Shown here: positions 1-64,000 of the stretch, piece after piece
How positions within the stretch are numbered: position 1 is the stretch's first letter
How the letters are laid out: the number at the start of each line of letters is the position of its first letter
NCBI GenBank assembly: GCA_029261395.1
Contig: JAJDBJ010000030.1
Location: 1-64,000 of the forward strand
Direction of reading: 5' to 3'
DNA length: 64,000 bases
From: Nitrospinaceae bacterium
Lineage (GTDB): Bacteria > Nitrospinota > Nitrospinia > Nitrospinales > Nitrospinaceae
Notes under the pieces: generated by a model
The model's input: the letters and a program-made list of their open reading frames with translations, nothing else
Database searches by the model: none
Told to the model about the DNA's origin: nothing
Translations under genes and position numbers: made by a program

Positions 1-169
1 AAACTACTATATGGACTTTTCATCTCCCTGAAAGTATTGGTTGTAATAAATTATTCCTCCCTAGTATAAACTCCTTCAAAAAAGTTGAAGCGTCCGGCGT
101 GAACCTTGTACTATAGTCAGTAGAAATACCCTCTTTTTAAAGCTAAAAAATCTTACAACATTGAGATAG
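1..169. other. AT-rich upstream region of the SEC-C gene
   Basis: This stretch is visibly AT-rich and holds no convincing gene. It ends at the start of the SEC-C protein gene. The only signal I can support is a promoter-like pair, listed separately. Confidence 0.4.
85..114 (+). promoter_or_regulatory. Candidate sigma-70 promoter for the SEC-C gene
   Basis: TTGAAG at 85-90 and TACTAT at 109-114 are separated by 18 bases. The position about 55 bases before the start codon suits the SEC-C gene. The match is by eye only. Confidence 0.35.
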
Positions 170-1648
170 ATGATGGCTATTCGTAAATCGAAGGGAACAA
201 CCCCTACTGAGCGCTTGCTGGCAGACCTGTGCGAGCGGTCTTTTTTGAAGCTCTGGAGTTACCCAAACCCATTTAAGGAAGATGGTGATGAGCTGTGCGA
301 CCTTCTGGCTGTTTTCGAAAACCATGTATTTATCTTTTTTGATCGTGAGGGCCGACAACTAGACAAGCCAGATAAGGACCCTATGGTCAACTGGGAACGT
401 TGGAAGAGAAAGGTAATCGATGATCAAGTTCGTACGGCTCATGGTGCAGAGCGTTACATTAAAGGTGGGCGAGGTATTTTCTTGGACAACCAGTTGAAAG
501 TTCCGTTCCCAATCAATATCAATGTCGATAATATGATTGTTCATAAAATTATTATCGCGCATGGTGCCAAAGAGGCTTGCGAACGATTTTCTGATGACAA
601 TGTATACGGTAGTTTGGCTATTTCATATGGGAATGTAGATAGTATGCCTTCATCCCCATTTCCATTTTTGATCCATTTGGATAAAGATAAACCTGTTCAT
701 GTGTTTGACAGCCATAACGTTCCGATCATTTTTAATGAGCTTGATACCTTCTTTGATTTTTCCTCATATCTTGACGCAAAGATCGATGCAATAAATTCGT
801 TCGATGGGTTGGTCTATTGCGGCGAAGAGGACCTGTTGGGTCATTACTTCTCAAACTTTGATGACTCCAAGAAGTGCCATATCATTGGTCCGCGAGAAAA
901 AAAATTTAGTTTAGTTGCCATTGGTGAAGGAGAATGGAAGAGTTTCATTAATCTTGATATTTATAAAAATAAAAAGTTAGCTGACAAGGAATCATATTTA
1001 TGGGACGAACTCATCCAGAAAACTTGCCAAAATACACTTGATGGGACTTTGCTTGGTAATGACAGTCCTCTAAGAGGGGAGAGCGCAATTCATGAAATGG
1101 CAAAAGAACCTCGTTTTTCACGCCGTGCTCTTTCCGCACATATGATGCAATCAATTCGCGATTTCCCAGAAACTGGAACGCCGATGATGCGGAATTTATC
1201 ATTTATGCCTTCTTTTTATAAGGGAACAGGCTATATATTTCTGCAAATTAAAATAGAGGGGATTACTGATTATGACGGTGAGTATCGCCAAATAAGAAGG
1301 AACATGCTGGAAATTGCTTGTGGCGCAGCAAAGAATAAATATCAGTACCTGAAAAAAATCATTGGAATAGCAATTGATGCTCCAAAATTTACGGATACTA
1401 ATTCAGAAGATTTCATTTTGATGGATTGTGAAGACTGGCCGGATGATTTGAGAGCGCAATACGAGGAAGCTAATAAAGTTATGGGGTTTTTTAATTCAAG
1501 TACCCTTACTCTCCATGAGAAGAAAGTGAAAGAATTCCCAGATATCGAAAAAAGTCCTCCAATGTCGTTTGGAAACGAAAGAATTGGACGTAATCACAAA
1601 TGTCCATGCGGCTCCGGTAAAAAATATAAGAAATGCTGTTTGAAATAA
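170..1648 (+). CDS. SEC-C motif protein with nuclease-like N-terminus
   Basis: This is a 492-residue protein of unknown function. The C-terminus carries a clear SEC-C zinc-binding motif (HKCPCGSGKKYKKCC), the metal-binding tail first known from SecA and found in many unrelated proteins. The N-terminal 60 residues include GDELCDLL followed by a hydrophobic strand and FFDREG. This resembles the restriction-endonuclease-like N-terminus of SEC-C proteins common in mobile or defence-type gene neighbourhoods; here the usual DK after the strand reads DR, so nuclease activity is uncertain. The middle has no domain I recognise. The gene is clearly richer in A and T than the genes that follow, which suggests recent transfer. 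Two ATG codons open the frame (170 and 173); the ribosome site is weak. Confidence 0.8.
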   Translation: MMAIRKSKGTTPTERLLADLCERSFLKLWSYPNPFKEDGDELCDLLAVFENHVFIFFDREGRQLDKPDKDPMVNWERWKRKVIDDQVRTAHGAERYIKGGRGIFLDNQLKVPFPININVDNMIVHKIIIAHGAKEACERFSDDNVYGSLAISYGNVDSMPSSPFPFLIHLDKDKPVHVFDSHNVPIIFNELDTFFDFSSYLDAKIDAINSFDGLVYCGEEDLLGHYFSNFDDSKKCHIIGPREKKFSLVAIGEGEWKSFINLDIYKNKKLADKESYLWDELIQKTCQNTLDGTLLGNDSPLRGESAIHEMAKEPRFSRRALSAHMMQSIRDFPETGTPMMRNLSFMPSFYKGTGYIFLQIKIEGITDYDGEYRQIRRNMLEIACGAAKNKYQYLKKIIGIAIDAPKFTDTNSEDFILMDCEDWPDDLRAQYEEANKVMGFFNSSTLTLHEKKVKEFPDIEKSPPMSFGNERIGRNHKCPCGSGKKYKKCCLK

Positions 1649-1736
1649 ATTAGTAGATTTGTAGTAGAATACATTAAGTACCCATTATTTATAGACTTAC
1701 ACTAATGGTGGTCCTTATTAAGGCTGCTTTTGAACT

Positions 1737-3440
1737 ATGTGGACGCTGGTCATACTCATTTTTTCCTGCCTGTTTTTTTATTTCGTGGGCTACCGGTATT
1801 ACGCCGCGCGGATCGACCGCGACGTGGTTCAGCCCGATGCCGGATTTGAAACTCCCGCGACGTCCCAAAACGACGGCGTCGATTACGTTCCCAGCAAACC
1901 GATCGTACTGTTCGGTCATAATTTTGCATCCATTGCCGGGGCGGGACCGGTCATCGGCCCGATCATCGCCATGCACCATTTCGGCTGGGCGCTGACCCTC
2001 GTCTGGATATTGATCGGCAACGTGTTCATCGGCGCAGTACACGATTACCTGACCCTCATGATTTCCGTGCGCAGTCGCGGGAGCTCGATTGCCGATATCG
2101 CCGAGACCACCATGGGTCCGCGCGCCAAAAACGTATTCGCCGTGTTTCTGGTGCTGGCGATGCTGTTGGTGATCGCCGTGTTCGGCGTGGTGGCGGCCAA
2201 GACTCTGATCGCGCAACCGCAGATGGTGATTCCGACGCTGGCGATCATCCCGGTATCAATGCTGTTGGGCTGGGCCATTTACCGCAAGGGATTTAACCTC
2301 GGCCTGTGTTCGGTGCTGGCGATAGCGGCGCTGTTGTCGAGTATCTATTTCGGATTCAAATATCCCCTTCCTCTGCCTGAAGCGGGTGTTCTCGGGTTGT
2401 CGCCACTGATGTTCTGGTTTGTGGTGTTGATGTTGTACGCGGGGGTGGCGTCGGTGATGCCGGTGCAACTGCTCCTGCAACCGCGTGATTATCTGTCGAC
2501 CTATGTGTTGTTCGGCAGTATGTCGCTGGGGATTGTCGCTTTGCTGTGGGTGCATCCCGGACTCAACACGCCGGCATATCTCGGTGGATATTCCGAAGAG
2601 CAGGGGCCGGTGTGGCCGATGCTGTTCGTGCTGGTGGCGTGTGGCGCGGTGTCCGGATTCCATTCACTGGTGGCAGGCGGCACGGTGTCCAAACAATTGA
2701 CTAATGAAACGGAAGGCCGCCTGATCAGCTACGGCGGCATGTTGACCGAAGGCGTGGTCGCCGTCTGCACCGTGTTGTTGGTCGGCGGTGGATTGTACTG
2801 GGTGGCTCCGGCGGCGGGTGGCATCGATATGAACGCCCTCGGATTCCGCGAAACCCTCAAGGCCGGGGGATGGATTCATGCCTTCGGCAGTGGCTACGGC
2901 AACGTGGTCAGCCAGATGCTGCCGTTTCTGGGATTCACCGTCGCGTCGATGGTGGCGGTGCTGGCGTTGAATACGTTTGTGATGACGACACTCGATACGG
3001 CGGTGCGGATTACGCGGTTCATCGTGCAGGAAAGCGCGGGCGAGCGGGTGCCGGCCATGCACAACAAATATATGACGACCGCTTTGGTCGTTCTGCTGGC
3101 GTATTGCATCGGCGCGACCGACGGCTGGCAGAAGATCTGGCCGATATTCGGCGCAACCAATCAACTCATCGCGGCGGTGGCTTTGTTCGTGATTTCCACT
3201 TATTTGATCGGGGTCCGCAAACCGACGACTTATACGCTGATGCCGGCGGTATTTATGGTGGTCACCACCATCGGGGCGTTGGCGTGGCAGTCGTACCGGT
3301 TTTTCACGGCACCGCAACCGAACTGGTTTCTGGGGAGCGCGTCGGTGGTATTGATCGGGTTGGCGCTGTTTGTCGGATATGAGGGCTTGCAGGCTCTCAA
3401 AGTGCATAAATTGCGCCCCCTACCGGGGGAGGCCCTCTAG
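1737..3440 (+). CDS. cstA: CstA-family carbon starvation / peptide-pyruvate transporter
   Basis: A 567-residue polytopic membrane protein of the CstA family (APC-like fold), which takes up peptides or pyruvate in characterised bacteria. Family signatures are visible: the early GYRYYA segment, the FGHNFASIAGAGPVIGPIIA block near residues 60-80, and the GATNQLIAAVAL segment near residue 480. It is shorter than the roughly 700-residue E. coli CstA and resembles the short forms lacking the extended C-terminal region. An in-frame TGA at 1731 stops any upstream extension, so the ATG at 1737 is the first possible ATG start; no strong Shine-Dalgarno is seen. The substrate cannot be read from sequence. 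A terminator-like hairpin follows the gene, which appears monocistronic. Confidence 0.85.
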   Translation: MWTLVILIFSCLFFYFVGYRYYAARIDRDVVQPDAGFETPATSQNDGVDYVPSKPIVLFGHNFASIAGAGPVIGPIIAMHHFGWALTLVWILIGNVFIGAVHDYLTLMISVRSRGSSIADIAETTMGPRAKNVFAVFLVLAMLLVIAVFGVVAAKTLIAQPQMVIPTLAIIPVSMLLGWAIYRKGFNLGLCSVLAIAALLSSIYFGFKYPLPLPEAGVLGLSPLMFWFVVLMLYAGVASVMPVQLLLQPRDYLSTYVLFGSMSLGIVALLWVHPGLNTPAYLGGYSEEQGPVWPMLFVLVACGAVSGFHSLVAGGTVSKQLTNETEGRLISYGGMLTEGVVAVCTVLLVGGGLYWVAPAAGGIDMNALGFRETLKAGGWIHAFGSGYGNVVSQMLPFLGFTVASMVAVLALNTFVMTTLDTAVRITRFIVQESAGERVPAMHNKYMTTALVVLLAYCIGATDGWQKIWPIFGATNQLIAAVALFVISTYLIGVRKPTTYTLMPAVFMVVTTIGALAWQSYRFFTAPQPNWFLGSASVVLIGLALFVGYEGLQALKVHKLRPLPGEAL

Positions 3441-3530
3441 CGAGGGAGGCAGAGGGCTGACCGGGCAAGGCCCGGAGCAAATTTCGCTGGGGCGGAAGGG
3501 TGTAATCACAGTGCTACTTTCGCCAGCCAG

Positions 3531-3572
3531 GATTTAAAATTACCTGTGGCGGTTCGCCGCCTTGATTTTTTA
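3531..3572 (+). repeat. Hairpin repeat, family 2, copy 1; doubles as cstA terminator
   Basis: A TTTAAAATTACC lead is followed by the stem-loop GGCGG-TTCG-CCGCC (3548-3561) and then TTGATTTTTT. As RNA this is a stem with a UUCG-type loop and a U-rich tail, so it fits a rho-independent terminator for the plus-strand transporter gene. The same lead and stem recur at 8825-8856, 10051-10080 and 58383-58412. Confidence 0.65.
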
Positions 3573-3621
3573 CTGAAATGTATTATGATGAGCTGTTCAA
3601 CATCTATTGAGGGTACGAATC

Positions 3622-4278
3622 GTGAAAATCAGTGAAGTCCTGGCCCGCAAGGCCGAACAAAAGCACGCTGGAAAACCATTGGAAGATCGACCGCGAACAC
3701 CGGTTGATAAGAAGACGCTCAAGGTGATTCGTACCCGCGAGACCCCCAACCCCAAGGCCCTGCAGTTCGTTTTGAACACGCAAATCCTCGAGAACGGCTA
3801 TCGATCTTTCACCAGCAAGGAAAGCGCGGTGGGCGATGCCCTGGCGCCGGCTTTGCTGGATCATGATGAGATCAAGAGTGTTTACATCATGAAGAATTTC
3901 GTCACTGTTACCGTGGGGAGCGAAGCCGACTGGCACCACCTGAAGACTCCGGTGTGGAACACCATTGACGAGAAGGTCCACGTGTACCCGTCGGATGAGG
4001 TTGTTGAGAAAATTGATATCGACGTTTCTGATTTTCACGCGCTCCCGCATGAAAAAAAGCTGGCCGCCATTGAAATGGTGCTGGACCGTTCCATCCGGTT
4101 TCAGTTGTCTCAAGACGGCGGCGGAGTGGACCTCAAAGGCCTGGAGGGGAATGAAGTGCAGATTCATTACCAGGGTGCCTGCGGCGATTGCCCGTCGTCC
4201 CTGACCGGTACCCTCCAGCATATCGACAAGCTGATCAAGCAACAGCTCGACGGCGACCTCACCGTTAAATCCGTTTAA
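3622..4278 (+). CDS. Nfu-type Fe-S cluster carrier (Nfu_N plus NifU C-terminal domain)
   Basis: A protein of 218 residues with the two-domain layout of NFU1/NfuA-like scaffolds that carry [4Fe-4S] clusters to target proteins. The Nfu_N domain begins at TPNPKALQF and runs about 80 residues. The NifU C-terminal domain contains the cluster-binding CxxC in GACGDCPSS. The frame is open from a TTG at 3607, but I prefer the GTG at 3622 because GAGGG at 3609-3613 lies 8 bases before it. The first 30 or so residues are basic and poorly conserved. It ends 7 bases from the convergent AsmA gene. Likely clients in this window include SdhB and IspH, which need Fe-S clusters; that link is inference. Confidence 0.88.
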   Translation: MKISEVLARKAEQKHAGKPLEDRPRTPVDKKTLKVIRTRETPNPKALQFVLNTQILENGYRSFTSKESAVGDALAPALLDHDEIKSVYIMKNFVTVTVGSEADWHHLKTPVWNTIDEKVHVYPSDEVVEKIDIDVSDFHALPHEKKLAAIEMVLDRSIRFQLSQDGGGVDLKGLEGNEVQIHYQGACGDCPSSLTGTLQHIDKLIKQQLDGDLTVKSV

Positions 4279-4285
4279 TTCCTTC

Positions 4286-6535
4286 CTACTGTACGATCAA
4301 ATTCTTTAAATCTTTGAGAAATCGTTTTGTTTTATCCTTTTGAGGCTTGATCCCGAGCAGAGTCATTTGCGGGTGGGATGCCGGACCTTCCAGCTTGAAA
4401 TGGGTTTCGATCAATCCTCCTTCGGATTGCGTTTTAGAAATTAGGTTGGCCAGTCGAGGGGAGGAGCGGAGAGCTTTGTCCATATTGAATTTTGGGATCG
4501 CTTTCCCCAGCATGTTCAAGGACTGGCTGTGTCCATCGAACAGGCCTTGGAAATAAACATCCATCGGGGCACCCTTCAAGGAGAGGTTGCTGGTGTTGAA
4601 TTTTCCGTTGATGATTTTAAAATTACCGCCCAGGTAATCGAACCGCAGTTTGTGGGCATTTTGTTTCCGGGAAAAAGTAGGATCGATGACGGCCAGAATG
4701 GTTTTGACCTCTTTCGCTTTTTTAAAATTAACCGGGGAGATTTTTAATGAAACGTTGCCGAACAATCCACGGATTCCCGGAAGTTTGTCAGGCACATGAC
4801 CGTTCACCGAACCGTGCGTTCTCATGATTCCCTGTATTTCATTTTTAGTGTAATCACCTGCTGAAAGGCTTTTCCCCAAAAACTTTAATTTATATTTTTT
4901 TGATTGCAGGTGGTAATTCCCATGTGCAGTGAGGGTGCCACGCCTCGGAGTGAATGTGGCTTTCTTAAGAACCACTTGATCAGGGGTAACGGATACCTGA
5001 GCGGTGACTTTCTTGAAACGGATGCTATCCATCACCACCCGGTTTGAAACCAAACTCATGGATACAGGTGCGTCCGGAAGCGATTCGAATTGGACCTCGG
5101 TTTTCTGTGAGGAGAGTTTAAAACTGTTACCCGCCAGTACCAGATTTTCCGCGTGTAGAGAGCCGGTGACGAGTGGGGGGCCTTCCATATCCCAGGGAAT
5201 GGCCACTTTCAGGACCCCGGAAACCAGGCCTTTGGATTGTTCCCAGCCTTTTGGGGCGATCAGTCGGGAAAAATCGAGGGCGGTCATGTGGATTTCCGTT
5301 GCCAGCAAAGGATTGGGGTTATCGGTGGTCTTGAATGGGAAGGGCTGTTGTCCGTCAATACGGGCTTGCCCGTTAAGCGTTTCCCCCTGGATCTCATACA
5401 GAATATAGCTTTCTTCCCACTTGGCTGTTCCCTTGATCTGGGAGACCGGCAATTCGTGTTCTCCGATGGGGATTTGAGCGTCCTTGGTCACGAAGCGGGT
5501 TTCCGCCTTCAAGTCGCGGCGCAGGGCCTCCGTATCCGTCAAGGAGTTGAGTGGGCAGGAGGCGAGTAGAGTCAACTGTTCAATTTGAAATGGGATTCTA
5601 TTATTTCCGAGGGTCTTTTCCTGTCCCACCGGGAGAGGTTTGAATGCCTGGATCAATTGTGAGGTGTCAAAAGGCTTGGTGCGAATCTGGACTTCGAGCC
5701 GGGAGGTTTTCGAAAGCACATCATCGGCCTCAATCCTTCCCAGTAGAAAAAGCGGACCCAGGTCCAGATGGAGATCTTCGAGGATCACATCGATCACCTG
5801 GGCGCTGGGTCGGCGGATTTTTAAATCAAATGAAAACCCAAGAGGTTCACTTTCGTCCGCTTCTTCCACACCGTTGCGAATGACCTGAAGCGTTCCCTGC
5901 TCCACATGGATATTTTCAGCAGTGATATGAAACTTTTTCATTCGGCTTCGAAATGCATCAATGATGCGGCGGTCGATCAGTGCCGACGAAGTTTCTTGAG
6001 GAAGGTCTTGCTTAGCCGGAGCGGGAGTCTCGGAGGTGATCACCTGAGACACTGAGTAGTCCCCCACGGTTCTTTGATTAAGGGAAGACAGGGAAGTTTT
6101 TTTAAACTCGGTTTTCAGGGAGTCCTTGGAGTCCCGGTACACTTTGATTCTCGGCTTGATAATAGAAGCATTTTCGACCACCACTTCTCCGGTCAAAAGA
6201 GGCAGTACCTTGACTTCGAGAAACAAACTTTCTGCCCACAACAGTTGTTGGCCTCCCTCTTTGTTGCGAACGGTCAATCCGCCAGCTTCCAGGCCCAGCC
6301 CATGAGAATATCCCAGGTCGAGAAATTGTATCTCTACCTGTGTGTCGGTTTTTTCGGACAGGGATTTTGCCAGGGATTGCCGGAGGGTGTCCATATCCAG
6401 AATCATCACGATGATCCCGATGACCGCAATCATCAGGGCGAGACTCAGCGCCGTCACCTTAAAAAGTTTTTTCCACTTTTTAGAGGGTGATTTTTTCCAG
6501 GGAGTGTATTCAGAATCTTTGGAAACGCGGTCCAT
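4286..6535 (-). CDS. AsmA-family protein
   Basis: A 749-residue protein with a short cytoplasmic N-terminus, one membrane helix at about residues 27-47, and a long periplasmic part rich in beta-strand patterns. This is the layout of the AsmA/TamB-like family, whose members bridge the inner and outer membranes and are linked to lipid movement and outer-membrane assembly. The C-terminal third, with GLFGNVSLKISPVNFKKAKE and the later GPASHPQMTLLGIKP, matches the AsmA_2-type C-terminal region. No Shine-Dalgarno is visible before the ATG. The gene stands alone on the minus strand and converges with the Nfu gene. The family is well supported; the cargo is unknown. Confidence 0.8.
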   Translation of the reverse strand: MDRVSKDSEYTPWKKSPSKKWKKLFKVTALSLALMIAVIGIIVMILDMDTLRQSLAKSLSEKTDTQVEIQFLDLGYSHGLGLEAGGLTVRNKEGGQQLLWAESLFLEVKVLPLLTGEVVVENASIIKPRIKVYRDSKDSLKTEFKKTSLSSLNQRTVGDYSVSQVITSETPAPAKQDLPQETSSALIDRRIIDAFRSRMKKFHITAENIHVEQGTLQVIRNGVEEADESEPLGFSFDLKIRRPSAQVIDVILEDLHLDLGPLFLLGRIEADDVLSKTSRLEVQIRTKPFDTSQLIQAFKPLPVGQEKTLGNNRIPFQIEQLTLLASCPLNSLTDTEALRRDLKAETRFVTKDAQIPIGEHELPVSQIKGTAKWEESYILYEIQGETLNGQARIDGQQPFPFKTTDNPNPLLATEIHMTALDFSRLIAPKGWEQSKGLVSGVLKVAIPWDMEGPPLVTGSLHAENLVLAGNSFKLSSQKTEVQFESLPDAPVSMSLVSNRVVMDSIRFKKVTAQVSVTPDQVVLKKATFTPRRGTLTAHGNYHLQSKKYKLKFLGKSLSAGDYTKNEIQGIMRTHGSVNGHVPDKLPGIRGLFGNVSLKISPVNFKKAKEVKTILAVIDPTFSRKQNAHKLRFDYLGGNFKIINGKFNTSNLSLKGAPMDVYFQGLFDGHSQSLNMLGKAIPKFNMDKALRSSPRLANLISKTQSEGGLIETHFKLEGPASHPQMTLLGIKPQKDKTKRFLKDLKNLIVQ

Positions 6536-6650
6536 AGGAGATATCTTATAATATATGATGAAAGGCTTTCAGGGAAGGGGGTTCCTGAATTTTTTGGGGT
6601 CCTGGAGGTGTGTTGGGTCAAAAAGGCTGGTTTTATAGGATCAATGGGGA

Positions 6651-6703
6651 ATAAAAAAAATAAGGAGACGGACAGGACTGGGGGGGGCCAGCCTGCCGTC
6701 TCC
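6651..6703 (-). terminator. Rho-independent terminator of the PuuD-like gene
   Basis: Reading the minus strand, an imperfect stem pairs 6692-6703 with 6664-6676 (GGAGACGG against CCGTCTCC). It is followed by a run of T (the A-tract at 6651-6663 on the plus strand). It lies 38 bases after the stop of the minus-strand membrane protein gene. Confidence 0.7.
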
Positions 6704-6740
6704 GGTAAAACGATGGGTTTTTAGGGGGTAGCTATCGGAA

Positions 6741-7205
6741 TTAAAATCCGAAACCGCCGTGATTGGCCGCTATCATACATGCCAGCATGGGAAGCGAGAG
6801 CCAGGCATTGGTGCGGCTGGCCAGAAAAGCGGTTCGTTTGCCTTTCGCCAACGCGTCGCCTTCCAATTCTCCGGCGATGATTTTCTTCTGGTTGGGCCAG
6901 ATCAGAACCCACACGTTGAAGGCCATGATGATTCCCAACAGCATGCCGATCATGATCTCAGAACTGGGAATGCCCTGTACCTTGCCGCGTCCGACCACAT
7001 AGTAGATGATCCCGGTAATCACCGTCCACAACGCCGCGTGCCGAAACAAGAATAAAGCCTTCGGAAGAATGATCTGCGTGTACGGTTTGGCCGCACCCGC
7101 CTCGGTCATCTTGGGCATGGACTGCACCTGCACCAGGTTGAAAAAGTAAAGCAGGCCGATCCAAAGGATTCCAACCAGCACATGAAAAAACTCAGCTATC
7201 CACAT
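6741..7205 (-). CDS. PuuD/Urate_ox_N-like four-helix membrane protein
   Basis: A protein of 154 residues with four predicted membrane helices. FFHVLVGILWIGLLYFFN near the start, the later PKALFLFRHAALWTVITGI, and the ending SRTNAWLSLPMLACMIAANH resemble the membrane domain annotated as Urate_ox_N or PuuD. In characterised urate hydroxylases that domain is fused to a cytochrome c; here it stands alone, so urate oxidation should not be assumed. The frame is open from 7292, but I chose the ATG at 7205 because AGGAGGG lies just before it and the family begins here. No purine-degradation gene is nearby. It may act as a heme or redox membrane protein; that is inference. Confidence 0.7.
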   Translation of the reverse strand: MWIAEFFHVLVGILWIGLLYFFNLVQVQSMPKMTEAGAAKPYTQIILPKALFLFRHAALWTVITGIIYYVVGRGKVQGIPSSEIMIGMLLGIIMAFNVWVLIWPNQKKIIAGELEGDALAKGKRTAFLASRTNAWLSLPMLACMIAANHGGFGF

Positions 7206-7373
7206 AAGTACCCTCCTAAAGTTCCAAATTGATATTCGTATATGGTGAACCTGAAAATCCGGATAAATCACCCGTTTAGAAACTGCAGTCAATTACACAA
7301 TAAGATGGGGAAATTATAGCGGGGATTCAATTATTTTGATAGTTTTCAGTATTTTCATCGCCCATCGCTCGGA

Positions 7374-7742
7374 TCAGGGGGTGGGTTTTTGCAAAAGGAA
7401 TAATAATAGAATTCCGATGGCTGCCAGATTGAACGCCAGCAGGATGAATGCCCACCGGTTAGGCAGAAAGCGGTGGGTGGATTGTAGAGGCCTAGAACTG
7501 GATGTTTCGGCCTTATGGATGGAATGCTCTCGGCCATCGGTAGAGCTCGCCCATTTTTGTTTTAAGGCTTCCAGTTGATCGCTCAAGGATCGATTTTGAG
7601 TGGTCAACTGCTCGACCCGGTCCTTCAATTGCAAACGCTCGACCTTGAGGGCTTTGGATTTGGCAATCTCCCTCTCGAGAGCCGCTTCAGGTCCCAGGGT
7701 GATGCCGTCCTCTTCTGGAGTGTCCTGCCATTCATCTGTCAT
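7374..7742 (-). CDS. Coiled-coil protein with C-terminal membrane anchor
   Basis: A hypothetical protein of 122 residues. Residues about 20-65 form a heptad-rich coiled coil (EREIAKSKALKVERLQLKDR and onward), followed by a Ser-rich linker and one hydrophobic helix near the C-terminus (WAFILLAFNLAAIGILLLF). This suggests a tail-anchored inner-membrane protein with a cytoplasmic coiled coil. I do not recognise a family. It lies upstream of the PuuD-like gene on the same strand, separated by about 170 bases. Confidence 0.6.
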   Translation of the reverse strand: MTDEWQDTPEEDGITLGPEAALEREIAKSKALKVERLQLKDRVEQLTTQNRSLSDQLEALKQKWASSTDGREHSIHKAETSSSRPLQSTHRFLPNRWAFILLAFNLAAIGILLLFLLQKPTP

Positions 7743-7785
7743 GAAACCATCATACTCTCAATGAAAGGATATGGAAACGGAGCGG

Positions 7786-8718
7786 TCAGGATTTGTGCAT
7801 GTGAAAGGCATCGCTGGCGGCGGTCAACCGGGATAATTGTTCCGGACTGAGTGTGAGGTCTCCCGCCCGGCAGAATTGTTTGATCTGTTCGGGTTTACGG
7901 GACCCGACCGCGGCGGTCACAAAGTTCGGACGGGAAAGCACCCACGCCACGGCCACGTTGATGGGCTGGGTATTTAATTGTTCAGCAATTGCCAGAACGG
8001 TATTCCGGACTTCCTTCGAGTGGCTGAACAGCGGTTCCTGATACACCTCGTACTGCTGGCGTGTGGCGGAGTCGGCCTTCAGTCGCCCTCCCAAAAGGCC
8101 GCGCGCAGACGGAGAATAGGCCATGGTGCCGACCCCGGCGTTCTGGCATAACTCCTGTGCTTGATCCTCATATTCGCGTTCCAGCAGGTTGTAGGAAACC
8201 TGGTTGACCACGAACTCGGACATATCGGCACCGAGGCGGGTTAAATCTTCCGCTTCGAAATTGGACAAGCCGATGGCTTTGACCTTGCCGCTGTCGCGCA
8301 GGGCGATCATGATTTCTGCGAGTTTTTTGGATTTGTCGGGAGTATTGAAATAACTGCCGGGCCAGTGGACGAGGTAGACGTCGATGGTGTCCCGGGCCAG
8401 GGCGCGAAGGGTGCCTTCCAATCGTTCCTGATAGCTGGCAAGGGCCAGGTCCGCGTCCGGCCATATTTTGGAAATGATCAGGACGTCATTCTTTTGGGAG
8501 CCGAGAGCCTTGCCGAGGCGGCGCTCCGATTCGCCGTCGCCGTAGCCTTCTGCCGTATCGAAGGCGGTGATGCCACCCTCAAGCGCGGTTTTTACCGAGG
8601 CGTCGGCGTCTTCAGGGGAGCAATAATCCCCCCAGCCACCACTCGGCGCGATCTGCCAGCACCCGAGGGTGATGACGCTCCACGGTTTATCCAAGCCTTT
8701 GCAGTCGACACTTCGCAT
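7786..8718 (-). CDS. Aldo/keto reductase
   Basis: A 310-residue aldo/keto reductase, a TIM-barrel NAD(P)H-dependent oxidoreductase. The catalytic tetrad can be traced: Asp and Tyr in FDTAEGYGDGESE, Lys in LIISKIW, and His in VYLVHWPG. The cofactor-binding C-terminal segment AVGSRKPEQIKQF is present. AGGAGA stands 5 bases before the ATG, confirming the start. The substrate is unknown. A second, only distantly similar member lies at 44841-45788. It converges with nothing nearby and appears to be a single-gene unit. Confidence 0.88.
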   Translation of the reverse strand: MRSVDCKGLDKPWSVITLGCWQIAPSGGWGDYCSPEDADASVKTALEGGITAFDTAEGYGDGESERRLGKALGSQKNDVLIISKIWPDADLALASYQERLEGTLRALARDTIDVYLVHWPGSYFNTPDKSKKLAEIMIALRDSGKVKAIGLSNFEAEDLTRLGADMSEFVVNQVSYNLLEREYEDQAQELCQNAGVGTMAYSPSARGLLGGRLKADSATRQQYEVYQEPLFSHSKEVRNTVLAIAEQLNTQPINVAVAWVLSRPNFVTAAVGSRKPEQIKQFCRAGDLTLSPEQLSRLTAASDAFHMHKS

Positions 8719-8746
8719 GTTATCTCCTGATTTAAAACCAAAACCT

Positions 8747-8822
8747 AGATTCTTCGCTAAAGCTCAGAATGACAGAGAGTTACGCGTTGTCATCCTGAGG
8801 AGCCAAATACGACTGAAGGATC
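8747..8822. repeat. Palindromic intergenic repeat, family 1, copy A
   Basis: AGATTCTTCG...CTCAGAATGACA is followed after a short loop by TTGTCATCCTGAGGAGC...GAAGGATC, two arms in inverted orientation. Similar elements occur at 19356, 52169 and 58345. Confidence 0.75.
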
Positions 8823-8824
8823 GG

Positions 8825-8856
8825 AATTTTAAAAATATCCGTGGCGATTCGCCACC
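8825..8856. repeat. Hairpin repeat, family 2, copy 2
   Basis: TTTTAAAAATATCC leads into GTGGC-GATTC-GCCAC (8841-8855). It adjoins repeat family 1 copy A and lies just past the 3' end of the minus-strand gene ending at 8862. On that strand the stem is followed by a short T stretch, so it may act as that gene's terminator. Confidence 0.55.
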
Positions 8857-8861
8857 CCATC

Positions 8862-9173
8862 TTATTTCATTACCACGAAGATGCGGCGACGTTTGTAATT
8901 CGGGCCTTCGGTTTTGAAGGATGCGGTGACGGGAATTGACCATTCCTCGGAACTGGCCAGGTGTTTTTTAAATTGCCACACCTTCCAGCCGACAGTCAGA
9001 ACAGCGGCTCCGGCGAACAGAATGAAGGCGGCGAACATGTACCCGATCAAAGCCGGGAACAGGAAAATCAGGATGGCCAGTACGACCAGCGATCCACCGA
9101 ACAGCAGAATTCCCTTTTGCAGGGATTTGTAGCCTTCGTCGAAAATGTCTTTGTTAGGATTGCGCTCAAACAT
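8862..9173 (-). CDS. Small two-helix membrane protein
   Basis: A hypothetical protein of 103 residues with two adjacent hydrophobic helices (about residues 20-65: ILLFGGSLVVLAILIFLFP and GYMFAAFILFAGAAVLTVGW) and a basic C-terminal tail. The open frame extends to 9275, but GGAGGAGG just before the ATG at 9173 decides the start at MFERNPNKD. I do not recognise a family. It is probably an inner-membrane protein with both ends in the cytoplasm. Confidence 0.65.
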   Translation of the reverse strand: MFERNPNKDIFDEGYKSLQKGILLFGGSLVVLAILIFLFPALIGYMFAAFILFAGAAVLTVGWKVWQFKKHLASSEEWSIPVTASFKTEGPNYKRRRIFVVMK

Positions 9174-9306
9174 GATTCCTCCTCCGGCCAAGGGCCGACC
9201 CAATAGGCCTCTCTTTTTAAAGAGGGGTTGGGGTGATTTAGTCGCCTGTGCCATTATATACGATTTTATTGGCATCCGGTCAAGGTGGAGGAGCGAAAAT
9301 TGGAGG

Positions 9307-9909
9307 TCAGGCTTCGCTCAGGGTGATCTTCAAAATCTTTCTAAAGTCATGTTTTTGTGCGCTTAACGGTCGTTTCCAGTTGGTGACGCGCGGGCTGGGG
9401 TGGTACAGCGGCAGGAGTGTGAAATGCTCGGTAAACTGAGGTTTGCCGATGACTTCTGCCAATTTGTAGCGGGTGCCCAGTATCCGGTTGATCGCGTCCA
9501 GTCCGACGCCTCCCAGTGTGACCACTACGCGGGGTTGCATCAGTTCCAGTACCGATTTCAAATAAGAGGAGCAGTTGCCGATTTCTTTCGTGGTCGGTCG
9601 CCGGTTATTACCCTTTTCAAGGGGATTGCACAGCACCGCGTTGGTGATGAAGATGTCTTGACGCGTGAGCCCGATGTGGGCGATCAGTTCTTCAAAGTTA
9701 TCACCCGACTTGTCGCCGGAAAATGGTATGCCGGTGCGCCCGGCGCCGAATCGTCCGGGGGCTTCCGCGACAAACAGAATATCGGAATCGATCGAACCAT
9801 TGGCGGGTCCGAGAACGGCGCTCTGGTCGGCCATGTTGGGGCAGGTGGTGCACTTCGCCGCTTGCCGGCTCAGGAGTTCGAAGTCAGGTTGAGGATGAGG
9901 CCTATGCAT
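9307..9909 (-). CDS. Uracil-DNA glycosylase, Fe-S family 4/5 type
   Basis: A 200-residue uracil-DNA glycosylase superfamily enzyme that removes uracil from DNA in base-excision repair. CTTCPN near residue 20, the Cys in ITNAVLCNPL and the Cys in IGNCSSYL give the four cysteines expected for the [4Fe-4S] cluster of families 4 and 5. The uracil pocket motif AEAPGRFGAGRTGIPFSGDKSGD is closer to family 5 (GxxRTGxxFxGDxSG), while LPLYHPSPR supplies the His motif. No Shine-Dalgarno is clear before the ATG at 9909; a slightly later start is possible. It stands alone. Confidence 0.85.
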   Translation of the reverse strand: MHRPHPQPDFELLSRQAAKCTTCPNMADQSAVLGPANGSIDSDILFVAEAPGRFGAGRTGIPFSGDKSGDNFEELIAHIGLTRQDIFITNAVLCNPLEKGNNRRPTTKEIGNCSSYLKSVLELMQPRVVVTLGGVGLDAINRILGTRYKLAEVIGKPQFTEHFTLLPLYHPSPRVTNWKRPLSAQKHDFRKILKITLSEA

Positions 9910-10050
9910 GATTTCGCTGTTTTACCCTAATTCCTCCCCAAATGGGAGAAGAATTAATTGTAATACGGCTTATTTTTCCGCCACCTGCCCGGAGGGGGAA
10001 CTGGCTGACCGTTAAGGGCAAAGGGTATTCCTGGAGCGCGGTTCGCATTT

Positions 10051-10080
10051 TTCAATTTACCTGCGGCGGTTCGCCGCCTG
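10051..10080. repeat. Hairpin repeat, family 2, copy 3
   Basis: TTCAATTTACC leads into the stem GGCGG-TTCG-CCGCC (10065-10078). It sits immediately downstream of the small membrane gene ending at 10083. No T run follows on either strand. Confidence 0.6.
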
Positions 10081-10082
10081 GT

Positions 10083-10238
10083 TCAGGAAGATTCTTTATC
10101 ATGGCTGGCGGGTGTTGCGGGAGTTTCCTCTTCCTCCTCATCTTCGTATTCGTCCTCATCGTCGAGGCTGGTGCGGCAGACGACAAGGAATCCCACGAGT
10201 AAAAGTACGCTGGCGATGATGGTGAGGATAATATCCAT
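10083..10238 (-). CDS. 51-residue single-helix protein with acidic tail
   Basis: A short gene encoding 51 residues: one membrane helix (MDIILTIIASVLLLVGFLVV), then a strongly acidic segment (DDEDEYEDEEEEE), then PATPASHDKESS. The ATG lies 4 bases after the TAG stop of the upstream membrane gene, so translation is probably coupled. The run of acidic residues in one frame after a clean helix argues for a real gene, not chance. I know no family. It could be a small partner subunit of the two membrane proteins encoded upstream; that is inference. Confidence 0.6.
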   Translation of the reverse strand: MDIILTIIASVLLLVGFLVVCRTSLDDEDEYEDEEEEETPATPASHDKESS

Positions 10239-10242
10239 GATT

Positions 10243-10650
10243 CTAAAACGGTTTGACGGTGGCGAGGTAGATCATGCCGCCGGCGATGATGAATATGGCG
10301 ATATGCACCATCATCGCATATTTTTTGGGTAAATGGTCCTGTGTGATTTGCCGACCGTTTTGAAACCCCAGTGCCACCAACACCACCAGCAGGCCGAGCT
10401 TGGGGAAAATCCATTGGCTCTCGTTAAAAACCCCGGTCTTGATCGCCAGATAGAGACCGGAAGCGACCGTCACAAACAGGATCGGGTAGTAGATGAACTT
10501 GTGGATGCGTTTTTGGGTTTTTTTGAGACCTGCGCGCTCCTCCGCCGATTTGAGGCGCAGGCCGAGCACCACCGACAGGGATTGCAGGAACAGGGTGCCT
10601 ACTACGAGGCACATCGAAAGCATGTGAAGTGTCAGGAAAAAATTTTTCAT
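10243..10650 (-). CDS. Four-helix membrane protein, CopD/DUF2269-like
   Basis: A 135-residue integral membrane protein with four predicted helices: FFLTLHMLSMCLVVGTLFLQ, YYPILFVTVASGLYLAI, LGLLVVLVALGFQ and VHIAIFIIAGGMIYLA. A His in the first helix (TLHML) and another in the last (VHIAIF) resemble the layout of CopD/DUF2269-type proteins that may bind heme. It is read with the 148-residue membrane gene upstream (19-base gap) and the 51-residue gene downstream (4-base gap), so the three probably form an operon. The function is unknown. Confidence 0.6.
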   Translation of the reverse strand: MKNFFLTLHMLSMCLVVGTLFLQSLSVVLGLRLKSAEERAGLKKTQKRIHKFIYYPILFVTVASGLYLAIKTGVFNESQWIFPKLGLLVVLVALGFQNGRQITQDHLPKKYAMMVHIAIFIIAGGMIYLATVKPF

Positions 10651-10669
10651 AAGTATTGAGGTGTCAGTT

Positions 10670-11116
10670 TCAGGGGTTTTCTACCACGGCAGGTTGAGGT
10701 TCTCTTTTCCAGTAAGTCAGGCTGGAGACCATCAGGGCCAGGCCGATGCCGCAATAGATGGCGCCTACCACCACGTAGCCTCCCAGGTATTCGTTGAATG
10801 CTCGCAGGGAGACGCCGAGCAGGATCATACCGGCGATCAGAAAGTAAAATGACTTGGCATACACATGATGGACTTTCAGTGGTCCTTCAATATTTTCGAT
10901 ACGCGTTTTGTTGCGGCGCGCGGTTTTGGATAGCACGAACCGGCCCTTGGCCACGCCCATAATGATACTGAGAGCAATGGCGATCGCCAGTGCGGTTTGG
11001 GTGGCGTTTTGCGTTTCCAGGGCAACTTGGTACATCATGACCCCACGGATCATCAGAAATAATCCCACCAGTCCCCAAATGGAACCGGCCAGGGCATAGA
11101 GACTGTGTTTGTTCAC
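10670..11116 (-). CDS. Four-helix membrane protein of unknown function
   Basis: A 148-residue protein with four hydrophobic helices: LYALAGSIWGLVGLFLMIRG, ALAIAIALSIIMG, FYFLIAGMILLGV and VVVGAIYCGIGLALM. A basic loop (KTARRNKTR) between helices 2 and 3 should face the cytoplasm. It starts with GTG at 11116, preceded by GAGGA with good spacing. It is the first gene of a likely three-gene membrane operon running to 10083. I do not recognise the family. Confidence 0.6.
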   Translation of the reverse strand: MNKHSLYALAGSIWGLVGLFLMIRGVMMYQVALETQNATQTALAIAIALSIIMGVAKGRFVLSKTARRNKTRIENIEGPLKVHHVYAKSFYFLIAGMILLGVSLRAFNEYLGGYVVVGAIYCGIGLALMVSSLTYWKREPQPAVVENP

Positions 11117-11191
11117 AGGAGTATCCTCATAAGCGGTTAGCGACTCAGATTAAGATGACAGGAGTTCAGAAAGGATTCTATCAGAGAAAGG

Positions 11192-11641
11192 TCATCGTTG
11201 GGAAGGGCGTTCGCTCATTGCGGTGCCCCGGACCGCTCGAACCGCCATACGGCCACTTTTGCTTTTATAGAGAGTGTCGGCCTTACCGAGGGTGAAATTC
11301 ACGATAAAGCCATCTGAACCAACGCCATCGGCCGTCCAGACTGTGGACAGTCCTCCACTGGGAAAGACGGGGTTCATTTTCATGTCTTTTCCGTATTTAT
11401 CCTGGATGCAATGGTCCGGGTCTATCAGGACCAACACTTCTTCCTTTTCCGGAAGCCGCCAGTCGTTGTACCCGGCCAATTTCTGATAAGCCATGCTGCG
11501 GGTATATTCGCGGGCCTCGTCCCAGGAAAGCCATCGGGCTTCCATCTGCCAGGAGTCCTCTTTGGCCCACATCAGGCCGGTCAGGTTATCGGTGATGGTG
11601 TTGTCGTTATTGTCAACGAATCGGGGTTTATCTTCTGTCAT
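11192..11641 (-). CDS. DUF1566 (Lcl C-terminal domain) protein
   Basis: A 149-residue protein matching the DUF1566/Lcl C-terminal domain: RFVDNNDNTITDNLTGLMWAK at the start, WDEAREY, the GYNDWRLPEKEEV core and the final GRMAVRAVRG. This C-type-lectin-like fold is usually exported, but no signal peptide is seen here, so this copy may be cytoplasmic. Its ATG lies 5 bases after the stop of the squalene/phytoene-synthase-like gene, implying coupled translation. Why a DUF1566 protein should be tied to an isoprenoid enzyme is unknown. Confidence 0.8.
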   Translation of the reverse strand: MTEDKPRFVDNNDNTITDNLTGLMWAKEDSWQMEARWLSWDEAREYTRSMAYQKLAGYNDWRLPEKEEVLVLIDPDHCIQDKYGKDMKMNPVFPSGGLSTVWTADGVGSDGFIVNFTLGKADTLYKSKSGRMAVRAVRGTAMSERPSQR

Positions 11642-11646
11642 AAGAT

Positions 11647-12753
11647 TTATGTTCTGAGGGCCGCCTGATCCTCCAGGGACATGGCGGACAATCGAGATTT
11701 TAGGTTATTGAGATCGAACTTCGGCGGATGTGTCAATTCCGCGCGTTTCTGGATGCGCTCGAAAGATAATTTCAACAGTGTGTCCGAATAACAGAGCAGG
11801 CGTGTCCGGCGCAGAATCTGACGAACGGTCTTCCGCGATATTTTGACGGGGTCGTCCGATTTCAAAAGTTCCCGGTTGTTATGGAGGACGGCAACCGTCT
11901 CCACCGCCATCCACAACGGCCAGATACAAAACAGCCGGATGCGCGTTTCTTTCCGTGGAATCGCCAGGGTGAATTTTAAAGCGTCCTGCAAGTGTCCCAT
12001 GGTTTTGTTGAGCAGTTGTTCCAATATCTGAAGGTTTTTTTCCTCCGATAGCCCGGTACTGAACTCTTCCACCGTCAAGCCGTTGGACTCGATGTAGGAG
12101 CGTGGTACGTAGGACCAGCCGCGTCCCCGGTCGACAATGATATCCTTCGAGATATTGGTTATTTGCAAACCGAGGCCGAACGATACGGCCGTATCGCGCA
12201 TGGTTTGCCGGGCCTGTTCGTTTAAATGAGGAATTTCTTCCAGAAAAAGATTGCACAGCATTTCTCCGACAGCACCCGCCACGAAGTAGCAGTACTCCTC
12301 CAGTTCCTCTTCATTTTCCAAAAGGGTGAGGGTGTTGGCATCGAATTTTTTCTGAAAGTAGGCCATGCCGCGGGCCATTTCCGAGACCGAAGGGATGATC
12401 TGCTCCTGATGATTTTTCTTCAACGTGTCAAATACATTGAACACTCGCTGAGTCTGGGACAGTAGTTCCAGATCGTTGGGACTGCCGTCGACTGCTTCAC
12501 ATTCCCGGAGCCAGGAGGTCAGAGAGCCTCTGCGGTAATCCGCGTCCTGGATCAGGCGGGAGAATTCGAGCAGGAGTTTGATTTTAATTTTGGGATCGAG
12601 TAGAGCGGCGTCCTCAACGGTGTCGATGATTCGGCAGAACAGGTAGGCGGTCAGGATGCTTCGGTGCAAATCGCCCTTGAGGACGGAGATATTGAGCGCA
12701 AAAGTCCGGCTGACTTTCGGTAGCGTTTCATGGCAGTATTTCCAATCGTCCAT
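11647..12753 (-). CDS. Squalene/phytoene synthase family protein
   Basis: A 368-residue head-to-head prenyl synthase. Two Asp-rich motifs that bind the Mg-diphosphate are present: DTVED (about residue 44) in YLFCRIIDTVEDA, and DIIVD in QITNISKDIIVDRGRGWSYVP. The DTVED form and the overall length resemble squalene synthase more than bacterial phytoene synthase, so squalene or a related C30 product from farnesyl diphosphate is the best guess. GTG at 12756 and ATG at 12753 are both possible; AAGG stands close upstream. No other hopanoid or carotenoid gene is adjacent, though the isoprenoid-pathway gene ispH follows upstream on the same strand about 150 bases away. Confidence 0.82.
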   Translation of the reverse strand: MDDWKYCHETLPKVSRTFALNISVLKGDLHRSILTAYLFCRIIDTVEDAALLDPKIKIKLLLEFSRLIQDADYRRGSLTSWLRECEAVDGSPNDLELLSQTQRVFNVFDTLKKNHQEQIIPSVSEMARGMAYFQKKFDANTLTLLENEEELEEYCYFVAGAVGEMLCNLFLEEIPHLNEQARQTMRDTAVSFGLGLQITNISKDIIVDRGRGWSYVPRSYIESNGLTVEEFSTGLSEEKNLQILEQLLNKTMGHLQDALKFTLAIPRKETRIRLFCIWPLWMAVETVAVLHNNRELLKSDDPVKISRKTVRQILRRTRLLCYSDTLLKLSFERIQKRAELTHPPKFDLNNLKSRLSAMSLEDQAALRT

Positions 12754-12908
12754 CACCTTGCGCTTTAACCCCCAGGCTTACACGTTCCGTAGAAGGGGCG
12801 ATTGGTTGGCCCATCCTGTATTTCGGTCGAATGAATAAAGTTTCAGTTTTAAGGAACCTTCGTGGGATTTCGGAACGGTTCCTGAAAAGGGTCCGGTTCC
12901 TCCCAAGC

Positions 12909-13793
12909 CTAATGAACCGGCTGGGATTCCAGTTTGTCCATTTCCCTGGCGATTTTGAGGATCGCCGAATGCACGTCGTTGATAATGTATTCCGGCGTGC
13001 TGGTTCCCGCCGTTATTCCTACATGTTTTTTGTTGTTGAACCATTGCTTGTCCAACTGCGATGAAGCCTCAATGTGATGAGCTTCCACACTTTTCTCGTC
13101 ACACACCTGCACCAGTTTTTTGGTATTCGACGAATTGTAACCGCCGATGACAATCATCAGGTCCACCTGATCCGCCAGATCCCCCACGGCAATCTGACGG
13201 TCGCGAGTCGGTTGGCAAATTGTGTTGACGAAGGCGACATCGTCCACACAATCCATTTTTCGGATTTTCCCAACGATTTGTTCTACCTTTTCCGCCTGCT
13301 GGGTGGTTTGACTGACGATGCCGAATTTTCTTTTTCCAGTGGTTCTCAGTTTTTCCAAATCATCTTCGCTTCCCACGACCACATAATCATCGAGGTCGCC
13401 GACAATGCCTTTGACTTCGACATGGTCTTCTTGCCCGATTACCACGGGAAAATAATTTTTATCGACCATGGACTTGATCGTATTGTGGACACGCATCACC
13501 AGCGGACAACTGGCATCGAATACAACCAATCCCGCATCGGTCAGTTTCTTTTTCATTTTTTCAGCCGCGCCATGGGCTGTGATCATAACCTTTTTGGTTT
13601 TGATCTGGTCGAGGTCATTGGCACTGTCGACGACGGAGACCCCGTTTTTTTTCAACGATTCATTGACCTGACGGTTATGAACCAGTTGGCCTACAATAGT
13701 GAGATCTCCCTTGAACTGGGGTTCCAGAGCAAGATTGATGGCGTCCTTGACCCCGAAACAGGTCCCAAGAGCGCTGGCGAGTGATACTTTCAT
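12909..13793 (-). CDS. ispH: 4-hydroxy-3-methylbut-2-enyl diphosphate reductase
   Basis: A 294-residue IspH (LytB), the last enzyme of the MEP pathway, which reduces HMBPP to IPP and DMAPP using a [4Fe-4S] cluster. The three cluster cysteines are in GTCFGV (Cys12), ASCPLV (near residue 95) and NTICQPT (near 193). Substrate residues can be seen in LVHN, TAHGA, GQEDHVE and SQTTQ. AAGGAAAA precedes the ATG. A well-formed promoter lies upstream. The enzyme supplies the isoprenoid units used by the prenyl synthase encoded just downstream, though the 150-base gap leaves co-transcription uncertain. Confidence 0.93.
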   Translation of the reverse strand: MKVSLASALGTCFGVKDAINLALEPQFKGDLTIVGQLVHNRQVNESLKKNGVSVVDSANDLDQIKTKKVMITAHGAAEKMKKKLTDAGLVVFDASCPLVMRVHNTIKSMVDKNYFPVVIGQEDHVEVKGIVGDLDDYVVVGSEDDLEKLRTTGKRKFGIVSQTTQQAEKVEQIVGKIRKMDCVDDVAFVNTICQPTRDRQIAVGDLADQVDLMIVIGGYNSSNTKKLVQVCDEKSVEAHHIEASSQLDKQWFNNKKHVGITAGTSTPEYIINDVHSAILKIAREMDKLESQPVH

Positions 13794-13824
13794 GGATTTT
13801 CCTTCGAAATGAATATGGGGATCA

Positions 13825-13840
13825 ACCGTTTCTCAACGGT
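13825..13840 (-). promoter_or_regulatory. Inverted repeat in the ispH leader
   Basis: ACCGTT-TCTC-AACGGT is a perfect 6-base inverted repeat that begins right at the -10 box of the ispH promoter. It would lie at the start of the transcript or act as an operator. Confidence 0.4.
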
Positions 13841-13867
13841 ATATATCTACTAAATTCTAACTTTCAA
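13840..13867 (-). promoter_or_regulatory. Sigma-70 promoter of ispH
   Basis: On the minus strand TTGAAA (13862-13867) and TATATA (13840-13845) are 16 bases apart, about 50 bases before the ispH start codon. Confidence 0.6.
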
Positions 13868-13923
13868 TAATATCAGACCAACTGCAGGAATTAAATAAAA
13901 ATCGGGCACCGGAAAAGGTCCAG

Positions 13924-14676
13924 TCACTTTAAAAGCAGGTTTTTCAACAGTTGTAACGTGGTTTCCCCGCCGACTTCTGCGATCGATTCGGTTAATGGGA
14001 TTTTCTTCGGGCACACCTCGACGCACGACTGAGCGTTGCCGCAATCGGCGATACCGCCTTCGCCCATGATGGTCTCCAGCCGTTCTTCTGATTCCATTGC
14101 GCCTGTGGGGTGCATATTAAAAAGACGGACCTGGCTGAAGGTAGAGGCTCCCATGAAATCATTGTCTTTGGTGAATTGCGGGCAGGCTTCCAAGCAGCAT
14201 CCACAGGTCATGCACTCCGACAGCAGGTAGGCTTTGGCCCGTTGTTTCTCCGGAATCACAGGGCCTTCGCCGATGTCGTAAGTGCCGTCGATATGAACCC
14301 AGGCTTTGACCTTCTTGAGATTTTCAAACATGCGGGTGCGATCCACCTGCAGATCGCGAACCATGGGGAATTTGGACATGGGTTCCAACACGATGGGTTG
14401 GGGCAGGGCATCCACCAGCGCGGTACAGGACTGCCGTACCTTGCCGTTGATGACCATGGTACAGGAACCGCACACTTCTTCCAGGCAATTACACTCCCAT
14501 ACCACCGGCGTCACCTTTTGACCGTCCCGTGTTACAGGATTCATCTGGATATCCATGAGGCAGGAGATGACATTGGCCCGGGGTTTGTGGGGCAACTCAA
14601 TTTCCTGCCAGTAAGGTTTGGTGTCTGGCTGATCCTGACGTTTGATTTTCAAACGGATGATTTTATCGTCGGGCAT
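13924..14676 (-). CDS. sdhB: Succinate dehydrogenase/fumarate reductase iron-sulfur subunit
   Basis: A 250-residue iron-sulfur subunit that passes electrons from the flavoprotein to the membrane cytochrome. The N-terminal plant-type ferredoxin domain has C64, C69, C72 and C84 for the [2Fe-2S] cluster (ECNCLEEVCGSC). The C-terminal domain has CMTCGCCLEACP and CGNAQSCVEVCP for the [4Fe-4S] and [3Fe-4S] clusters. GAAGGT sits before the ATG, 9 bases after sdhA. It is the last gene of sdhCAB. The complex could run as succinate:quinone reductase or fumarate reductase. Confidence 0.93.
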   Translation of the reverse strand: MPDDKIIRLKIKRQDQPDTKPYWQEIELPHKPRANVISCLMDIQMNPVTRDGQKVTPVVWECNCLEEVCGSCTMVINGKVRQSCTALVDALPQPIVLEPMSKFPMVRDLQVDRTRMFENLKKVKAWVHIDGTYDIGEGPVIPEKQRAKAYLLSECMTCGCCLEACPQFTKDNDFMGASTFSQVRLFNMHPTGAMESEERLETIMGEGGIADCGNAQSCVEVCPKKIPLTESIAEVGGETTLQLLKNLLLK

Positions 14677-14685
14677 GGTTTACCT

Positions 14686-16626
14686 TCAATCGTATTTTCG
14701 AGGCCGGGGCTGGACCAAAGAAGTATTCACCTCTTCAAAGCTGATTTCCGGCTGATTATTTTTGTGTTCGGCGATGGTCGTCTTCAACCATCGCTCGTTG
14801 CATTCTTCGAATCGCTTCATGTAGGCGACGTGTCCGGAAGGGAATTCTTCTTCCTGGATTTCACCGTATTGTTTTTTCTCAATGTATTCGACGTACTCAT
14901 GCGGATCGAAATCCTTGGGCTGGTTCAAATCGAATTCCGGTTTGTAATGCGCCCCGCGAAACTCGTTCCGGATCAGGGCTCCCCGGGTGATGATTTTAGC
15001 GAGCTGAATCTGGCAGTGCAATTGCTGGATCATGCTGGGCGCCGGGTTGGACCAGTGCGTTGTGTCCAGGCATTGCACGTCCTTGAAGCGGGTTTCCAGA
15101 TCGTTGATCTCTGTAAGCGCTTTTTCCAGCTTGGAGTTTTCCCGGACGATCAGTACATTCGCCAGCAGGATGTTGCCCATATCTTGATGAAGCACGTAGG
15201 GGTTTTCCTTGCCGTTCATTTGTCTGAAGCCCTGCATTCGCTCCTGCCACTGGTCGCGGGCCTGATCGAACACGGTCGACGGCACGTCCTCAAAATGAGC
15301 GCGAAGGTTTTGACTGTAACTGATCAATCCGGGGCCCATCATGAGTCCCGTGTAGATACAACTCAGCAGGGAGTTGGCTCCCAGCCGGTTGGCCCCGTGA
15401 AACTGGTAGTCGCATTCTCCGGCGGCGTACAGCCCTTGAATAGAAGTCATCTGATTGCGCGGCGATTGGTGGTCGATCAAACCATTGCCATCGTCTTCGT
15501 AATCGGTCCAGATACCCCCCATGGAATAATGCACCGCCGGGAAAATTTTCATTGGGACTTTTTTAGGATCTTCGCCGGTGAACTTGCTGTAGATGTCGAG
15601 GATACCACCCAGCCGGTGTTCCAGAAACCCTGCGGATTGATGCGTCAAATCAAGATACACCATGGCTTGTCCACCGACCCCGAGTTTTTTGTTGTAAACG
15701 ACATCGTGGATTTCCCGACTGGCGACATCACGCGGCACCAGATTGCCGAAACGCGGATGATTTTCCTCCAGAAAATAATAACGTTCCTCTTCCGGAATGG
15801 TGAGGGGGTCGCGACTATCGTTTGCTTTTTTTGGAACCCAGATGCGACCGCCTTCTCCCCGCGCCGATTCACTCATCAACCGCAGTTTGTCCTGGCCGGG
15901 AATGGCAGTGGGATGCACCTGGATGAATTCGCCATTGGCGTATTTTGCGCCCTGCAAATAGGCGGATGTGGTGGCGACTCCGTTGCAAACGGTGGAGCCG
16001 GTAGTCTTGCCGTAAACCTGGGAAGGGCCGCCGGTGGCCAGCACCACGGCATCGCCTTTGACGGTGAAAATTTCTCCGGTGCGTAAATCGTGTAACACGG
16101 CACCCCGACAGATGTTTTCAGAATCGAGTACGGCGGACAGGTACTCGTGCCATTCCAGTTTTTTGACCTGCCCGTCGTGTTCGTATCGACGGACTTGTTC
16201 GTCGAGAGCGTACAGCAGTTGTTGTCCGGTGGTGGCACCGGCAAACGCGGTGCGGGAATAGAGAGTGCCGCCGAATCGGCGGAATTCGAGATGCCCCTCC
16301 GGTGTTCGGTTGAAGGCGACGCCCAACCGGTCCATCAGGCGAATGATCGCCGGTGCCTGATGGCACATGTCGCGCACCAGAGGTTGATTTGCCAGAAAAT
16401 CGCCGCCCTTGACGGTGTCATAAAAGTGCATTTCCGGCGAGTCGCCTTCGCCCTTGGTGTCAATAGCGGCGTTGATGCCGCCTTGGGCGCAGACGGAATG
16501 GGACCGTTTCACGGGTTGGTAGGAAACGAGAGTAACCTTCGCTTTGTCTTCGCACAATTTCATGGTGGCGGCCAGGCCGGCCAGGCCGCCGCCGATCACA
16601 ATATAGCTCGGTCTCTGTTTCCTCAT
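14686..16626 (-). CDS. sdhA: Succinate dehydrogenase/fumarate reductase flavoprotein subunit
   Basis: A 646-residue catalytic subunit that oxidises succinate to fumarate with covalently bound FAD. The Rossmann motif VIGGGLAGLAA, the FAD-linking region with SHSVCAQGGINAA, and the active-site segment HPTAIPGQDKLRLMSESARGEGG are seen. The length and motifs fit the Bacillus/epsilonproteobacterial class paired with a single di-heme cytochrome. Its ATG overlaps the sdhC stop (TGATG), so the genes are translationally coupled. It acts at the cytoplasmic face of the inner membrane. Confidence 0.94.
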   Translation of the reverse strand: MRKQRPSYIVIGGGLAGLAATMKLCEDKAKVTLVSYQPVKRSHSVCAQGGINAAIDTKGEGDSPEMHFYDTVKGGDFLANQPLVRDMCHQAPAIIRLMDRLGVAFNRTPEGHLEFRRFGGTLYSRTAFAGATTGQQLLYALDEQVRRYEHDGQVKKLEWHEYLSAVLDSENICRGAVLHDLRTGEIFTVKGDAVVLATGGPSQVYGKTTGSTVCNGVATTSAYLQGAKYANGEFIQVHPTAIPGQDKLRLMSESARGEGGRIWVPKKANDSRDPLTIPEEERYYFLEENHPRFGNLVPRDVASREIHDVVYNKKLGVGGQAMVYLDLTHQSAGFLEHRLGGILDIYSKFTGEDPKKVPMKIFPAVHYSMGGIWTDYEDDGNGLIDHQSPRNQMTSIQGLYAAGECDYQFHGANRLGANSLLSCIYTGLMMGPGLISYSQNLRAHFEDVPSTVFDQARDQWQERMQGFRQMNGKENPYVLHQDMGNILLANVLIVRENSKLEKALTEINDLETRFKDVQCLDTTHWSNPAPSMIQQLHCQIQLAKIITRGALIRNEFRGAHYKPEFDLNQPKDFDPHEYVEYIEKKQYGEIQEEEFPSGHVAYMKRFEECNERWLKTTIAEHKNNQPEISFEEVNTSLVQPRPRKYD

Positions 16627-17309
16627 CAGAAGGTCCCCTTGAAAGTGGGTTCGACGTTAACCGGATGCAAGGAAAACTCGAGAACCGTGGCAAACCCGAG
16701 GACCATCAGCACTCCACCGAAAAGCATGAACACGATGCTGGCGTTACGTTGTGCCTTCGGTCCTACGATAATGCCCCAGGAAACACAGAATCCCCAAAGC
16801 CCGTTGGCGAAATGGAAGGTGACACTCAGGATGCCCACAAGATAAATAATTCTTCCCGTCCAGGTGGCGAACTCCTGATTCATGACGTCGATCAGAAAAG
16901 GGGCCGCCTCGAACAGGTGATGGCCGTACCATAGTTTTGGGGCCACGGTGGTTCCCATGTGGTAGGCCAGAAACAGGAACGCCACTCCACCGGTCACTCT
17001 CTGCAATGTGTACATCCAGTTGCGGGGGTTGGGGTAGCGGAAGAGATTCTTTTCTCCTCCCCAAGCGATATAAAAACCCATGAATGAATGAAACAGGAGT
17101 GGAATATAAATAAAGAATACTTCAATCCAAATCAGAAACGGGAGGTTGTTGATCACGTCGATGCTCCATTGATAGGGAAGCACGCCGACGGTCCTCAGCG
17201 AATTGATAAGGAGGTGTATTATCAGAAACACCCCAATAGGAACCAGGCCAGTCAGGGAATGAATCTTTAAGAGGAGGAAATGAGCCTGGCCTTTGGTGAT
17301 GGTGCCCAT
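16626..17309 (-). CDS. sdhC: Succinate dehydrogenase cytochrome b subunit (one-piece, di-heme type)
   Basis: A 227-residue membrane anchor with five predicted helices. This is the B. subtilis/Wolinella-type cytochrome b558, in which one polypeptide binds two hemes. Candidate axial histidines occur in LLLKIHSLTG, LIIHLLINS, LLFHSFMG, LAYHMGTT and VTFHFANG. It passes electrons from SdhB to quinone. AAAGG precedes the ATG. It is the first gene of sdhCAB; no clear promoter could be picked in the 144 bases upstream. Confidence 0.92.
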   Translation of the reverse strand: MGTITKGQAHFLLLKIHSLTGLVPIGVFLIIHLLINSLRTVGVLPYQWSIDVINNLPFLIWIEVFFIYIPLLFHSFMGFYIAWGGEKNLFRYPNPRNWMYTLQRVTGGVAFLFLAYHMGTTVAPKLWYGHHLFEAAPFLIDVMNQEFATWTGRIIYLVGILSVTFHFANGLWGFCVSWGIIVGPKAQRNASIVFMLFGGVLMVLGFATVLEFSLHPVNVEPTFKGTF

Positions 17310-17453
17310 CAGGAGCCTTTGTCTGTGAGCGTGAACGTTTCGCTAAGAGGATTCAACGATACTCTTTTCATTTTTACTCAATCGGGTAATGAAGACAAGA
17401 CATTTCGGGAGAAAATCTAAGTGAGTTTCTCCTGGTGATCCTTTGGTAGGCGG

Positions 17454-17726
17454 TTAAAAATCGTATTCGAGAAGGGGCGGTTGTTTGAAGTCGGGGTCGA
17501 TGGGTTTGTCCGTGGATGTGATTTTCAGGTTTTCAGGATTTTCAACGAACAGGTCGACATATCCGCATTGGGCACAGACCCGCGGTTGGAGGGGTACTTT
17601 TTTCTCAATGCCATGGTCTTTGCGGACGACCATGATCAATTCCAGATCCCTGCTGGTGCGAAGGCCGATCTCCCCCTTGAGAACACTTTGGGTGCCGCAT
17701 TTACTGCAGGTGTTGGGGTCGCTCAT
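17454..17726 (-). CDS. Small zinc-ribbon-like protein
   Basis: A 90-residue protein with CSKC near the N-terminus and CAQC about 45 residues later, the layout of a zinc ribbon. Between them is a beta-rich stretch (RDLELIMVVRKD). The C-terminal third is acidic and proline-rich. GGAGG stands 6 bases before the ATG. I recognise no named family; small conserved zinc-ribbon proteins of this kind are common in environmental genomes. It lies between sdhC and the HU gene on the same strand. Confidence 0.65.
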   Translation of the reverse strand: MSDPNTCSKCGTQSVLKGEIGLRTSRDLELIMVVRKDHGIEKKVPLQPRVCAQCGYVDLFVENPENLKITSTDKPIDPDFKQPPLLEYDF

Positions 17727-17862
17727 ATCCAGCCTCCGGGTAAGGGATTCCGGACTGAGGGAAAGGCTTGGTACTTCCCAAACCTCCCTCGGTTCGAAAT
17801 TCAGTCAGAAGAAAATTATAGCACAAATACCGCAGGCCGGATTTGCGCAATAACGTCTTCCC

Positions 17863-18198
17863 TTACGCTGCAAAAACGGGCGTCTGAGCCGTTTCTACGT
17901 AAACCGGACGTTCGGTGGTGCGCTCACGGTTGATCAGCTGGTTCAGTTCCTTGCTGGCATGGAATACCGGCTTTTTGCGGGCAGGAATCTGAATAGGCTC
18001 ACCGGTTACCGGTTTCTTGCCGACGCGGGCTTCATACTCTTTCAGGCGAAATGAACCAAATCCCTGAATGACGACACGGCCATCTTTTTCCAGATTGGTC
18101 ATGATGCCGTTAATGAAGGCCAGCAGGGTTCGATCCGCTTCCTGCTTGGAAATATTCATCTTGGCGGCCAGTTTATTGGCTAATTCGGAGCGTATCAT
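17863..18198 (-). CDS. HU/IHF-family DNA-binding protein
   Basis: A 111-residue histone-like protein with the HU/IHF fold: MIRSELANKLAAKMNISKQEAD, VVIQGFGSFRL, and the DNA-bending arm ARVGKKPVTGEPIQIPARKKPVFHASKEL. It binds and bends DNA. The core ends near residue 90; a further 20 residues (ERPVYVETAQTPVFAA) form an unusual tail. The frame is open from 18231, but the ATG at 18198 has GAGGAA before it and fits the family start. The -GEPIQIPAR- arm fits either HU or IHF. Confidence 0.88.
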   Translation of the reverse strand: MIRSELANKLAAKMNISKQEADRTLLAFINGIMTNLEKDGRVVIQGFGSFRLKEYEARVGKKPVTGEPIQIPARKKPVFHASKELNQLINRERTTERPVYVETAQTPVFAA

Positions 18199-18229
18199 GG
18201 GGTTCCTCGGGTTAAGGTTTGTCAATTTC

Positions 18230-18257
18230 ACATTAGTTACTTCAAGAGTCGTGCCAA
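18230..18257 (-). promoter_or_regulatory. Candidate promoter of the HU gene
   Basis: On the minus strand TTGGCA (18252-18257) and TAATGT (18230-18235) are 16 bases apart. The same bases (18241-18257) also read TTGGCACG-N4-TTGAA, one mismatch from a sigma-54 site. Confidence 0.4.
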
Positions 18258-18398
18258 AATAGGTTGAAATATTAAGTGATTGATTTAGAATGATTTAAAA
18301 AAATGGGGGTTAGGCGGGTTGTCTTGAAATCGTATAGTTTTTAATAAATCGGTGTATGGAAAGCTGTACTACCCCTAAATGAGGAGTTATCAATATAA

Positions 18399-19331
18399 AT
18401 GAAAACTTTGATCTACCTGACTCACCCCCATGTTGAGGCCTGGAACTTCCAGGATCGTCATAGGGAGCAATTTAGTAGACACTTGCCGGGGGGTTCGGTG
18501 GTAATTTGCCGAAATTCAAAGGAATTTCTGGCGGAATTGCCTACGGCGGAAGGGGTGATCGTCTGGTACTTCAAGCGCGAGTGGCAAAAGATTTCGCCTC
18601 AGTTGAAATGGATCGCTACCCCAGCCGCTGGCAATGACTGGATTGATGTGGAACCCGGCTCAAACCTTCCCGTGCTGTTCGGCAGTTTTCATGGCCAGAT
18701 GATGGCTGAGAGCGTTCTGGGGGCGGCTCTCTATTTCTGTAAGGCGTTGCAATTCTCGCGTGATCTGCAGAAAAAGAAAAAGTGGGGCCGTGTTAAAATT
18801 TCGCAAAGAATCACGTCTCTCTACCAAAAGAGAGTAGCAATTTTAGGATTCGGACATATCGGCCAGATCATCGGTCGCGCCTTCAAGCCCTTCGGGTGTC
18901 GCCTCACCGGGGTGAAACGCGGGGCTGTCGAGTTGCCGGATTATTTTGATGGCGGTGACAAGATCGTATTGGTCGATCAATTGATGGAAGTTTTACCGGA
19001 GACCGATCACTTGGTTTTTGTTCTCCCCGGCGGGGTGGAAACGGAGGGACTGTTCACCCGCGAGCATTTCAGGCAACTGCCGCGCCATTGCATCGTATAC
19101 AACGTCGGACGCGGTAACGTGTACCGCGAAGACGATATCGTCCACGCCCTGCGCGAGAAACAAATCGCCGGTGCCTACCTCGACGTGTTTGAAACTGAGC
19201 CACTACCTGAAACTTCCGAGTTGTGGGGTATGGAGAACGTACTCATCCAGCCACACCTGTCTGCCGCCTCGCCGCATTACCTCGACTTGTTCATCGAGGA
19301 ATTAGCCCTTAAATTAAAAAATAAGCTTTAG
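18399..19331 (+). CDS. D-2-hydroxyacid dehydrogenase family protein
   Basis: A 310-residue NAD(P)-dependent dehydrogenase of the D-isomer 2-hydroxyacid family (glyoxylate/hydroxypyruvate reductase or phosphoglycerate dehydrogenase-like). The nucleotide-binding motif GFGHIGQIIG, the catalytic Arg in NVGRGNV, the Glu in DVFETEPLP and the His in IQPHLSAASPHY are all present. It lacks the C-terminal ACT domain of SerA. The substrate is unknown. GAGGAG lies 11 bases before the ATG. It is divergent from the HU gene. Confidence 0.85.
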   Translation: MKTLIYLTHPHVEAWNFQDRHREQFSRHLPGGSVVICRNSKEFLAELPTAEGVIVWYFKREWQKISPQLKWIATPAAGNDWIDVEPGSNLPVLFGSFHGQMMAESVLGAALYFCKALQFSRDLQKKKKWGRVKISQRITSLYQKRVAILGFGHIGQIIGRAFKPFGCRLTGVKRGAVELPDYFDGGDKIVLVDQLMEVLPETDHLVFVLPGGVETEGLFTREHFRQLPRHCIVYNVGRGNVYREDDIVHALREKQIAGAYLDVFETEPLPETSELWGMENVLIQPHLSAASPHYLDLFIEELALKLKNKL

Positions 19332-19355
19332 ACAGGGTCACAGGATCAAACCCCC

Positions 19356-19441
19356 GATTCTTCGTCGGCTTTGCCTCCTCAGAATGACAACTAAAAGCAA
19401 CGCTTTGTCATTCTGAGCCAACGGAGTGGAGTGAAGAATCT
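19356..19441. repeat. Palindromic intergenic repeat, family 1, copy B
   Basis: GATTCTTCGTCGGC...CTCAGAATGACA and TTGTCATTCTGAG...GAAGAATCT form two inverted arms around a short centre. It lies between the hydroxyacid dehydrogenase and DUF4197 genes. Confidence 0.78.
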
Positions 19442-19576
19442 GGATTTTAAATGTCCGGTCCATTCCTTCTTTTATCCTGTTATTTTGTTAAATTTTTTGA
19501 GGTTGGTTTGCGGAGGCACTCCCCGTTACACTGAATAGGTTGAACAATTAATTAAAGAACCTGAAGGAGAGAGTGC

Positions 19577-20305
19577 ATGAAGCCGATCCAAAAAATTCTG
19601 GGGATGTTGGTCGTGATGGTAATGATGGCGGGTTGTGCCGAGTTGGACCAGCTCGCGAAAAACGTGCAAGGCTCCATGCCCCAAGAAAACTCGCTAGGCA
19701 AGATTATCGCCGGGCTGAAGGAAGCCCTCTCCATCGGAACCGGTAATGCGGTGTTGGATGTCTCCCATGTCGGCGGTTACTTTAAAAACCAGGCCATCAA
19801 AATTCTGCTTCCGCAGGAAATCCAGCAAACGGGCGACATGCTTCGGAAATTCGGGTTCGGCAAAGTGGTCAATGATTTCGAGCATAGTATGAACACCGCC
19901 GCCGAGCAGGCCGCGCCGAAAGCGAAAGCGATTTTCATCGACGCCATCACCCAGATGACGTTCGACGACGCCCGACGGATTTTAAATGGACCCGATACCG
20001 CCGCCACGGACTATCTCAAGGCAAAAACCTCTATAGACATCGCTGGGTTGTTCCGCCCCATTATCACCGACAGCATGAATAAAGTCGGCGTGACGCGTTT
20101 GTACAAGCAGATGGTCGAGCCTCTCAAGATGTTACCGATTGATTCGCCGGTGCCGGTCGACCTCGACGCCTACGTGACTGAAAAAGCGCTGAACGGATTG
20201 TTCCTCATGGTCGCCGAAGAAGAGAAAAAAATTCGGCTCAATCCCGCCGCCCGCGTCACCGACCTTCTCAAAGACGTCTTCGGCAATATGCGGGGGAAAT
20301 ATTAA
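19577..20305 (+). CDS. DUF4197 lipoprotein
   Basis: A 242-residue DUF4197 family protein. The N-terminus is a lipoprotein signal ([11 protein letters not shown], Cys at residue 20), so it is likely anchored in a membrane facing the periplasm. The mature part is alpha-helical, with the family-like segments [30 protein letters not shown] and [22 protein letters not shown]. The function of the family is unknown. AAGGAGAGAG lies before the ATG. Its stop overlaps that of the convergent gatA by 4 bases. Confidence 0.87.
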
Positions 20306-21753
20306 AGAGCCGGGTGTTGCAGGTGGTGCTCGGTGGTCTGCTGATATTGGTGGGCGACGTTGAGGAGTGTCGCTTCGTCAAAGTAATTGCCCATCAACTG
20401 CAGGCCGATGGGTAAATTCTCTTGCGATAGGCCGCAGGGAATCGACATCGCGGGGATACCCGCCAGGTTGGCGGAGATGGTGAAGATGTCCGACAGGTAC
20501 ATCTGCAGGGGATCGTCCAGCTTCTCGCCCAGTTTGAAGGCTGGTACCGGCGCGATCGGGCTCACCATCACATCGCACTTCTTGTAGGCTTCCTCGAAAT
20601 CCTGTTTGATCAGCGTCCGTGCTTTCTGTCCCTTCAGATAATAGGCGTCGTAATAGCCGGAACTGAGCACGAACGTGCCGAGTAGAATCCGGCGTTTGAC
20701 TTCCTCGCCGAAACCTTCCTCGCGTGTGTTGGTGTACATGTCCATCAGGTTGTCGGCGTGCTCTGACCGGTAGCCGTACTTCACGCCGTCGTAGCGCGAC
20801 AGGTTGGCGCTGGCTTCGGCGCAGGCGAGAATGTAATACGTCGCCACCGCGTACTCGGTGTGCGGCAGGGAAACCTCTATCGCCTGCATGCCCATCGACT
20901 CCAGAGTTTTGATTCCCTCCTGCACGGCCTTCTCGACATTCGCATCCAGCCCTTTCTTGAAATATTCTTTGGGGATGCCGATCTTGAGTCCTTTGACGTC
21001 GTTCGACAACGTCGCGGTGAAGTCGGGTAATGGCACGTTGGCGGAGGTGGAGTCCATCGGATCGTGTCCACCGATAACGTTCATCAGCACCGCCGCGTCT
21101 TCCGCTGTTTTGGTCATCGGGCCGATCTGGTCGAACGACGACGCGAACGCTACCAGCCCGAACCGTGACACCCGGCCATAAGTCGGTTTGAGTCCGGTGA
21201 TGCCGCAGAACGCCGCCGGTTGGCGGATGGAGCCGCCGGTATCGCTTCCCAGAGCGCCCATGCATTCGTTGGCCGCCACCGCCGCGCCGGAGCCGCCACT
21301 GGAGCCTCCGGGCACGCGATTGAGGTCCCACGGATTTTTGGTGGCTTTAAAGTAGGAGTTTTCGTTGGAGGAACCCATCGCGAATTCGTCCATATTGGTT
21401 TTGCCGATCAGCACCGCCCCGGCGGCTTTCAGTCGTTGAACGACGGTCGCATCGTAAGGTGATACAAAATTTTCGAGGATACGCGAGGCGCAGGTGGTGC
21501 GCGTGTCCTTCATGCAGATCAGATCCTTGAGTGCAATGGGAATGCCCAGTAGAGGTGCGTCTTCCCCGGCGGCGAGTTTTTTATCCGCCGCCTCCGCCTG
21601 TTGCCGCGCGATATCGCGTGTCAGGTGAACGTAGGCCTGCACCTGGTTGTCCACTGCGTCGATACGTTTGTAAACAGCGTCCAGCAGTTCCACTGCGGAA
21701 TATTTTTTTTCGAGCAGTTGATGCTTCGCTTGGGTGATAGTGGGCTGATGCAT
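20302..21753 (-). CDS. gatA: Asp-tRNA(Asn)/Glu-tRNA(Gln) amidotransferase subunit A
   Basis: A protein of 483 residues, the amidase subunit of GatCAB, which frees ammonia from glutamine and helps convert misacylated Glu-tRNA(Gln) or Asp-tRNA(Asn). The amidase triad is seen: Lys in IALKDLICM, and the two serines in [12 protein letters not shown] and [12 protein letters not shown]. The open frame extends 25 codons upstream, but the ATG at 21753 fits the family and follows the gatC stop by one base. gatB is not in the window. Confidence 0.93.
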
Positions 21754-21754
21754 G

Positions 21755-22039
21755 TCAGATGATCTGCGGAACTTCGTAGTGGTCCTTGTCCTGCCGGGGT
21801 GCGAGGGACAGGTATTTGCCGTCTTCAAAGAGGGTTTTCACTTCGTCTTCGCGGAACACGTTTTGGAGAGGTAAAACGTGCGACGTCGGTTCCACGTTCT
21901 CGGTGTCGAGTTGATTCAACTGATCGATATGCTGAAGGATGCCTTCGAACTGGCGACCCAGGCGGAGTTGCTCCTCTTCAGTGAGCTTCAGTCGGGCCAG
22001 AAGGGCAATCTTTTCTATATCAAAGGAATCGGAAGACAT
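21755..22039 (-). CDS. gatC: Asp-tRNA(Asn)/Glu-tRNA(Gln) amidotransferase subunit C
   Basis: A 94-residue GatC, the small belt-like subunit that holds GatA and GatB together. [19 protein letters not shown] at the start and [17 protein letters not shown] later are typical. I chose the ATG at 22039 since the family starts here, though no Shine-Dalgarno precedes it. The frame is open up to an ATG at 22111 inside the previous gene, which would add 24 unlikely residues. A strong terminator sits only about 20 bases upstream (see findings). Confidence 0.9.
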
Positions 22040-22059
22040 GATGGGGACCGGGAGGGAAA

Positions 22060-22090
22060 CAAAAAAACAAAGCGGAGAACTATTCTCCGC
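22060..22090 (-). terminator. Rho-independent terminator with stop codon in its loop
   Basis: On the minus strand GCGGAGAA-TAG-TTCTCCGC is a perfect 8-base stem (22072-22090), followed by TTTGTTTTTTTG. The three-base loop is the TAG stop of the 70-residue gene. On the plus strand the stem is also followed by a T-rich run. Confidence 0.8.
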
Positions 22091-22292
22091 CGCCTTTTTT
22101 CTTTTTCGCATTTTCCGCTTTTTTCTTTTCCATGTAAACGATCTTGCCCACTTTACGGGTCAGTCGCTTGTATTTTTTCTGGACCTTGCGGACATCCGGA
22201 TCGTACTTGGTGTCGCCTGCCTTCTTCTGGACACCGTCCAGCTTGGTTTTGGTGGTGGAAATATGGGTTTTCAACTGCTCCATTGTTGCCAT
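22080..22292 (-). CDS. Small basic protein of unknown function
   Basis: A 70-residue, strongly basic, Lys-rich protein, probably helical, with a GGGE end. AGAGGAAG stands 5 bases before the ATG, a strong ribosome site, and a terminator is built onto its stop codon; both support a real gene. The composition suggests nucleic-acid or ribosome binding, but I recognise no family. It lies directly upstream of gatCA on the same strand. Confidence 0.65.
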   Translation of the reverse strand: MATMEQLKTHISTTKTKLDGVQKKAGDTKYDPDVRKVQKKYKRLTRKVGKIVYMEKKKAENAKKKKGGGE

Positions 22293-22397
22293 AAAACTTC
22301 CTCTAAGTGTGGATAGTAAATTGGAAAGTACAGTTTATATCAGATTTCGGCGGGTTACTCAACGCTAAAACATGAGGCCGATCACGCGAATCTATAT

Positions 22398-23807
22398 TTA
22401 TACCTTGGATTTCACACCTTCGATTTCCGAGACGATTACGCGGTTGCGGCCTTTTCTTTTGGCCTGGTAAAGGGCCTGATCGGCCAGTTTGATCACCGCT
22501 TCAACGGTTTTGGCTTTTTTGGTCGGATTGGCCAGTCCGATACTGATAGTGATCTGGACCTTTTTCCCGTTGTTCTTTTTGGCTCTCCTCCGATCGAAGG
22601 AGGAGGTGGGTTCGCGCTTGGAGTTGGGCTTGCGGATGTAAAAATCCCGTTCTTCCAGTTTCCGGCGCACCTTGTTGGCGAACATATAGGCGTCTTCTGC
22701 CGAGACCCCCATGAACAACGCGCAGAATTCCTCGCCGCCATAACGGTAGACGCGATCCCCCAGCTCTTCACTCAGCAGGCTCCCCACCAGCCGCAACACG
22801 TTATCGCCTTCATCGTGGCCGTAATTGTCGTTGAAGGCTTTGAAATGGTCGATATCCATCATGGCGATGGCGTATTCGCCGGACAGATGGGAGAGGCGTT
22901 CGTCCAGAGCCCGGCGGTTGGGGATATCGGTCAATTCATCGACGTAAACCCGGTGCCAGTAAGATCTGAAAATCGCATGGAGCAGGATGGCGCAGATAAT
23001 CGTAAAAGCCGCTACAATTTGCAGAGAGGGATAGGAACTGATTATCTCACTAGCGAACTCGGTTTGGTATGCTTTGAGATCCTCTGGAGAACGTTTAATC
23101 CATTTATAGAGCTCTCTGATTTCAGTTTGTTTGAAAATTTCCGAATATAATGCGATACCCGCCCAAAGGCCTGCCATCAGCGGAATCATGGTGATTCCGA
23201 GCACTCGGAGAAAGGGTTTGACGAAACGATCCTTCTGAAAAAAGATCACCACACTAAAAATGGCCAGGGAAGCCAGAGCCAATTGCGGGAGTAAAAATCC
23301 ATTCCTCGGATTAAGTCCAGGAATAATTTTAAGGTAGGCGATTTTGCTGAATAGAGACACATCCCGTGCCACAAGATAACCCAGAACGAGAATGGGAACC
23401 AGCGACATGGCTAGCCGTCCGGCATTGGGAAGATCCATCGGACGGGTTTCACGGATACTGAAAATTATCGCCAGAGTCAACGGAAAGGACATGGCAACCA
23501 CATAATAAAGACCCTTCACGCCGATACCCAGAGGCTGAAGTGTCAGGGGGTTGAACAGGAGAAAGCTTATTCCCAGTAAGAGCATAACGGAGAACAGGAT
23601 GCGGTTCTGGTTCAGCTTAAAACACAGGAATCCCACCAATGCAAAACCCATATACAAGGGATACTGGAAAAAATGAGTGAATCCATGGAGGAGGGTGTGC
23701 TCATCACCTTCTACCGTTTTGGAGTTGATATCCAAAAATAAAATCAGTATCAGGGGAATCAGCCCGAGGCCGGCATAGATCAAATAGACTTTGTTGGACT
23801 TGGACAA
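22398..23807 (-). CDS. Membrane-bound diguanylate cyclase (GGDEF)
   Basis: A 469-residue protein with about eight N-terminal membrane helices (to roughly residue 290) and a C-terminal GGDEF domain. The domain starts with DELTDIPNRRALDERL, has MMDIDHFKAFND and the active-site loop YRYGGEEF, so cyclic-di-GMP synthesis is likely. I see no RxxD product-inhibition site before GGEEF. An insert rich in Arg and Lys (REPTSSFDRRRAKKNNGKK) precedes the last strand. The start is TTG at 23807, with AGGGAG 6 bases before it. The sensed signal is unknown. Confidence 0.88.
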   Translation of the reverse strand: MSKSNKVYLIYAGLGLIPLILILFLDINSKTVEGDEHTLLHGFTHFFQYPLYMGFALVGFLCFKLNQNRILFSVMLLLGISFLLFNPLTLQPLGIGVKGLYYVVAMSFPLTLAIIFSIRETRPMDLPNAGRLAMSLVPILVLGYLVARDVSLFSKIAYLKIIPGLNPRNGFLLPQLALASLAIFSVVIFFQKDRFVKPFLRVLGITMIPLMAGLWAGIALYSEIFKQTEIRELYKWIKRSPEDLKAYQTEFASEIISSYPSLQIVAAFTIICAILLHAIFRSYWHRVYVDELTDIPNRRALDERLSHLSGEYAIAMMDIDHFKAFNDNYGHDEGDNVLRLVGSLLSEELGDRVYRYGGEEFCALFMGVSAEDAYMFANKVRRKLEERDFYIRKPNSKREPTSSFDRRRAKKNNGKKVQITISIGLANPTKKAKTVEAVIKLADQALYQAKRKGRNRVIVSEIEGVKSKV

Positions 23808-23946
23808 GCGGAACTCCCTAAAAACGGTGATAATTGGCGTATATCAAAGGATAACAGGTTTTTTAATGAATCCAACAGTAAATGTAAATTAAATCGGAAA
23901 AAAATAATTCAGCCTGATAGAGCCATAAAATGTCAGGAAGGCTTCT

Positions 23947-26493
23947 TTATAAATCCTTATGGTCAGTGATCCGGATAGCGGTGCCGTCGGTGGTGATGCG
24001 GATGGCACCCTGCAGATCGGTTCGCCACAGAGTGGCTCCCTGTTGACGGTAACGTTCCACAATATTGGGATGCGGATGATGAAATATATTGAAGCGTCCG
24101 CTGGAGACGATGACGTCCTTCGGCCCGACTGCCCGGATGAAATCCGGATGGCTCGACGTGCGACTGCCGTGGTGCGGGGCCTTCAGGATTCCCGCCTGCA
24201 GGGGGGCATTGTGCTCCACCAGATACCGTTCGGCTTTTTCGGTGATGTCTCCCGTCAGTAACAGGCTGAACGCGCCGTATTCGATTTTCCAGACCATCGA
24301 CAAATCATTGCCGATCCTTGGAGGGGTGACAGGCTTTTTCTGGGCGATAAACTCTGGCGTGGGGTGGAGCAGTGTCAGGCGTACTTCACCAATGCTCCAG
24401 GGTTGCCCCGGTTGCAGGGGGATGGGGAGGGTCTCGCGGTCGATCAGGCGCGACTTCAACCGGTCGATGCGATGATCGACGAGAGCAGGACGCCGCTCCA
24501 GAAAATGGCCGATGGAAACCAGTTTGGTGAGTGATTCCAGTCCGCTGATATGGTCGTGATCGGAATGGGTGGCACCGACATAGTTGAGTCCCCACAGTCC
24601 GCGGTTCCAGAGAAACGGTGCGACGACGAGTTTGCCGACATCCAGACTGTTGCGGAAATAACCGCCGCCATCCAACAACAGAGTCTCGCCGTTGGGGAAT
24701 TCCATATAAATGGACTCGCCCTGTCCGACGTCCAGCAGATAAACCGAAAGTTCCCCGTTTTTAAAAAAAGGAAACCGCGGCCAGATAAAACTGACGATCA
24801 ACGTCAGCGATGCCAACGTCAATCCCCAGGGAATGACGTTGTTCCAGCGGTCGCGAGAGTTGGCGGCCGGTTCTTTCAGCGATCTTCGGGATCGTAGCCA
24901 TGTGGGGATCGCTAGCAACAGCGCGTAATAAAGAATCGGCCAGATCGCCGGCGGCGTTGGCACATAAAAGGACATGAAGGGTAGATTGGCGGCCAACTGT
25001 GGCAGGCTGACGTAAATCTGGAGCAGTCCTGCGGTCAAGGGCATCAGCAAAGCCCCGAGAGGTTCATAGAACAAAGCCAACAGGGAGGTCAGCAGACCCA
25101 GAGGAATCAGTAGGGCCGTCAGGGGCACCAACAGCAGGTTGAGAAAAATGCCGCCGATGCTGATGTGATTGAAAAAGTAAATCAGGATGGGCAGGGTTCC
25201 CAACAGCGCGGCGAGGGTGATGAACACGGTGGATTGCAAAACATCGTAGAGACGCGCACTCCAGGAGGCTTCGTTCAAGCGGGGTTTCGGCAAGCGGCGG
25301 TACCAGGGCACCTCGCCCAATTGATCCAGTGCGTCGCCCGAGGGATTTTCCATGAACTGGATGGCGAGCACGATGGTCAATAAGGCACCGAAGGAAAGTA
25401 AAAAGCCGGGTCCGACCACCGCTTCCGGGTTCCAGATCAAAATCAAAAACGCCGCGACCAGCAGGGCGTTCAGCAGATGTTTTTCGCGGTTGATCAACAC
25501 CGCGAAGAGATAGACCAGGATCATGACGCCCGCGCGCAGAGCGGAAATTTTTGCGCCAACCAGGAACATGTAGAACAGGACCGGCACGACACACAGCAGG
25601 GCGACAGTTTTTCGTCCGTAACCGAGTAGCGCCCATTGCGGACGAAACTTCCAGAGTAGATAAAATACCAGCGGATAGAGAATGAGAAAACAAGCACCCG
25701 CCACAAACCCGATATGCAAGCCGGACACCGCCATGAGATGCGCCAGTCCGGTATCGATATAAGCCTGTCGCAGCTCTTCACTCAGATAATGTTTCTCGCC
25801 GAGCAACATAGCCTTGAGCAGAGCCGCCGAGTTTTTGGGTAGGTGCCGATCGAAAAAAACCAGCATGCGTTCTCTGATCGTGCCGCGCAGAGCGGTGAAG
25901 GTACCCAACGGAACCGTTCCCAGCCGTTCGAAATAGTTCGTCTTCGACACGCCGCCCAGAACATCGATCCCCTGCGACCGCGTGTAGTGGACGTAATCGA
26001 ATCGTCCGGGATTCTTGAAATTGCGCGGACGCTTCAGTTTGATGCGGTGGATGCGTAAACGGTCGCCAGCGCGAAAGGAATTTTCTGATTGGTAGAGAGT
26101 GATGCGCGCGGTGCCACTGACGCTGATGGGAGTGGACTCTTTGTAGGTGATCTGTTCCAGGTTAACGCGGTATTGCACCTTGTCGCGAAACACCGTGGGC
26201 GTTTCTTCGACCCAACCCTCCACCACCGCGCGGTGGCCCTCCTGCACATGATTCAGAATATGATGGTCGGGTCTCAGCCGGTCCTGCCAGCCGGGAGCGG
26301 AGAATCCCAGTGGAAACAGTAAAACCAGTACCATTGCTTTGATGCGAGGGTTGCGACGTGAGTTGGAAAATAAGAATGCACCGGTGATGGCCGTCGCGAG
26401 TGACAGGAAATAGGGAAATAGAAAATTCTGCGACGCCGGTAAGGCGGCGAGAATGCCCGACAGGTAAACCAGAAAATAAGGAAGCAGAGGCAT
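23947..26493 (-). CDS. comEC: ComEC/Rec2 DNA-uptake channel protein
   Basis: An 848-residue ComEC/Rec2 protein. The N-terminal part has membrane helices and the OB-like DUF4131 domain, the middle is the Competence domain (LLKAMLLGEKHYLSEELRQAYIDTGLAHLMAVSGLH region), and the C-terminal part is a metallo-beta-lactamase-like domain (LDVGQGESIYMEF, GATHSDHDHISGLESL, LKAPHHGSRTSS). It forms the inner-membrane pore for single-stranded DNA in natural transformation. With the prepilin peptidase at 46286 it hints at competence, but no other com gene is here. Confidence 0.93.
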   Translation of the reverse strand: MPLLPYFLVYLSGILAALPASQNFLFPYFLSLATAITGAFLFSNSRRNPRIKAMVLVLLFPLGFSAPGWQDRLRPDHHILNHVQEGHRAVVEGWVEETPTVFRDKVQYRVNLEQITYKESTPISVSGTARITLYQSENSFRAGDRLRIHRIKLKRPRNFKNPGRFDYVHYTRSQGIDVLGGVSKTNYFERLGTVPLGTFTALRGTIRERMLVFFDRHLPKNSAALLKAMLLGEKHYLSEELRQAYIDTGLAHLMAVSGLHIGFVAGACFLILYPLVFYLLWKFRPQWALLGYGRKTVALLCVVPVLFYMFLVGAKISALRAGVMILVYLFAVLINREKHLLNALLVAAFLILIWNPEAVVGPGFLLSFGALLTIVLAIQFMENPSGDALDQLGEVPWYRRLPKPRLNEASWSARLYDVLQSTVFITLAALLGTLPILIYFFNHISIGGIFLNLLLVPLTALLIPLGLLTSLLALFYEPLGALLMPLTAGLLQIYVSLPQLAANLPFMSFYVPTPPAIWPILYYALLLAIPTWLRSRRSLKEPAANSRDRWNNVIPWGLTLASLTLIVSFIWPRFPFFKNGELSVYLLDVGQGESIYMEFPNGETLLLDGGGYFRNSLDVGKLVVAPFLWNRGLWGLNYVGATHSDHDHISGLESLTKLVSIGHFLERRPALVDHRIDRLKSRLIDRETLPIPLQPGQPWSIGEVRLTLLHPTPEFIAQKKPVTPPRIGNDLSMVWKIEYGAFSLLLTGDITEKAERYLVEHNAPLQAGILKAPHHGSRTSSHPDFIRAVGPKDVIVSSGRFNIFHHPHPNIVERYRQQGATLWRTDLQGAIRITTDGTAIRITDHKDL

Positions 26494-26607
26494 CGTCCTT
26501 TTCCAGTCCGTTAAACAGGGAGTATCCGAATGGGGAATCGAGGGGGAGTGTAACCCAATTTGGATCGTGGTGCGAAATATTTTTGGGGAGAAAACAGGTG
26601 GGGCGGA

Positions 26608-28731
26608 TTAACGCTTATTTTTTGATACTGGAGACAGGTCGATCTGTTTTTTGGAGATGTCGACGCGGGTGACGCGCACTCGCATGGGATCGCCGATGCG
26701 GTAGGTCTTATGTTTGTGCTGGCCTTTCAACATGTGCTCGTGTTCATAGAACACATAATAGTCGTCTCCCAAGCTGGAAATGTGGATCAGGCCTTCGACA
26801 AACACCTCGTCCAGTTCCACGAACAGTCCGAAACCGGTGACTGATGAAACATGGCCGGAATATTCTTTCCCCACCTTGTCGGCCATGAACTGCGCCCGCC
26901 GCAGGTTGGCGACTTCGCGCTCCACTTCCACTGCCTTGATCTCCCTCATGCTGGATTGTTCGGCCTGCTCTTTGCTTTTAGGCAGAAGTTTTTTCCGCTC
27001 CTGCTGGGTGACTTTCTTTTTAGCGAGAAAGGCTTTGATCATCCGGTGCGTTGCCAGATCCGGGTAACGGCGGATGGGCGATGTGAAATGCGTGTAGTGC
27101 TCGAACCCGAGACAGAAATGCCCCGGATCTTTTTCCGAGTACACCGCTTTTTTTAGAGAACGCAACAGCAACATGTTGAGGGTCCGTTCTTGTGCATGGC
27201 CACGCGCGCGGGTCAGCAGGTTTTGCAGGTGACTCGATTGCACTTCACGCAGGTTCGGCAGTCGAAACCCGATGTCCTTGATGAATTCCTGGAAGCGGTG
27301 CAGTTTGTCCTGGTCTGGCGGTTCGTGGATGCGATGAATCCCCGGTAGATTTTTTTTATGCAGATGCTCGGCCACCACCCGGTTGGCCGCCAGCATGAAT
27401 TCCTCGATCAACTCATGCGCCACGTTGTGTTCCGCCTTCACGATATTCTCAACCTGGCCTTTGGCGTTCATCACAATGAACGGCTCCGGGATGTTGAAAT
27501 CGACACTGCCCTCCTGAAACCGGCGCTTGCGCAATAGTTGGCTGAGTTCGAACATGTTCTGCAGTACCGGCAGAGCATCCGTGTATTTTTTTTCGACGGA
27601 CTTGGATTCCAGCATCTCCGCCACCTGGTTGTAAGTGAACCGGAATTTACTTTTGATGACGGAATCGAAAATCTCGTAGTTCAGTACGTTGCCTTGTTTG
27701 TCAAAGGTGATCGACGCACTCAGCGTCAGGCGCTCCTGTCGCGGCTTGAGACTGCACATCTCATTGGACAATTCGAACGGCAGCATCGGGATCACCCCAT
27801 CCGCGTAATAGATGCTGGTGCCGCGTTCCAATGCCTCTTTGTCGAGCGGGCTGTTTTCCGTCACGTAATGGCTGACATCGGCGATATGAACTCCCAAGAC
27901 GTAACCGGTCTCGGTGGTTTCGAGTGACACCGCGTCGTCGAAGTCCTTGGCGCTTTCGCCGTCGATGGTGAAAATCATTTCGCCGGTGAGGTTGCGTCTC
28001 TGTTTCTTTTCGCGGTCGCTGACAGTCCCGTGAATTTTTTCCACCTGCTTCTGGACTTTGGGCGAAAAATCCTGACGCACGCCGAATTTGTGAATGATGG
28101 AGCGCAGTTCGACTTCCGGATCGTTGGCGTCGCCCAGCACTTTGATGACGCGTCCGACGGGCGGGTGGTGTTTTGTGGGATAAGTGATGATTTCCACCGA
28201 GACCAGCTGTCCCGGCTTCGCGCCTTTCTTTTCTTTGCCGGGCACGAACACATCCTGGAAATATTTGTGCTCGGAGGGGATCACCCAGCCGTCGCGGTTC
28301 AAGGATTCAAACAGTCCTACCAGCGTGGTGGTGCGGCGTTCGAGAATGCGGACGATCCGCCCCTCCTGCCGCCCGATGCGTTGTGAGTGTGATTCGACGC
28401 GCACCAGGACGTGATCGTTGTGCATGGCACCGCCCAGTTTCTGCCGACCGATGTAAATGTCGTTCGAATCGTCTTCGGTGATGACAAAGCCATAGCCGTC
28501 CGGATGACCCGACAGCACACCGGGGATCAGGTTCATCTCATCGGGCAGGCCGTAACGGCCGCCGCGCAGTTTGACCACCGAACCCTCGCTGGCCATCTCC
28601 TTGAGCTGGGCGCGGAACTCCCGCCGCTGGTCTTCGGGGATGCTCAGCAGGTGCATGAGTTCCGAAAACTTCATGGGCCGGTTGGTTTTGGCGCGCAGGA
28701 GTTTTAATATTTTTGATTCAGAGAGATCCAT
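26608..28731 (-). CDS. rnr: Ribonuclease R
   Basis: A 707-residue RNase R (RNB family), a 3'-5' exoribonuclease that degrades structured RNA. It has an N-terminal winged-helix region, cold-shock-like OB domains (GRYGLPDEMNLIPGVLSGHPDGYGFV), the RNB catalytic domain with TIDGESAKDFDDAVSLE and the GVIPMLPFELSNEMCSLKP segment, and a C-terminal S1 domain (VGKEYSGHVSSVTGFGLFVELDEVFVEGLIHIS). It lacks the long Lys-rich tail of E. coli RNase R. It is divergent from pheT, with its own promoter. Confidence 0.94.
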   Translation of the reverse strand: MDLSESKILKLLRAKTNRPMKFSELMHLLSIPEDQRREFRAQLKEMASEGSVVKLRGGRYGLPDEMNLIPGVLSGHPDGYGFVITEDDSNDIYIGRQKLGGAMHNDHVLVRVESHSQRIGRQEGRIVRILERRTTTLVGLFESLNRDGWVIPSEHKYFQDVFVPGKEKKGAKPGQLVSVEIITYPTKHHPPVGRVIKVLGDANDPEVELRSIIHKFGVRQDFSPKVQKQVEKIHGTVSDREKKQRRNLTGEMIFTIDGESAKDFDDAVSLETTETGYVLGVHIADVSHYVTENSPLDKEALERGTSIYYADGVIPMLPFELSNEMCSLKPRQERLTLSASITFDKQGNVLNYEIFDSVIKSKFRFTYNQVAEMLESKSVEKKYTDALPVLQNMFELSQLLRKRRFQEGSVDFNIPEPFIVMNAKGQVENIVKAEHNVAHELIEEFMLAANRVVAEHLHKKNLPGIHRIHEPPDQDKLHRFQEFIKDIGFRLPNLREVQSSHLQNLLTRARGHAQERTLNMLLLRSLKKAVYSEKDPGHFCLGFEHYTHFTSPIRRYPDLATHRMIKAFLAKKKVTQQERKKLLPKSKEQAEQSSMREIKAVEVEREVANLRRAQFMADKVGKEYSGHVSSVTGFGLFVELDEVFVEGLIHISSLGDDYYVFYEHEHMLKGQHKHKTYRIGDPMRVRVTRVDISKKQIDLSPVSKNKR

Positions 28732-28770
28732 AAATTTATCGAGAGGCCTTTAAACGTGTTTCATTTATAC

Positions 28771-28798
28771 ATTATATAGAAATATTGTTGCTGGTAAA
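28771..28798 (-). promoter_or_regulatory. Promoter of rnr
   Basis: On the minus strand TTTACC (28793-28798) and a perfect TATAAT (28771-28776) are 16 bases apart, about 40 bases before the rnr start. Confidence 0.5.
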
Positions 28799-28832
28799 GT
28801 ATTGGTGGGGATAGGGGAGGTCGGTCACCGTT

Positions 28833-28861
28833 TTGATTTTTCCCGGAAGTTCACCTATAAT
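28833..28861 (+). promoter_or_regulatory. Promoter of pheT
   Basis: TTGATT (28833-28838) and a perfect TATAAT (28856-28861) are 17 bases apart. It lies about 40 bases before the ATG at 28901, which excludes the earlier in-frame start at 28802 and shows that pheT has its own promoter. Confidence 0.68.
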
Positions 28862-28900
28862 CCTGTTTCTATTATACAAGGTATTTTCCCAAGGAATGAA

Positions 28901-30994
28901 ATGAAGATTGAACTCGACTGGCTGAAAAACTACATCGACCACGGTCTATCCGTACAAAAACTAAGCGATTTGCTCACCATGGGCGGTTTGGAAATTGAGG
29001 GCCAGGAGTCGGTTGACCTGGGAAATGGCAAAACCACCGAGGTGGTCGAGTTGAACGTGACGCCCAATCGCGGCTACTGTCTGAGCCATATCGGTGTGGC
29101 ACGTGAAGTGGGGGCGATGATTCATAAAGCCTGCAAACTGCCCGCGCCCGAAAAGCAATTGACCAAGGCCATGGGCTCGGTCCCCGTGAAGAAGAGAATC
29201 ACCGTGGTCAACGAGGAGCCGGAGCTGTGTCCGCGTTACACCGCGATGGTCATCGAGAACGTAAAACCGGGACCCTCTCCGCAATGGTTGCAAGACCGGT
29301 TGAAGGCCATCGGCCTGCGCCCCATCAATAATATCGTCGATATCACCAATTTCGTCATGATGGAGTACGGTCAGCCCCTGCACGCGTTTGATAGCGCACG
29401 GCTGGCGGGAGAGGAAATAGTCATCCGTCGCGCCCGCAAGGGAGAACCGTTCACTGCGCTAGACGGCACCGAGTTGAAACTGGGAACCGATGCGCTGGTG
29501 ATCGCCGATGCCGACAAGCCGGTAGCGCTGGCGGGCATCATGGGCGGCGTCAACAGTCAGGTGGACGAGTCCACGCAGACAGTGGTTTTGGAGAGCGCCA
29601 GTTTTGATCCGGTGGCGGTGCGCAAGGCCTCGAAAAAATACGGCCTGCGTTCCGACTCGTCCTACCGTTTCGAGCGGGGGGTGGATGTCGATGCAGTGGA
29701 AACGGCCTCCAGTCGGGCGGCGTTGTTGATCCAGGAGTTGGCGGGGGGTGACATCTGCAAAGGCCGGATCAATATTTATTTTCGGTCCCACAAACCCAAT
29801 CGGTTTGACTTCCGTATTTCACGCACCAATCAGGTGCTGGGCACCCAACTGAGCGCCTCAACGATTATGAAATACCTGAAAGGCCTGGGTATTACGGTGG
29901 TGAAGGAAAAAAAGGCGAAAGAATGCTATCAGGTTGAAGCGCCGTCATCCCGTCCCACGTTGACGCGCGAGATTGATTTGATCGAAGAGGTGGCCCGCCT
30001 TGATGGATATGAGGGCGTGGCGATTTCTCATCCGGTGGCTTCGGTGAGTCCGGTGCGGTTTTCCAAAATTCAAACCGCCGTCCGGCAGAGTAAGGAAGTC
30101 CTGCGCAACCTCGGGTATTCGGAGGCGATCAACTACAGCTTTATCGAAGGTGACTGGGCTCAGGGGTTTCTGGATACGTTCGGCGGTCAGCAGCCGGCAG
30201 TGGTTCGGCTCGATAATCCGATCAGTTCGGACATGGATACCATGCGTCCCAGCCTTTTACCGGGATTGATCAAATCCGCCGCACGCAATATCAACCGGGG
30301 ACAGAAGAACCTGCAGTTGTTCGAGCAGGGCCATATTTTTTTCGGCAAGAAAGGCAAGGGTTCTCACGAAATTGCATGCCTCGCCGCGCTGGCGACCGGG
30401 CCTTACCCCAACAGCGTGTGGAAGGACAGCGGAAAGCCATTTGACTTTTACGATTTGAAAGGCGCGTTGGAGACTCTGGCCAACCATTTTCAGGTGGTAT
30501 TGGAGTATCGTCCTGCCAACCGCAGTTTTCTGGACTCCGGGCAATCGGCGGATGCTTTTGCCGGGGGCAAGTGCATTGCTTATCTCGGTCGATTGGACCC
30601 GGCCCTGGCCACCCGCTGGGAGTTAAGCCCAAATATGTACGTTTTCGAGTTGAATATGGAAGCCTTGGCCGCGGCGATTACGGATCGGCCCCGTTTTCAG
30701 CCAATTCCCAAGTATCCAGAGACTTACCGGGATATTTCCATATTGGTGGACCAGACGGTCCAGGCCCAGACCATAGCAGATCTGATTCGCCAGAGCAGTG
30801 GCCCCCTGATCCGCCGGGTGGAATTGTACGATCAATACCAGGGCAAAAAACTGCCTTCCGGCAAGAAGAGCCTGACATTTGCCCTGTCTTTTCAATCACC
30901 TGAAAAAACCCTGACCGATGAGGAAGTGAATCCCATTTTTACGAAAATCGTGGGAAACCTTTCAGAACAGCTGGGAGCGGCTCTCCGCGAGTAA
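28901..30994 (+). CDS. pheT: Phenylalanyl-tRNA synthetase beta subunit lacking the tRNA-binding domain
   Basis: A 697-residue PheT, the beta subunit that supports aminoacylation and edits Tyr-tRNA(Phe). The B1 start (MKIELDWLKNYIDHGLS), B3/B4 editing region (CPRYTAMVIENVKPGPSPQW, VDITNFVMMEYGQPLHAFD), B5 and the C-terminal FDX anticodon domain (KYPETYRDISILVDQTV) are present. Between MGGLEIEGQESV and ELNVTPNRGYCLSHIGVARE about 100 residues are missing; that gap corresponds exactly to the EMAP/YtpR-like tRNA-binding OB domain of the usual 795-residue protein. AAGGA precedes the ATG. pheS, normally just upstream, is absent; the upstream gene is divergent rnr. Confidence 0.93.
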   Translation: MKIELDWLKNYIDHGLSVQKLSDLLTMGGLEIEGQESVDLGNGKTTEVVELNVTPNRGYCLSHIGVAREVGAMIHKACKLPAPEKQLTKAMGSVPVKKRITVVNEEPELCPRYTAMVIENVKPGPSPQWLQDRLKAIGLRPINNIVDITNFVMMEYGQPLHAFDSARLAGEEIVIRRARKGEPFTALDGTELKLGTDALVIADADKPVALAGIMGGVNSQVDESTQTVVLESASFDPVAVRKASKKYGLRSDSSYRFERGVDVDAVETASSRAALLIQELAGGDICKGRINIYFRSHKPNRFDFRISRTNQVLGTQLSASTIMKYLKGLGITVVKEKKAKECYQVEAPSSRPTLTREIDLIEEVARLDGYEGVAISHPVASVSPVRFSKIQTAVRQSKEVLRNLGYSEAINYSFIEGDWAQGFLDTFGGQQPAVVRLDNPISSDMDTMRPSLLPGLIKSAARNINRGQKNLQLFEQGHIFFGKKGKGSHEIACLAALATGPYPNSVWKDSGKPFDFYDLKGALETLANHFQVVLEYRPANRSFLDSGQSADAFAGGKCIAYLGRLDPALATRWELSPNMYVFELNMEALAAAITDRPRFQPIPKYPETYRDISILVDQTVQAQTIADLIRQSSGPLIRRVELYDQYQGKKLPSGKKSLTFALSFQSPEKTLTDEEVNPIFTKIVGNLSEQLGAALRE

Positions 30995-31060
30995 TCGAGC
31001 CTCCTATTCAGTCACTTAACGTGGATTGACACCTCCCGGCGGCGGTGGTAGGATTCGCCC

Positions 31061-31342
31061 ATGCCCAAGAATCCGATAGACAAATTGGAAGACTTGATTC
31101 CGAGGCTCGTCGAGGAAACCCAGCAACTGCGCGAGGATAACCAGCGTCTGCATAAAGAATTGAAAACGTTTCGTTCGGATTTGGAACGTGCTCAGAAAGA
31201 TGGGGCGAAACTTAAAGACAAGGTTGAGCGGTTGAGCGAGTTGGAAAGCGGGCAAAAACGACTGGAGAAGGATCATGATAAAATCCGGGCCACTGTCAAA
31301 GAGCTTTTGGCGGGAATCGAAAAAATGAGCATCAGCCTCTAA
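31061..31342 (+). CDS. ZapB-like coiled-coil cell-division protein
   Basis: A 93-residue protein that is almost all coiled coil (KLEDLIPRLVEETQQLRED onward). Size, composition and position 5 bases before zapA suggest a ZapB-like factor, which in E. coli links ZapA at the Z-ring to the chromosome terminus. Coiled coils diverge quickly, so homology to E. coli ZapB is not certain. TAGGA lies before the ATG. Confidence 0.68.
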   Translation: MPKNPIDKLEDLIPRLVEETQQLREDNQRLHKELKTFRSDLERAQKDGAKLKDKVERLSELESGQKRLEKDHDKIRATVKELLAGIEKMSISL

Positions 31343-31347
31343 ATATT

Positions 31348-31680
31348 ATGACTGAAAAAAGCCGGATCACCGTTTACGGGAAAACTTATAATATCAAAAC
31401 CGATTTGTCCGAGGTCAATCCGCAGGACTTGGCGGATTACGTGGATAAAAAGATGCACGAATTGTCGAGTGGCACAACGAAACCGTCGACAATTGACTTG
31501 GCCATTTTGACCGCTCTGAACATCGCCGGAGAATTGTTCGAGGCCAGAGAGGTTGTCAAACAGGAACTGACACAAAAAGAATCGGGCCAAAAAGAAGAGG
31601 CGCAAAAGGCCCGCCATCTGGTGCAGATGGTCGAAAAAGAATTGAGCCAGATCGAGTCTTCCCGAGGGGCTGCCAAGTGA
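31348..31680 (+). CDS. zapA: Cell division protein ZapA
   Basis: A 110-residue ZapA, which binds and bundles FtsZ filaments. The N-terminal domain RITVYGKTYNIKTDLSEVNPQDLADYVDKKM is typical; the C-terminal half is a coiled coil extended by a Gln/Lys/Glu-rich segment. The 5-base gap after the zapB-like gene suggests co-translation. 6S RNA follows, the classic zapA-ssrS-fau order. Confidence 0.88.
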   Translation: MTEKSRITVYGKTYNIKTDLSEVNPQDLADYVDKKMHELSSGTTKPSTIDLAILTALNIAGELFEAREVVKQELTQKESGQKEEAQKARHLVQMVEKELSQIESSRGAAK

Positions 31681-31740
31681 GTTATCCCTTGAGAGGGCTT
31701 CGGAAATTGTGATAGGATAATCAGTAGTAGAAGGGATAAT

Positions 31741-31922
31741 GTGCTTCCCTGTGGTGCTTGAGTATAAGATCCATTCTTGAGCCAACATTTGAATCAGGGG
31801 TCGAAACTAGCTGTGGTGTGCATGCCTCCTCGGAGGAAGCCTAAAACAGTATACGGAGATCCCACCTGTCCTTGGCAGGTTCAAGAAATGATTTTTGCAC
31901 GGCATTCGCGGGGAAGCATTTT
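31741..31922 (+). ncRNA. ssrS: 6S RNA
   Basis: 6S RNA mimics an open promoter and holds sigma-70 RNA polymerase. The ends pair as a closing stem (TGCTTCCC at 31742-31749 with GGGAAGCA at 31911-31918), and a T run follows (31919-31926). The interior resembles E. coli 6S in order: TTGAGCC, GTGTGCATGCC, CCTCGGAGGAAGCCTAAAAC, and a late CCTGTCCTTGGCAGG hairpin. Position between zapA and the 5-formyl-THF cyclo-ligase gene is the conserved one. Ends are good to within a few bases. Confidence 0.9.
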
Positions 31923-31926
31923 TTTT

Positions 31927-32328
31927 AATAAATGGTTTCAAGAGACGTGGCTGAAGAGAGTTGGATCGGCTACCCCGATAGGACGATGGAAATACTGAAC
32001 GGATCACGAATCAAGGATACGTTTTTAACCGATATAGATACTTGGTGTCTTCTGGAATATTTGAATTTGCGACCTTCTCCCGCCGGGTCGACCAGTGGTC
32101 AAACCCCCTATCTTTCCTTGATCTCCTTCGATTCCGTTTAGAAATAAAGCCGTCCCTCAAGGGCTGAGCCTGTTATTCCCTGATCCCCCTTTTTGAAATC
32201 AATGATCGGTTTAGTTGCTCATGGGAAGAGTCCGGTGTGACCGGAGATTCTCCACAGCGGGTGTGCTTTAACTTTGAGTGCAAAGAATTCATCCTGGTTT
32301 TAGGCAGGATGAAACTGGGAAGTTGGAT
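31927..32328 (+). other. About 400-base region between 6S RNA and the cyclo-ligase gene
   Basis: No supported protein gene. Small hairpins are visible near the 3' end: CCGG-TGTGA-CCGG and GGAGATTCTCC in the 32225-32255 area, and CATCCTG...CAGGATG at 32290-32311, which lies just before the ribosome site of the next gene. The region may hold a long leader for that gene. A part resembles the core of a cobalamin riboswitch, but the B12 box is missing. Confidence 0.4.
32290..32311 (+). promoter_or_regulatory. Leader hairpin before the cyclo-ligase gene
   Basis: CATCCTG and CAGGATG form a perfect 7-base stem with an 8-base loop. It ends 5 bases before the GGGAAG ribosome site, so it could affect translation. 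Confidence 0.4.
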
Positions 32329-32928
32329 GTGGCAACGGAAACACTTTTTCAGCAGAAAGCTACGATCCGAAAGGATATTTTAGAGAAGCGTAAGTCCCAG
32401 GATCCGAAAATGAGGATTGCGCAAAGCCGCAGTATCATGAGGACTCTGTTGAGCCGCAAGGAGTTTCAAGCCGCGGATAAGGTTTTGATTTACCTTTCCA
32501 AGGAGGGGGAAGTCGATACCGATAACCTATTGGACCGGGCGTTTGAATTGGGAAAACGGGTTTGCGTTCCGGTGGTGGACCGGGAAAAGGATGAACTTCG
32601 TGTTTCGGAATTACCCGGCCCTGAGATTGATTTTCGGTTGGGAGCTTTTGGGGTTCGTGAACCGGCAGAAGAGGATTTGAATTTTGTGCCGTCGGATCAG
32701 ATTGATCTGGTGGTGGTGCCCGGTCTGGCGTTTGACCGACGGGGAGGCCGTATTGGATACGGCAAAGGGTATTACGACAGGCTGTTGAGCCGTTTGGATT
32801 CGCGAGTACCCCGGATTGCATTGGCATTTGATTTTCAGATTTTGGATACCGTTCCTCAGAATGAGAGCGATATTCAGGTCGACATCATCATTACCGAGAA
32901 AAGTACGATGGACTGTCCCCGCCTCTAA
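32329..32928 (+). CDS. fau: 5-formyltetrahydrofolate cyclo-ligase
   Basis: A protein of 199 residues that converts 5-formyl-THF to 5,10-methenyl-THF with ATP. The family signatures are AADKVLIYLSKEGEVDTDNL, the substrate loop RLGAFGVREP and DLVVVPGLAFDRRGGRIGYGKGYYDRLL. The frame is open from a GTG at 32278, but I prefer GTG at 32329 with GGGAAG six bases before it; TTG at 32323 is another option. This gene is joined to 6S RNA in many bacteria and its RNA is often made as an extension of ssrS transcription. Confidence 0.88.
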   Translation: MATETLFQQKATIRKDILEKRKSQDPKMRIAQSRSIMRTLLSRKEFQAADKVLIYLSKEGEVDTDNLLDRAFELGKRVCVPVVDREKDELRVSELPGPEIDFRLGAFGVREPAEEDLNFVPSDQIDLVVVPGLAFDRRGGRIGYGKGYYDRLLSRLDSRVPRIALAFDFQILDTVPQNESDIQVDIIITEKSTMDCPRL

Positions 32929-32975
32929 GGGTGCCGGAGTGTTCATTTTTATCATAGGAAAAAGAGGACTTTAAA

Positions 32976-34562
32976 ATGGAAGCCTTTCAGGATGCTCAGG
33001 TTAATGTAATAACCTTGATTATAGGAATTATCCTGGCTTTGGTTGCCGGGTATTTGCTGGGATATTTTCTCCGAAAAATATTCACCGATTTTCAGGTTAA
33101 AGAAGCCGAAGCACTGGGCGAGAAAATCATCAAGGAATCAGAACGCGAGGCGGAAACGCTCAAGAAGGAAGCGCAAATCGAGGCCAAAGAAGAAAAGCTC
33201 GCCCTGATCAGTGAAGCCAGAAAAGACTTGGAAAGTAAACAGGCGGAACTGAGCGACAAGGAAAAAGCAAACCGCCAAAAAGAAAACGAACTGAACACTC
33301 TGGTGGATAGAAACCGGGAAGCAGAAAGAAGTTTTGATCGAAGGCAACAAGAGCTGAATGAAAATCAGCAAAAACTGGGGAAAAAGCAGGAAGAATACGA
33401 TCAGTTGATCGCCGAGGAGATCAAACGGCTGGAGGAAATCGGTTCCTATTCAGCGGAAGAGGCCAAGGAAGCGATCAAGAACAAGGTGATTCAAACGGCG
33501 CGATTGGAAGTGGCCAAGGAAGTCAAGAAGATCGAAGAGGACGCCAAAAATAATGCAGACGACGAAGCCCGTAAAATTATTTCCCAAGCCGTGCAGAGGC
33601 TGGCATCGGATCATGTCGCCGAATCCTCCGTGTCTGTGGTGGAACTGCCCAACGACGAAATCAAAGGCCGGATTATCGGTCGAGAGGGCAGAAATATTCG
33701 TGCGCTGGAGCAAGCGACCGGTATCGATCTGATTATCGACGATACCCCCGGCGCTGTGGTTCTTTCCGGGTTCGATCCCATTCGCCGGGAAATCGCCAAA
33801 CGTGCTTTGGAAAAGTTAACCCTCGACGGACGTATTCATCCCGGGCGCATCGAGGAAGTGGTTGCGAAATGTAAAAAGGAAATCACGCAAGGTATCAAGG
33901 AAGCCGGCGAACAGGCCGTCATGGAGGTCGGAATCGACTACCTGCATCCCGAAATGGTGAAAATGCTTGGACGGCTCAAGTATCGGACCAGTTATACGCA
34001 GAATGTTCTCGAGCACGTTAAGGAAGTGGCTTGGGTGTGCGGTGCCATGGCGGCAGAGTTGGGCTTGGATGTCCAACTCGCCAAGCGCTCCGGACTGCTC
34101 CACGACATCGGCAAGGCTATCGATCGTTATACCGACGGTACCCATACGCAACTGGGTGTGGAAATAGCTACGAAATATAATGAACATAAGTATGTGATCA
34201 ACTCCATCGCATCTCATCACGAAGATGTGGAGCCGGAATCCCTGTACGCGGTGTTGACCGCCGCCGGGGATACCATTTCCGCTTCCCGACCTGGGGCGCG
34301 ACGGGAGATGCTGGAAACCTATGTGAAGCGAATGGGCCAGCTGGAGGAAATCGGCGACTCCTTCAAGGGAGTGGAAAAAACCTATGCCATTCAAGCCGGC
34401 AGAGAGGTCCGCATCATTGTGGTTCCCGACAATATCTCCGATAACGAAGCCAATCTGCTTTCCAGAGATGTGGCCAAGCGAATAGAAAAAGAAGTCACCT
34501 ATCCCGGTGAGATCAAAATAACGGTGGTCCGAGAAGCACGTTACGTTCAGATGGCCCGGTAA
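32976..34562 (+). CDS. rny: Ribonuclease Y
   Basis: A 528-residue RNase Y, the membrane-tethered endonuclease that starts mRNA decay. Order: one N-terminal helix ([17 protein letters not shown]), a long coiled coil (about residues 35-190), a KH domain ([21 protein letters not shown]), and an HD domain with [18 protein letters not shown] precedes the ATG. The gene follows the cyclo-ligase gene by 47 bases and precedes lysS. Confidence 0.95.
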
Positions 34563-34660
34563 ACTTGAACACGAAGGCTCCCGGAGGCATGGGATCCGGG
34601 TCCTCGAGGACACCGTTTCAGTGATCATCTAATCCACAATCCAAACCCCACACTCATTTC

Positions 34661-36175
<1,515 letters not shown>

Positions 36176-36228
36176 CCTGTTACAGACGGTACCCGTGCCG
36201 GATTATCTATTCCTTTCAACGGAGCCCC

Positions 36229-37509
36229 ATGAGCTACGAACTACTAATCAGTTGGCGTCACCTCTGCTCCCGTAAATCCCAGAAATTTATTTCACTCATC
36301 ACCTTCATTTCCATGGGTGGTGTGGCGTTGGGCGTTATGGCCCTTATCGTGGTGATTGCGGTGATGACCGGCTTCGGCCAGAATCTGCGTGATAAAATTC
36401 TGGGAACCAACAGCCATATCGTGGTCACTCAGGCGATGAGCAATGGCATGGAGGATTATGAAAACGTACTGGAGCGAGTTAAAGCCGTTCCTCTGGTCAA
36501 GGAAGCCGCGCCGTTCATTCTCAAGCAGGTCATGCTGACGTACGGACAACGCAGTGCTGGGGTGGTGATTCGTGGAGTCGATCCAGAGCGGGAAGGTGAA
36601 ATTTCAGATCTGGAGAAAAACCTGACGGAGGGGAAACTGAGTTACCTCGACCACGCACCGCAGAGTGCTGCCGACTATGAGGCCGGTATTCAACGCAAGG
36701 GCATTATTCTGGGCGTGGCTCTGGCCACTTCCCTCGGCACGCGTGTCGGGGATGTTCTGGGTATCATGTCACCCTCAGTACGGATGACGCCGCTGGGCAT
36801 CATCCCCAAAATTAAAATGGTGGAGGTGGTCGGCATCTTCGAATCGAAAATGTATGAATACGATGCCAACCTGGCATTTATTTCCATTTCCTCCGCGCAG
36901 TCGCTGTTTAGCATGAACGACCGGGTTACGGGAATCGAAATCAAGGTTGCCGATATCGACGCGGCCGGGGATATCGCCCTGGCGATCAAAGATACACTCG
37001 GATACCCTTACTTTGCGCGGGACTGGATGCAGATGAACCGGAACCTGTTTTCAGCACTCAAAGTGGAAAAGGTGACCATGTTCATCATCCTGATTCTGAT
37101 TATTCTCGTTGCCGCGTTCAACATCATCAGTACGTTGTTCATGGTGGTCATGGACAAGGCCAAGGACATCGCCATTTTGAAATCGATGGGCGCTAGCCGG
37201 AGAAGTGTCATGCAGATTTTTAGCATGCAGGGTTTGATTATCGGTGTCTGTGGCACTGCGTTGGGTTGTATCGCTGGTTTCACCATTGTTCCCAACCTCA
37301 ACGAAATTGTCGGATTCATTGAATGGGTGTTCGATTTTAAAGCTTTTCCCGAAGACGTCTATTATCTCGATGCGTTGCCCTCTCAAATTCAGTGGTTCGA
37401 TTCGTTTCTGATCGTTATATTTTCGATTGTGATCTGTTTTCTGGCCTCCTTGTATCCTGCCTGGCGGGCATCCCGCCTGGACCCGGTGGATGGTTTGCGT
37501 TATGAGTGA
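36229..37509 (+). CDS. LolC/LolE-family lipoprotein-releasing permease
   Basis: A 426-residue membrane subunit of the Lol ABC transporter, which releases outer-membrane lipoproteins from the inner membrane. One helix near the N-terminus, a periplasmic MacB-like domain, and three C-terminal FtsX helices (MFIILILIILVAAFNIISTLF onward) match the family. Only one LolC/E-type gene is present with lolD, so a homodimeric arrangement (as described for LolF) is plausible. GGAG lies 5 bases before the ATG. The last 8 bases overlap lolD. Confidence 0.9.
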   Translation: MSYELLISWRHLCSRKSQKFISLITFISMGGVALGVMALIVVIAVMTGFGQNLRDKILGTNSHIVVTQAMSNGMEDYENVLERVKAVPLVKEAAPFILKQVMLTYGQRSAGVVIRGVDPEREGEISDLEKNLTEGKLSYLDHAPQSAADYEAGIQRKGIILGVALATSLGTRVGDVLGIMSPSVRMTPLGIIPKIKMVEVVGIFESKMYEYDANLAFISISSAQSLFSMNDRVTGIEIKVADIDAAGDIALAIKDTLGYPYFARDWMQMNRNLFSALKVEKVTMFIILILIILVAAFNIISTLFMVVMDKAKDIAILKSMGASRRSVMQIFSMQGLIIGVCGTALGCIAGFTIVPNLNEIVGFIEWVFDFKAFPEDVYYLDALPSQIQWFDSFLIVIFSIVICFLASLYPAWRASRLDPVDGLRYE

Positions 37510-38218
37510 ATCTTCGATGAAGACAGAACCCTTGCTCACAGCCACCGAGTTGGACAAATCCTACAACAGCAAGGCCAAAGCAGTCGAGGTGCTAGCGGAT
37601 GCCAGCATGGAAGTTCATTCTGGAGAGATTTTAGGGATTGTCGGCGCATCCGGTTCGGGGAAAAGTACACTGCTTCATATCCTGGGAGGATTGGACCGAC
37701 CGGACTCGGGCAATGTATCGTTCAAGGGGCAAAATATTTTTTCGCAGGGCAATGGTTTTCTTGAACAGTTTCGCAACCAGCATATTGGGTTTGTGTTTCA
37801 GACATTTAATTTGCTACCCGATTTTACCGCGTTGGAAAATGCGATGTTTCCGGGATTGATCGCCAACCGTGATAAAAAATCAGTGCAGGAGAAAGCAGAA
37901 GAGATGTTGGGCCTGTTAGGATTGAAAGATCGCTTGCATCACAAGCCCGGCGAGCTTTCCGGCGGCGAAACTCAACGGGTGGCTTTGGCACGCAGTCTGG
38001 TCAATCAGCCGGAGATCGTTCTGGCCGATGAACCCACTGGGAACCTGGACAGCCGGGCCAGCGAACAATTTATGGATCTGGCCCGGAAACTGAATGAAGA
38101 AATGAATCAAACCTTTGTGATCGTGACCCACAGTGCGAAAATTGCCCGAAGCCTGGACCGGGTTTTGCAATTGGCTGAGGGAAAAGTGGAAACGATCGGC
38201 AAGGATTTGATTTTATAA
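37502..38218 (+). CDS. lolD: Lipoprotein-releasing ABC transporter ATP-binding protein
   Basis: A protein of 238 residues, the ATPase of the Lol system. Walker A (GASGSGKST), signature (LSGGETQRVALARSL) and Walker B (IVLADEPTGNLD) are intact. The frame is open to an ATG at 37490, but the second ATG at 37502 gives the common overlap with the permease gene (ATGAGTGA), so translation is probably coupled. It acts in the cytoplasm on the LolC/E-type partner. Confidence 0.92.
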   Translation: MSESSMKTEPLLTATELDKSYNSKAKAVEVLADASMEVHSGEILGIVGASGSGKSTLLHILGGLDRPDSGNVSFKGQNIFSQGNGFLEQFRNQHIGFVFQTFNLLPDFTALENAMFPGLIANRDKKSVQEKAEEMLGLLGLKDRLHHKPGELSGGETQRVALARSLVNQPEIVLADEPTGNLDSRASEQFMDLARKLNEEMNQTFVIVTHSAKIARSLDRVLQLAEGKVETIGKDLIL

Positions 38219-38245
38219 ATCCAAACCACTACACGAGAGCGGATT

Positions 38246-39262
38246 ATGAAATTACAGGAAATCGCTGAACGATTGGGCGGCACCGTTGAGGGGGAGGGCT
38301 CCCTCGAGATCACCGGGATTAACGGCATGGAGCTGGCGGAGCAGGGCCAGATCACGTTTTTAGCGGATAAGAAATTCAAAGATCAATTGAACACCTGCAA
38401 CGCTTCGGCGGTGATCGTAAAACAAGCTCTGGAGACCGACAAGGCCCAGATCGTACACCCCGCTCCGGCGTTGGCGTTTGCCAAACTGCTGGCCGAATTT
38501 CATCCGGTTCCGCGGCCTCAGCCCGGCGTTGATGATAAAGCCTCCATTGGTGAAGGCGTTCAACTGGGGAAAGATGTTTTTATCGGTCCGTTTGTTGCTA
38601 TTGGCAAGGATGTGGTCATTGGCGATAACACCGTTTTGCATCCTGGAGTGGTGGTACAAGAGGGATGCCGTATTGGCAACGATACGATGTTGTATGCCAA
38701 TGTTACGGTGGGCCGCGATTCGGTCATCGGCAATCACGTTGTTTTGCATGCCGGGGTGGTGATCGGCACCGACGGATTCGGCTACACGCCCGATGAAAAG
38801 GGGAGGCACGTCAAAATCAACCAGATTGGACGGGTGGTCATTGAGGACCATGTCGAAGTGGGGGCCAATACCTGTATCGACCGCGCCGCGTTCGGGGAAA
38901 CCATAGTGCGGGAAGGCGTCAAAATAGACAATCTGGTGCAGATCGCTCACAACTGCGACATCGGGCCGCATTCCATTCTCGTCGCCCAGGCGGGGGTAGC
39001 GGGCACCTGTAAGCTGGGGCACCATGTAGTTCTAGCGGGGCAAGTGGGGGTAGCCGACCATGTGACGATAGGGGACCAGGTGGTCGTGGCGGCGCAGGCA
39101 GGAGTCAGTAAAGATCTATTAGAACCGGGGTTTTATGGCGGGTATCCGGCGGTTCCGGCCATGGGCTGGAAACGATATACGACCGTTTTGCCTAAATTAC
39201 CGGAACTGTTACGAAAAATTCAGGAACTCGAAAAACGTCTGAATGCGATTGAAAAAGAGTAA
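38246..39262 (+). CDS. lpxD: UDP-3-O-(3-hydroxyacyl)glucosamine N-acyltransferase
   Basis: A 338-residue LpxD, the third enzyme of lipid A synthesis. An N-terminal uridine-binding domain (MKLQEIAERLGGTVEGEGSL) is followed by a left-handed beta-helix of hexapeptide repeats and the catalytic His in LVQIAHNCDIGPHS. It proves that the organism makes lipid A. It follows lolD by 27 bases. bamA, skp/ompH, fabZ and lpxA, often found here in relatives, are missing. Confidence 0.94.
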   Translation: MKLQEIAERLGGTVEGEGSLEITGINGMELAEQGQITFLADKKFKDQLNTCNASAVIVKQALETDKAQIVHPAPALAFAKLLAEFHPVPRPQPGVDDKASIGEGVQLGKDVFIGPFVAIGKDVVIGDNTVLHPGVVVQEGCRIGNDTMLYANVTVGRDSVIGNHVVLHAGVVIGTDGFGYTPDEKGRHVKINQIGRVVIEDHVEVGANTCIDRAAFGETIVREGVKIDNLVQIAHNCDIGPHSILVAQAGVAGTCKLGHHVVLAGQVGVADHVTIGDQVVVAAQAGVSKDLLEPGFYGGYPAVPAMGWKRYTTVLPKLPELLRKIQELEKRLNAIEKE

Positions 39263-39337
39263 TCTTCCTTGTTACAATGAGTGTGCAGTTAAATTACCCT
39301 TTTAAATTCAATGTCATTGTCCAGTTGACCGATTGTT

Positions 39338-40402
39338 ATGCTTAAGCCATGTTGGCGGGCTCTGGGTCTGTTGTTGGTGTTTCTGTTTTCGTTTGCGGCG
39401 ATGCCACAGATGCCCCCCGAGGCGCTTGAAAAATATATCGAAAAGAAACTGCGCCGGAATCATCATACCCTGCGTCTGAACGAAAAAATCATCGGGGATG
39501 AGGGGGCTGTTCTCCTGGCCCGGTCTCCACTGATGAAAAGCGTGAAGGTGCTCAAGATTTATAAAGGTGAGGTGGGAGATGAAGGTGTGCGTGCATTGGC
39601 CAACTCAGAGAATCTCGGCAACCTGAAAGAGTTGTACATCGAAAATAATCAGGTGACCGATCAGGGCGCACGCTACCTTGCAGAGTCGCCCGCGCTGGGT
39701 AAGCTGGAAGTGTTGAATCTGTATCGGAACCGCATCGGCGATGCCGGGGCTCAGGAGTTGGCACAATCGAAGAATTTTCCCAACCTGCTGGAGTTAAATC
39801 TGAACTACAACCAGGTGGGAGATGCCGGAGCTCAGGCGCTGGCTCATTCTTCGAGTTTGACCCGTATGGTCCGATTGGAGTTGGCTTACAACCCTTTGGA
39901 GGATGCTGGACGTCAGGAGTTGGAAGTTTTTAAATTTCGGCAAAAGATTAAACTGTGGAAGAGCAAGGAAACTCTCGGGAATCTTGAAGATAATTATATC
40001 GGCGATGCCGGATTGAAAGTGTTGCTGGATTCGCCACACCTTGAAGGGATCCGGGAGCTCAACCTGAACAACAATAACCTGAGCGATGAAGCGGCAATCG
40101 CCCTGGCGCAGTCACCCAAGTTGAAGCAGTTGGAATCACTGCATCTGGCCGCGAACCGCATCTCTGATCGGGGAGCGCGGGCGTTGGCGGAATCGAAGAT
40201 GCTGGTCCGGCTAAAAAAACTGGATCTGAACTTCAACCGCATTGGCAACGCAGGAGCGCGGGCATTGGCTCAGTCGCAAACGATGGCTCAACTGGAATCC
40301 CTGCGGCTGGGACAGAATAAGATTGGATCGGAAGGTGCCAAAGCGCTGGCCGAATCCGCTACTCTGAAAAATTTAATTTATCCAATTTTCGGATTCTATT
40401 GA
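39338..40402 (+). CDS. Secreted leucine-rich-repeat protein (RNI-like)
   Basis: A 354-residue protein with a signal peptide (about residues 1-22) and some ten ribonuclease-inhibitor-type leucine-rich repeats with the pattern L-x-L-x-x-N-x-I-G-D-x-G-A-x-x-L-A-x-S. The repeat in the middle (residues ~190-215: FKFRQKIKLWKSKETLGN) is broken. The last repeat is cut short and ends in IYPIFGFY. Such proteins serve as protein-binding scaffolds; no partner is known. It sits between lpxD and accA, so it could be an envelope factor. The ribosome site is weak. Confidence 0.8.
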   Translation: MLKPCWRALGLLLVFLFSFAAMPQMPPEALEKYIEKKLRRNHHTLRLNEKIIGDEGAVLLARSPLMKSVKVLKIYKGEVGDEGVRALANSENLGNLKELYIENNQVTDQGARYLAESPALGKLEVLNLYRNRIGDAGAQELAQSKNFPNLLELNLNYNQVGDAGAQALAHSSSLTRMVRLELAYNPLEDAGRQELEVFKFRQKIKLWKSKETLGNLEDNYIGDAGLKVLLDSPHLEGIRELNLNNNNLSDEAAIALAQSPKLKQLESLHLAANRISDRGARALAESKMLVRLKKLDLNFNRIGNAGARALAQSQTMAQLESLRLGQNKIGSEGAKALAESATLKNLIYPIFGFY

Positions 40403-40432
40403 TCGATAACCTATCAAAGGTACCGATAAAAC

Positions 40433-41401
40433 ATGGCACAGATCCTGGATTTTGAAAAAGATATATTCGCAGTGGAAAACCAGATCAAGGAATTGCATTC
40501 CCTGTCGAACATGTATGATAGCGTCGGCGACCTGACCCACGAAATCACCAAACTGAAGAAAAAGCTTCGTCACATGAAGCGGGATGTCTTCAATGGCCTC
40601 GATGGGTGGCAAAAAACCCAGGTGGCCCGCCATCCCGAACGACCTTATACGCTGGACTATATCAATAACATGTTTACGGATTTCGAAGAACTGCATGGTG
40701 ACCGGCATGGCGGCGCGGGGGTTTCTATCTCCGGCGGATTTGCCAAGTTTGATGACCAGACGGTGATGGTGATCGGCCATCAGAAGGGTCGTGATACCGC
40801 GGAGAAGATTCGTCGCAATTTCGGCATGTCGCAACCCGCCGGATACCGGAAAGCCCTGAGGTTGATGCGGCTTGCGGAAAAATTTAATATCCCCATCATT
40901 ACCCTGATCGATACCCCCGGTGCTTATCCTGGCATGGATGCGGAAGAGCAGGGACAGTCGGAAGCGATTGCTTACAACCTGTTTGTGATGTCCAGCCTCA
41001 AGGTTCCCATCATCGCCGTCATCATAGGCGAGGGCGGCAGTGGCGGCGCGTTGGCCATCGGGTTGGGCAACCGCGTTATGATGCTCGAACACTCCGTGTA
41101 TTCGGTGATCTCACCTGAAGGCTGTGCTTCCATTTTGTGGGGCGACAAGGATAAGGTCAAGCAGGCCGCGCGGGCTCTCAATATGACCTCGAAGCAACTC
41201 GAGAAACTGGACGTCATCGACCAAATCGTCGGCGAACCATTGGGCGGGGCACATCGCCATCATAAATGGGCGGCCATCATGCTTAAAAAGGCTTTACGGT
41301 CTCAGTTGAAAGAGTTGATGGCGTTAAAGCCGAGTGAGTTGGTCGCGCAACGGCAGGAGAAATTCCGCAACATCGGTGTCTTCAATACCGAAAAGGAATA
41401 A
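40433..41401 (+). CDS. accA: Acetyl-CoA carboxylase carboxyltransferase subunit alpha
   Basis: A 322-residue AccA, part of the enzyme that makes malonyl-CoA for fatty-acid synthesis. MAQILDFEKDIFAVENQIKEL at the start, GRDTAEKIRRNFGMSQPAGYRKALR, TLIDTPGAYPGMDAEEQGQ and IGEGGSGGALAIG are typical. AccD is encoded elsewhere. The gene closes the long plus-strand block that began with pheT. Confidence 0.94.
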   Translation: MAQILDFEKDIFAVENQIKELHSLSNMYDSVGDLTHEITKLKKKLRHMKRDVFNGLDGWQKTQVARHPERPYTLDYINNMFTDFEELHGDRHGGAGVSISGGFAKFDDQTVMVIGHQKGRDTAEKIRRNFGMSQPAGYRKALRLMRLAEKFNIPIITLIDTPGAYPGMDAEEQGQSEAIAYNLFVMSSLKVPIIAVIIGEGGSGGALAIGLGNRVMMLEHSVYSVISPEGCASILWGDKDKVKQAARALNMTSKQLEKLDVIDQIVGEPLGGAHRHHKWAAIMLKKALRSQLKELMALKPSELVAQRQEKFRNIGVFNTEKE

Positions 41402-41435
41402 AACGTCTTTCTGCATTTCCCTGGTTTCCAGAAAA

Positions 41436-41783
41436 TTAAGACTCATCACATTTCATATTCATGTGGTCCGCGCCCCAATTCCGCATGGCGACCACAATAG
41501 GTTCCAGTGAGCATCCATAATCCGTAAGGGAATATTCCACGCAGGGTGGCACTTCAGCATAAACTTTACGTATCACAATTTTATCTCTTTCCAACTCACG
41601 CAGTTGATTGGTAAGCATGCGCTGCGTAATCCCGTTTATTGCTTTTTTCAATTCGCCAAAACGCAAGATATCATTATGCAAGAGGTTGAAAGTAATAACG
41701 GGCTTCCAACGGCCGCCGATCACAGATAATGTTGCCTCGACAGAGCATCCGTAAGGGTGATTACCATATTTCTCCTGCGCCAT
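41436..41783 (-). CDS. HxlR-family transcriptional regulator (YodB/QorR-like)
   Basis: A 115-residue winged-helix HxlR protein. GCSVEATLSVIGGRWKPVI near the N-terminus carries a single early Cys (residue 13) at the place where the redox-sensing cysteines of YodB and QorR lie. The recognition region GITQRMLTNQLRELERDKIVIRKVY is intact. It is divergent from a quinone-reductase-like gene, the usual target of such repressors, so it probably represses that gene and itself and releases DNA when oxidised by quinones or diamide-like agents. AAAGGA precedes the ATG. Confidence 0.88.
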   Translation of the reverse strand: MAQEKYGNHPYGCSVEATLSVIGGRWKPVITFNLLHNDILRFGELKKAINGITQRMLTNQLRELERDKIVIRKVYAEVPPCVEYSLTDYGCSLEPIVVAMRNWGADHMNMKCDES

Positions 41784-41802
41784 AGTCCTTTAAACCCCTC
41801 AA

Positions 41803-41822
41803 TAGTTACTTTTAAGTAACTA
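41803..41822. promoter_or_regulatory. HxlR operator candidate 1
   Basis: TAGTTACTT-TT-AAGTAACTA is a perfect 9-base inverted repeat. It covers the -10 box and part of the spacer of the presumed hxlR promoter. Confidence 0.65.
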
Positions 41823-41830
41823 CCTAACAA
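41803..41830 (-). promoter_or_regulatory. Candidate promoter of the HxlR gene
   Basis: On the minus strand TTGTTA (41825-41830) and TAACTA (41803-41808) are 16 bases apart; the operator lies over it. Confidence 0.4.
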
Positions 41831-41832
41831 AA

Positions 41833-41861
41833 TTGTGCGTACTTGTTATTATTAATATATT
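41833..41861 (+). promoter_or_regulatory. Promoter of the quinone-reductase gene
   Basis: TTGTGC (41833-41838) and TATATT (41856-41861) are 17 bases apart, about 40 bases before the ATG. Confidence 0.55.
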
Positions 41862-41876
41862 TACCATATAGTAAAT
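41859..41876. promoter_or_regulatory. HxlR operator candidate 2
   Basis: ATTTAC-CATATA-GTAAAT is a perfect 6-base inverted repeat overlapping the end of the -10 box of the reductase gene. Its TTAC/GTAA arms recall those of operator 1. Confidence 0.5.
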
Positions 41877-41901
41877 CATAAAAAATGAGGAAACCAAAAT
41901 C

Positions 41902-42906
41902 ATGAAAGCCATAGGGTATAACCAGGCTGGACCAATCACTGCGCTAGACGCGCTGATCGAATTTGAAACGGAGACACCGGCATTAGGTCCACGTGATCTG
42001 TTAGTCGAGGTTCGGGGCATTTCGGTTAATCCTGTGGATGTGAAAGTACGCGCCAATATGGCACCGGACATGGGCACCAAGATCATTGGCTATGATGCTG
42101 CAGGCATAGTGCGGAAAGTTGGCAACGATGTTAAAAAATTTGAAGTGGGTGATGAAGTCTTGTACGCCGGTGATATTACCCGGCCAGGCACGAACTCCGA
42201 GCTTCATGCCGTTGATGAGCGGATCGTTGGGAAAAAGCCTAAATCTCTCGGATTTGCTGAAGCGGCCGGTTTTCCTCTGACCTCCATTACCGCTTGGGAG
42301 CTTTTATTCGACTCCCTCGGGATCAAAGAAGGGGAAGGTAAAGGCGATAGTATCCTGATTATCGGTGGTGCGGGAGGTGTGGGATCGATCCTCATTCAAC
42401 TTGCCAAGAAACTCACCGGTTTGACCGTGATCGCTACTGCGTCTCGCCCGGAAACCATAGAGTGGGTTCAAAAAATGGGCACCGACCATGTTATCAACCA
42501 CCGTGAATCCCTTGTAGATCAAGTGAAGGAATTGGGGCTAAAGCCGCGCTATGTTGCAGCGCTGACGGGGACAGATGGGCATTTTCCTGCAATTGTCGAA
42601 CTTATCAAACCTCGTGGTCATGTTGCGTTCATCGATGATCCTGAGACCCTGGACATCATGCCGGGTAAACTTAAAGCCCTGAGCTTCAGTTGGGAGTTTA
42701 TGTTTGCGAGCTCAATGCATCAAACGGACGACATCGAAAAACAGCACGAATTGCTGAACCGGGTGTCGGAGCTGATCGACGATGGCACGCTGATTTCCAC
42801 TGTGACGGGCAATCTTGGGAAAATCAGTGCTGAAACCCTCAAGGATGCCCATGCGCAGCAAGAGAGCGGTCGTGTCATTGGTAAGAATGTGCTCGAAGGC
42901 TTTTAG
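41902..42906 (+). CDS. Zinc-independent quinone oxidoreductase (MDR superfamily)
   Basis: A 334-residue medium-chain dehydrogenase/reductase. [13 protein letters not shown] near residue 45 and the NADPH-binding motif [18 protein letters not shown] are typical of the zeta-crystallin-like or YogA-like quinone reductases; the structural zinc cysteines are missing. It likely reduces quinones or reactive carbonyls with NADPH. GAGGAAA precedes the ATG. Control by the divergent HxlR protein is implied by two operators. The pair looks less GC-rich than its neighbours and may have been acquired. Confidence 0.88.
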
Positions 42907-43009
42907 TGTTTGATTCATCAACTAACTAACGGTTCGAACAGCCACCACTTCCTCATCGAGGCAAGGACGACCTCACCTCAGAGGCTTAAATACTGCAGTT
43001 ATCTCTTCG

Positions 43010-44734
43010 TCATAAATGGAGTTGGGATTTGAACAGGCTGGCGTATTCGCTGTCGGACTGGATCAATTCCTTGTGCGAACCGGTTTCAACCAGCCGTCCG
43101 GCTTTCAGCACCAGCACCCGGTCCGCTCCTTCCAGTGTCGATAGCCGATGCGCAATCACCAGAGTGGTGCGGAGCGCCATCAACTGGGTCAGCGCATCCT
43201 TGATTTTAACTTCCGTTTCCGCATCAACCGAGGCCGTCGCTTCGTCCAGTATCAGGATGGGCGGATCTTTCAGGAACACGCGCGCGATGGCCAGCCGGTG
43301 CCTTTCGCCGCCGGAAAGTTTCACGCCGCGTTCTCCAATCAATGTTTCGTACCCGTTCGGCAACTGTTCGATGAATTCGTGCGCGTGTGCTGCCCGGGCC
43401 GCTCGTTCCACCTGATCCTGGTTGGCGCCCAGCTTACCGTACAGAATATTCTCCAGCACCGTGCCATTGAACAGAAACGGTTCCTGCGACACCAGTCCCA
43501 CCTGCTCCCGCAGATAACCCAGACTCAGTTTTTGGATGGGGTGGTTGTCGATGTGGATCTGTCCGGCTCTCGCATCATAAAACCGCATGAGCAGTTTGAT
43601 GAGTGTGGATTTGCCGCTTCCGGTATGACCCACCAATGCCACCTTTTCTCCCGGATGGAGACTAAAAGACACTTGATGCAGAATCTGTTTGGACGGGATA
43701 TAGCAAAAATCAACCGCATCAAACGTGATGCCTCCTTGAATCGGGGTCTTGGGGTGCAAGGGATTCGCGTCTTCTTGCACGTCCGGTTGCGCATCGACAA
43801 TTTCAAACAATCGTTCGCCGGACGCCAACGCGTGCTGGAGCATGTGGTTCAGAGTGTGCAGTTGATTGATCGGCGTGTAGAACAGGGCCAGGTATCCGAT
43901 AAACGCGACCAGCGTTCCCACGGTGATTTCCTGCGACTGCACCAGACCGATGCCGTACAGGATGATCGACACGGTGCCCAGCGACCCGAGAAACATCATC
44001 GCGGGAGAGTACACGGCCCACAGCTTCATGACTTCCAGCGTGCCCTTGCAATAATCGTCACTGCGTTGTTCGAACCGTTGCACTTCATGGGATTGACGGT
44101 TGAAGGCGAGGGTTTCCTTGATGCCGGAAATGCCGTCCTGCAGGGTACCGTTCATTTTAGCGGCGCGTTCCCGCACTTTATGGTACAGACTGTGCGCCCG
44201 CATCGTGTACCTCCACGCACCGACCACCAGAAAAGGAATGGGGATCAATGAGGCAACGGCCAGTTTCCAGTGCAGATTGAGCAGGATGATCATGATGCCG
44301 ATCAGGGTCAGCGCGGCAGTGACGATCTGCTCCACGCCGTCGATGAAAATCCGCTCGACGTAGGTGACGTCGTCGTTGACGCGCGACATGATTTCGCCGG
44401 TGGATCGGTTTTCGAAATAGTTGAGCGATAGTTTTTGCAGGGCGCGGTAGACGTGCGACCGGATATCGAACACCACTTTTTGCTCGAGTCGGTTGTTGAC
44501 CAGGATGCGCTTGTAATTGCAATAATTCCTGCCAAAATAAGCCAGCACCAGCACACCGACGAAAACGTATACCCATACATCGTCAACGTGGTCCACCAGG
44601 CGGTCAACGATCAGCTTGATCAGCCACGGCGGGACCAGGTCCAGCAGGGTGGTGAAAATGGCGAATCCGAGGGTCAGTGTGACGAGTTTTTTATAGGGTT
44701 TCAGGTAACCTAAAACGCGGAGTAATGATTTCAT
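43010..44734 (-). CDS. ABC exporter, MsbA-like half-transporter
   Basis: A 574-residue half-transporter with an N-terminal six-helix exporter domain and a C-terminal ATPase. Walker A (GHTGSGKST), signature (LSGGERHRLAIARVF), Walker B (PILILDEATASVD) and the His switch (LVIAHRLST) are intact. The layout fits MsbA, the lipid A flippase, but related exporters of peptides or drugs look alike, so I do not assign the symbol. It is a single-gene unit divergent from an aldo/keto reductase. Confidence 0.88.
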   Translation of the reverse strand: MKSLLRVLGYLKPYKKLVTLTLGFAIFTTLLDLVPPWLIKLIVDRLVDHVDDVWVYVFVGVLVLAYFGRNYCNYKRILVNNRLEQKVVFDIRSHVYRALQKLSLNYFENRSTGEIMSRVNDDVTYVERIFIDGVEQIVTAALTLIGIMIILLNLHWKLAVASLIPIPFLVVGAWRYTMRAHSLYHKVRERAAKMNGTLQDGISGIKETLAFNRQSHEVQRFEQRSDDYCKGTLEVMKLWAVYSPAMMFLGSLGTVSIILYGIGLVQSQEITVGTLVAFIGYLALFYTPINQLHTLNHMLQHALASGERLFEIVDAQPDVQEDANPLHPKTPIQGGITFDAVDFCYIPSKQILHQVSFSLHPGEKVALVGHTGSGKSTLIKLLMRFYDARAGQIHIDNHPIQKLSLGYLREQVGLVSQEPFLFNGTVLENILYGKLGANQDQVERAARAAHAHEFIEQLPNGYETLIGERGVKLSGGERHRLAIARVFLKDPPILILDEATASVDAETEVKIKDALTQLMALRTTLVIAHRLSTLEGADRVLVLKAGRLVETGSHKELIQSDSEYASLFKSQLHL

Positions 44735-44840
44735 AGGATATTTTTACTAAAAAACCGCTCAGATCGGATTCCCATCTGATACGGTTGGTGTTCAAAGATA
44801 GTTTGGGTGCCATTCATTAATATATAGCAAAGGGCGTCAT

Positions 44841-45788
44841 ATGGAATATAGAAAATTGGGTTCCAGCGATTTAAATGTGTCGGTGATCGGGTTCGGGGCC
44901 TGGGGAATTGGCGGAGCGCCGTTCTGGAGCAGTGAGGGCGATAACATGTCCGTCAAATCCATTCAAAAAGCCTACGATATGGGGGTTAATTTTTTTGATA
45001 CGGCGCCCGTGTACGGATTCGGCCTGTCGGAACGGTTGATCGGCAAAGCGTTGAAACCCATACGCGACAAGGTCATTCTCGCCACCAAGTGTGGTTTGCG
45101 CTGGGAAAAAGAGCAGTTGGGGTCTATCTCGAAACTTGCTACGCGGGAATCGATTCTGGAAGAGATCGACCAGAGCCTGGAGCGTTTGGACACCGACTAT
45201 ATCGACCTGTACCAGGTCCACTGGCCGGATGGCAAGACGCCGCATCAGGAAACGATGGAAACGCTGTTGGAAATCCAGAAGCAGGGGAAAATACGTCACA
45301 TCGGTGTCAGTAATTATTCTGTCACGCAGATGCAGGACTGTTTGAGAATAGGGCCGCTGGTTTCCCTGCAACCGGAGTACAATTTACTGCAACGTTCGAT
45401 CGAAAAGGAAACGGTGTCGTTTTGCCTGATCCACGATATTGGCATTATCGCCTACAGTCCGTTGGCTTCCGGCGTGTTGACAGGCAAGTACGACAAGGAT
45501 ACGAAGTTTAAGGACTGGCGGAGCAAGGGCATCATCGGGCAGTTCACCGGCGAGGCATTCGTGAAAAATATCGAGAAGGTGGAGCGGTTCAAAACGGTTG
45601 CCGAGTCCGAGGGGAAGACCTGCGGGCAGATGGCCGTCAACTGGGTGATTCATCAACCGGGGGTAGCTACGGCGCTGGTCGGTGTGAAAAATGACCGGCA
45701 GGTGGCAGAGAACTTAGAGGCGGTCGGTTGGCAACCGGAAATTCAGGTACGCGATCAAATCAATCAGATTTTTGCTGTAGATGAATAA
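44841..45788 (+). CDS. Aldo/keto reductase
   Basis: A 315-residue aldo/keto reductase of the type with an IolS-like start (MEYRKLGSSDLNVSVIGFGAWGIGG). The tetrad residues can be seen in FFDTAPVYGFGLSE, ILATKCG and LYQVHWPDG, with VGVKNDRQVAENLEAV in the cofactor site. The substrate is unknown. AAGGG lies 7 bases before the ATG. It converges with a small membrane-protein gene. Confidence 0.88.
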   Translation: MEYRKLGSSDLNVSVIGFGAWGIGGAPFWSSEGDNMSVKSIQKAYDMGVNFFDTAPVYGFGLSERLIGKALKPIRDKVILATKCGLRWEKEQLGSISKLATRESILEEIDQSLERLDTDYIDLYQVHWPDGKTPHQETMETLLEIQKQGKIRHIGVSNYSVTQMQDCLRIGPLVSLQPEYNLLQRSIEKETVSFCLIHDIGIIAYSPLASGVLTGKYDKDTKFKDWRSKGIIGQFTGEAFVKNIEKVERFKTVAESEGKTCGQMAVNWVIHQPGVATALVGVKNDRQVAENLEAVGWQPEIQVRDQINQIFAVDE

Positions 45789-45795
45789 CCGGGGG

Positions 45796-46230
45796 TTATC
45801 GGAAGCCCCGGCGACTCTGGGCGGACTTTTCTTTTGAATATTGCCGGTAGGTATGCAGAAAATCACCGGAATCTTCCTTGACTTTCTCGATCAGTTGTTG
45901 TGTCTGGGGAGATTCGTTAGCCAGGCGGGAGATTGTGACGACCATTTCTTCCATGACTCCTTCCAGTTGGTTACCCGCGCCCAGGGCCCGCTCACGCATC
46001 AAAGTATCGAGCTGGTGTTGAGTCCCCTGTATTTCCATCTGAAAATTCTTTTGGGCCGATTCAAGCTCGTTGTTGTAATACAAGACGCCGCCGACCAGCA
46101 GGATCACCGCCGTGTAGATCATGATCTTGAGGCCGAGGATATCTCTCCTGCTTTTGCGGATCAGATCCTCCATGTCATCGCTGGGAAGGGATGCGTCGTC
46201 TTTTGATTTGGAAGTTAAATCGAATGCCAT
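45796..46230 (-). CDS. Single-helix membrane protein with coiled coil
   Basis: A hypothetical protein of 144 residues: a charged cytoplasmic start (MAFDLTSKSKDDASLP), one helix (LKIMIYTAVILLVGGVLYYN) and a helical, coiled-coil-like outer part. The frame is open to 46272, but the ATG at 46230 has AGGGAA upstream. I recognise no family. It is encoded downstream of the prepilin peptidase gene on the same strand, 55 bases away, so a link to pili or secretion is possible but only from position. Confidence 0.6.
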   Translation of the reverse strand: MAFDLTSKSKDDASLPSDDMEDLIRKSRRDILGLKIMIYTAVILLVGGVLYYNNELESAQKNFQMEIQGTQHQLDTLMRERALGAGNQLEGVMEEMVVTISRLANESPQTQQLIEKVKEDSGDFLHTYRQYSKEKSAQSRRGFR

Positions 46231-46285
46231 AAATATTTCCCTAATAGACTTGATGTGTGGATAGTATACCACTCGCGGGCAGGGC

Positions 46286-47086
46286 TCACAATGGGGGTGG
46301 TGTCATGAGACTCAGGTACCAGTCGACAATGGAGTTGCCGAAAAAAATTGATATCAGGGTGGCCAGTGCCAGAAACGGACCGAAGGGAATTCGGCTTAAA
46401 AAGTTGAGTTTTTGAACGCCCATGCCGATCCCGCCGAAAATACCACCCGCCAGCGCTCCGATGAAAATGATGAACAGTACCTGCACCCAACCCATCAACG
46501 CACCCGCCGCCGCGATGTATTTGATGTCGCCGCCACCCATACCCATTTGCCCCCGCAGTCGGAAATAACCTTCCGCCAGTATCCAGAAAAAGCCTCCGCC
46601 GAGTGCCAGTCCAAGCACCGAGTCCAGCCATCCATTCAGATAACTCCCCGCCGCCAGACCGAAAATAATTCCGGGGAGGGTGATGATGTCGGGGATGATC
46701 TGGTGTTCGATGTCGATCATGGTGATGATGACCAGCGTCGGTACGACGATGGCGAAGATCAGGCACTCCCACGTGAAACCGAACCGGTAGAATACCGCCG
46801 CCATGAGCAGTCCGGTGACCAGCTCAATGGCCGGATAGATGGGAGAAATCTTCACCTTGCAACTGCGGCACTGACCCTTGAGAAGCAGGTAGCTCAGTAT
46901 CGGAATATTGTCAGTCGCATGGATGGGAGTATTGCATTTGGGGCAGTGCGATGCCGGGAATGCAATCGATTCTTTTTTTGGAAGACGCGAGATACAGACG
47001 TTGGCGAAACTGCCGACCATCAGGCCGAAGATGAATCCTATGAGCGTGAATGTCCAGGGAGGGAGGTTTGAGATGTTTTCAATCAT
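46286..47086 (-). CDS. pilD: Type 4 prepilin peptidase / N-methyltransferase
   Basis: A 266-residue PilD-family protein that cleaves and N-methylates type IV prepilins and pseudopilins. The N-terminal methyltransferase part has two CxxC pairs (CPKC, CRSC). Catalytic aspartates are in MIDIEHQIIPD and GMGGGDIK. About seven helices are predicted. No pilin gene is close. No ribosome site is visible before the ATG. Confidence 0.93.
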   Translation of the reverse strand: MIENISNLPPWTFTLIGFIFGLMVGSFANVCISRLPKKESIAFPASHCPKCNTPIHATDNIPILSYLLLKGQCRSCKVKISPIYPAIELVTGLLMAAVFYRFGFTWECLIFAIVVPTLVIITMIDIEHQIIPDIITLPGIIFGLAAGSYLNGWLDSVLGLALGGGFFWILAEGYFRLRGQMGMGGGDIKYIAAAGALMGWVQVLFIIFIGALAGGIFGGIGMGVQKLNFLSRIPFGPFLALATLISIFFGNSIVDWYLSLMTPPPL

Positions 47087-47156
47087 ATATTTATTGTAAG
47101 GGGGAAACCTGTACTTTCAAAACACGGAATTGAGTTTTTTATGGGAAGGGCAGGGG

Positions 47157-47609
47157 TTAATCCAGGATTTTGTAGATGATGTCGAGGCTAAAGCCTTTGC
47201 GTTGCAGGAGGCCGACGAGGCGGTTTTTTATTTTGTCGGCGGGGAGGTCTTGCATCGACGGTAATTTTTTTTCAACAACAGCGCGGGCGAGATCGATTTC
47301 TTGAACGGTTTCGAACAGCGTGTCCAGTGTTTCGTCGATGAGGTCTTTAGAGATGCCCTTGCCGATCAATTCCTGACGCAGGCGGTATTTGCCAAATTGT
47401 TTGTTCTCCGCGCGGGTGCGGGCCCAATGTTCGGCGAACCGGCGGTCGTCCAGATAGTTCGCTTCCTGAAAGTAGCGAAGTGTTTCCTGAACGACCGCTT
47501 CTTCAAATCCCTTTTTCTTGAGATGATCCGCTGTTTCGCGAACACTGCGGTCCCGGTGCGAAAGGTACCGGTAGGTGAGAGTTCGCGCCTTTTCAAAATC
47601 CTCGGACAT
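47157..47609 (-). CDS. recX: Regulatory protein RecX
   Basis: A 150-residue RecX, which binds RecA filaments and tempers their activity. Tandem three-helix repeats are visible (RDRSVRETADHLKKKGF, YLDDRRFAEHWARTRAENK, YRLRQELIGKGISKDLIDE). It starts 8 bases after recA, the usual recA-recX order, with its ribosome site inside the end of recA. Confidence 0.92.
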   Translation of the reverse strand: MSEDFEKARTLTYRYLSHRDRSVRETADHLKKKGFEEAVVQETLRYFQEANYLDDRRFAEHWARTRAENKQFGKYRLRQELIGKGISKDLIDETLDTLFETVQEIDLARAVVEKKLPSMQDLPADKIKNRLVGLLQRKGFSLDIIYKILD

Positions 47610-47617
47610 GGCGTCGG

Positions 47618-48718
47618 TCAGGACGCTTCAGCCTTGGCGGGTTTTTTACCTTTGGCAGTAGTTTTCTCTTCCTCTCCCCCCATATCGATGTGAGGTGCGG
47701 GGAGGTCCAGTTTGTCGCGTAACCGTGTTTCGATTTCGCTCCGGATATCCACGTTATCGTTCAGGAAGTTGCGGGAATTTTCCCGGCCCTGGCCCATGCG
47801 GGTTTCGCCGTAGGAAAACCAGGTTCCGCTTTTATTGATGATTTCGTGATTGACCGCCAAGTCCAGCAGGTCGCCGGTTTTGGAAATCCCCTTGCCGTAC
47901 AGTATGTCGAACTCGCAATCGCGGAACGGCGGCGCCAGCTTGTTCTTGACCACCTTGACGCGGGTGCGGTTACCGATTACCTGATCACCGTCCTTGAGCG
48001 CGGAGATACGCCGAATGTCCATGCGCACCGACGAATAAAATTTCAGCGCGTTGCCGCCGGTGGTGGTTTCCGGCGTGCCGAACATGACACCGATCTTCAT
48101 ACGGATCTGGTTGATGAAAATAAGCGAGGTGTTGGATTTGTTGATGATCCCGGTCAGCTTGCGCATGGCCTGGGACATAAGCCGTGCCTGCAGGCCCATA
48201 TGCGAGTCGCCCATGTCGCCGTCGAGTTCCGCCTTGGGCACCATGGCCGCGACCGAATCGATGACAATCACATCAACCGCACCACTGCGCACCAGCACTT
48301 CGGCGATCTCTAGTGTCTGCTCGCCGGTGTCGGGCTGGGAGAGCAGGAGGTCGTCGAGGTTCACACCCAGGCTTTGGGCGTATTTCGGGTCCAGCGCGTG
48401 TTCGACGTCGATAAAGGCCGCCACTCCGCCGGCTTTTTGTGCCTCGGCGATGATGTGAAGCGTCAGGCTGGTTTTGCCGGAAGCCTCTGGCCCGTAGATT
48501 TCGATGATTCTGCCACGGGGAACGCCGCCGATGCCCAGAGCGCTATCGAGTGAAATGGAACCGGTGGAAATAACGGGGACTTTCTGAACCCCCGCCTGGC
48601 CCAGCTTCATGATCGCCCCTTTACCGAATTGCTTTTCGATTTGCGAAAAGGCGAGATCCAGCGCTTTGTCTCGTTCGTTGTTTCCCGCCGCTTTATTCCG
48701 TTCGTCTTTTACTGCCAT
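47618..48718 (-). CDS. recA: Recombinase RecA
   Basis: A 366-residue RecA, the strand-exchange protein and SOS co-protease. Walker A (GPEASGKT), Walker B region ([15 protein letters not shown]), loop 1 ([22 protein letters not shown]) and loop 2 ([19 protein letters not shown]) are intact; the C-terminus is Lys/Glu-rich. GGAG lies before the ATG. It follows thpR by 47 bases; no clear LexA box was found there, so an SOS promoter could lie further upstream. Confidence 0.96.
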
Positions 48719-48765
48719 GATTCACGTCTCCATTCTGAATATAGACCCGGTTTCCATCCTTCAGG

Positions 48766-49341
48766 TCAGGGATTCAGTTTAAAGTTCGCCAATACGGTAT
48801 AGATGGAGCCCTTGGGCGTCAATTGGCTTTCGTATAAATGGATTTCACCCACATCAAACGGGTGAGGGTCGATGCCTTCCTGATTCACAGCATCCAACTC
48901 GTCTTGCAATTCTTTGTTCCCCTTGGGGGATTTTATCCTCGCCAGCGTCAGGTGCGGCGCAAACGGCCGCGGGTCCATGGGGAATCCCATGCTTTCCAGA
49001 GCCTTTTCGATGGCAGACTGGAGCGTTTGCAACGCTCCCTCGTCATCCTTCAGCCCGATCCATAAAATGCGTGGATTTTTGGTGTTCGGAAATACCCCGA
49101 CTGAGCCTGAAGATAGCCGGAACGTCGTAAACGACGCCAGGATCTCGGTTAATTTATTTTGAATACCGGAGATTCGGTCGGGATCGGTTTCTCCCAGAAA
49201 CTTCAAGGTGAGGTGAATGTTTCCGGGCTTGACCCAGGACGCACGCAATCCCAGGGATTTGAATCGACTTTGGATACGGATGATCGTATCGAGTACAGCC
49301 GGTGGAACGTCTATGGCGATGAAAGTTCTCAAAGCCGACAC
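48766..49341 (-). CDS. thpR: RNA 2',3'-cyclic phosphodiesterase (2'-5' RNA ligase family)
   Basis: A 191-residue ThpR protein of the 2H phosphoesterase family. The two HxTL motifs (HLTLKFLG near residue 45 and HLTLARIK near 130) form the active site that opens 2',3'-cyclic phosphates. It starts MSALRTFIAIDVP, as is typical. It precedes recA and recX, an arrangement common in this part of the bacterial tree (often with cinA). Confidence 0.92.
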   Translation of the reverse strand: MSALRTFIAIDVPPAVLDTIIRIQSRFKSLGLRASWVKPGNIHLTLKFLGETDPDRISGIQNKLTEILASFTTFRLSSGSVGVFPNTKNPRILWIGLKDDEGALQTLQSAIEKALESMGFPMDPRPFAPHLTLARIKSPKGNKELQDELDAVNQEGIDPHPFDVGEIHLYESQLTPKGSIYTVLANFKLNP

Positions 49342-49493
49342 AGTTTACAAATCGCCCCATAGGTTGTCAAACGCTAATCACCGCCCGTTTCTTGAGGTCG
49401 GGTGCTCATCAGAAAACGCATTGAATTTATGTGCGGTACTGGGGGTAACTCAAAGGCTTCGAGGAGCGGGAAAGACGGAATTTGGGGCGTTGT

Positions 49494-50585
49494 CTAAGCC
49501 CGGGGTTCCATGTTTTTGAAGATGTCCTTGTCGGCGAGATGGAGGGTCGAGGTGGGAAAGGCGACCTCGGCTCCTTCATCTTCGATAATGTTTATGACTT
49601 TCAGCAGAACGTCCTGCTTGACGGCATGAAACTCCACCCAGTTGGTGGTTATAGTGAATGTGTAAATGAAGATATCCAGAGAGGAGGGGGCGAATGTGGT
49701 GAAGTTGACGATCAACTTCATGTTGTGGTCAATGTCTGGATGGTTCGCAATCATGTCCTTGATTTTACCGACAATCGTTTCCATTTTTCCAGCGTCATCG
49801 TAACGAATACCAACCGTTTCCTTGATGCGCCGATTGAGCATGCGCGACGGATTCTCCACCGCGATGGTGGTGAACGTGGAGTTGGGGACATAGAGGGGAC
49901 GTTTATCGAAGGTGCGGATGGAAGTGAGGCGCCACCCGATTTTTTCTACTGTACCTTCGATATCGCGGTCCGGCGAACGAATCCAGTCGCCCACAGTGAA
50001 AGGTCGATCGAGATATATTGTCAGCCCGCCAAAGAAGTTGGCCAGTAAGTCTTTGGCGGCAAACCCCACTGCCATGCCACCGATACCGCCGAAAGCCACC
50101 ACGCCGGAAATACTGAAACCCAGAGTTTGCAGAACCACCAGAGCCGCCGTGATAACCACGGAAACTTTTAACAGTTTGGCGATGGCGTCGACCGTGGTCG
50201 GATCGACTTCCTTTTCTCCTGCAACCAATCTTCGCTCGCCGTGTCGGATCAGGCGTACCAGAAACCAGGCGATGGCACCGATGATCACCGTATCCCGGAA
50301 AGGTCCGACTACTTTGAAGATCACCGCGCCGGTGGCTTCCCGGATGATTTCCGTCGCCAGGTAAATACCCGATGCCCAGATGATCAGAGAGATCGGTTTT
50401 TTGACCGAATCGATGATGGCATCGTCCCATAACCTCTGGGTCTTCTCCGCTTTCAGATGCAAGCGGTTCAAAATTTTTCTCTGGGCAAAATCCAGGACCA
50501 GAGAAGCGAAAACGACCAGGAAAGCTTGCAGAATATAACTATTCATCTGGCTAACGAGTTGTGTGAGGTCTTCCCAATTCATCAT
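49494..50585 (-). CDS. Mechanosensitive channel, MscS family
   Basis: A 363-residue MscS-type channel that opens under membrane tension to save cells from osmotic shock. The pore-helix region GGIGGMAVGFAAKDLLANFFGG and the following beta domain (RPFTVGDWIRSPDRDIEGTVEKIGWRLTSIRT) are typical. There are four or so helices, more than the three of E. coli MscS. It is a single gene on the minus strand. Confidence 0.92.
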   Translation of the reverse strand: MMNWEDLTQLVSQMNSYILQAFLVVFASLVLDFAQRKILNRLHLKAEKTQRLWDDAIIDSVKKPISLIIWASGIYLATEIIREATGAVIFKVVGPFRDTVIIGAIAWFLVRLIRHGERRLVAGEKEVDPTTVDAIAKLLKVSVVITAALVVLQTLGFSISGVVAFGGIGGMAVGFAAKDLLANFFGGLTIYLDRPFTVGDWIRSPDRDIEGTVEKIGWRLTSIRTFDKRPLYVPNSTFTTIAVENPSRMLNRRIKETVGIRYDDAGKMETIVGKIKDMIANHPDIDHNMKLIVNFTTFAPSSLDIFIYTFTITTNWVEFHAVKQDVLLKVINIIEDEGAEVAFPTSTLHLADKDIFKNMEPRA

Positions 50586-50742
50586 TGATCAAAGGTGTGT
50601 TAGGGGTTATGAAGTCTCCCAAACAGTCCGGGAGAGGGTCATTGTAGCAACAGGAGCGGCCTTTGGAGAATAAAAATATTGAGGGGGGACGGCCGAAAGA
50701 GATTTTGAGCGAATTACGGGATCAGAAGGTGCGGAGCGGGTG

Positions 50743-51021
50743 TCAAAACCGTTTGTGATTCTGTATCTCAAACGTGTCGTTTTTGGGCCGTGGTTTTGCG
50801 CTTCCGCTATTTCTCAGCTGTTTTTGGGCGGATTTCCGCCTATTTCCCCAGGATTCTATTAGAGGGTGCCGGTAACTCTGGAAGAAATATTTGACCATTT
50901 GACGCTTCAAAATGTCTTTGAATACCTGCGGCGTGATTTTTCCTGAAACCAGACGCTTTTTCAAAATCCGGAGCGCTGTGGGATCCAGGTGATTTCTGAG
51001 TTCTCCGTTTATCAGATCCAT
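50743..51021 (-). CDS. Small basic protein of unknown function
   Basis: A 92-residue basic protein, with helical N-terminal half (LDPTALRILKKRLVSGKITPQVFKDILKRQM) and a disordered Lys/Arg/Asn-rich tail. AGGTGGG lies 7 bases before the ATG, which supports the start. I recognise no family. It stands alone. Confidence 0.5.
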   Translation of the reverse strand: MDLINGELRNHLDPTALRILKKRLVSGKITPQVFKDILKRQMVKYFFQSYRHPLIESWGNRRKSAQKQLRNSGSAKPRPKNDTFEIQNHKRF

Positions 51022-51130
51022 GCAAGCCCACCTTTTTATTCAAATTGGAATTAAATTGGTTTCAAAAAATAAAAGCAATCTTCGTGCCAATGCGCTAAAT
51101 TAATGAATAGCAGGAGTTTGCTTTAAACAG

Positions 51131-51958
51131 GTGTCAAATTATTCGGACTTTTGGGGGATCGTGTTGGGAAAATTGACGTGGATCTATTATGGACTGGCAT
51201 TTTTTGCCGGGTTGATTTCTGCCTGTTCGCAGGAGGCTCGAGAACCGGTGGAGGTCGGGACCGCTCAGGTAGAACTGCGGAGTGATCTCGTACTCCCTGA
51301 AGGGCCGAGTGCATCCACTGCATTGTCGGCTGAGGAGACACCGGGGCAACCCGGTCAATCTGCGAGCTCCATACCGGTCGCTCAACGCATTGCTTTGTCG
51401 GAGTTGGGAAGCTATTCGCGGGATCGCGCTTACAGTGACGTCAAACGTTATGAGCTTCTGCCTGTTTTGCTGACGGATTCCAAAACCCGGAGCCGTTCTG
51501 CAAAGGGGGGTAACACCCACGCGGACTCGTGGACACTTGCCGATAAACATTGGGTGCGGGCGGGAAAAGGATTTGGCGTTGCCACGGAGGGGATGGCTCC
51601 TACCGGAACCGTTCATCTCAATGAGGCCCCGTATTATTTTCCAACCGTTGCCTTAAAACCCTATTCCAAAGTGTCGGAGCATCTGGAGCCGATGTCCGGG
51701 CCGTTCAAAAGCGGCAAACCCCTAGTCTTTCACAGCAAGGCCACCGGGTTTGCTCATGAACTACCGGCAGAAGCAACGCACACCGGGCACTCCCCAGACT
51801 CTGAAACCCGTCTGGAGCTCTCACCGATTCCGGAAACGCGGGTTTACTTTTCCTCGCAACCCAAAACCAAAGTAACCCTGGCTCCCGCCAAACACCGTTT
51901 GGACCTGATGAATGGCAATGAAAACCTCAACCGCCACCGCTTCGACACGCTCCCCTGA
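51131..51958 (+). CDS. Putative lipoprotein of unknown function
   Basis: A 275-residue protein with a hydrophobic N-terminal segment ending in LISAC at about residue 32, a likely lipobox. The rest is low in recognisable structure. The C-terminal 50 residues contain a short repeat of polar turns (ETRLELSPIP, ETRVYFSSQP, KTKVTLAPA) that looks like beta-strand repeats. Start choice is unsure: GTG at 51131 has poor support, while GTG at 51161 has a GGGGG run just before it. The frame is long and open with sensible codon use, so I accept it as a gene. Confidence 0.5.
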   Translation: MSNYSDFWGIVLGKLTWIYYGLAFFAGLISACSQEAREPVEVGTAQVELRSDLVLPEGPSASTALSAEETPGQPGQSASSIPVAQRIALSELGSYSRDRAYSDVKRYELLPVLLTDSKTRSRSAKGGNTHADSWTLADKHWVRAGKGFGVATEGMAPTGTVHLNEAPYYFPTVALKPYSKVSEHLEPMSGPFKSGKPLVFHSKATGFAHELPAEATHTGHSPDSETRLELSPIPETRVYFSSQPKTKVTLAPAKHRLDLMNGNENLNRHRFDTLP

Positions 51959-52302
51959 CCCGCGTGACGCCCGGCGAAGCGTAAATCCCGCATTGCACTC
52001 CACGATCATCGGTGGCTGTTAATGGTCGGCCAAATAAGAGAGGGTTACCTTCTCATTCGCGCCACCAAAAATAAAGTAACCAAAACGCGATAAGAAGAAT
52101 CCAGAGGAGTATACGTCGGGGAAGAGGGGAGTGTTGTTTATTATTCATTTCAGAAGATGAGAAAACCCAGATTCTTCGTCACTGCGTTCCTCAGAATGAC
52201 AATCTAAAGGCTATATTTGTCATCCTGAACGAAGTGAAGGATCCAGGTTTTTCTTTTTATTTATTCTGTATTCTGGTCTATTTCACCTTTAGTTTCGGCT
52301 GG
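51959..52302. other. Intergenic region with repeat copy C
   Basis: No gene is supported in these 344 bases. It holds repeat family 1 copy C and otherwise nothing that I can name. Confidence 0.5.
52169..52244. repeat. Palindromic intergenic repeat, family 1, copy C
   Basis: AGATTCTTCGTCACTGCG...CTCAGAATGACA and TTGTCATCCTGAACGAAG...GAAGGATCC are inverted arms with a short centre, as in copies A and B. Confidence 0.78.
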
Positions 52303-53343
52303 TCAAGGACTCTTCGCACAACGAAAACCAAAACTATTGTTCTTCACTTCGGGATTGAAGAAACTGCGGTTGAAGGTAGGTGCGCTGAGTCCGCATCCGT
52401 ACGACAGACAATCAAACCACGATCCGCCTTTCAGCACGCGCTTGTCTTTGCCGTACTCCGGTTTTGGGATGGTGTTGCCGGGATGCGGCAGGTAGTAGGC
52501 GTCCACCCATTCCCACACGTTCCCCGACATATCGTATAAGCCGTAGACGCTTCGTCCGTCGGGGTACGATCCTATCGGCTCCGTTCCCGTGGAATGTTTG
52601 TACGGGTTGTTGGATTTGTCCAGCGACCAGACGTTGCCCCACGGATAGATACTGCCGTCTTCTCCGCGCGCGGCTTTTTCCCACTCCTCTTCATTGGGCA
52701 GGCGCTTGCCGGTCCATTGGCAGTAGTCGTTCGCGTCGAACCAACTGACATAAGTGACCGGATGGTTTTCCTTGTCCTTGGGAATATTACCCTGGGTCCA
52801 GTGATGCGGCGGATTGCGTTTCGTGGCGTCCACAAATTTTTTGTAATCGCGGTTGGTGACTTCATAAAGATCAATGTAAAATGCGCCGGTCTGGTTGATG
52901 TGTTCCGGCGACTCGTCGTCCCAGCGTTCGTTGGACCCCATGATGAACTCCCCGGCTTCGATAAAAACCATTTTGGGGATTTTCGGAGTCTTCTTCGACT
53001 TTTGGGGTTTGGGAGAGGCGACCTTTTGTCCGGCAAGCGTTGGAGGCCGTGGCGACAGCAAACGGGAGTTCGGCTGTTGACTTTCGGTAAACAGAAACGG
53101 GTCCGGGGTCTTGAAAGGGGTCAGGGTTTTCAGCGGCAACCCTCCCTGGTGGCAGGAGGTGCATTCGGCCTTTTGGGTTTTATCAGCGCGGGCCTGCTCT
53201 ATATTTTCCGGCAAATGGCAGGCGGTTTGACACGTCGCGTTCCGGTGAAGCGGGTCCTGTAAGTGCTCAAACGCGGCTACCGGCTTGGCAAACGCCATCG
53301 CGAACAGCACACAACCCCAGGCTAAATAATAGTAATTGCGCAT
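52303..53343 (-). CDS. Exported fusion of c-heme motifs and a SUMF1/FGE-type domain
   Basis: A 346-residue protein with a signal peptide (about 1-24). Next come two c-type heme motifs, C38-x3-C42-H43 and C61-x2-C64-H65. After a Pro/Lys-rich linker, a formylglycine-generating-enzyme-sulfatase domain runs from about residue 125 ([13 protein letters not shown]) to the end, with the typical [49 protein letters not shown] and LKGGSW segments. Cys312 and Cys317 ([12 protein letters not shown]) keep the C-x4-C spacing of true FGE copper ligands. So it may be a periplasmic redox or modifying enzyme; many SUMF1 domains are not catalytic. It is divergent from lipM. Confidence 0.85.
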
Positions 53344-53368
53344 TCTTTTGAAATTCCCTCTGATTTAG

Positions 53369-53396
53369 TTGACAATAGAACGCCACCGGATATCTA
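53369..53396 (+). promoter_or_regulatory. Candidate promoter of the lipM-like gene
   Basis: A perfect TTGACA (53369-53374) and TATCTA (53391-53396) are 16 bases apart. A hairpin (GACGGG...CCCGTC, 53398-53418) follows at once. Confidence 0.45.
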
Positions 53397-53485
53397 TGAC
53401 GGGGTAAATTTTCCCGTCGGCTATGAAAAAAGTTTATAGAATGGACCGGGTGGAGTCAAAAGCTAAATTTCAATAAAGGAAAAGC

Positions 53486-54232
53486 ATGGTTCATAACGAG
53501 TGGCGTTGGATCTCCGACGGAAGGCAGACGGCGGAGGAGAATATGGCTATCGACTCCGCGCTGTTGGCGGATTGCGAGCAGGGCCGGATTCCCCCGACCG
53601 TGCGGTTGTACGGCTGGTCGGAACCTGCCATCACTATCGGATATTCGCAAAACGCCGAAATGGAACTGGACCTTGAACGGTGCCGGGAGTTGGGGATTGC
53701 CATTGTCCGGCGGCCGACCGGCGGACGTGCTCTGTTGCACGCTCATGAATTGGCCTATGCGGTGGTGGCTCCGGTGTCGCTTCCGCCGTTCAATCAGGGA
53801 CTGAAAGCCACCTTCCAAGCCGTCAGCGAGGCGTTGCTATCCGGCCTGCAGGGGTTGGGGATTCAGGGTGATCTCAATACCAGTAAACAACGGTCGGCCC
53901 CCGGAATGACGCGCTCCCCAGCCTGTTTTGCTTCGCTCAACCATTGCGAAATCACCGTCGACGGCAAAAAACTGATAGGAAGCGCCCAGAAACGAACCTC
54001 GAAGTCGTTTTTACAGCACGGGTCCCTGATCATCGAATCCGATCACGCGTTGTTCACGTCTGTGTTAAAATTCAAGAGTGAAAACGAGAGAGTGGCACTG
54101 CAAGAACGTTTGATGCATTCCACCACTACGTTGAATCAGATCTGTGACCGTCAATTATCTTTTGAAGAAATCAGCGCCGCCTTGCAAGAGGGATTTCGAA
54201 AAACGTGGGACGGCGTCTATCTAAATATTTGA
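53486..54232 (+). CDS. Lipoate-protein ligase A/octanoyltransferase LipM-like
   Basis: A 248-residue member of the biotin/lipoate ligase fold. RRPTGGRALLHAHELAYAV is the lipoyl-binding motif. SPACFASLNHCEITVDGKKLIGSAQKR has a Cys at the place of the LipM catalytic Cys, so an octanoyl transferase role is more likely than true lipoate ligation. It would supply lipoyl groups to 2-oxoacid dehydrogenases or GcvH. AAAGGAAAA precedes the ATG. Its TGA overlaps the next ATG (TGATG). Confidence 0.85.
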   Translation: MVHNEWRWISDGRQTAEENMAIDSALLADCEQGRIPPTVRLYGWSEPAITIGYSQNAEMELDLERCRELGIAIVRRPTGGRALLHAHELAYAVVAPVSLPPFNQGLKATFQAVSEALLSGLQGLGIQGDLNTSKQRSAPGMTRSPACFASLNHCEITVDGKKLIGSAQKRTSKSFLQHGSLIIESDHALFTSVLKFKSENERVALQERLMHSTTTLNQICDRQLSFEEISAALQEGFRKTWDGVYLNI

Positions 54233-55476
54233 TGAAACCCATAACACAATTAGTTTTCAAGTTTTCGGCGCTGGTGTGTTTGCTGGCGCTTTTTTGCGTG
54301 GCCTGCGGTAAAGGCTCTATGTTTAGTGAAGACCCCAAACTTCAACAATACAAGGACCGCACACGAGCCTACCTGCCGGATTTGAAACCCGGCATATTGA
54401 AAGCCCAACTGGCGTACGTCAATCGGGATGATTATCCGGATCTGGTTCTGCTTCGAACCGGTGATCGGGGGCAACCGGTGATCCGGGTATGGCAGAACAA
54501 GGGAGGTAAAAAGTTTGTTCCTGTCAAACGAGTGGCATGGGAAGGTCAGCCCTCCGATCAGATTTTGTTCATGGTTTTACAGGATGTGGATCACGACCGG
54601 GTGCAGGATCTGGTGCTGGTGGGCCGGTTCAGCGATGGGTTGGCGGCCCAATTTTTGTTCAACAACGGCAAAGGTTATTTTTATACGAAAAAGGAAATCC
54701 CCTTTCCCTACGTGAACCCGGGGATGGACCGGGTTGATATGAGGGATATCGATGAGGACGGCCACGTCGATTTGCTGTTTACCGGACAACGGGTTCTGAA
54801 CGACCAGGGAAAACTCCACAAGTACCAGACTCAATTTATGATCAACAACGGTAAAGGGCAGTTTCGCGATGTCACGCAGTTGTTGATGCCGCCGTTGAAG
54901 CCGGGAATCGTGGGTACTTCCTTCGCCGATTATGACGGCGACAAGACCCTGGATATTTTTCTGATCAACGGCGAGGGGCAAAATGCCTTGTTGCTCAACA
55001 ACGGACTGGGACAGTTTCAAGACCGCACCTCGGAACTGCTCCCCGCCATCCGGGACCAGAGTGCCCATGCCGATTGGGCCGACTTCGATCAGGATGGTGA
55101 CAACGATTTGCTGGTGGTCAACCGGGAGGCATTGTCGTCGGGAGAAACCAGTTATTTTCTGGTCAATCACGGCAGAGGATATTTCAAGAAGGCCGAGTTC
55201 AAGGCGTCGCCCAAGTTTGCTTTTCAGGCGGTGTACTTGCTGGACGCCAACGGCAGTGAGTTTCCCGATATTCTTTTGTTGAGTGACAATGGAATTCATT
55301 ATTTGAGAGGGCTGGGCAAATGGCGGTTCTGGAAAGAATCCCGCCGTCGACTTCCCTTCAATGACAAATTTCACGCGTTAACCTTCGCCGACATCAATAA
55401 GGACTCCTTTCTGGATATTTTCGGATACGCCAAAAGAGAAGGGCGCGGCGTACTGTGGATCAATACCTTCGAATAA
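54232..55476 (+). CDS. FG-GAP/VCBS repeat protein, exported
   Basis: A 414-residue protein with an N-terminal signal (LVCLLALFCVACG); the Cys could be lipidated, but Cys at -3 is unusual. It then has about five FG-GAP/VCBS-type blades with Ca-binding loops: DVDHDRVQDL, DIDEDGHVDL, DYDGDKTLDI, DFDQDGDNDL and DINKDSFLDI. A beta-propeller at the cell surface or in the periplasm is likely. Its start overlaps the lipM-like stop, so the two are coupled. I chose 54232, not the upstream GTG at 54205, because of the signal peptide. Confidence 0.82.
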   Translation: MKPITQLVFKFSALVCLLALFCVACGKGSMFSEDPKLQQYKDRTRAYLPDLKPGILKAQLAYVNRDDYPDLVLLRTGDRGQPVIRVWQNKGGKKFVPVKRVAWEGQPSDQILFMVLQDVDHDRVQDLVLVGRFSDGLAAQFLFNNGKGYFYTKKEIPFPYVNPGMDRVDMRDIDEDGHVDLLFTGQRVLNDQGKLHKYQTQFMINNGKGQFRDVTQLLMPPLKPGIVGTSFADYDGDKTLDIFLINGEGQNALLLNNGLGQFQDRTSELLPAIRDQSAHADWADFDQDGDNDLLVVNREALSSGETSYFLVNHGRGYFKKAEFKASPKFAFQAVYLLDANGSEFPDILLLSDNGIHYLRGLGKWRFWKESRRRLPFNDKFHALTFADINKDSFLDIFGYAKREGRGVLWINTFE

Positions 55477-55493
55477 AGTAATAGGGGATAAAT

Positions 55494-56399
55494 ATGGCTT
55501 CGTTTAAACATCTGACTTTTCTTAAAGTACTGGCGGTGATCGCCTGGGCCGACGGTGAAATGACCGAGTCGGAGAAAAATATCCTGAAAAAATTTTACCG
55601 GAAGTTCGGCCTGGAAAAAGACGATATCCGGGAACTCAACCCTTACCTGCTGGCCCCGATTCCCACAAAAGAGCAAGAGCCCCTGTTCAAGCAATTGGCG
55701 GCGGAGCTCAGTTCTCAAAAAGAAAAGGATGAGATCATCGCCGAACTGGAAGCGATTGCCAACGCCCATCGCAATATGAAAACCGAAGAAAACGAGCTGG
55801 TCGAGGAATTCATCCGCCTGCTCAAAAAAACTTCGTTTACCCGGCGGTCGTTCGGACGGGTGCGCAATTTTTTTCAGGCCACGATTTTCAAGCCAGCTTA
55901 CGAAAAAAATCCTTCGGTGAATCAGTATTTTAAGAATACCGTCTTAAAAAAGCTGGAACTGAAAATGAAAAGGTCGGGGCAGAAGATTAATCTCGACAAC
56001 GACAATGTTTATTTCATGTGCCTGTTTGGCGCTCTGCTGGCTTCGGTAGCGCAGGTGGACGACCATTTTCACGAAGAAGAAAGAAAGGCGCTCCAGCAAA
56101 TTCTTAAGGAGCGCTTTGAGTTTTCCGCCAAAGAGCAGAAACTGTTGTTCGAGATCATCGAAGAGCAGGCGAAACACGGGTTCGACTTTCATGAAGTCGT
56201 CACCGAGTTCAACAGTCGCGTGTCCTACAAGGACCGGGTGAGCGCGGTCGATTGCTTTTGGGCCATCGCGGTGGCCGATGGAGAGATTTCGCATGCGGAA
56301 AACGAGGAGGTCCGGCGCATCACCAAGGCCATGCATATTCCGCATCAGATTTTTAAGGAATCCAAGAATAAATTTTTAAAGCAGTTGAAATCATCGTGA
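55494..56399 (+). CDS. Protein with two TerB-like domains
   Basis: A 301-residue cytoplasmic, helical protein. The N-terminal half (KVLAVIAWADGEMTESEKNIL) and the C-terminal half (GALLASVAQVDDHFHEEERKAL and FWAIAVADGEISHAENEEV) carry the acidic ADGE-type signature of TerB (tellurite resistance/DjlA-like) domains. TerB domains bind metal and act in membrane stress systems in other bacteria. AGGGGA lies 6 bases before the ATG, 17 bases after the FG-GAP gene. No other ter gene is near. Confidence 0.82.
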   Translation: MASFKHLTFLKVLAVIAWADGEMTESEKNILKKFYRKFGLEKDDIRELNPYLLAPIPTKEQEPLFKQLAAELSSQKEKDEIIAELEAIANAHRNMKTEENELVEEFIRLLKKTSFTRRSFGRVRNFFQATIFKPAYEKNPSVNQYFKNTVLKKLELKMKRSGQKINLDNDNVYFMCLFGALLASVAQVDDHFHEEERKALQQILKERFEFSAKEQKLLFEIIEEQAKHGFDFHEVVTEFNSRVSYKDRVSAVDCFWAIAVADGEISHAENEEVRRITKAMHIPHQIFKESKNKFLKQLKSS

Positions 56400-56454
56400 A
56401 GTTTAGGAACTAACGCGATTGCCGGGAGATCGCTATTCAAATCATGGGCGACGC

Positions 56455-56637
56455 ATGAATCCACAACGAAGTAAAAAATTTATCGGCATCCTGTTCGAGT
56501 GTTGCAAGGTGTACCGCCGCATCTATATCAACAAAGACGGCAACGCCTACGAAGGCCGCTGTCCCCTTTGTTACGGGAAAATCAAAGTTGCGGTTGGACC
56601 GCACGGCACCGACCAACGTTTCTTTAATGCCCGGTGA
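56455..56637 (+). CDS. Small Cys-rich, probably zinc-binding protein
   Basis: A 60-residue protein with ECCKVYRRIY and GRCPLCYGKIKV, which may form a zinc site. The Cys/Tyr/Gly pattern looks conserved, as in short proteins found in many environmental genomes, but I know no name. The open frame starts at 56419; the ATG at 56455 is preferred without a clear ribosome site. It lies 22 bases before dtd. Confidence 0.6.
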   Translation: MNPQRSKKFIGILFECCKVYRRIYINKDGNAYEGRCPLCYGKIKVAVGPHGTDQRFFNAR

Positions 56638-56659
56638 CCTTTTCTAAAGCCATCCTATT

Positions 56660-57097
56660 ATGAAAATCGTAGTGCAGAGAGTGCTCCGCTCATCCGTTTC
56701 TGTAGACGGTGAAGTGATCGGTGATATCGGCAGGGGATTGATGATCCTGTTCGGCGCGGAAAAAGGGGATGGCGACGAAGCCGTGAATGCGCTTGCTGAC
56801 AAGGTGCTCAACCTGAGAATCTTCTCCGACGATGAGGGGAAGATGAATCGTTCCTGCATCGATATTGAAGGCGAAATTCTCGTGGTGTCGCAGTTCACGC
56901 TGGCCGGCGATTGTTCCCGCGGGCGGCGACCGGGATTCGACAACGCCGCGCCTCCCGAAGAAGCAGAGCGGCTCTACAAAAACTTTATAAAAAAACTCGT
57001 TGGGTCAAAGCTGAAAATTCAGGAAGGGCGGTTCGGTGCTGATATGCAGGTCGACATTGTCAACGACGGTCCGGTCACTTTTATTCTGGAACGGTGA
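56660..57097 (+). CDS. dtd: D-aminoacyl-tRNA deacylase
   Basis: A 145-residue DTD, which removes D-amino acids (and glycine) from tRNA. The start MKIVVQRVLRSSVSVDG, the SQFTLAGD motif and the Gly-Pro motif in NDGPVTFIL are all present. Length fits the family. No clear ribosome site precedes the ATG. It converges with the TPR gene with a 10-base gap. Confidence 0.94.
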   Translation: MKIVVQRVLRSSVSVDGEVIGDIGRGLMILFGAEKGDGDEAVNALADKVLNLRIFSDDEGKMNRSCIDIEGEILVVSQFTLAGDCSRGRRPGFDNAAPPEEAERLYKNFIKKLVGSKLKIQEGRFGADMQVDIVNDGPVTFILER

Positions 57098-57107
57098 GGG
57101 ATGTGGC

Positions 57108-58271
57108 TCAGCTTGCCAGGGAGGATCGGGGTTGGGTCAATCGGCGTAATTGTGCTTTTTTAAAATGATATTTTCCCGCCAGGATAGAAATATTTTTTCT
57201 GCAATGCTCCGCCATCTCTGAGTTGCGTTTTTTCCGGTACAACGATTCCGCCAGCGCCATATACGCCACCGCTTTTTCTCCCGCTTTCAATTGATTGTTC
57301 AGCCGACCCAGATGATAGTAGTTGTCTGGTGACTCCGGGGCCAGTCCGGCGGCCATTTCGTAGGCATCAATCGCCCGGTCGTAGTGCTGGGTGATGTCCC
57401 ACAACTCACCCAATGCCTGCTGAACCTGTAAATTGGAAGGCGCCAATCGCGCCGCTTCTTTGTAATAACTGATGGCGATCAGGTACCGGTTCAGTTGGTG
57501 ATACGTCCAACCCAAACCCGCCAGAATTTCCGGGTCGTCGGGATTCACCTGTTGCGCGAAATGAAAATGTTCTAAAGCCTCATCACTCCTTCCTTGCCGC
57601 GTTAAAGCCACAGCCAGGTTGAAGTGCGCCGAGCCGTATCCGGGATCGAGAGCCAGCGCAGTTCGGTATTGAGCCAGTGCCTGTTCCGATTGTCCGGGTT
57701 TGCCAAAAACGACCCCCAGGCTGTTATGCAATTCCGCCGAGTCCGGATTTTTTTTCAAGGCTTGCTGAAGTTGTTCAACCGCCAATGGATACAATTTCAG
57801 GTGCCGGTAAGCCGCCGCGAGGTTGTTGTGGATGGGCACCGTGCCCCGTCCGGTATCGACAAATGGTTTCAGAAGATCGACCGTATCCTGATACCGTTTT
57901 TGACCGATGTACACCGCGCTCAGGCTGGAGAGGATGGAGCGGTCGCGGGGTCTCATCTCCAGTGCTTCAAGGAGCCAGGGTTCGGCCGCCCGGTAATCCT
58001 GGAGCTGGTACAACGCCCAGCCGAGATCGCGATGGGCCAGCGCGTGTTTTTTGCTCAGACGCACTGCGTCTTTCAGATAGCTCACCCCCTGCTCATACCT
58101 GCCGAGCGTCAGATGAGCGTGCCCCAGTTGGTAATAAATTTCCACGTTGTTGGGGTGGAGAGCGCGCTGATATTGGTATTCAGCAATCTGTTTTTCGATC
58201 TGTTGAGATTCCGGCGCACAGGCGCTTCCCCACACCGCGCATAGAATGATGAAACAGGCAACGCATCTCAT
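57108..58271 (-). CDS. TPR-repeat protein, probable lipoprotein
   Basis: A 387-residue protein with about nine tetratricopeptide repeats (e.g. VEIYYQLGHAHLTLGRYEQG, AELHNSLGVVFGKPGQSEQA, PEILAGLGWTYHQLNRY). The N-terminus has a signal ending in WGSAC, so it may be lipidated and exported; Gly at -3 is unusual. The frame is open to a GTG at 58304, but the ATG at 58271 gives a normal signal peptide. It should act as a periplasmic protein-protein scaffold. Confidence 0.85.
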   Translation of the reverse strand: MRCVACFIILCAVWGSACAPESQQIEKQIAEYQYQRALHPNNVEIYYQLGHAHLTLGRYEQGVSYLKDAVRLSKKHALAHRDLGWALYQLQDYRAAEPWLLEALEMRPRDRSILSSLSAVYIGQKRYQDTVDLLKPFVDTGRGTVPIHNNLAAAYRHLKLYPLAVEQLQQALKKNPDSAELHNSLGVVFGKPGQSEQALAQYRTALALDPGYGSAHFNLAVALTRQGRSDEALEHFHFAQQVNPDDPEILAGLGWTYHQLNRYLIAISYYKEAARLAPSNLQVQQALGELWDITQHYDRAIDAYEMAAGLAPESPDNYYHLGRLNNQLKAGEKAVAYMALAESLYRKKRNSEMAEHCRKNISILAGKYHFKKAQLRRLTQPRSSLAS

Positions 58272-58344
58272 CTTCAAATTGTCGCAGGAAATTTTGAAGA
58301 GCACAACACAAACCTGTTTTGACGGGATAACTGACCGTACCCGA

Positions 58345-58440
58345 TTGTCATTCTGAGGAGCGCTAGCAACGAAGAATCTGTGTTTTAAAGTTACCAGCGG
58401 AGGTACTCCGCCCTGTCATCCTGAGTGAAACGAAGGATCT
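58345..58440. repeat. Palindromic intergenic repeat, family 1, copy D (direct arms)
   Basis: TTGTCATTCTGAGGAGCGC...GAAGAATCT is followed, after a family 2 hairpin, by TGTCATCCTGAGTGAAACGAAGGATCT. Both arms point the same way, unlike copies A-C. Confidence 0.78.
58383..58412. repeat. Hairpin repeat, family 2, copy 4
   Basis: TTTTAAAGTTACC leads into a perfect stem, GCGGAG-GTA-CTCCGC (58397-58411). It is flanked on both sides by arms of repeat family 1. Confidence 0.65.
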
Positions 58441-58494
58441 ATGTTTTGCCGCTGTTGCGGTTAAGGGCTTTCCTGCCTGAAGAAATTGGTTTTG

Positions 58495-60021
58495 CTAGAA
58501 GGGGATGGAAGAAAGGGCCCACTGCATGAGTGTGGACGGGAACAGGCCGATGGTGACGATGGCGATGGAGCTGACGGCGACGACGGCGGTCATGCCGCGG
58601 CTGGTGTGGATGGTTTCCTCGGATTCGCCTTCCTGAAAGTACATCATGGCGATGACGCGCAGGTAAAAGTACACGGCGATCATGCTGGCGACCACGGCGA
58701 GGATGGCGATCAATACATAGCCTTGTTTGATGGCGGCGACGAACACGTAAAGTTTTCCGAAGAACCCGGCGGTCGGCGGGAATCCGGCGAGGGACAGCAT
58801 GAACAGACTCATTGCGGCGGCCAGATAGGGTTTGCGCTTGGCCAGTCCCTTGAACCGGTTGATGGAATTCCCTTCCTCGCCTTCGCCTTCCAGCATGTAC
58901 ACGATGGCAAAGGCGCCGATGTTCATGAACAGGTACACGCCCAGGTAAAACAGAATGCTCGCCACACCGTCCTGGCTGTTGGCGACGATGCCGATCAGCA
59001 GGTATCCCGCGTGCGCTACACCTGAATAGGCCAGCATGCGTTTGACATTATTCTGGAAGATGGCCGCCGTGTTGCCGACCAGCATGGTGATCACCGATAT
59101 GCCGAACAGGAAGGGCATCCAGATATCTTCCAAGCTGGGGAGTGCGATAAAAAAGATGCGGGCGATCAGCGCATACGCCGCGGCTTTGGTGGCCACCGAC
59201 ATGAAACCGGTGATCGGCGTTGGTGCGCCCTGATAGACGTCGGGCGTCCACGCATGAAACGGCACCAGCGAGATCTTGAACGCGAGGCCGCAAAACGTCA
59301 ATCCCATTCCGATATAAAGCAGTTTGTTCTGGCTGTACGGGTTGGTCTCCAGCAGATGACCGATCTCCCGGATTCCCGTGGTGCCGGTGCCCGCGTACAT
59401 CAACGCCATGCCGTAGACCAGAATCGCTGAAGCGAATGCGCCCATCAGCAGATATTTGACAGTGGACTCCTGCGATGCCAGCGTCTCCCAGTTCAAGTGT
59501 TGGTCATCACCCGGCTGTTCAGTGCCCTTGCCGTGCTTGGCGGAAAAACCACACAGGATATATAAGGAGATGGAAAAGATTTCCAAAGAGATGAACGCGG
59601 TGATCATGTTGCCGGATTTGGCCAGAAACATCATGCCGACCACAGCCATCAACACCAGACAGAAATATTCGGATTTGTTTTCGTTGTGGGGTTTGGGGTA
59701 ACGCGCCGCCGCCATAATAGCGAACAGGGACATCAACAGGAAGATGATGTTGAAGCTTTGCGAAAACCGGTCGAACAACAACGACCCGCTGAACATCACC
59801 GGGCTGGTGCCGTCGCTGACCGAGGGTGCCAGGCCCCACAAGTAAACGGTGTACCCCAGAGCCGTCAGGATGCCGATTGAGGATGCTTTCGACAAATACG
59901 AATTATTGTTGAAGGCTTTGAGTAATCCCATCAACAAAACGGTGAACGCAGTGAGCACCAGAATCAGTTCCGGTGCGATGGCCTGCCAGTTCATGTCGTC
60001 GAAATTAATGACAGCGGTCAA
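58495..60021 (-). CDS. nuoN: NADH-quinone oxidoreductase subunit N
   Basis: A 508-residue antiporter-like subunit of complex I with about 14 helices. Lys/Glu residues in the proton path and the segment LGLTFCGLAFKISLVPFHAWTPDVYQGAPTPITGFMSVATKAA are typical (MGLTFCGLAFKIS here). The start appears to be TTG at 60021, with AAGGA 9 bases upstream; the next ATG at 59994 has no such site. nuoM and nuoL, which normally precede it, are not in the window. Confidence 0.92.
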   Translation of the reverse strand: MTAVINFDDMNWQAIAPELILVLTAFTVLLMGLLKAFNNNSYLSKASSIGILTALGYTVYLWGLAPSVSDGTSPVMFSGSLLFDRFSQSFNIIFLLMSLFAIMAAARYPKPHNENKSEYFCLVLMAVVGMMFLAKSGNMITAFISLEIFSISLYILCGFSAKHGKGTEQPGDDQHLNWETLASQESTVKYLLMGAFASAILVYGMALMYAGTGTTGIREIGHLLETNPYSQNKLLYIGMGLTFCGLAFKISLVPFHAWTPDVYQGAPTPITGFMSVATKAAAYALIARIFFIALPSLEDIWMPFLFGISVITMLVGNTAAIFQNNVKRMLAYSGVAHAGYLLIGIVANSQDGVASILFYLGVYLFMNIGAFAIVYMLEGEGEEGNSINRFKGLAKRKPYLAAAMSLFMLSLAGFPPTAGFFGKLYVFVAAIKQGYVLIAILAVVASMIAVYFYLRVIAMMYFQEGESEETIHTSRGMTAVVAVSSIAIVTIGLFPSTLMQWALSSIPF

Positions 60022-60049
60022 TTGGAAAATCCTTGGATTTGAGAGTGTG

Positions 60050-60068
60050 GGCAGACTTCATGTCTGCC
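60050..60068. repeat. Inverted repeat upstream of nuoN
   Basis: GGCAGAC-TTCAT-GTCTGCC is a perfect 7-base stem about 30 bases before the nuoN start, on its leader. Confidence 0.4.
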
Positions 60069-60259
60069 GGTCATGTGTAGAGGGCTTTTTAAAACATTTC
60101 CCGGCTTTTTTCAAGGAAATGTTATTGGCCGTCGAGGCCCTGGGGTCCGGTATCCGCTTTGCATTCAACTAATAAGGGGAATAGATCAGAAAATCATTGC
60201 CGCAGGCACTTGAACCAAAACACCTTGTTTTCACGAACGACAGTCTGTGGGGTCGGATT

Positions 60260-61036
60260 TTATTTGCCGAATAGACCTTTCACCGAATCGGTCACCCCTT
60301 TGGCCGTTCCCTCAACCACGTTCTTGGCACCGGTGACCACTTTGCCGGCCGCGTCCCCGATGTTGTCCAGGTGGAGCGGGTTGACGGCTTTGTGGACGGC
60401 CTTATTCACAGCGCTGATTATAGCTTCTGCCAGCTCGCCGGAGGTTGCGCCCTTTTCTTTTTTGCCAATATCTTTCAGGTGAATATCGGAAAGATCCACC
60501 GTCATCGACTTGCCTCCCATCAGAGTGGCGCTGATGTTCACTTTGCCGCCTTTGACGTATACGTGATCGATCACCATTTTGGTTTCGCCTTTTCCCCCCG
60601 CAATATTTTCTTTGGACTTCGAAGCCCCGGAATATTTTTTGACATAGGCATCGACATTTTTTTGGATGGCGTCGATATTGCTTCCGCCTCCTCCCAGTTC
60701 GTAGGTAACCTCGGGAGCCTGAATGTTAATTTCATTGATGACGACGATATCAGAGGTGAGCGAACCCGGATCGATGGTTATTTCAATTTTATCCATTTTA
60801 AAGGCGCTTTCCGTTTCGAAGCCTTTGGGATTGCCGATGATCAAGCCATGCATGGATCCTTTTCCCGAGGTGGCATTGATGTCCGTCTTCTCCAAAGTCA
60901 CTTTCGCCTGGATGATTTTCGGCCCCTCGCTGTTAACGACTTTGGTGATAATCGCTCCCAGGGAAGAGTAAAGGGCAAGGCTACCCACAACCAGGATGAC
61001 TGTGAAAATGGCAAGTCCAATGGCGACGCGTTTCAT
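60260..61036 (-). CDS. AsmA/DUF748-like membrane-anchored protein
   Basis: A 258-residue protein with one N-terminal helix (IGLAIFTVILVVGSLALYSS) and a periplasmic beta-rich part (SGKGSMHGLIIGNPKGFETESAFKMDKIEITIDPGSL, VVINEINIQAPEVTYELGG), the layout of a short AsmA-family/DUF748 domain. A helical C-terminal tail of repeated VVTGAKNVVEG-like residues follows. AAGGAG lies 7 bases before the ATG. It is likely a periplasmic lipid- or envelope-related protein. Confidence 0.75.
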   Translation of the reverse strand: MKRVAIGLAIFTVILVVGSLALYSSLGAIITKVVNSEGPKIIQAKVTLEKTDINATSGKGSMHGLIIGNPKGFETESAFKMDKIEITIDPGSLTSDIVVINEINIQAPEVTYELGGGGSNIDAIQKNVDAYVKKYSGASKSKENIAGGKGETKMVIDHVYVKGGKVNISATLMGGKSMTVDLSDIHLKDIGKKEKGATSGELAEAIISAVNKAVHKAVNPLHLDNIGDAAGKVVTGAKNVVEGTAKGVTDSVKGLFGK

Positions 61037-61078
61037 GGTGACACTCCTTATAAAAAGGGTGAAGTATGAAATGAAATA

Positions 61079-61744
61079 TTACCCGGCCTGAGATTCAGGG
61101 AAGACTTGGCCGGCTTCCAGTACGACCCACCGCTCCGAAGTATCGCCGAGGACCAGGTCGAGGTTGTCGTTGAGGCGGACGAGATTCATGGCTTCAGCGG
61201 GCAGACGAACGCGGATGGTGTCCTCCTGTTGGCCTCCCTGAAGATAGATATAATCCCCGTCGATTTTGATCACCGAAAAAATGCCGTTAACGGTTTCGAT
61301 AATGCGGGGCGGTTCTTCCAAAACGCGGCCGGTTTCGTCGTCCAGAAAATGGCTGAGTTGCAGACAGCGATCCTGGGCGCCGGTCAATGCCTGCACCGTT
61401 TTCTGGAAATCCATTTCAGCCAGGCCGTGTTGAATGTCTTTCTTCTCCAGCCAGTGGAGAAAGGAATACAGGTCAAATAAGATTTCGTTGGTTTCGGTTT
61501 TGGTGGACACGGAGTTGAACGGCAGAAACCCGACCACAAACCGGCTCAGGTGTATGGGCCGCAGGTTTTCCGGGCTATCTGTAACGATGCGGTGGGCTGT
61601 TTCCCCGGAATACTCCATTCCCGATTCGATCAGGCAATTGTGAAACAGGGCCAGGCTTTTACCGAGTTCCCCGGCAGGCAGTTCCGAAGCAGGATGCTGG
61701 CCGCGGCTTTGGGCATAGCTTTTCATCAAATCGTAAAGACTCAT
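61079..61744 (-). CDS. Protein of unknown function, downstream of the PhnW-type gene
   Basis: A 221-residue soluble protein. No family is recognised. The first two-thirds is helical (MSLYDLMKSYAQSRGQH onward); the last third is beta-rich (GIFSVIKIDGDYIYLQGGQ, ERWVVLEAG). The open frame extends to 61825 inside the previous gene; the ATG at 61744, with AGGAA before it, is the start. Only 7 bases separate it from the aminotransferase stop, so the two are surely co-transcribed. Confidence 0.7.
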   Translation of the reverse strand: MSLYDLMKSYAQSRGQHPASELPAGELGKSLALFHNCLIESGMEYSGETAHRIVTDSPENLRPIHLSRFVVGFLPFNSVSTKTETNEILFDLYSFLHWLEKKDIQHGLAEMDFQKTVQALTGAQDRCLQLSHFLDDETGRVLEEPPRIIETVNGIFSVIKIDGDYIYLQGGQQEDTIRVRLPAEAMNLVRLNDNLDLVLGDTSERWVVLEAGQVFPESQAG

Positions 61745-61751
61745 TATATTC

Positions 61752-62846
61752 CTAAGATAAAGTGGAAGCCGAAATGCAATTCTTGAGCGTGTCGAGCAGG
61801 CGCTGGAATTCTTCCGTGGTGACATCTCCCATGTTGGCGATCCGAAAAATACTTTCGCTTAATTTTTTTTGTCCGGCATAAATGACAAACCCTTTTCCCT
61901 TCAAACGATCATGCAGTCCCGGGTAGGTGGCCCCCTTCGGCAGTTTCAGCGCAGTCAGGGTGTTGGATCGGTGTTCTTCAGGAACGATGAATTCCAATCC
62001 CATTTCCTGGAATCCCTTGCGAAGCATCGCCGCCGCCCGGCTGTACCGATGGATCCGGTCTGTGACTGTTTCTTCGATCAGCTCATCGAGCGCGACATCA
62101 AGCGCGTAATGAATCTGCACCGCCGGAGTGAACAGGGTATCGCCTTTTTCCTGGGCCTGATGATTTTTATATAAATTAAAATAATGAGAACGCTCGGGAA
62201 TTTTAGCCAGCCGGGGAAGTTCAGTTTTGCGCACCAGAACGAATGAGACACCCGGAAAACCCTGCAGGCATTTGTTGGCCGTGCCCACACAAAAGTCAAC
62301 GCCCGCGCGGTCGAAATCCAGAGGATCACCTGCGAGACCGCTGATGCTGTCTACCAGAAACCGTCTTTTATGTTTGCGGACCAACTCTCCGATTTCATGC
62401 ACCGGATTGAGCAGGCCCGTGGTGGTCTCATGATGCACCAAGGCGACCACTTCAATATCAGGGTTCTGCTTCAGTGCTTGCTCGACATCGTCCAGAACGG
62501 GCGGTTCGCCCCAGGGAGTGTCGAGGCACAGGGTGTTGAGCCTATACGCTTCCGCCATCGCGGAGATACGTTCGCCGTAAACGCCGTTGCGGATGACGAG
62601 GATGGACCGGCCCTCGCTGAGGCAGGAGGAGACCGCCATTTCCAGAGCGGCGGTGCCGGAGCCCGTGGTCAGCACGGCGTCGTAATCGTTTTGGATGCCG
62701 AAGGCACGAACCAGTTTGGAACGGATCGACTGCATCAGATCCGTAAATTCCTTTTCTCGATGGCACAGGTCCGGCTTCAGCAGGGCCTGGCGGACCCGTT
62801 CGGTCACATTGACGGGGCCCGGATTGAGTAGGACGGTTCGTTTCAT
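61752..62846 (-). CDS. Class V aminotransferase, PhnW-like
   Basis: A 364-residue PLP enzyme of the alanine-glyoxylate/2-aminoethylphosphonate aminotransferase group. LLNPGPVNVTERVRQALLKP, DLCHREKEF, and the PLP-Lys region VGTANKCLQGFPGVSFVLVRK resemble PhnW (2-aminoethylphosphonate:pyruvate aminotransferase). It could act in phosphonate breakdown or synthesis, or as a Ser/Ala-glyoxylate aminotransferase. No pepM, phnX or phnA partner is near, so the substrate is unproven. Confidence 0.82.
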   Translation of the reverse strand: MKRTVLLNPGPVNVTERVRQALLKPDLCHREKEFTDLMQSIRSKLVRAFGIQNDYDAVLTTGSGTAALEMAVSSCLSEGRSILVIRNGVYGERISAMAEAYRLNTLCLDTPWGEPPVLDDVEQALKQNPDIEVVALVHHETTTGLLNPVHEIGELVRKHKRRFLVDSISGLAGDPLDFDRAGVDFCVGTANKCLQGFPGVSFVLVRKTELPRLAKIPERSHYFNLYKNHQAQEKGDTLFTPAVQIHYALDVALDELIEETVTDRIHRYSRAAAMLRKGFQEMGLEFIVPEEHRSNTLTALKLPKGATYPGLHDRLKGKGFVIYAGQKKLSESIFRIANMGDVTTEEFQRLLDTLKNCISASTLS

Positions 62847-63011
62847 CAGTTTTCCCGGTTAAAATCACATTTATTTGAGTAGGACTATACCATCCCCTCG
62901 AAACCCCCACAAAAATAATTTATTAGAAGGTCCGGCAACCCCGTCGAGCAGGAATTTGGTATGATTGCAGACGAACAGTCTCTTTCATGAATTCTCTGTA
63001 GGTGTGATCCC

Positions 63012-63776
63012 GTGCGGTTGAACTTTCTCATGCTAACAGTCTGCCTTCAGGTGGGCCTACTGATGCCCTCGTCGGCATTCGCTTTGGGCGAAGCCTCGAA
63101 GGTCGTCATTCCTCAAATCAAATATAAGGGCGGTACTTACAATCCCCGGCCTCACGCGGTGGAAAGCCTGTTGGCGCAGATGGCCAAGCGCACCTCAGTG
63201 GAAGTCAAACGGGCTCCGTTGTTCCTGAAGCCGGGAGATGCTCGATTGTACCGCTACCCGTTTATTTATATGGGCGGTAGTAAAGCTTTCAAGCCGTTCA
63301 GTGAAAAAGACTTGAAAGCCCTGCGCAATCACCTGACCTATGGTGGGTTTCTGCTGATCGATGACAATTCCGCAAAGCCTAATTCCGAGTTCGATCAATC
63401 GGTCCGCAGGATGATTGGCCGTCTGTTCCCCCACGTTCCCCTGCAACGTATTGCCCGGGACCATTCCATCTTTCGTTCCTTTTATTTGATCAATCAAGTG
63501 GTGGGCCGGGTGGTGAACCAACCGTATCTGGAAGGGATTACCACCAAAGGGCGCACCGTGCTGGTGTACTCCACCAACGACCTCGGTGGGGCCTGGTCCA
63601 AAAGCAAGCTCGGGCACTGGGATTTCGACATGATCGGCGGTGGTAGTCGGCAGAGGAAGTTGAGCCTGAGGCTGGGCGTGAACATCGTTATCTACGCGCT
63701 GACACTGGACTACAAAAAAGACATGGTGCATCTGCCCATCATTCTCGAACGCATGCGGAGGGTCAACCCAAAGTGA
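63012..63776 (+). CDS. DUF4159 protein, exported
   Basis: A 254-residue protein with a signal peptide (about 1-24) and a DUF4159 domain. IPQIKYKGGTYNPRPHAVESLLAQMAKRTSVEV at the start, the YPFIYMGGSKAF and LRNHLTYGGFLLIDD segments and the final SLRLGVNIVIYALTLDYKKDMVHLP are typical. Such proteins have a glutamine-amidotransferase-like fold and occur with BatA-like/VWA membrane proteins and MoxR ATPases. The start is GTG. The last 4 bases overlap the next gene. Confidence 0.87.
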   Translation: MRLNFLMLTVCLQVGLLMPSSAFALGEASKVVIPQIKYKGGTYNPRPHAVESLLAQMAKRTSVEVKRAPLFLKPGDARLYRYPFIYMGGSKAFKPFSEKDLKALRNHLTYGGFLLIDDNSAKPNSEFDQSVRRMIGRLFPHVPLQRIARDHSIFRSFYLINQVVGRVVNQPYLEGITTKGRTVLVYSTNDLGGAWSKSKLGHWDFDMIGGGSRQRKLSLRLGVNIVIYALTLDYKKDMVHLPIILERMRRVNPK

Positions 63777-64000
63777 ACTGGCTGGCCTCCCTGTGGGGCG
63801 AAGAGTGGGGCGAATACAACGCCTGGGAGTTGCATTGGACGTCGGACGTCTGGGGAGGTGCCTATGCTTTTCTGGGAGTGCTGATCGTTTTGTCGCTGTG
63901 GTTTTTCTGGACCAGCCTTTCGCGGATTCGTTCTCCCTGGAAGAAAATATTCCTTTATGCATTGCGGGTGGTTGTCCTGTTATTGGTGGCGGTGGTGGTT
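63773..64000 (+). CDS. Membrane protein, 5' part only (cut by window end)
   Basis: The first 76 codons of a gene that runs past the window. The GTG start overlaps the DUF4159 stop (GTGA). It has a Trp-rich outer segment, a helix (AYAFLGVLIVLSLWFFW), a basic loop and a second helix (VVVLLLVAVVV). In relatives, DUF4159 genes are followed by BatA/VWA-type or glutamine-amidotransferase-type membrane proteins with two N-terminal helices; this is a likely match. Confidence 0.7.
   Translation, partial: MNWLASLWGEEWGEYNAWELHWTSDVWGGAYAFLGVLIVLSLWFFWTSLSRIRSPWKKIFLYALRVVVLLLVAVVV

Follow-up and report, generated by a model that had tools for sequence, protein, structure and literature searches.

A bacterial-type phenylalanine--tRNA ligase beta subunit without the B2 domain in Nitrospinota and in other bacterial lineages

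The pheT gene of a Nitrospinaceae bacterium (28901-30994, forward strand, in the 64,000-nucleotide stretch of DNA analysed here, called the window) codes for a phenylalanine--tRNA ligase beta subunit of 697 aa. This protein is a true bacterial PheT minus one usual domain, the EMAP/OB-fold domain B2. Since B2 is lacking from the bacterial-type PheTs of all Nitrospinota and from those of about one-sixth of the other families sampled, the B2-less PheT is a recurrent natural variant, neither an error nor a local oddity. We consider it very probable that it belongs to an ordinary bacterial-type PheRS, predicted to be an (alpha-beta)2 enzyme, that does without a dispensable appended domain.

The translation of the gene is uninterrupted, and an AAGGA motif resembling a ribosome-binding site lies just 5' of the start. 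The protein matches TIGR00472 (bacterial PheT) with 639.5 bits, for a cut-off of 402.65; the match begins only at position 158 of the 798 positions of the model. All parts lie on the forward strand. On the basis of the alignment with full-length PheT, the first half of domain B1 (residues 1-35, MKIELDWLKNYI...GLEIEGQ) occupies 29005 and the positions before it, from 28901. It is followed by a 12-residue link, ESVDLGNGKTTE (29006-29041), at the site of B2 in full-length PheT, and by the second half of B1, beginning VVELNVTPNRGYCLSHIGVARE (29042-29200), both placed by the alignment and the AlphaFold model. Pfam then recognizes the remaining domains in the expected bacterial order: the B3/4 editing domain (PF03483, residues 110-282, 29228-29746), B5 (PF03484, residues 303-370, 29807-30010), the catalytic-like module CLM, or B6/B7 (PF17759, residues 378-586, 30032-30658), and B8, the ferredoxin-fold anticodon-binding domain FDX-ACB (PF03147, 110.9 bits, residues 603-696, 30707-30988).

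As for the surroundings of the gene, pheT is divergent from an RNase R-like gene of 707 aa across 28731-28901. A 6S/SsrS RNA (RF00013, 87 bits) is found at 31743-31918 on the forward strand, with small frames resembling ZapB and ZapA on its 5' side and a frame resembling 5-formyltetrahydrofolate cyclo-ligase on its 3' side (names of the proteins assigned by eye).

A Pfam search found no PF01588 (B2, EMAP/OB) in the window PheT; with the same library, the domain was found in the PheTs of E. coli (residues 45-145) and of a member of the Syntrophaceae (residues 45-144). In the alignment, the gap falls after GLEIEGQ and before VVELNVTPNR, where the window PheT has 12 residues and full-length PheTs have about 116-129 (four lower values among the latter come from rows trimmed at the N-terminus), a net shortfall of about 105-117 residues. 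The first-pass annotation had claimed that some 100 residues were missing, that they were exactly B2 and that the frame was intact; the alignment, the Pfam search and the 697-residue translation bear this out. The insertion of B2 in B1 is usual for bacterial PheT, is not seen in the window PheT and is evidently not obligatory.

A structure model was computed with AlphaFold2 from 52 aligned sequences, among which B1 residues T54, N56, R57 and G65 are invariant. B1 is predicted with pLDDT values of 86-94. Strands are modelled at residues 31-41 and 44-52, and the two residues that separate them make a turn precisely at the B2 junction. Given this modelled turn, the strands of B1 between which B2 is normally inserted would form a plain hairpin, and B1 would be one contiguous piece. 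The overall pTM is 0.57 and superposition of the whole chain on solved PheTs gives a TM of about 0.5; whole-model superposition is therefore unreliable for domain arrangement, and we draw nothing from the model on the placement of the domains in the tetramer.

In the phylum Nitrospinota, B2 has long been absent, and its absence is fixed. Alignment with PheTs of the same phylum, which the first-pass annotation had proposed, revealed no B2 in any bacterial-type PheT of the phylum whose N-terminus is assembled (more than 50 genomes of seven families, single-contig genomes included); B2 is present in the named outgroups and in E. coli. The short PheTs are 52-88% identical to that of the window within the order and 37-42% identical in deeper families. 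Five outlying Nitrospinota genomes carry PheT frames of 677-713 aa, or pieces agreeing with that. The exceptions in the phylum are genomes without any PheT match (e.g. G064) and the genome G013 (L120), which is of the same order and another family. In G013, an archaeal-type PheT without B8 (TIGR00471, 480.9 bits) replaces the bacterial form, which suggests replacement by gene transfer; a similar replacement of PheT is described for some spirochaetes (PMC3191353).

Outside the phylum we analysed 131 genomes, no two of them from one family; the sampling probably comes close to one genome per phylum. Judged by length and contiguous match, 23 of them (about one in six families) have a B2-less PheT. 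Residue counts confirmed this state in 22 lineages; the 23rd, G071, was judged from the match position only. In the 22 counted lineages the linkers measure 5-12 residues, with one of 26, compared with about 120 in full-length rows, and 14 have a linker of exactly 7. An independent search detected PF01588 in four full-length control PheTs and in none of the PheTs of these outside B2-less genomes. The phylum of G137, with 139 genomes in around 55 families, is B2-less nearly throughout; the exception is family f182, in which the three members examined (L189, L190 and L191) have 143-147 residues between the B1 halves. The f182 PheTs are placed nearer to B2-bearing PheTs from other phyla, and it is possible that B2 was re-acquired there by transfer. 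The phyla of G095 and G177 are represented by only three and two genomes, respectively, all with a short PheT. The unusually long linker of 26 residues belongs to G095 (L142), whose two phylum mates are also B2-less, and is possibly a remnant of B2. Domain databases probably show the B2-less architecture already; in the literature searched, we found no paper on B2-less PheT or on Nitrospina PheT, and no description of the recurrent architecture.

The history of the domain was analysed with trees built with the B2 columns left out. In the tree of 80 rows, B2-less and B2-bearing PheTs are intermixed, with 20 changes, at least six of which are forced by strongly supported (starred) branches. The tree of 37 rows has 12 changes, and a single change is seen in none of 200 bootstrap trees. 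The deep branches of the PheT tree are short, and linker lengths resemble one another. Repeated loss of B2 is the more likely history; one ancient gain or loss of B2 combined with gene transfer is less likely. A single split of B2-less from B2-bearing PheTs has a log-likelihood 54.75 lower on the 80 rows and an AU p of 0.121, and because this test leaves the single split standing, we do not claim independent losses as proven.

It is also conceivable, though we think it improbable, that bacterial PheT originally had no B2 and acquired it by a single, later insertion in B1; the equally doubtful corollary is that Nitrospinota and some twenty other lineages have kept the pre-insertion state. The AU result accords with such a history, but the best trees of both sizes, with the 20 and 12 changes given above, mix the two types. 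The stereotyped junction, with its 7-residue linker in 14 of 22 lineages, would likewise fit a shared ancestral state, but linkers of equal length could also have arisen by convergence on the length best suited to closing the B1 hairpin. The archaeal-type PheT, represented by one protein, also has no PF01588. The B2-bearing f182 in the G137 phylum does not settle the direction of the change. Were B2 a later insertion, the eight-domain beta subunit of the textbooks would be a derived state in bacteria, not the ancestral one.

In more than 40 Nitrospinales genomes, no pheS was found within 1-4 kb upstream of pheT. Four deeper members of the class, B2-less as well, have pheS and pheT adjacent, and the absence of B2 therefore appears to be older than the separation of the two genes. 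A tie between the loss of B2 and this separation finds no support, as pheS and pheT have stayed together in deep Nitrospinota and in most of the other B2-less lineages.

The partners of the window PheT are conventional. PheS, encoded on contig C25, has both the N-terminal coiled-coil arm (PF02912) and the core (PF01409), and the tRNA(Phe) of the genome is of conventional sequence, with a GAA anticodon and A73. In the alignment, the window PheT keeps the equivalents of the editing-site residues that we take to be R244, N254, H265, G318 and E334 in E. coli numbering. The roles of the editing-site residues are taken in part from a review (PMC3275996), in which B2 is called EMAP II-like and B8 is the domain said to touch the anticodon directly. 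In the M. tuberculosis PheRS-tRNA(Phe) complex, the reported contacts are made by the N-terminal arm of PheS (D- and T-loops), by B8 (anticodon and D-loop) and by B6 (D-loop) (PMC12447630); B2 is absent from the contacts listed there, in the prose of this one paper rather than in measured coordinates.

The most economical interpretation is a PheRS that works in the standard way and lacks only an accessory module, because the published contacts omit B2 and because PheS, tRNA(Phe) and the editing residues are conventional. The B2 insertion is absent from B1, where a short turn would join the flanking strands. Binding, charging and proofreading of tRNA(Phe) would proceed as usual via the PheS coiled-coil arm, B8 and B3/4, and, as far as the sequence can tell, charging and editing should be normal. 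The literature searched contained no biochemistry on a bacterial PheRS of the B2-less kind. B2 would then be an accessory module with a dispensable contribution: it may add stability, provide further contacts with nucleic acids or, non-specifically, with tRNA, or serve a purpose outside translation. The first-pass annotation had proposed that the missing domain changes how the enzyme holds tRNA(Phe). This proposal finds no support: the PheS arm, B6 and B8, not B2, make the published contacts, and these parts, like the tRNA itself, are conventional here.

A compensated loss, with tRNA(Phe) held differently or a separate OB-fold protein acting in trans, seems to us unlikely. B2 is a member of the tRNA-binding OB-fold family (PMC11286949), but it is missing from the contact list cited above (PMC12447630), and tRNA(Phe), B8 and the PheS arm are all conventional. 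Some other B2-less lineages do have free-standing PF01588 proteins of about 110-193 aa. In this genome, by contrast, the search for a free-standing B2/YtpR-like protein, also suggested by the first-pass annotation, gave none: the single PF01588 copy is at the C-terminus of MetRS (recognized from sequence). The same appears to be true across the order: 57 of 61 genomes have exactly one PF01588 domain, and the frame that carries it almost always has the size expected of MetRS.

Faulty assembly or binning, or another full-length pheT in the genome, has practically no chance of being the explanation: the genome is fragmented (84 contigs, 97% complete), but a domain search found one B3/4 domain in it, and therefore a single PheT, while dozens of independent assemblies, single-contig genomes included, have the identical architecture, so that the same deletion in all relatives rules out an assembly gap. 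The original view that no sequencing gap is involved thus holds, and neither of the findings that had been named as fatal to it, a second full-length pheT or a part lost in assembly, was encountered.

Reviews present the bacterial PheRS beta subunit as a fixed domain set that includes the EMAP-like B2. The stable, phylum-wide series of B2-less proteins shows that an essential enzyme can do without B2, and these natural B2-less enzymes are ready-made material for learning the role of B2, which is unsettled in the literature found. They also call for caution, as the absence of an OB fold is by itself poor ground for inferring altered tRNA binding. In other respects, the B2-less pheT is an ordinary housekeeping gene.

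Among known systems, the fold of the missing B2 (PF01588) is that of Trbp111, YtpR, CsaA and the C-terminal domain of MetRS, of which only the MetRS copy is present in this genome. The archaeal/eukaryotic PheT (TIGR00471) also lacks PF01588, as seen in the protein from G013; it is, however, another subfamily, without B8, whereas the window PheT has B8 and scores 108.6 bits against the TIGR00471 cut-off of 282.65. The solved PheT chains retrieved by a fold search are 24-31% identical to the window PheT. The closest likeness is to bacterial PheT (TIGR00472) as known from E. coli, Thermus and Mycobacterium tuberculosis: the order B1, B3/4, B5, CLM and B8 is the same, and the difference is one of about 785-835 residues with B2 in these proteins against 697 without B2 here.
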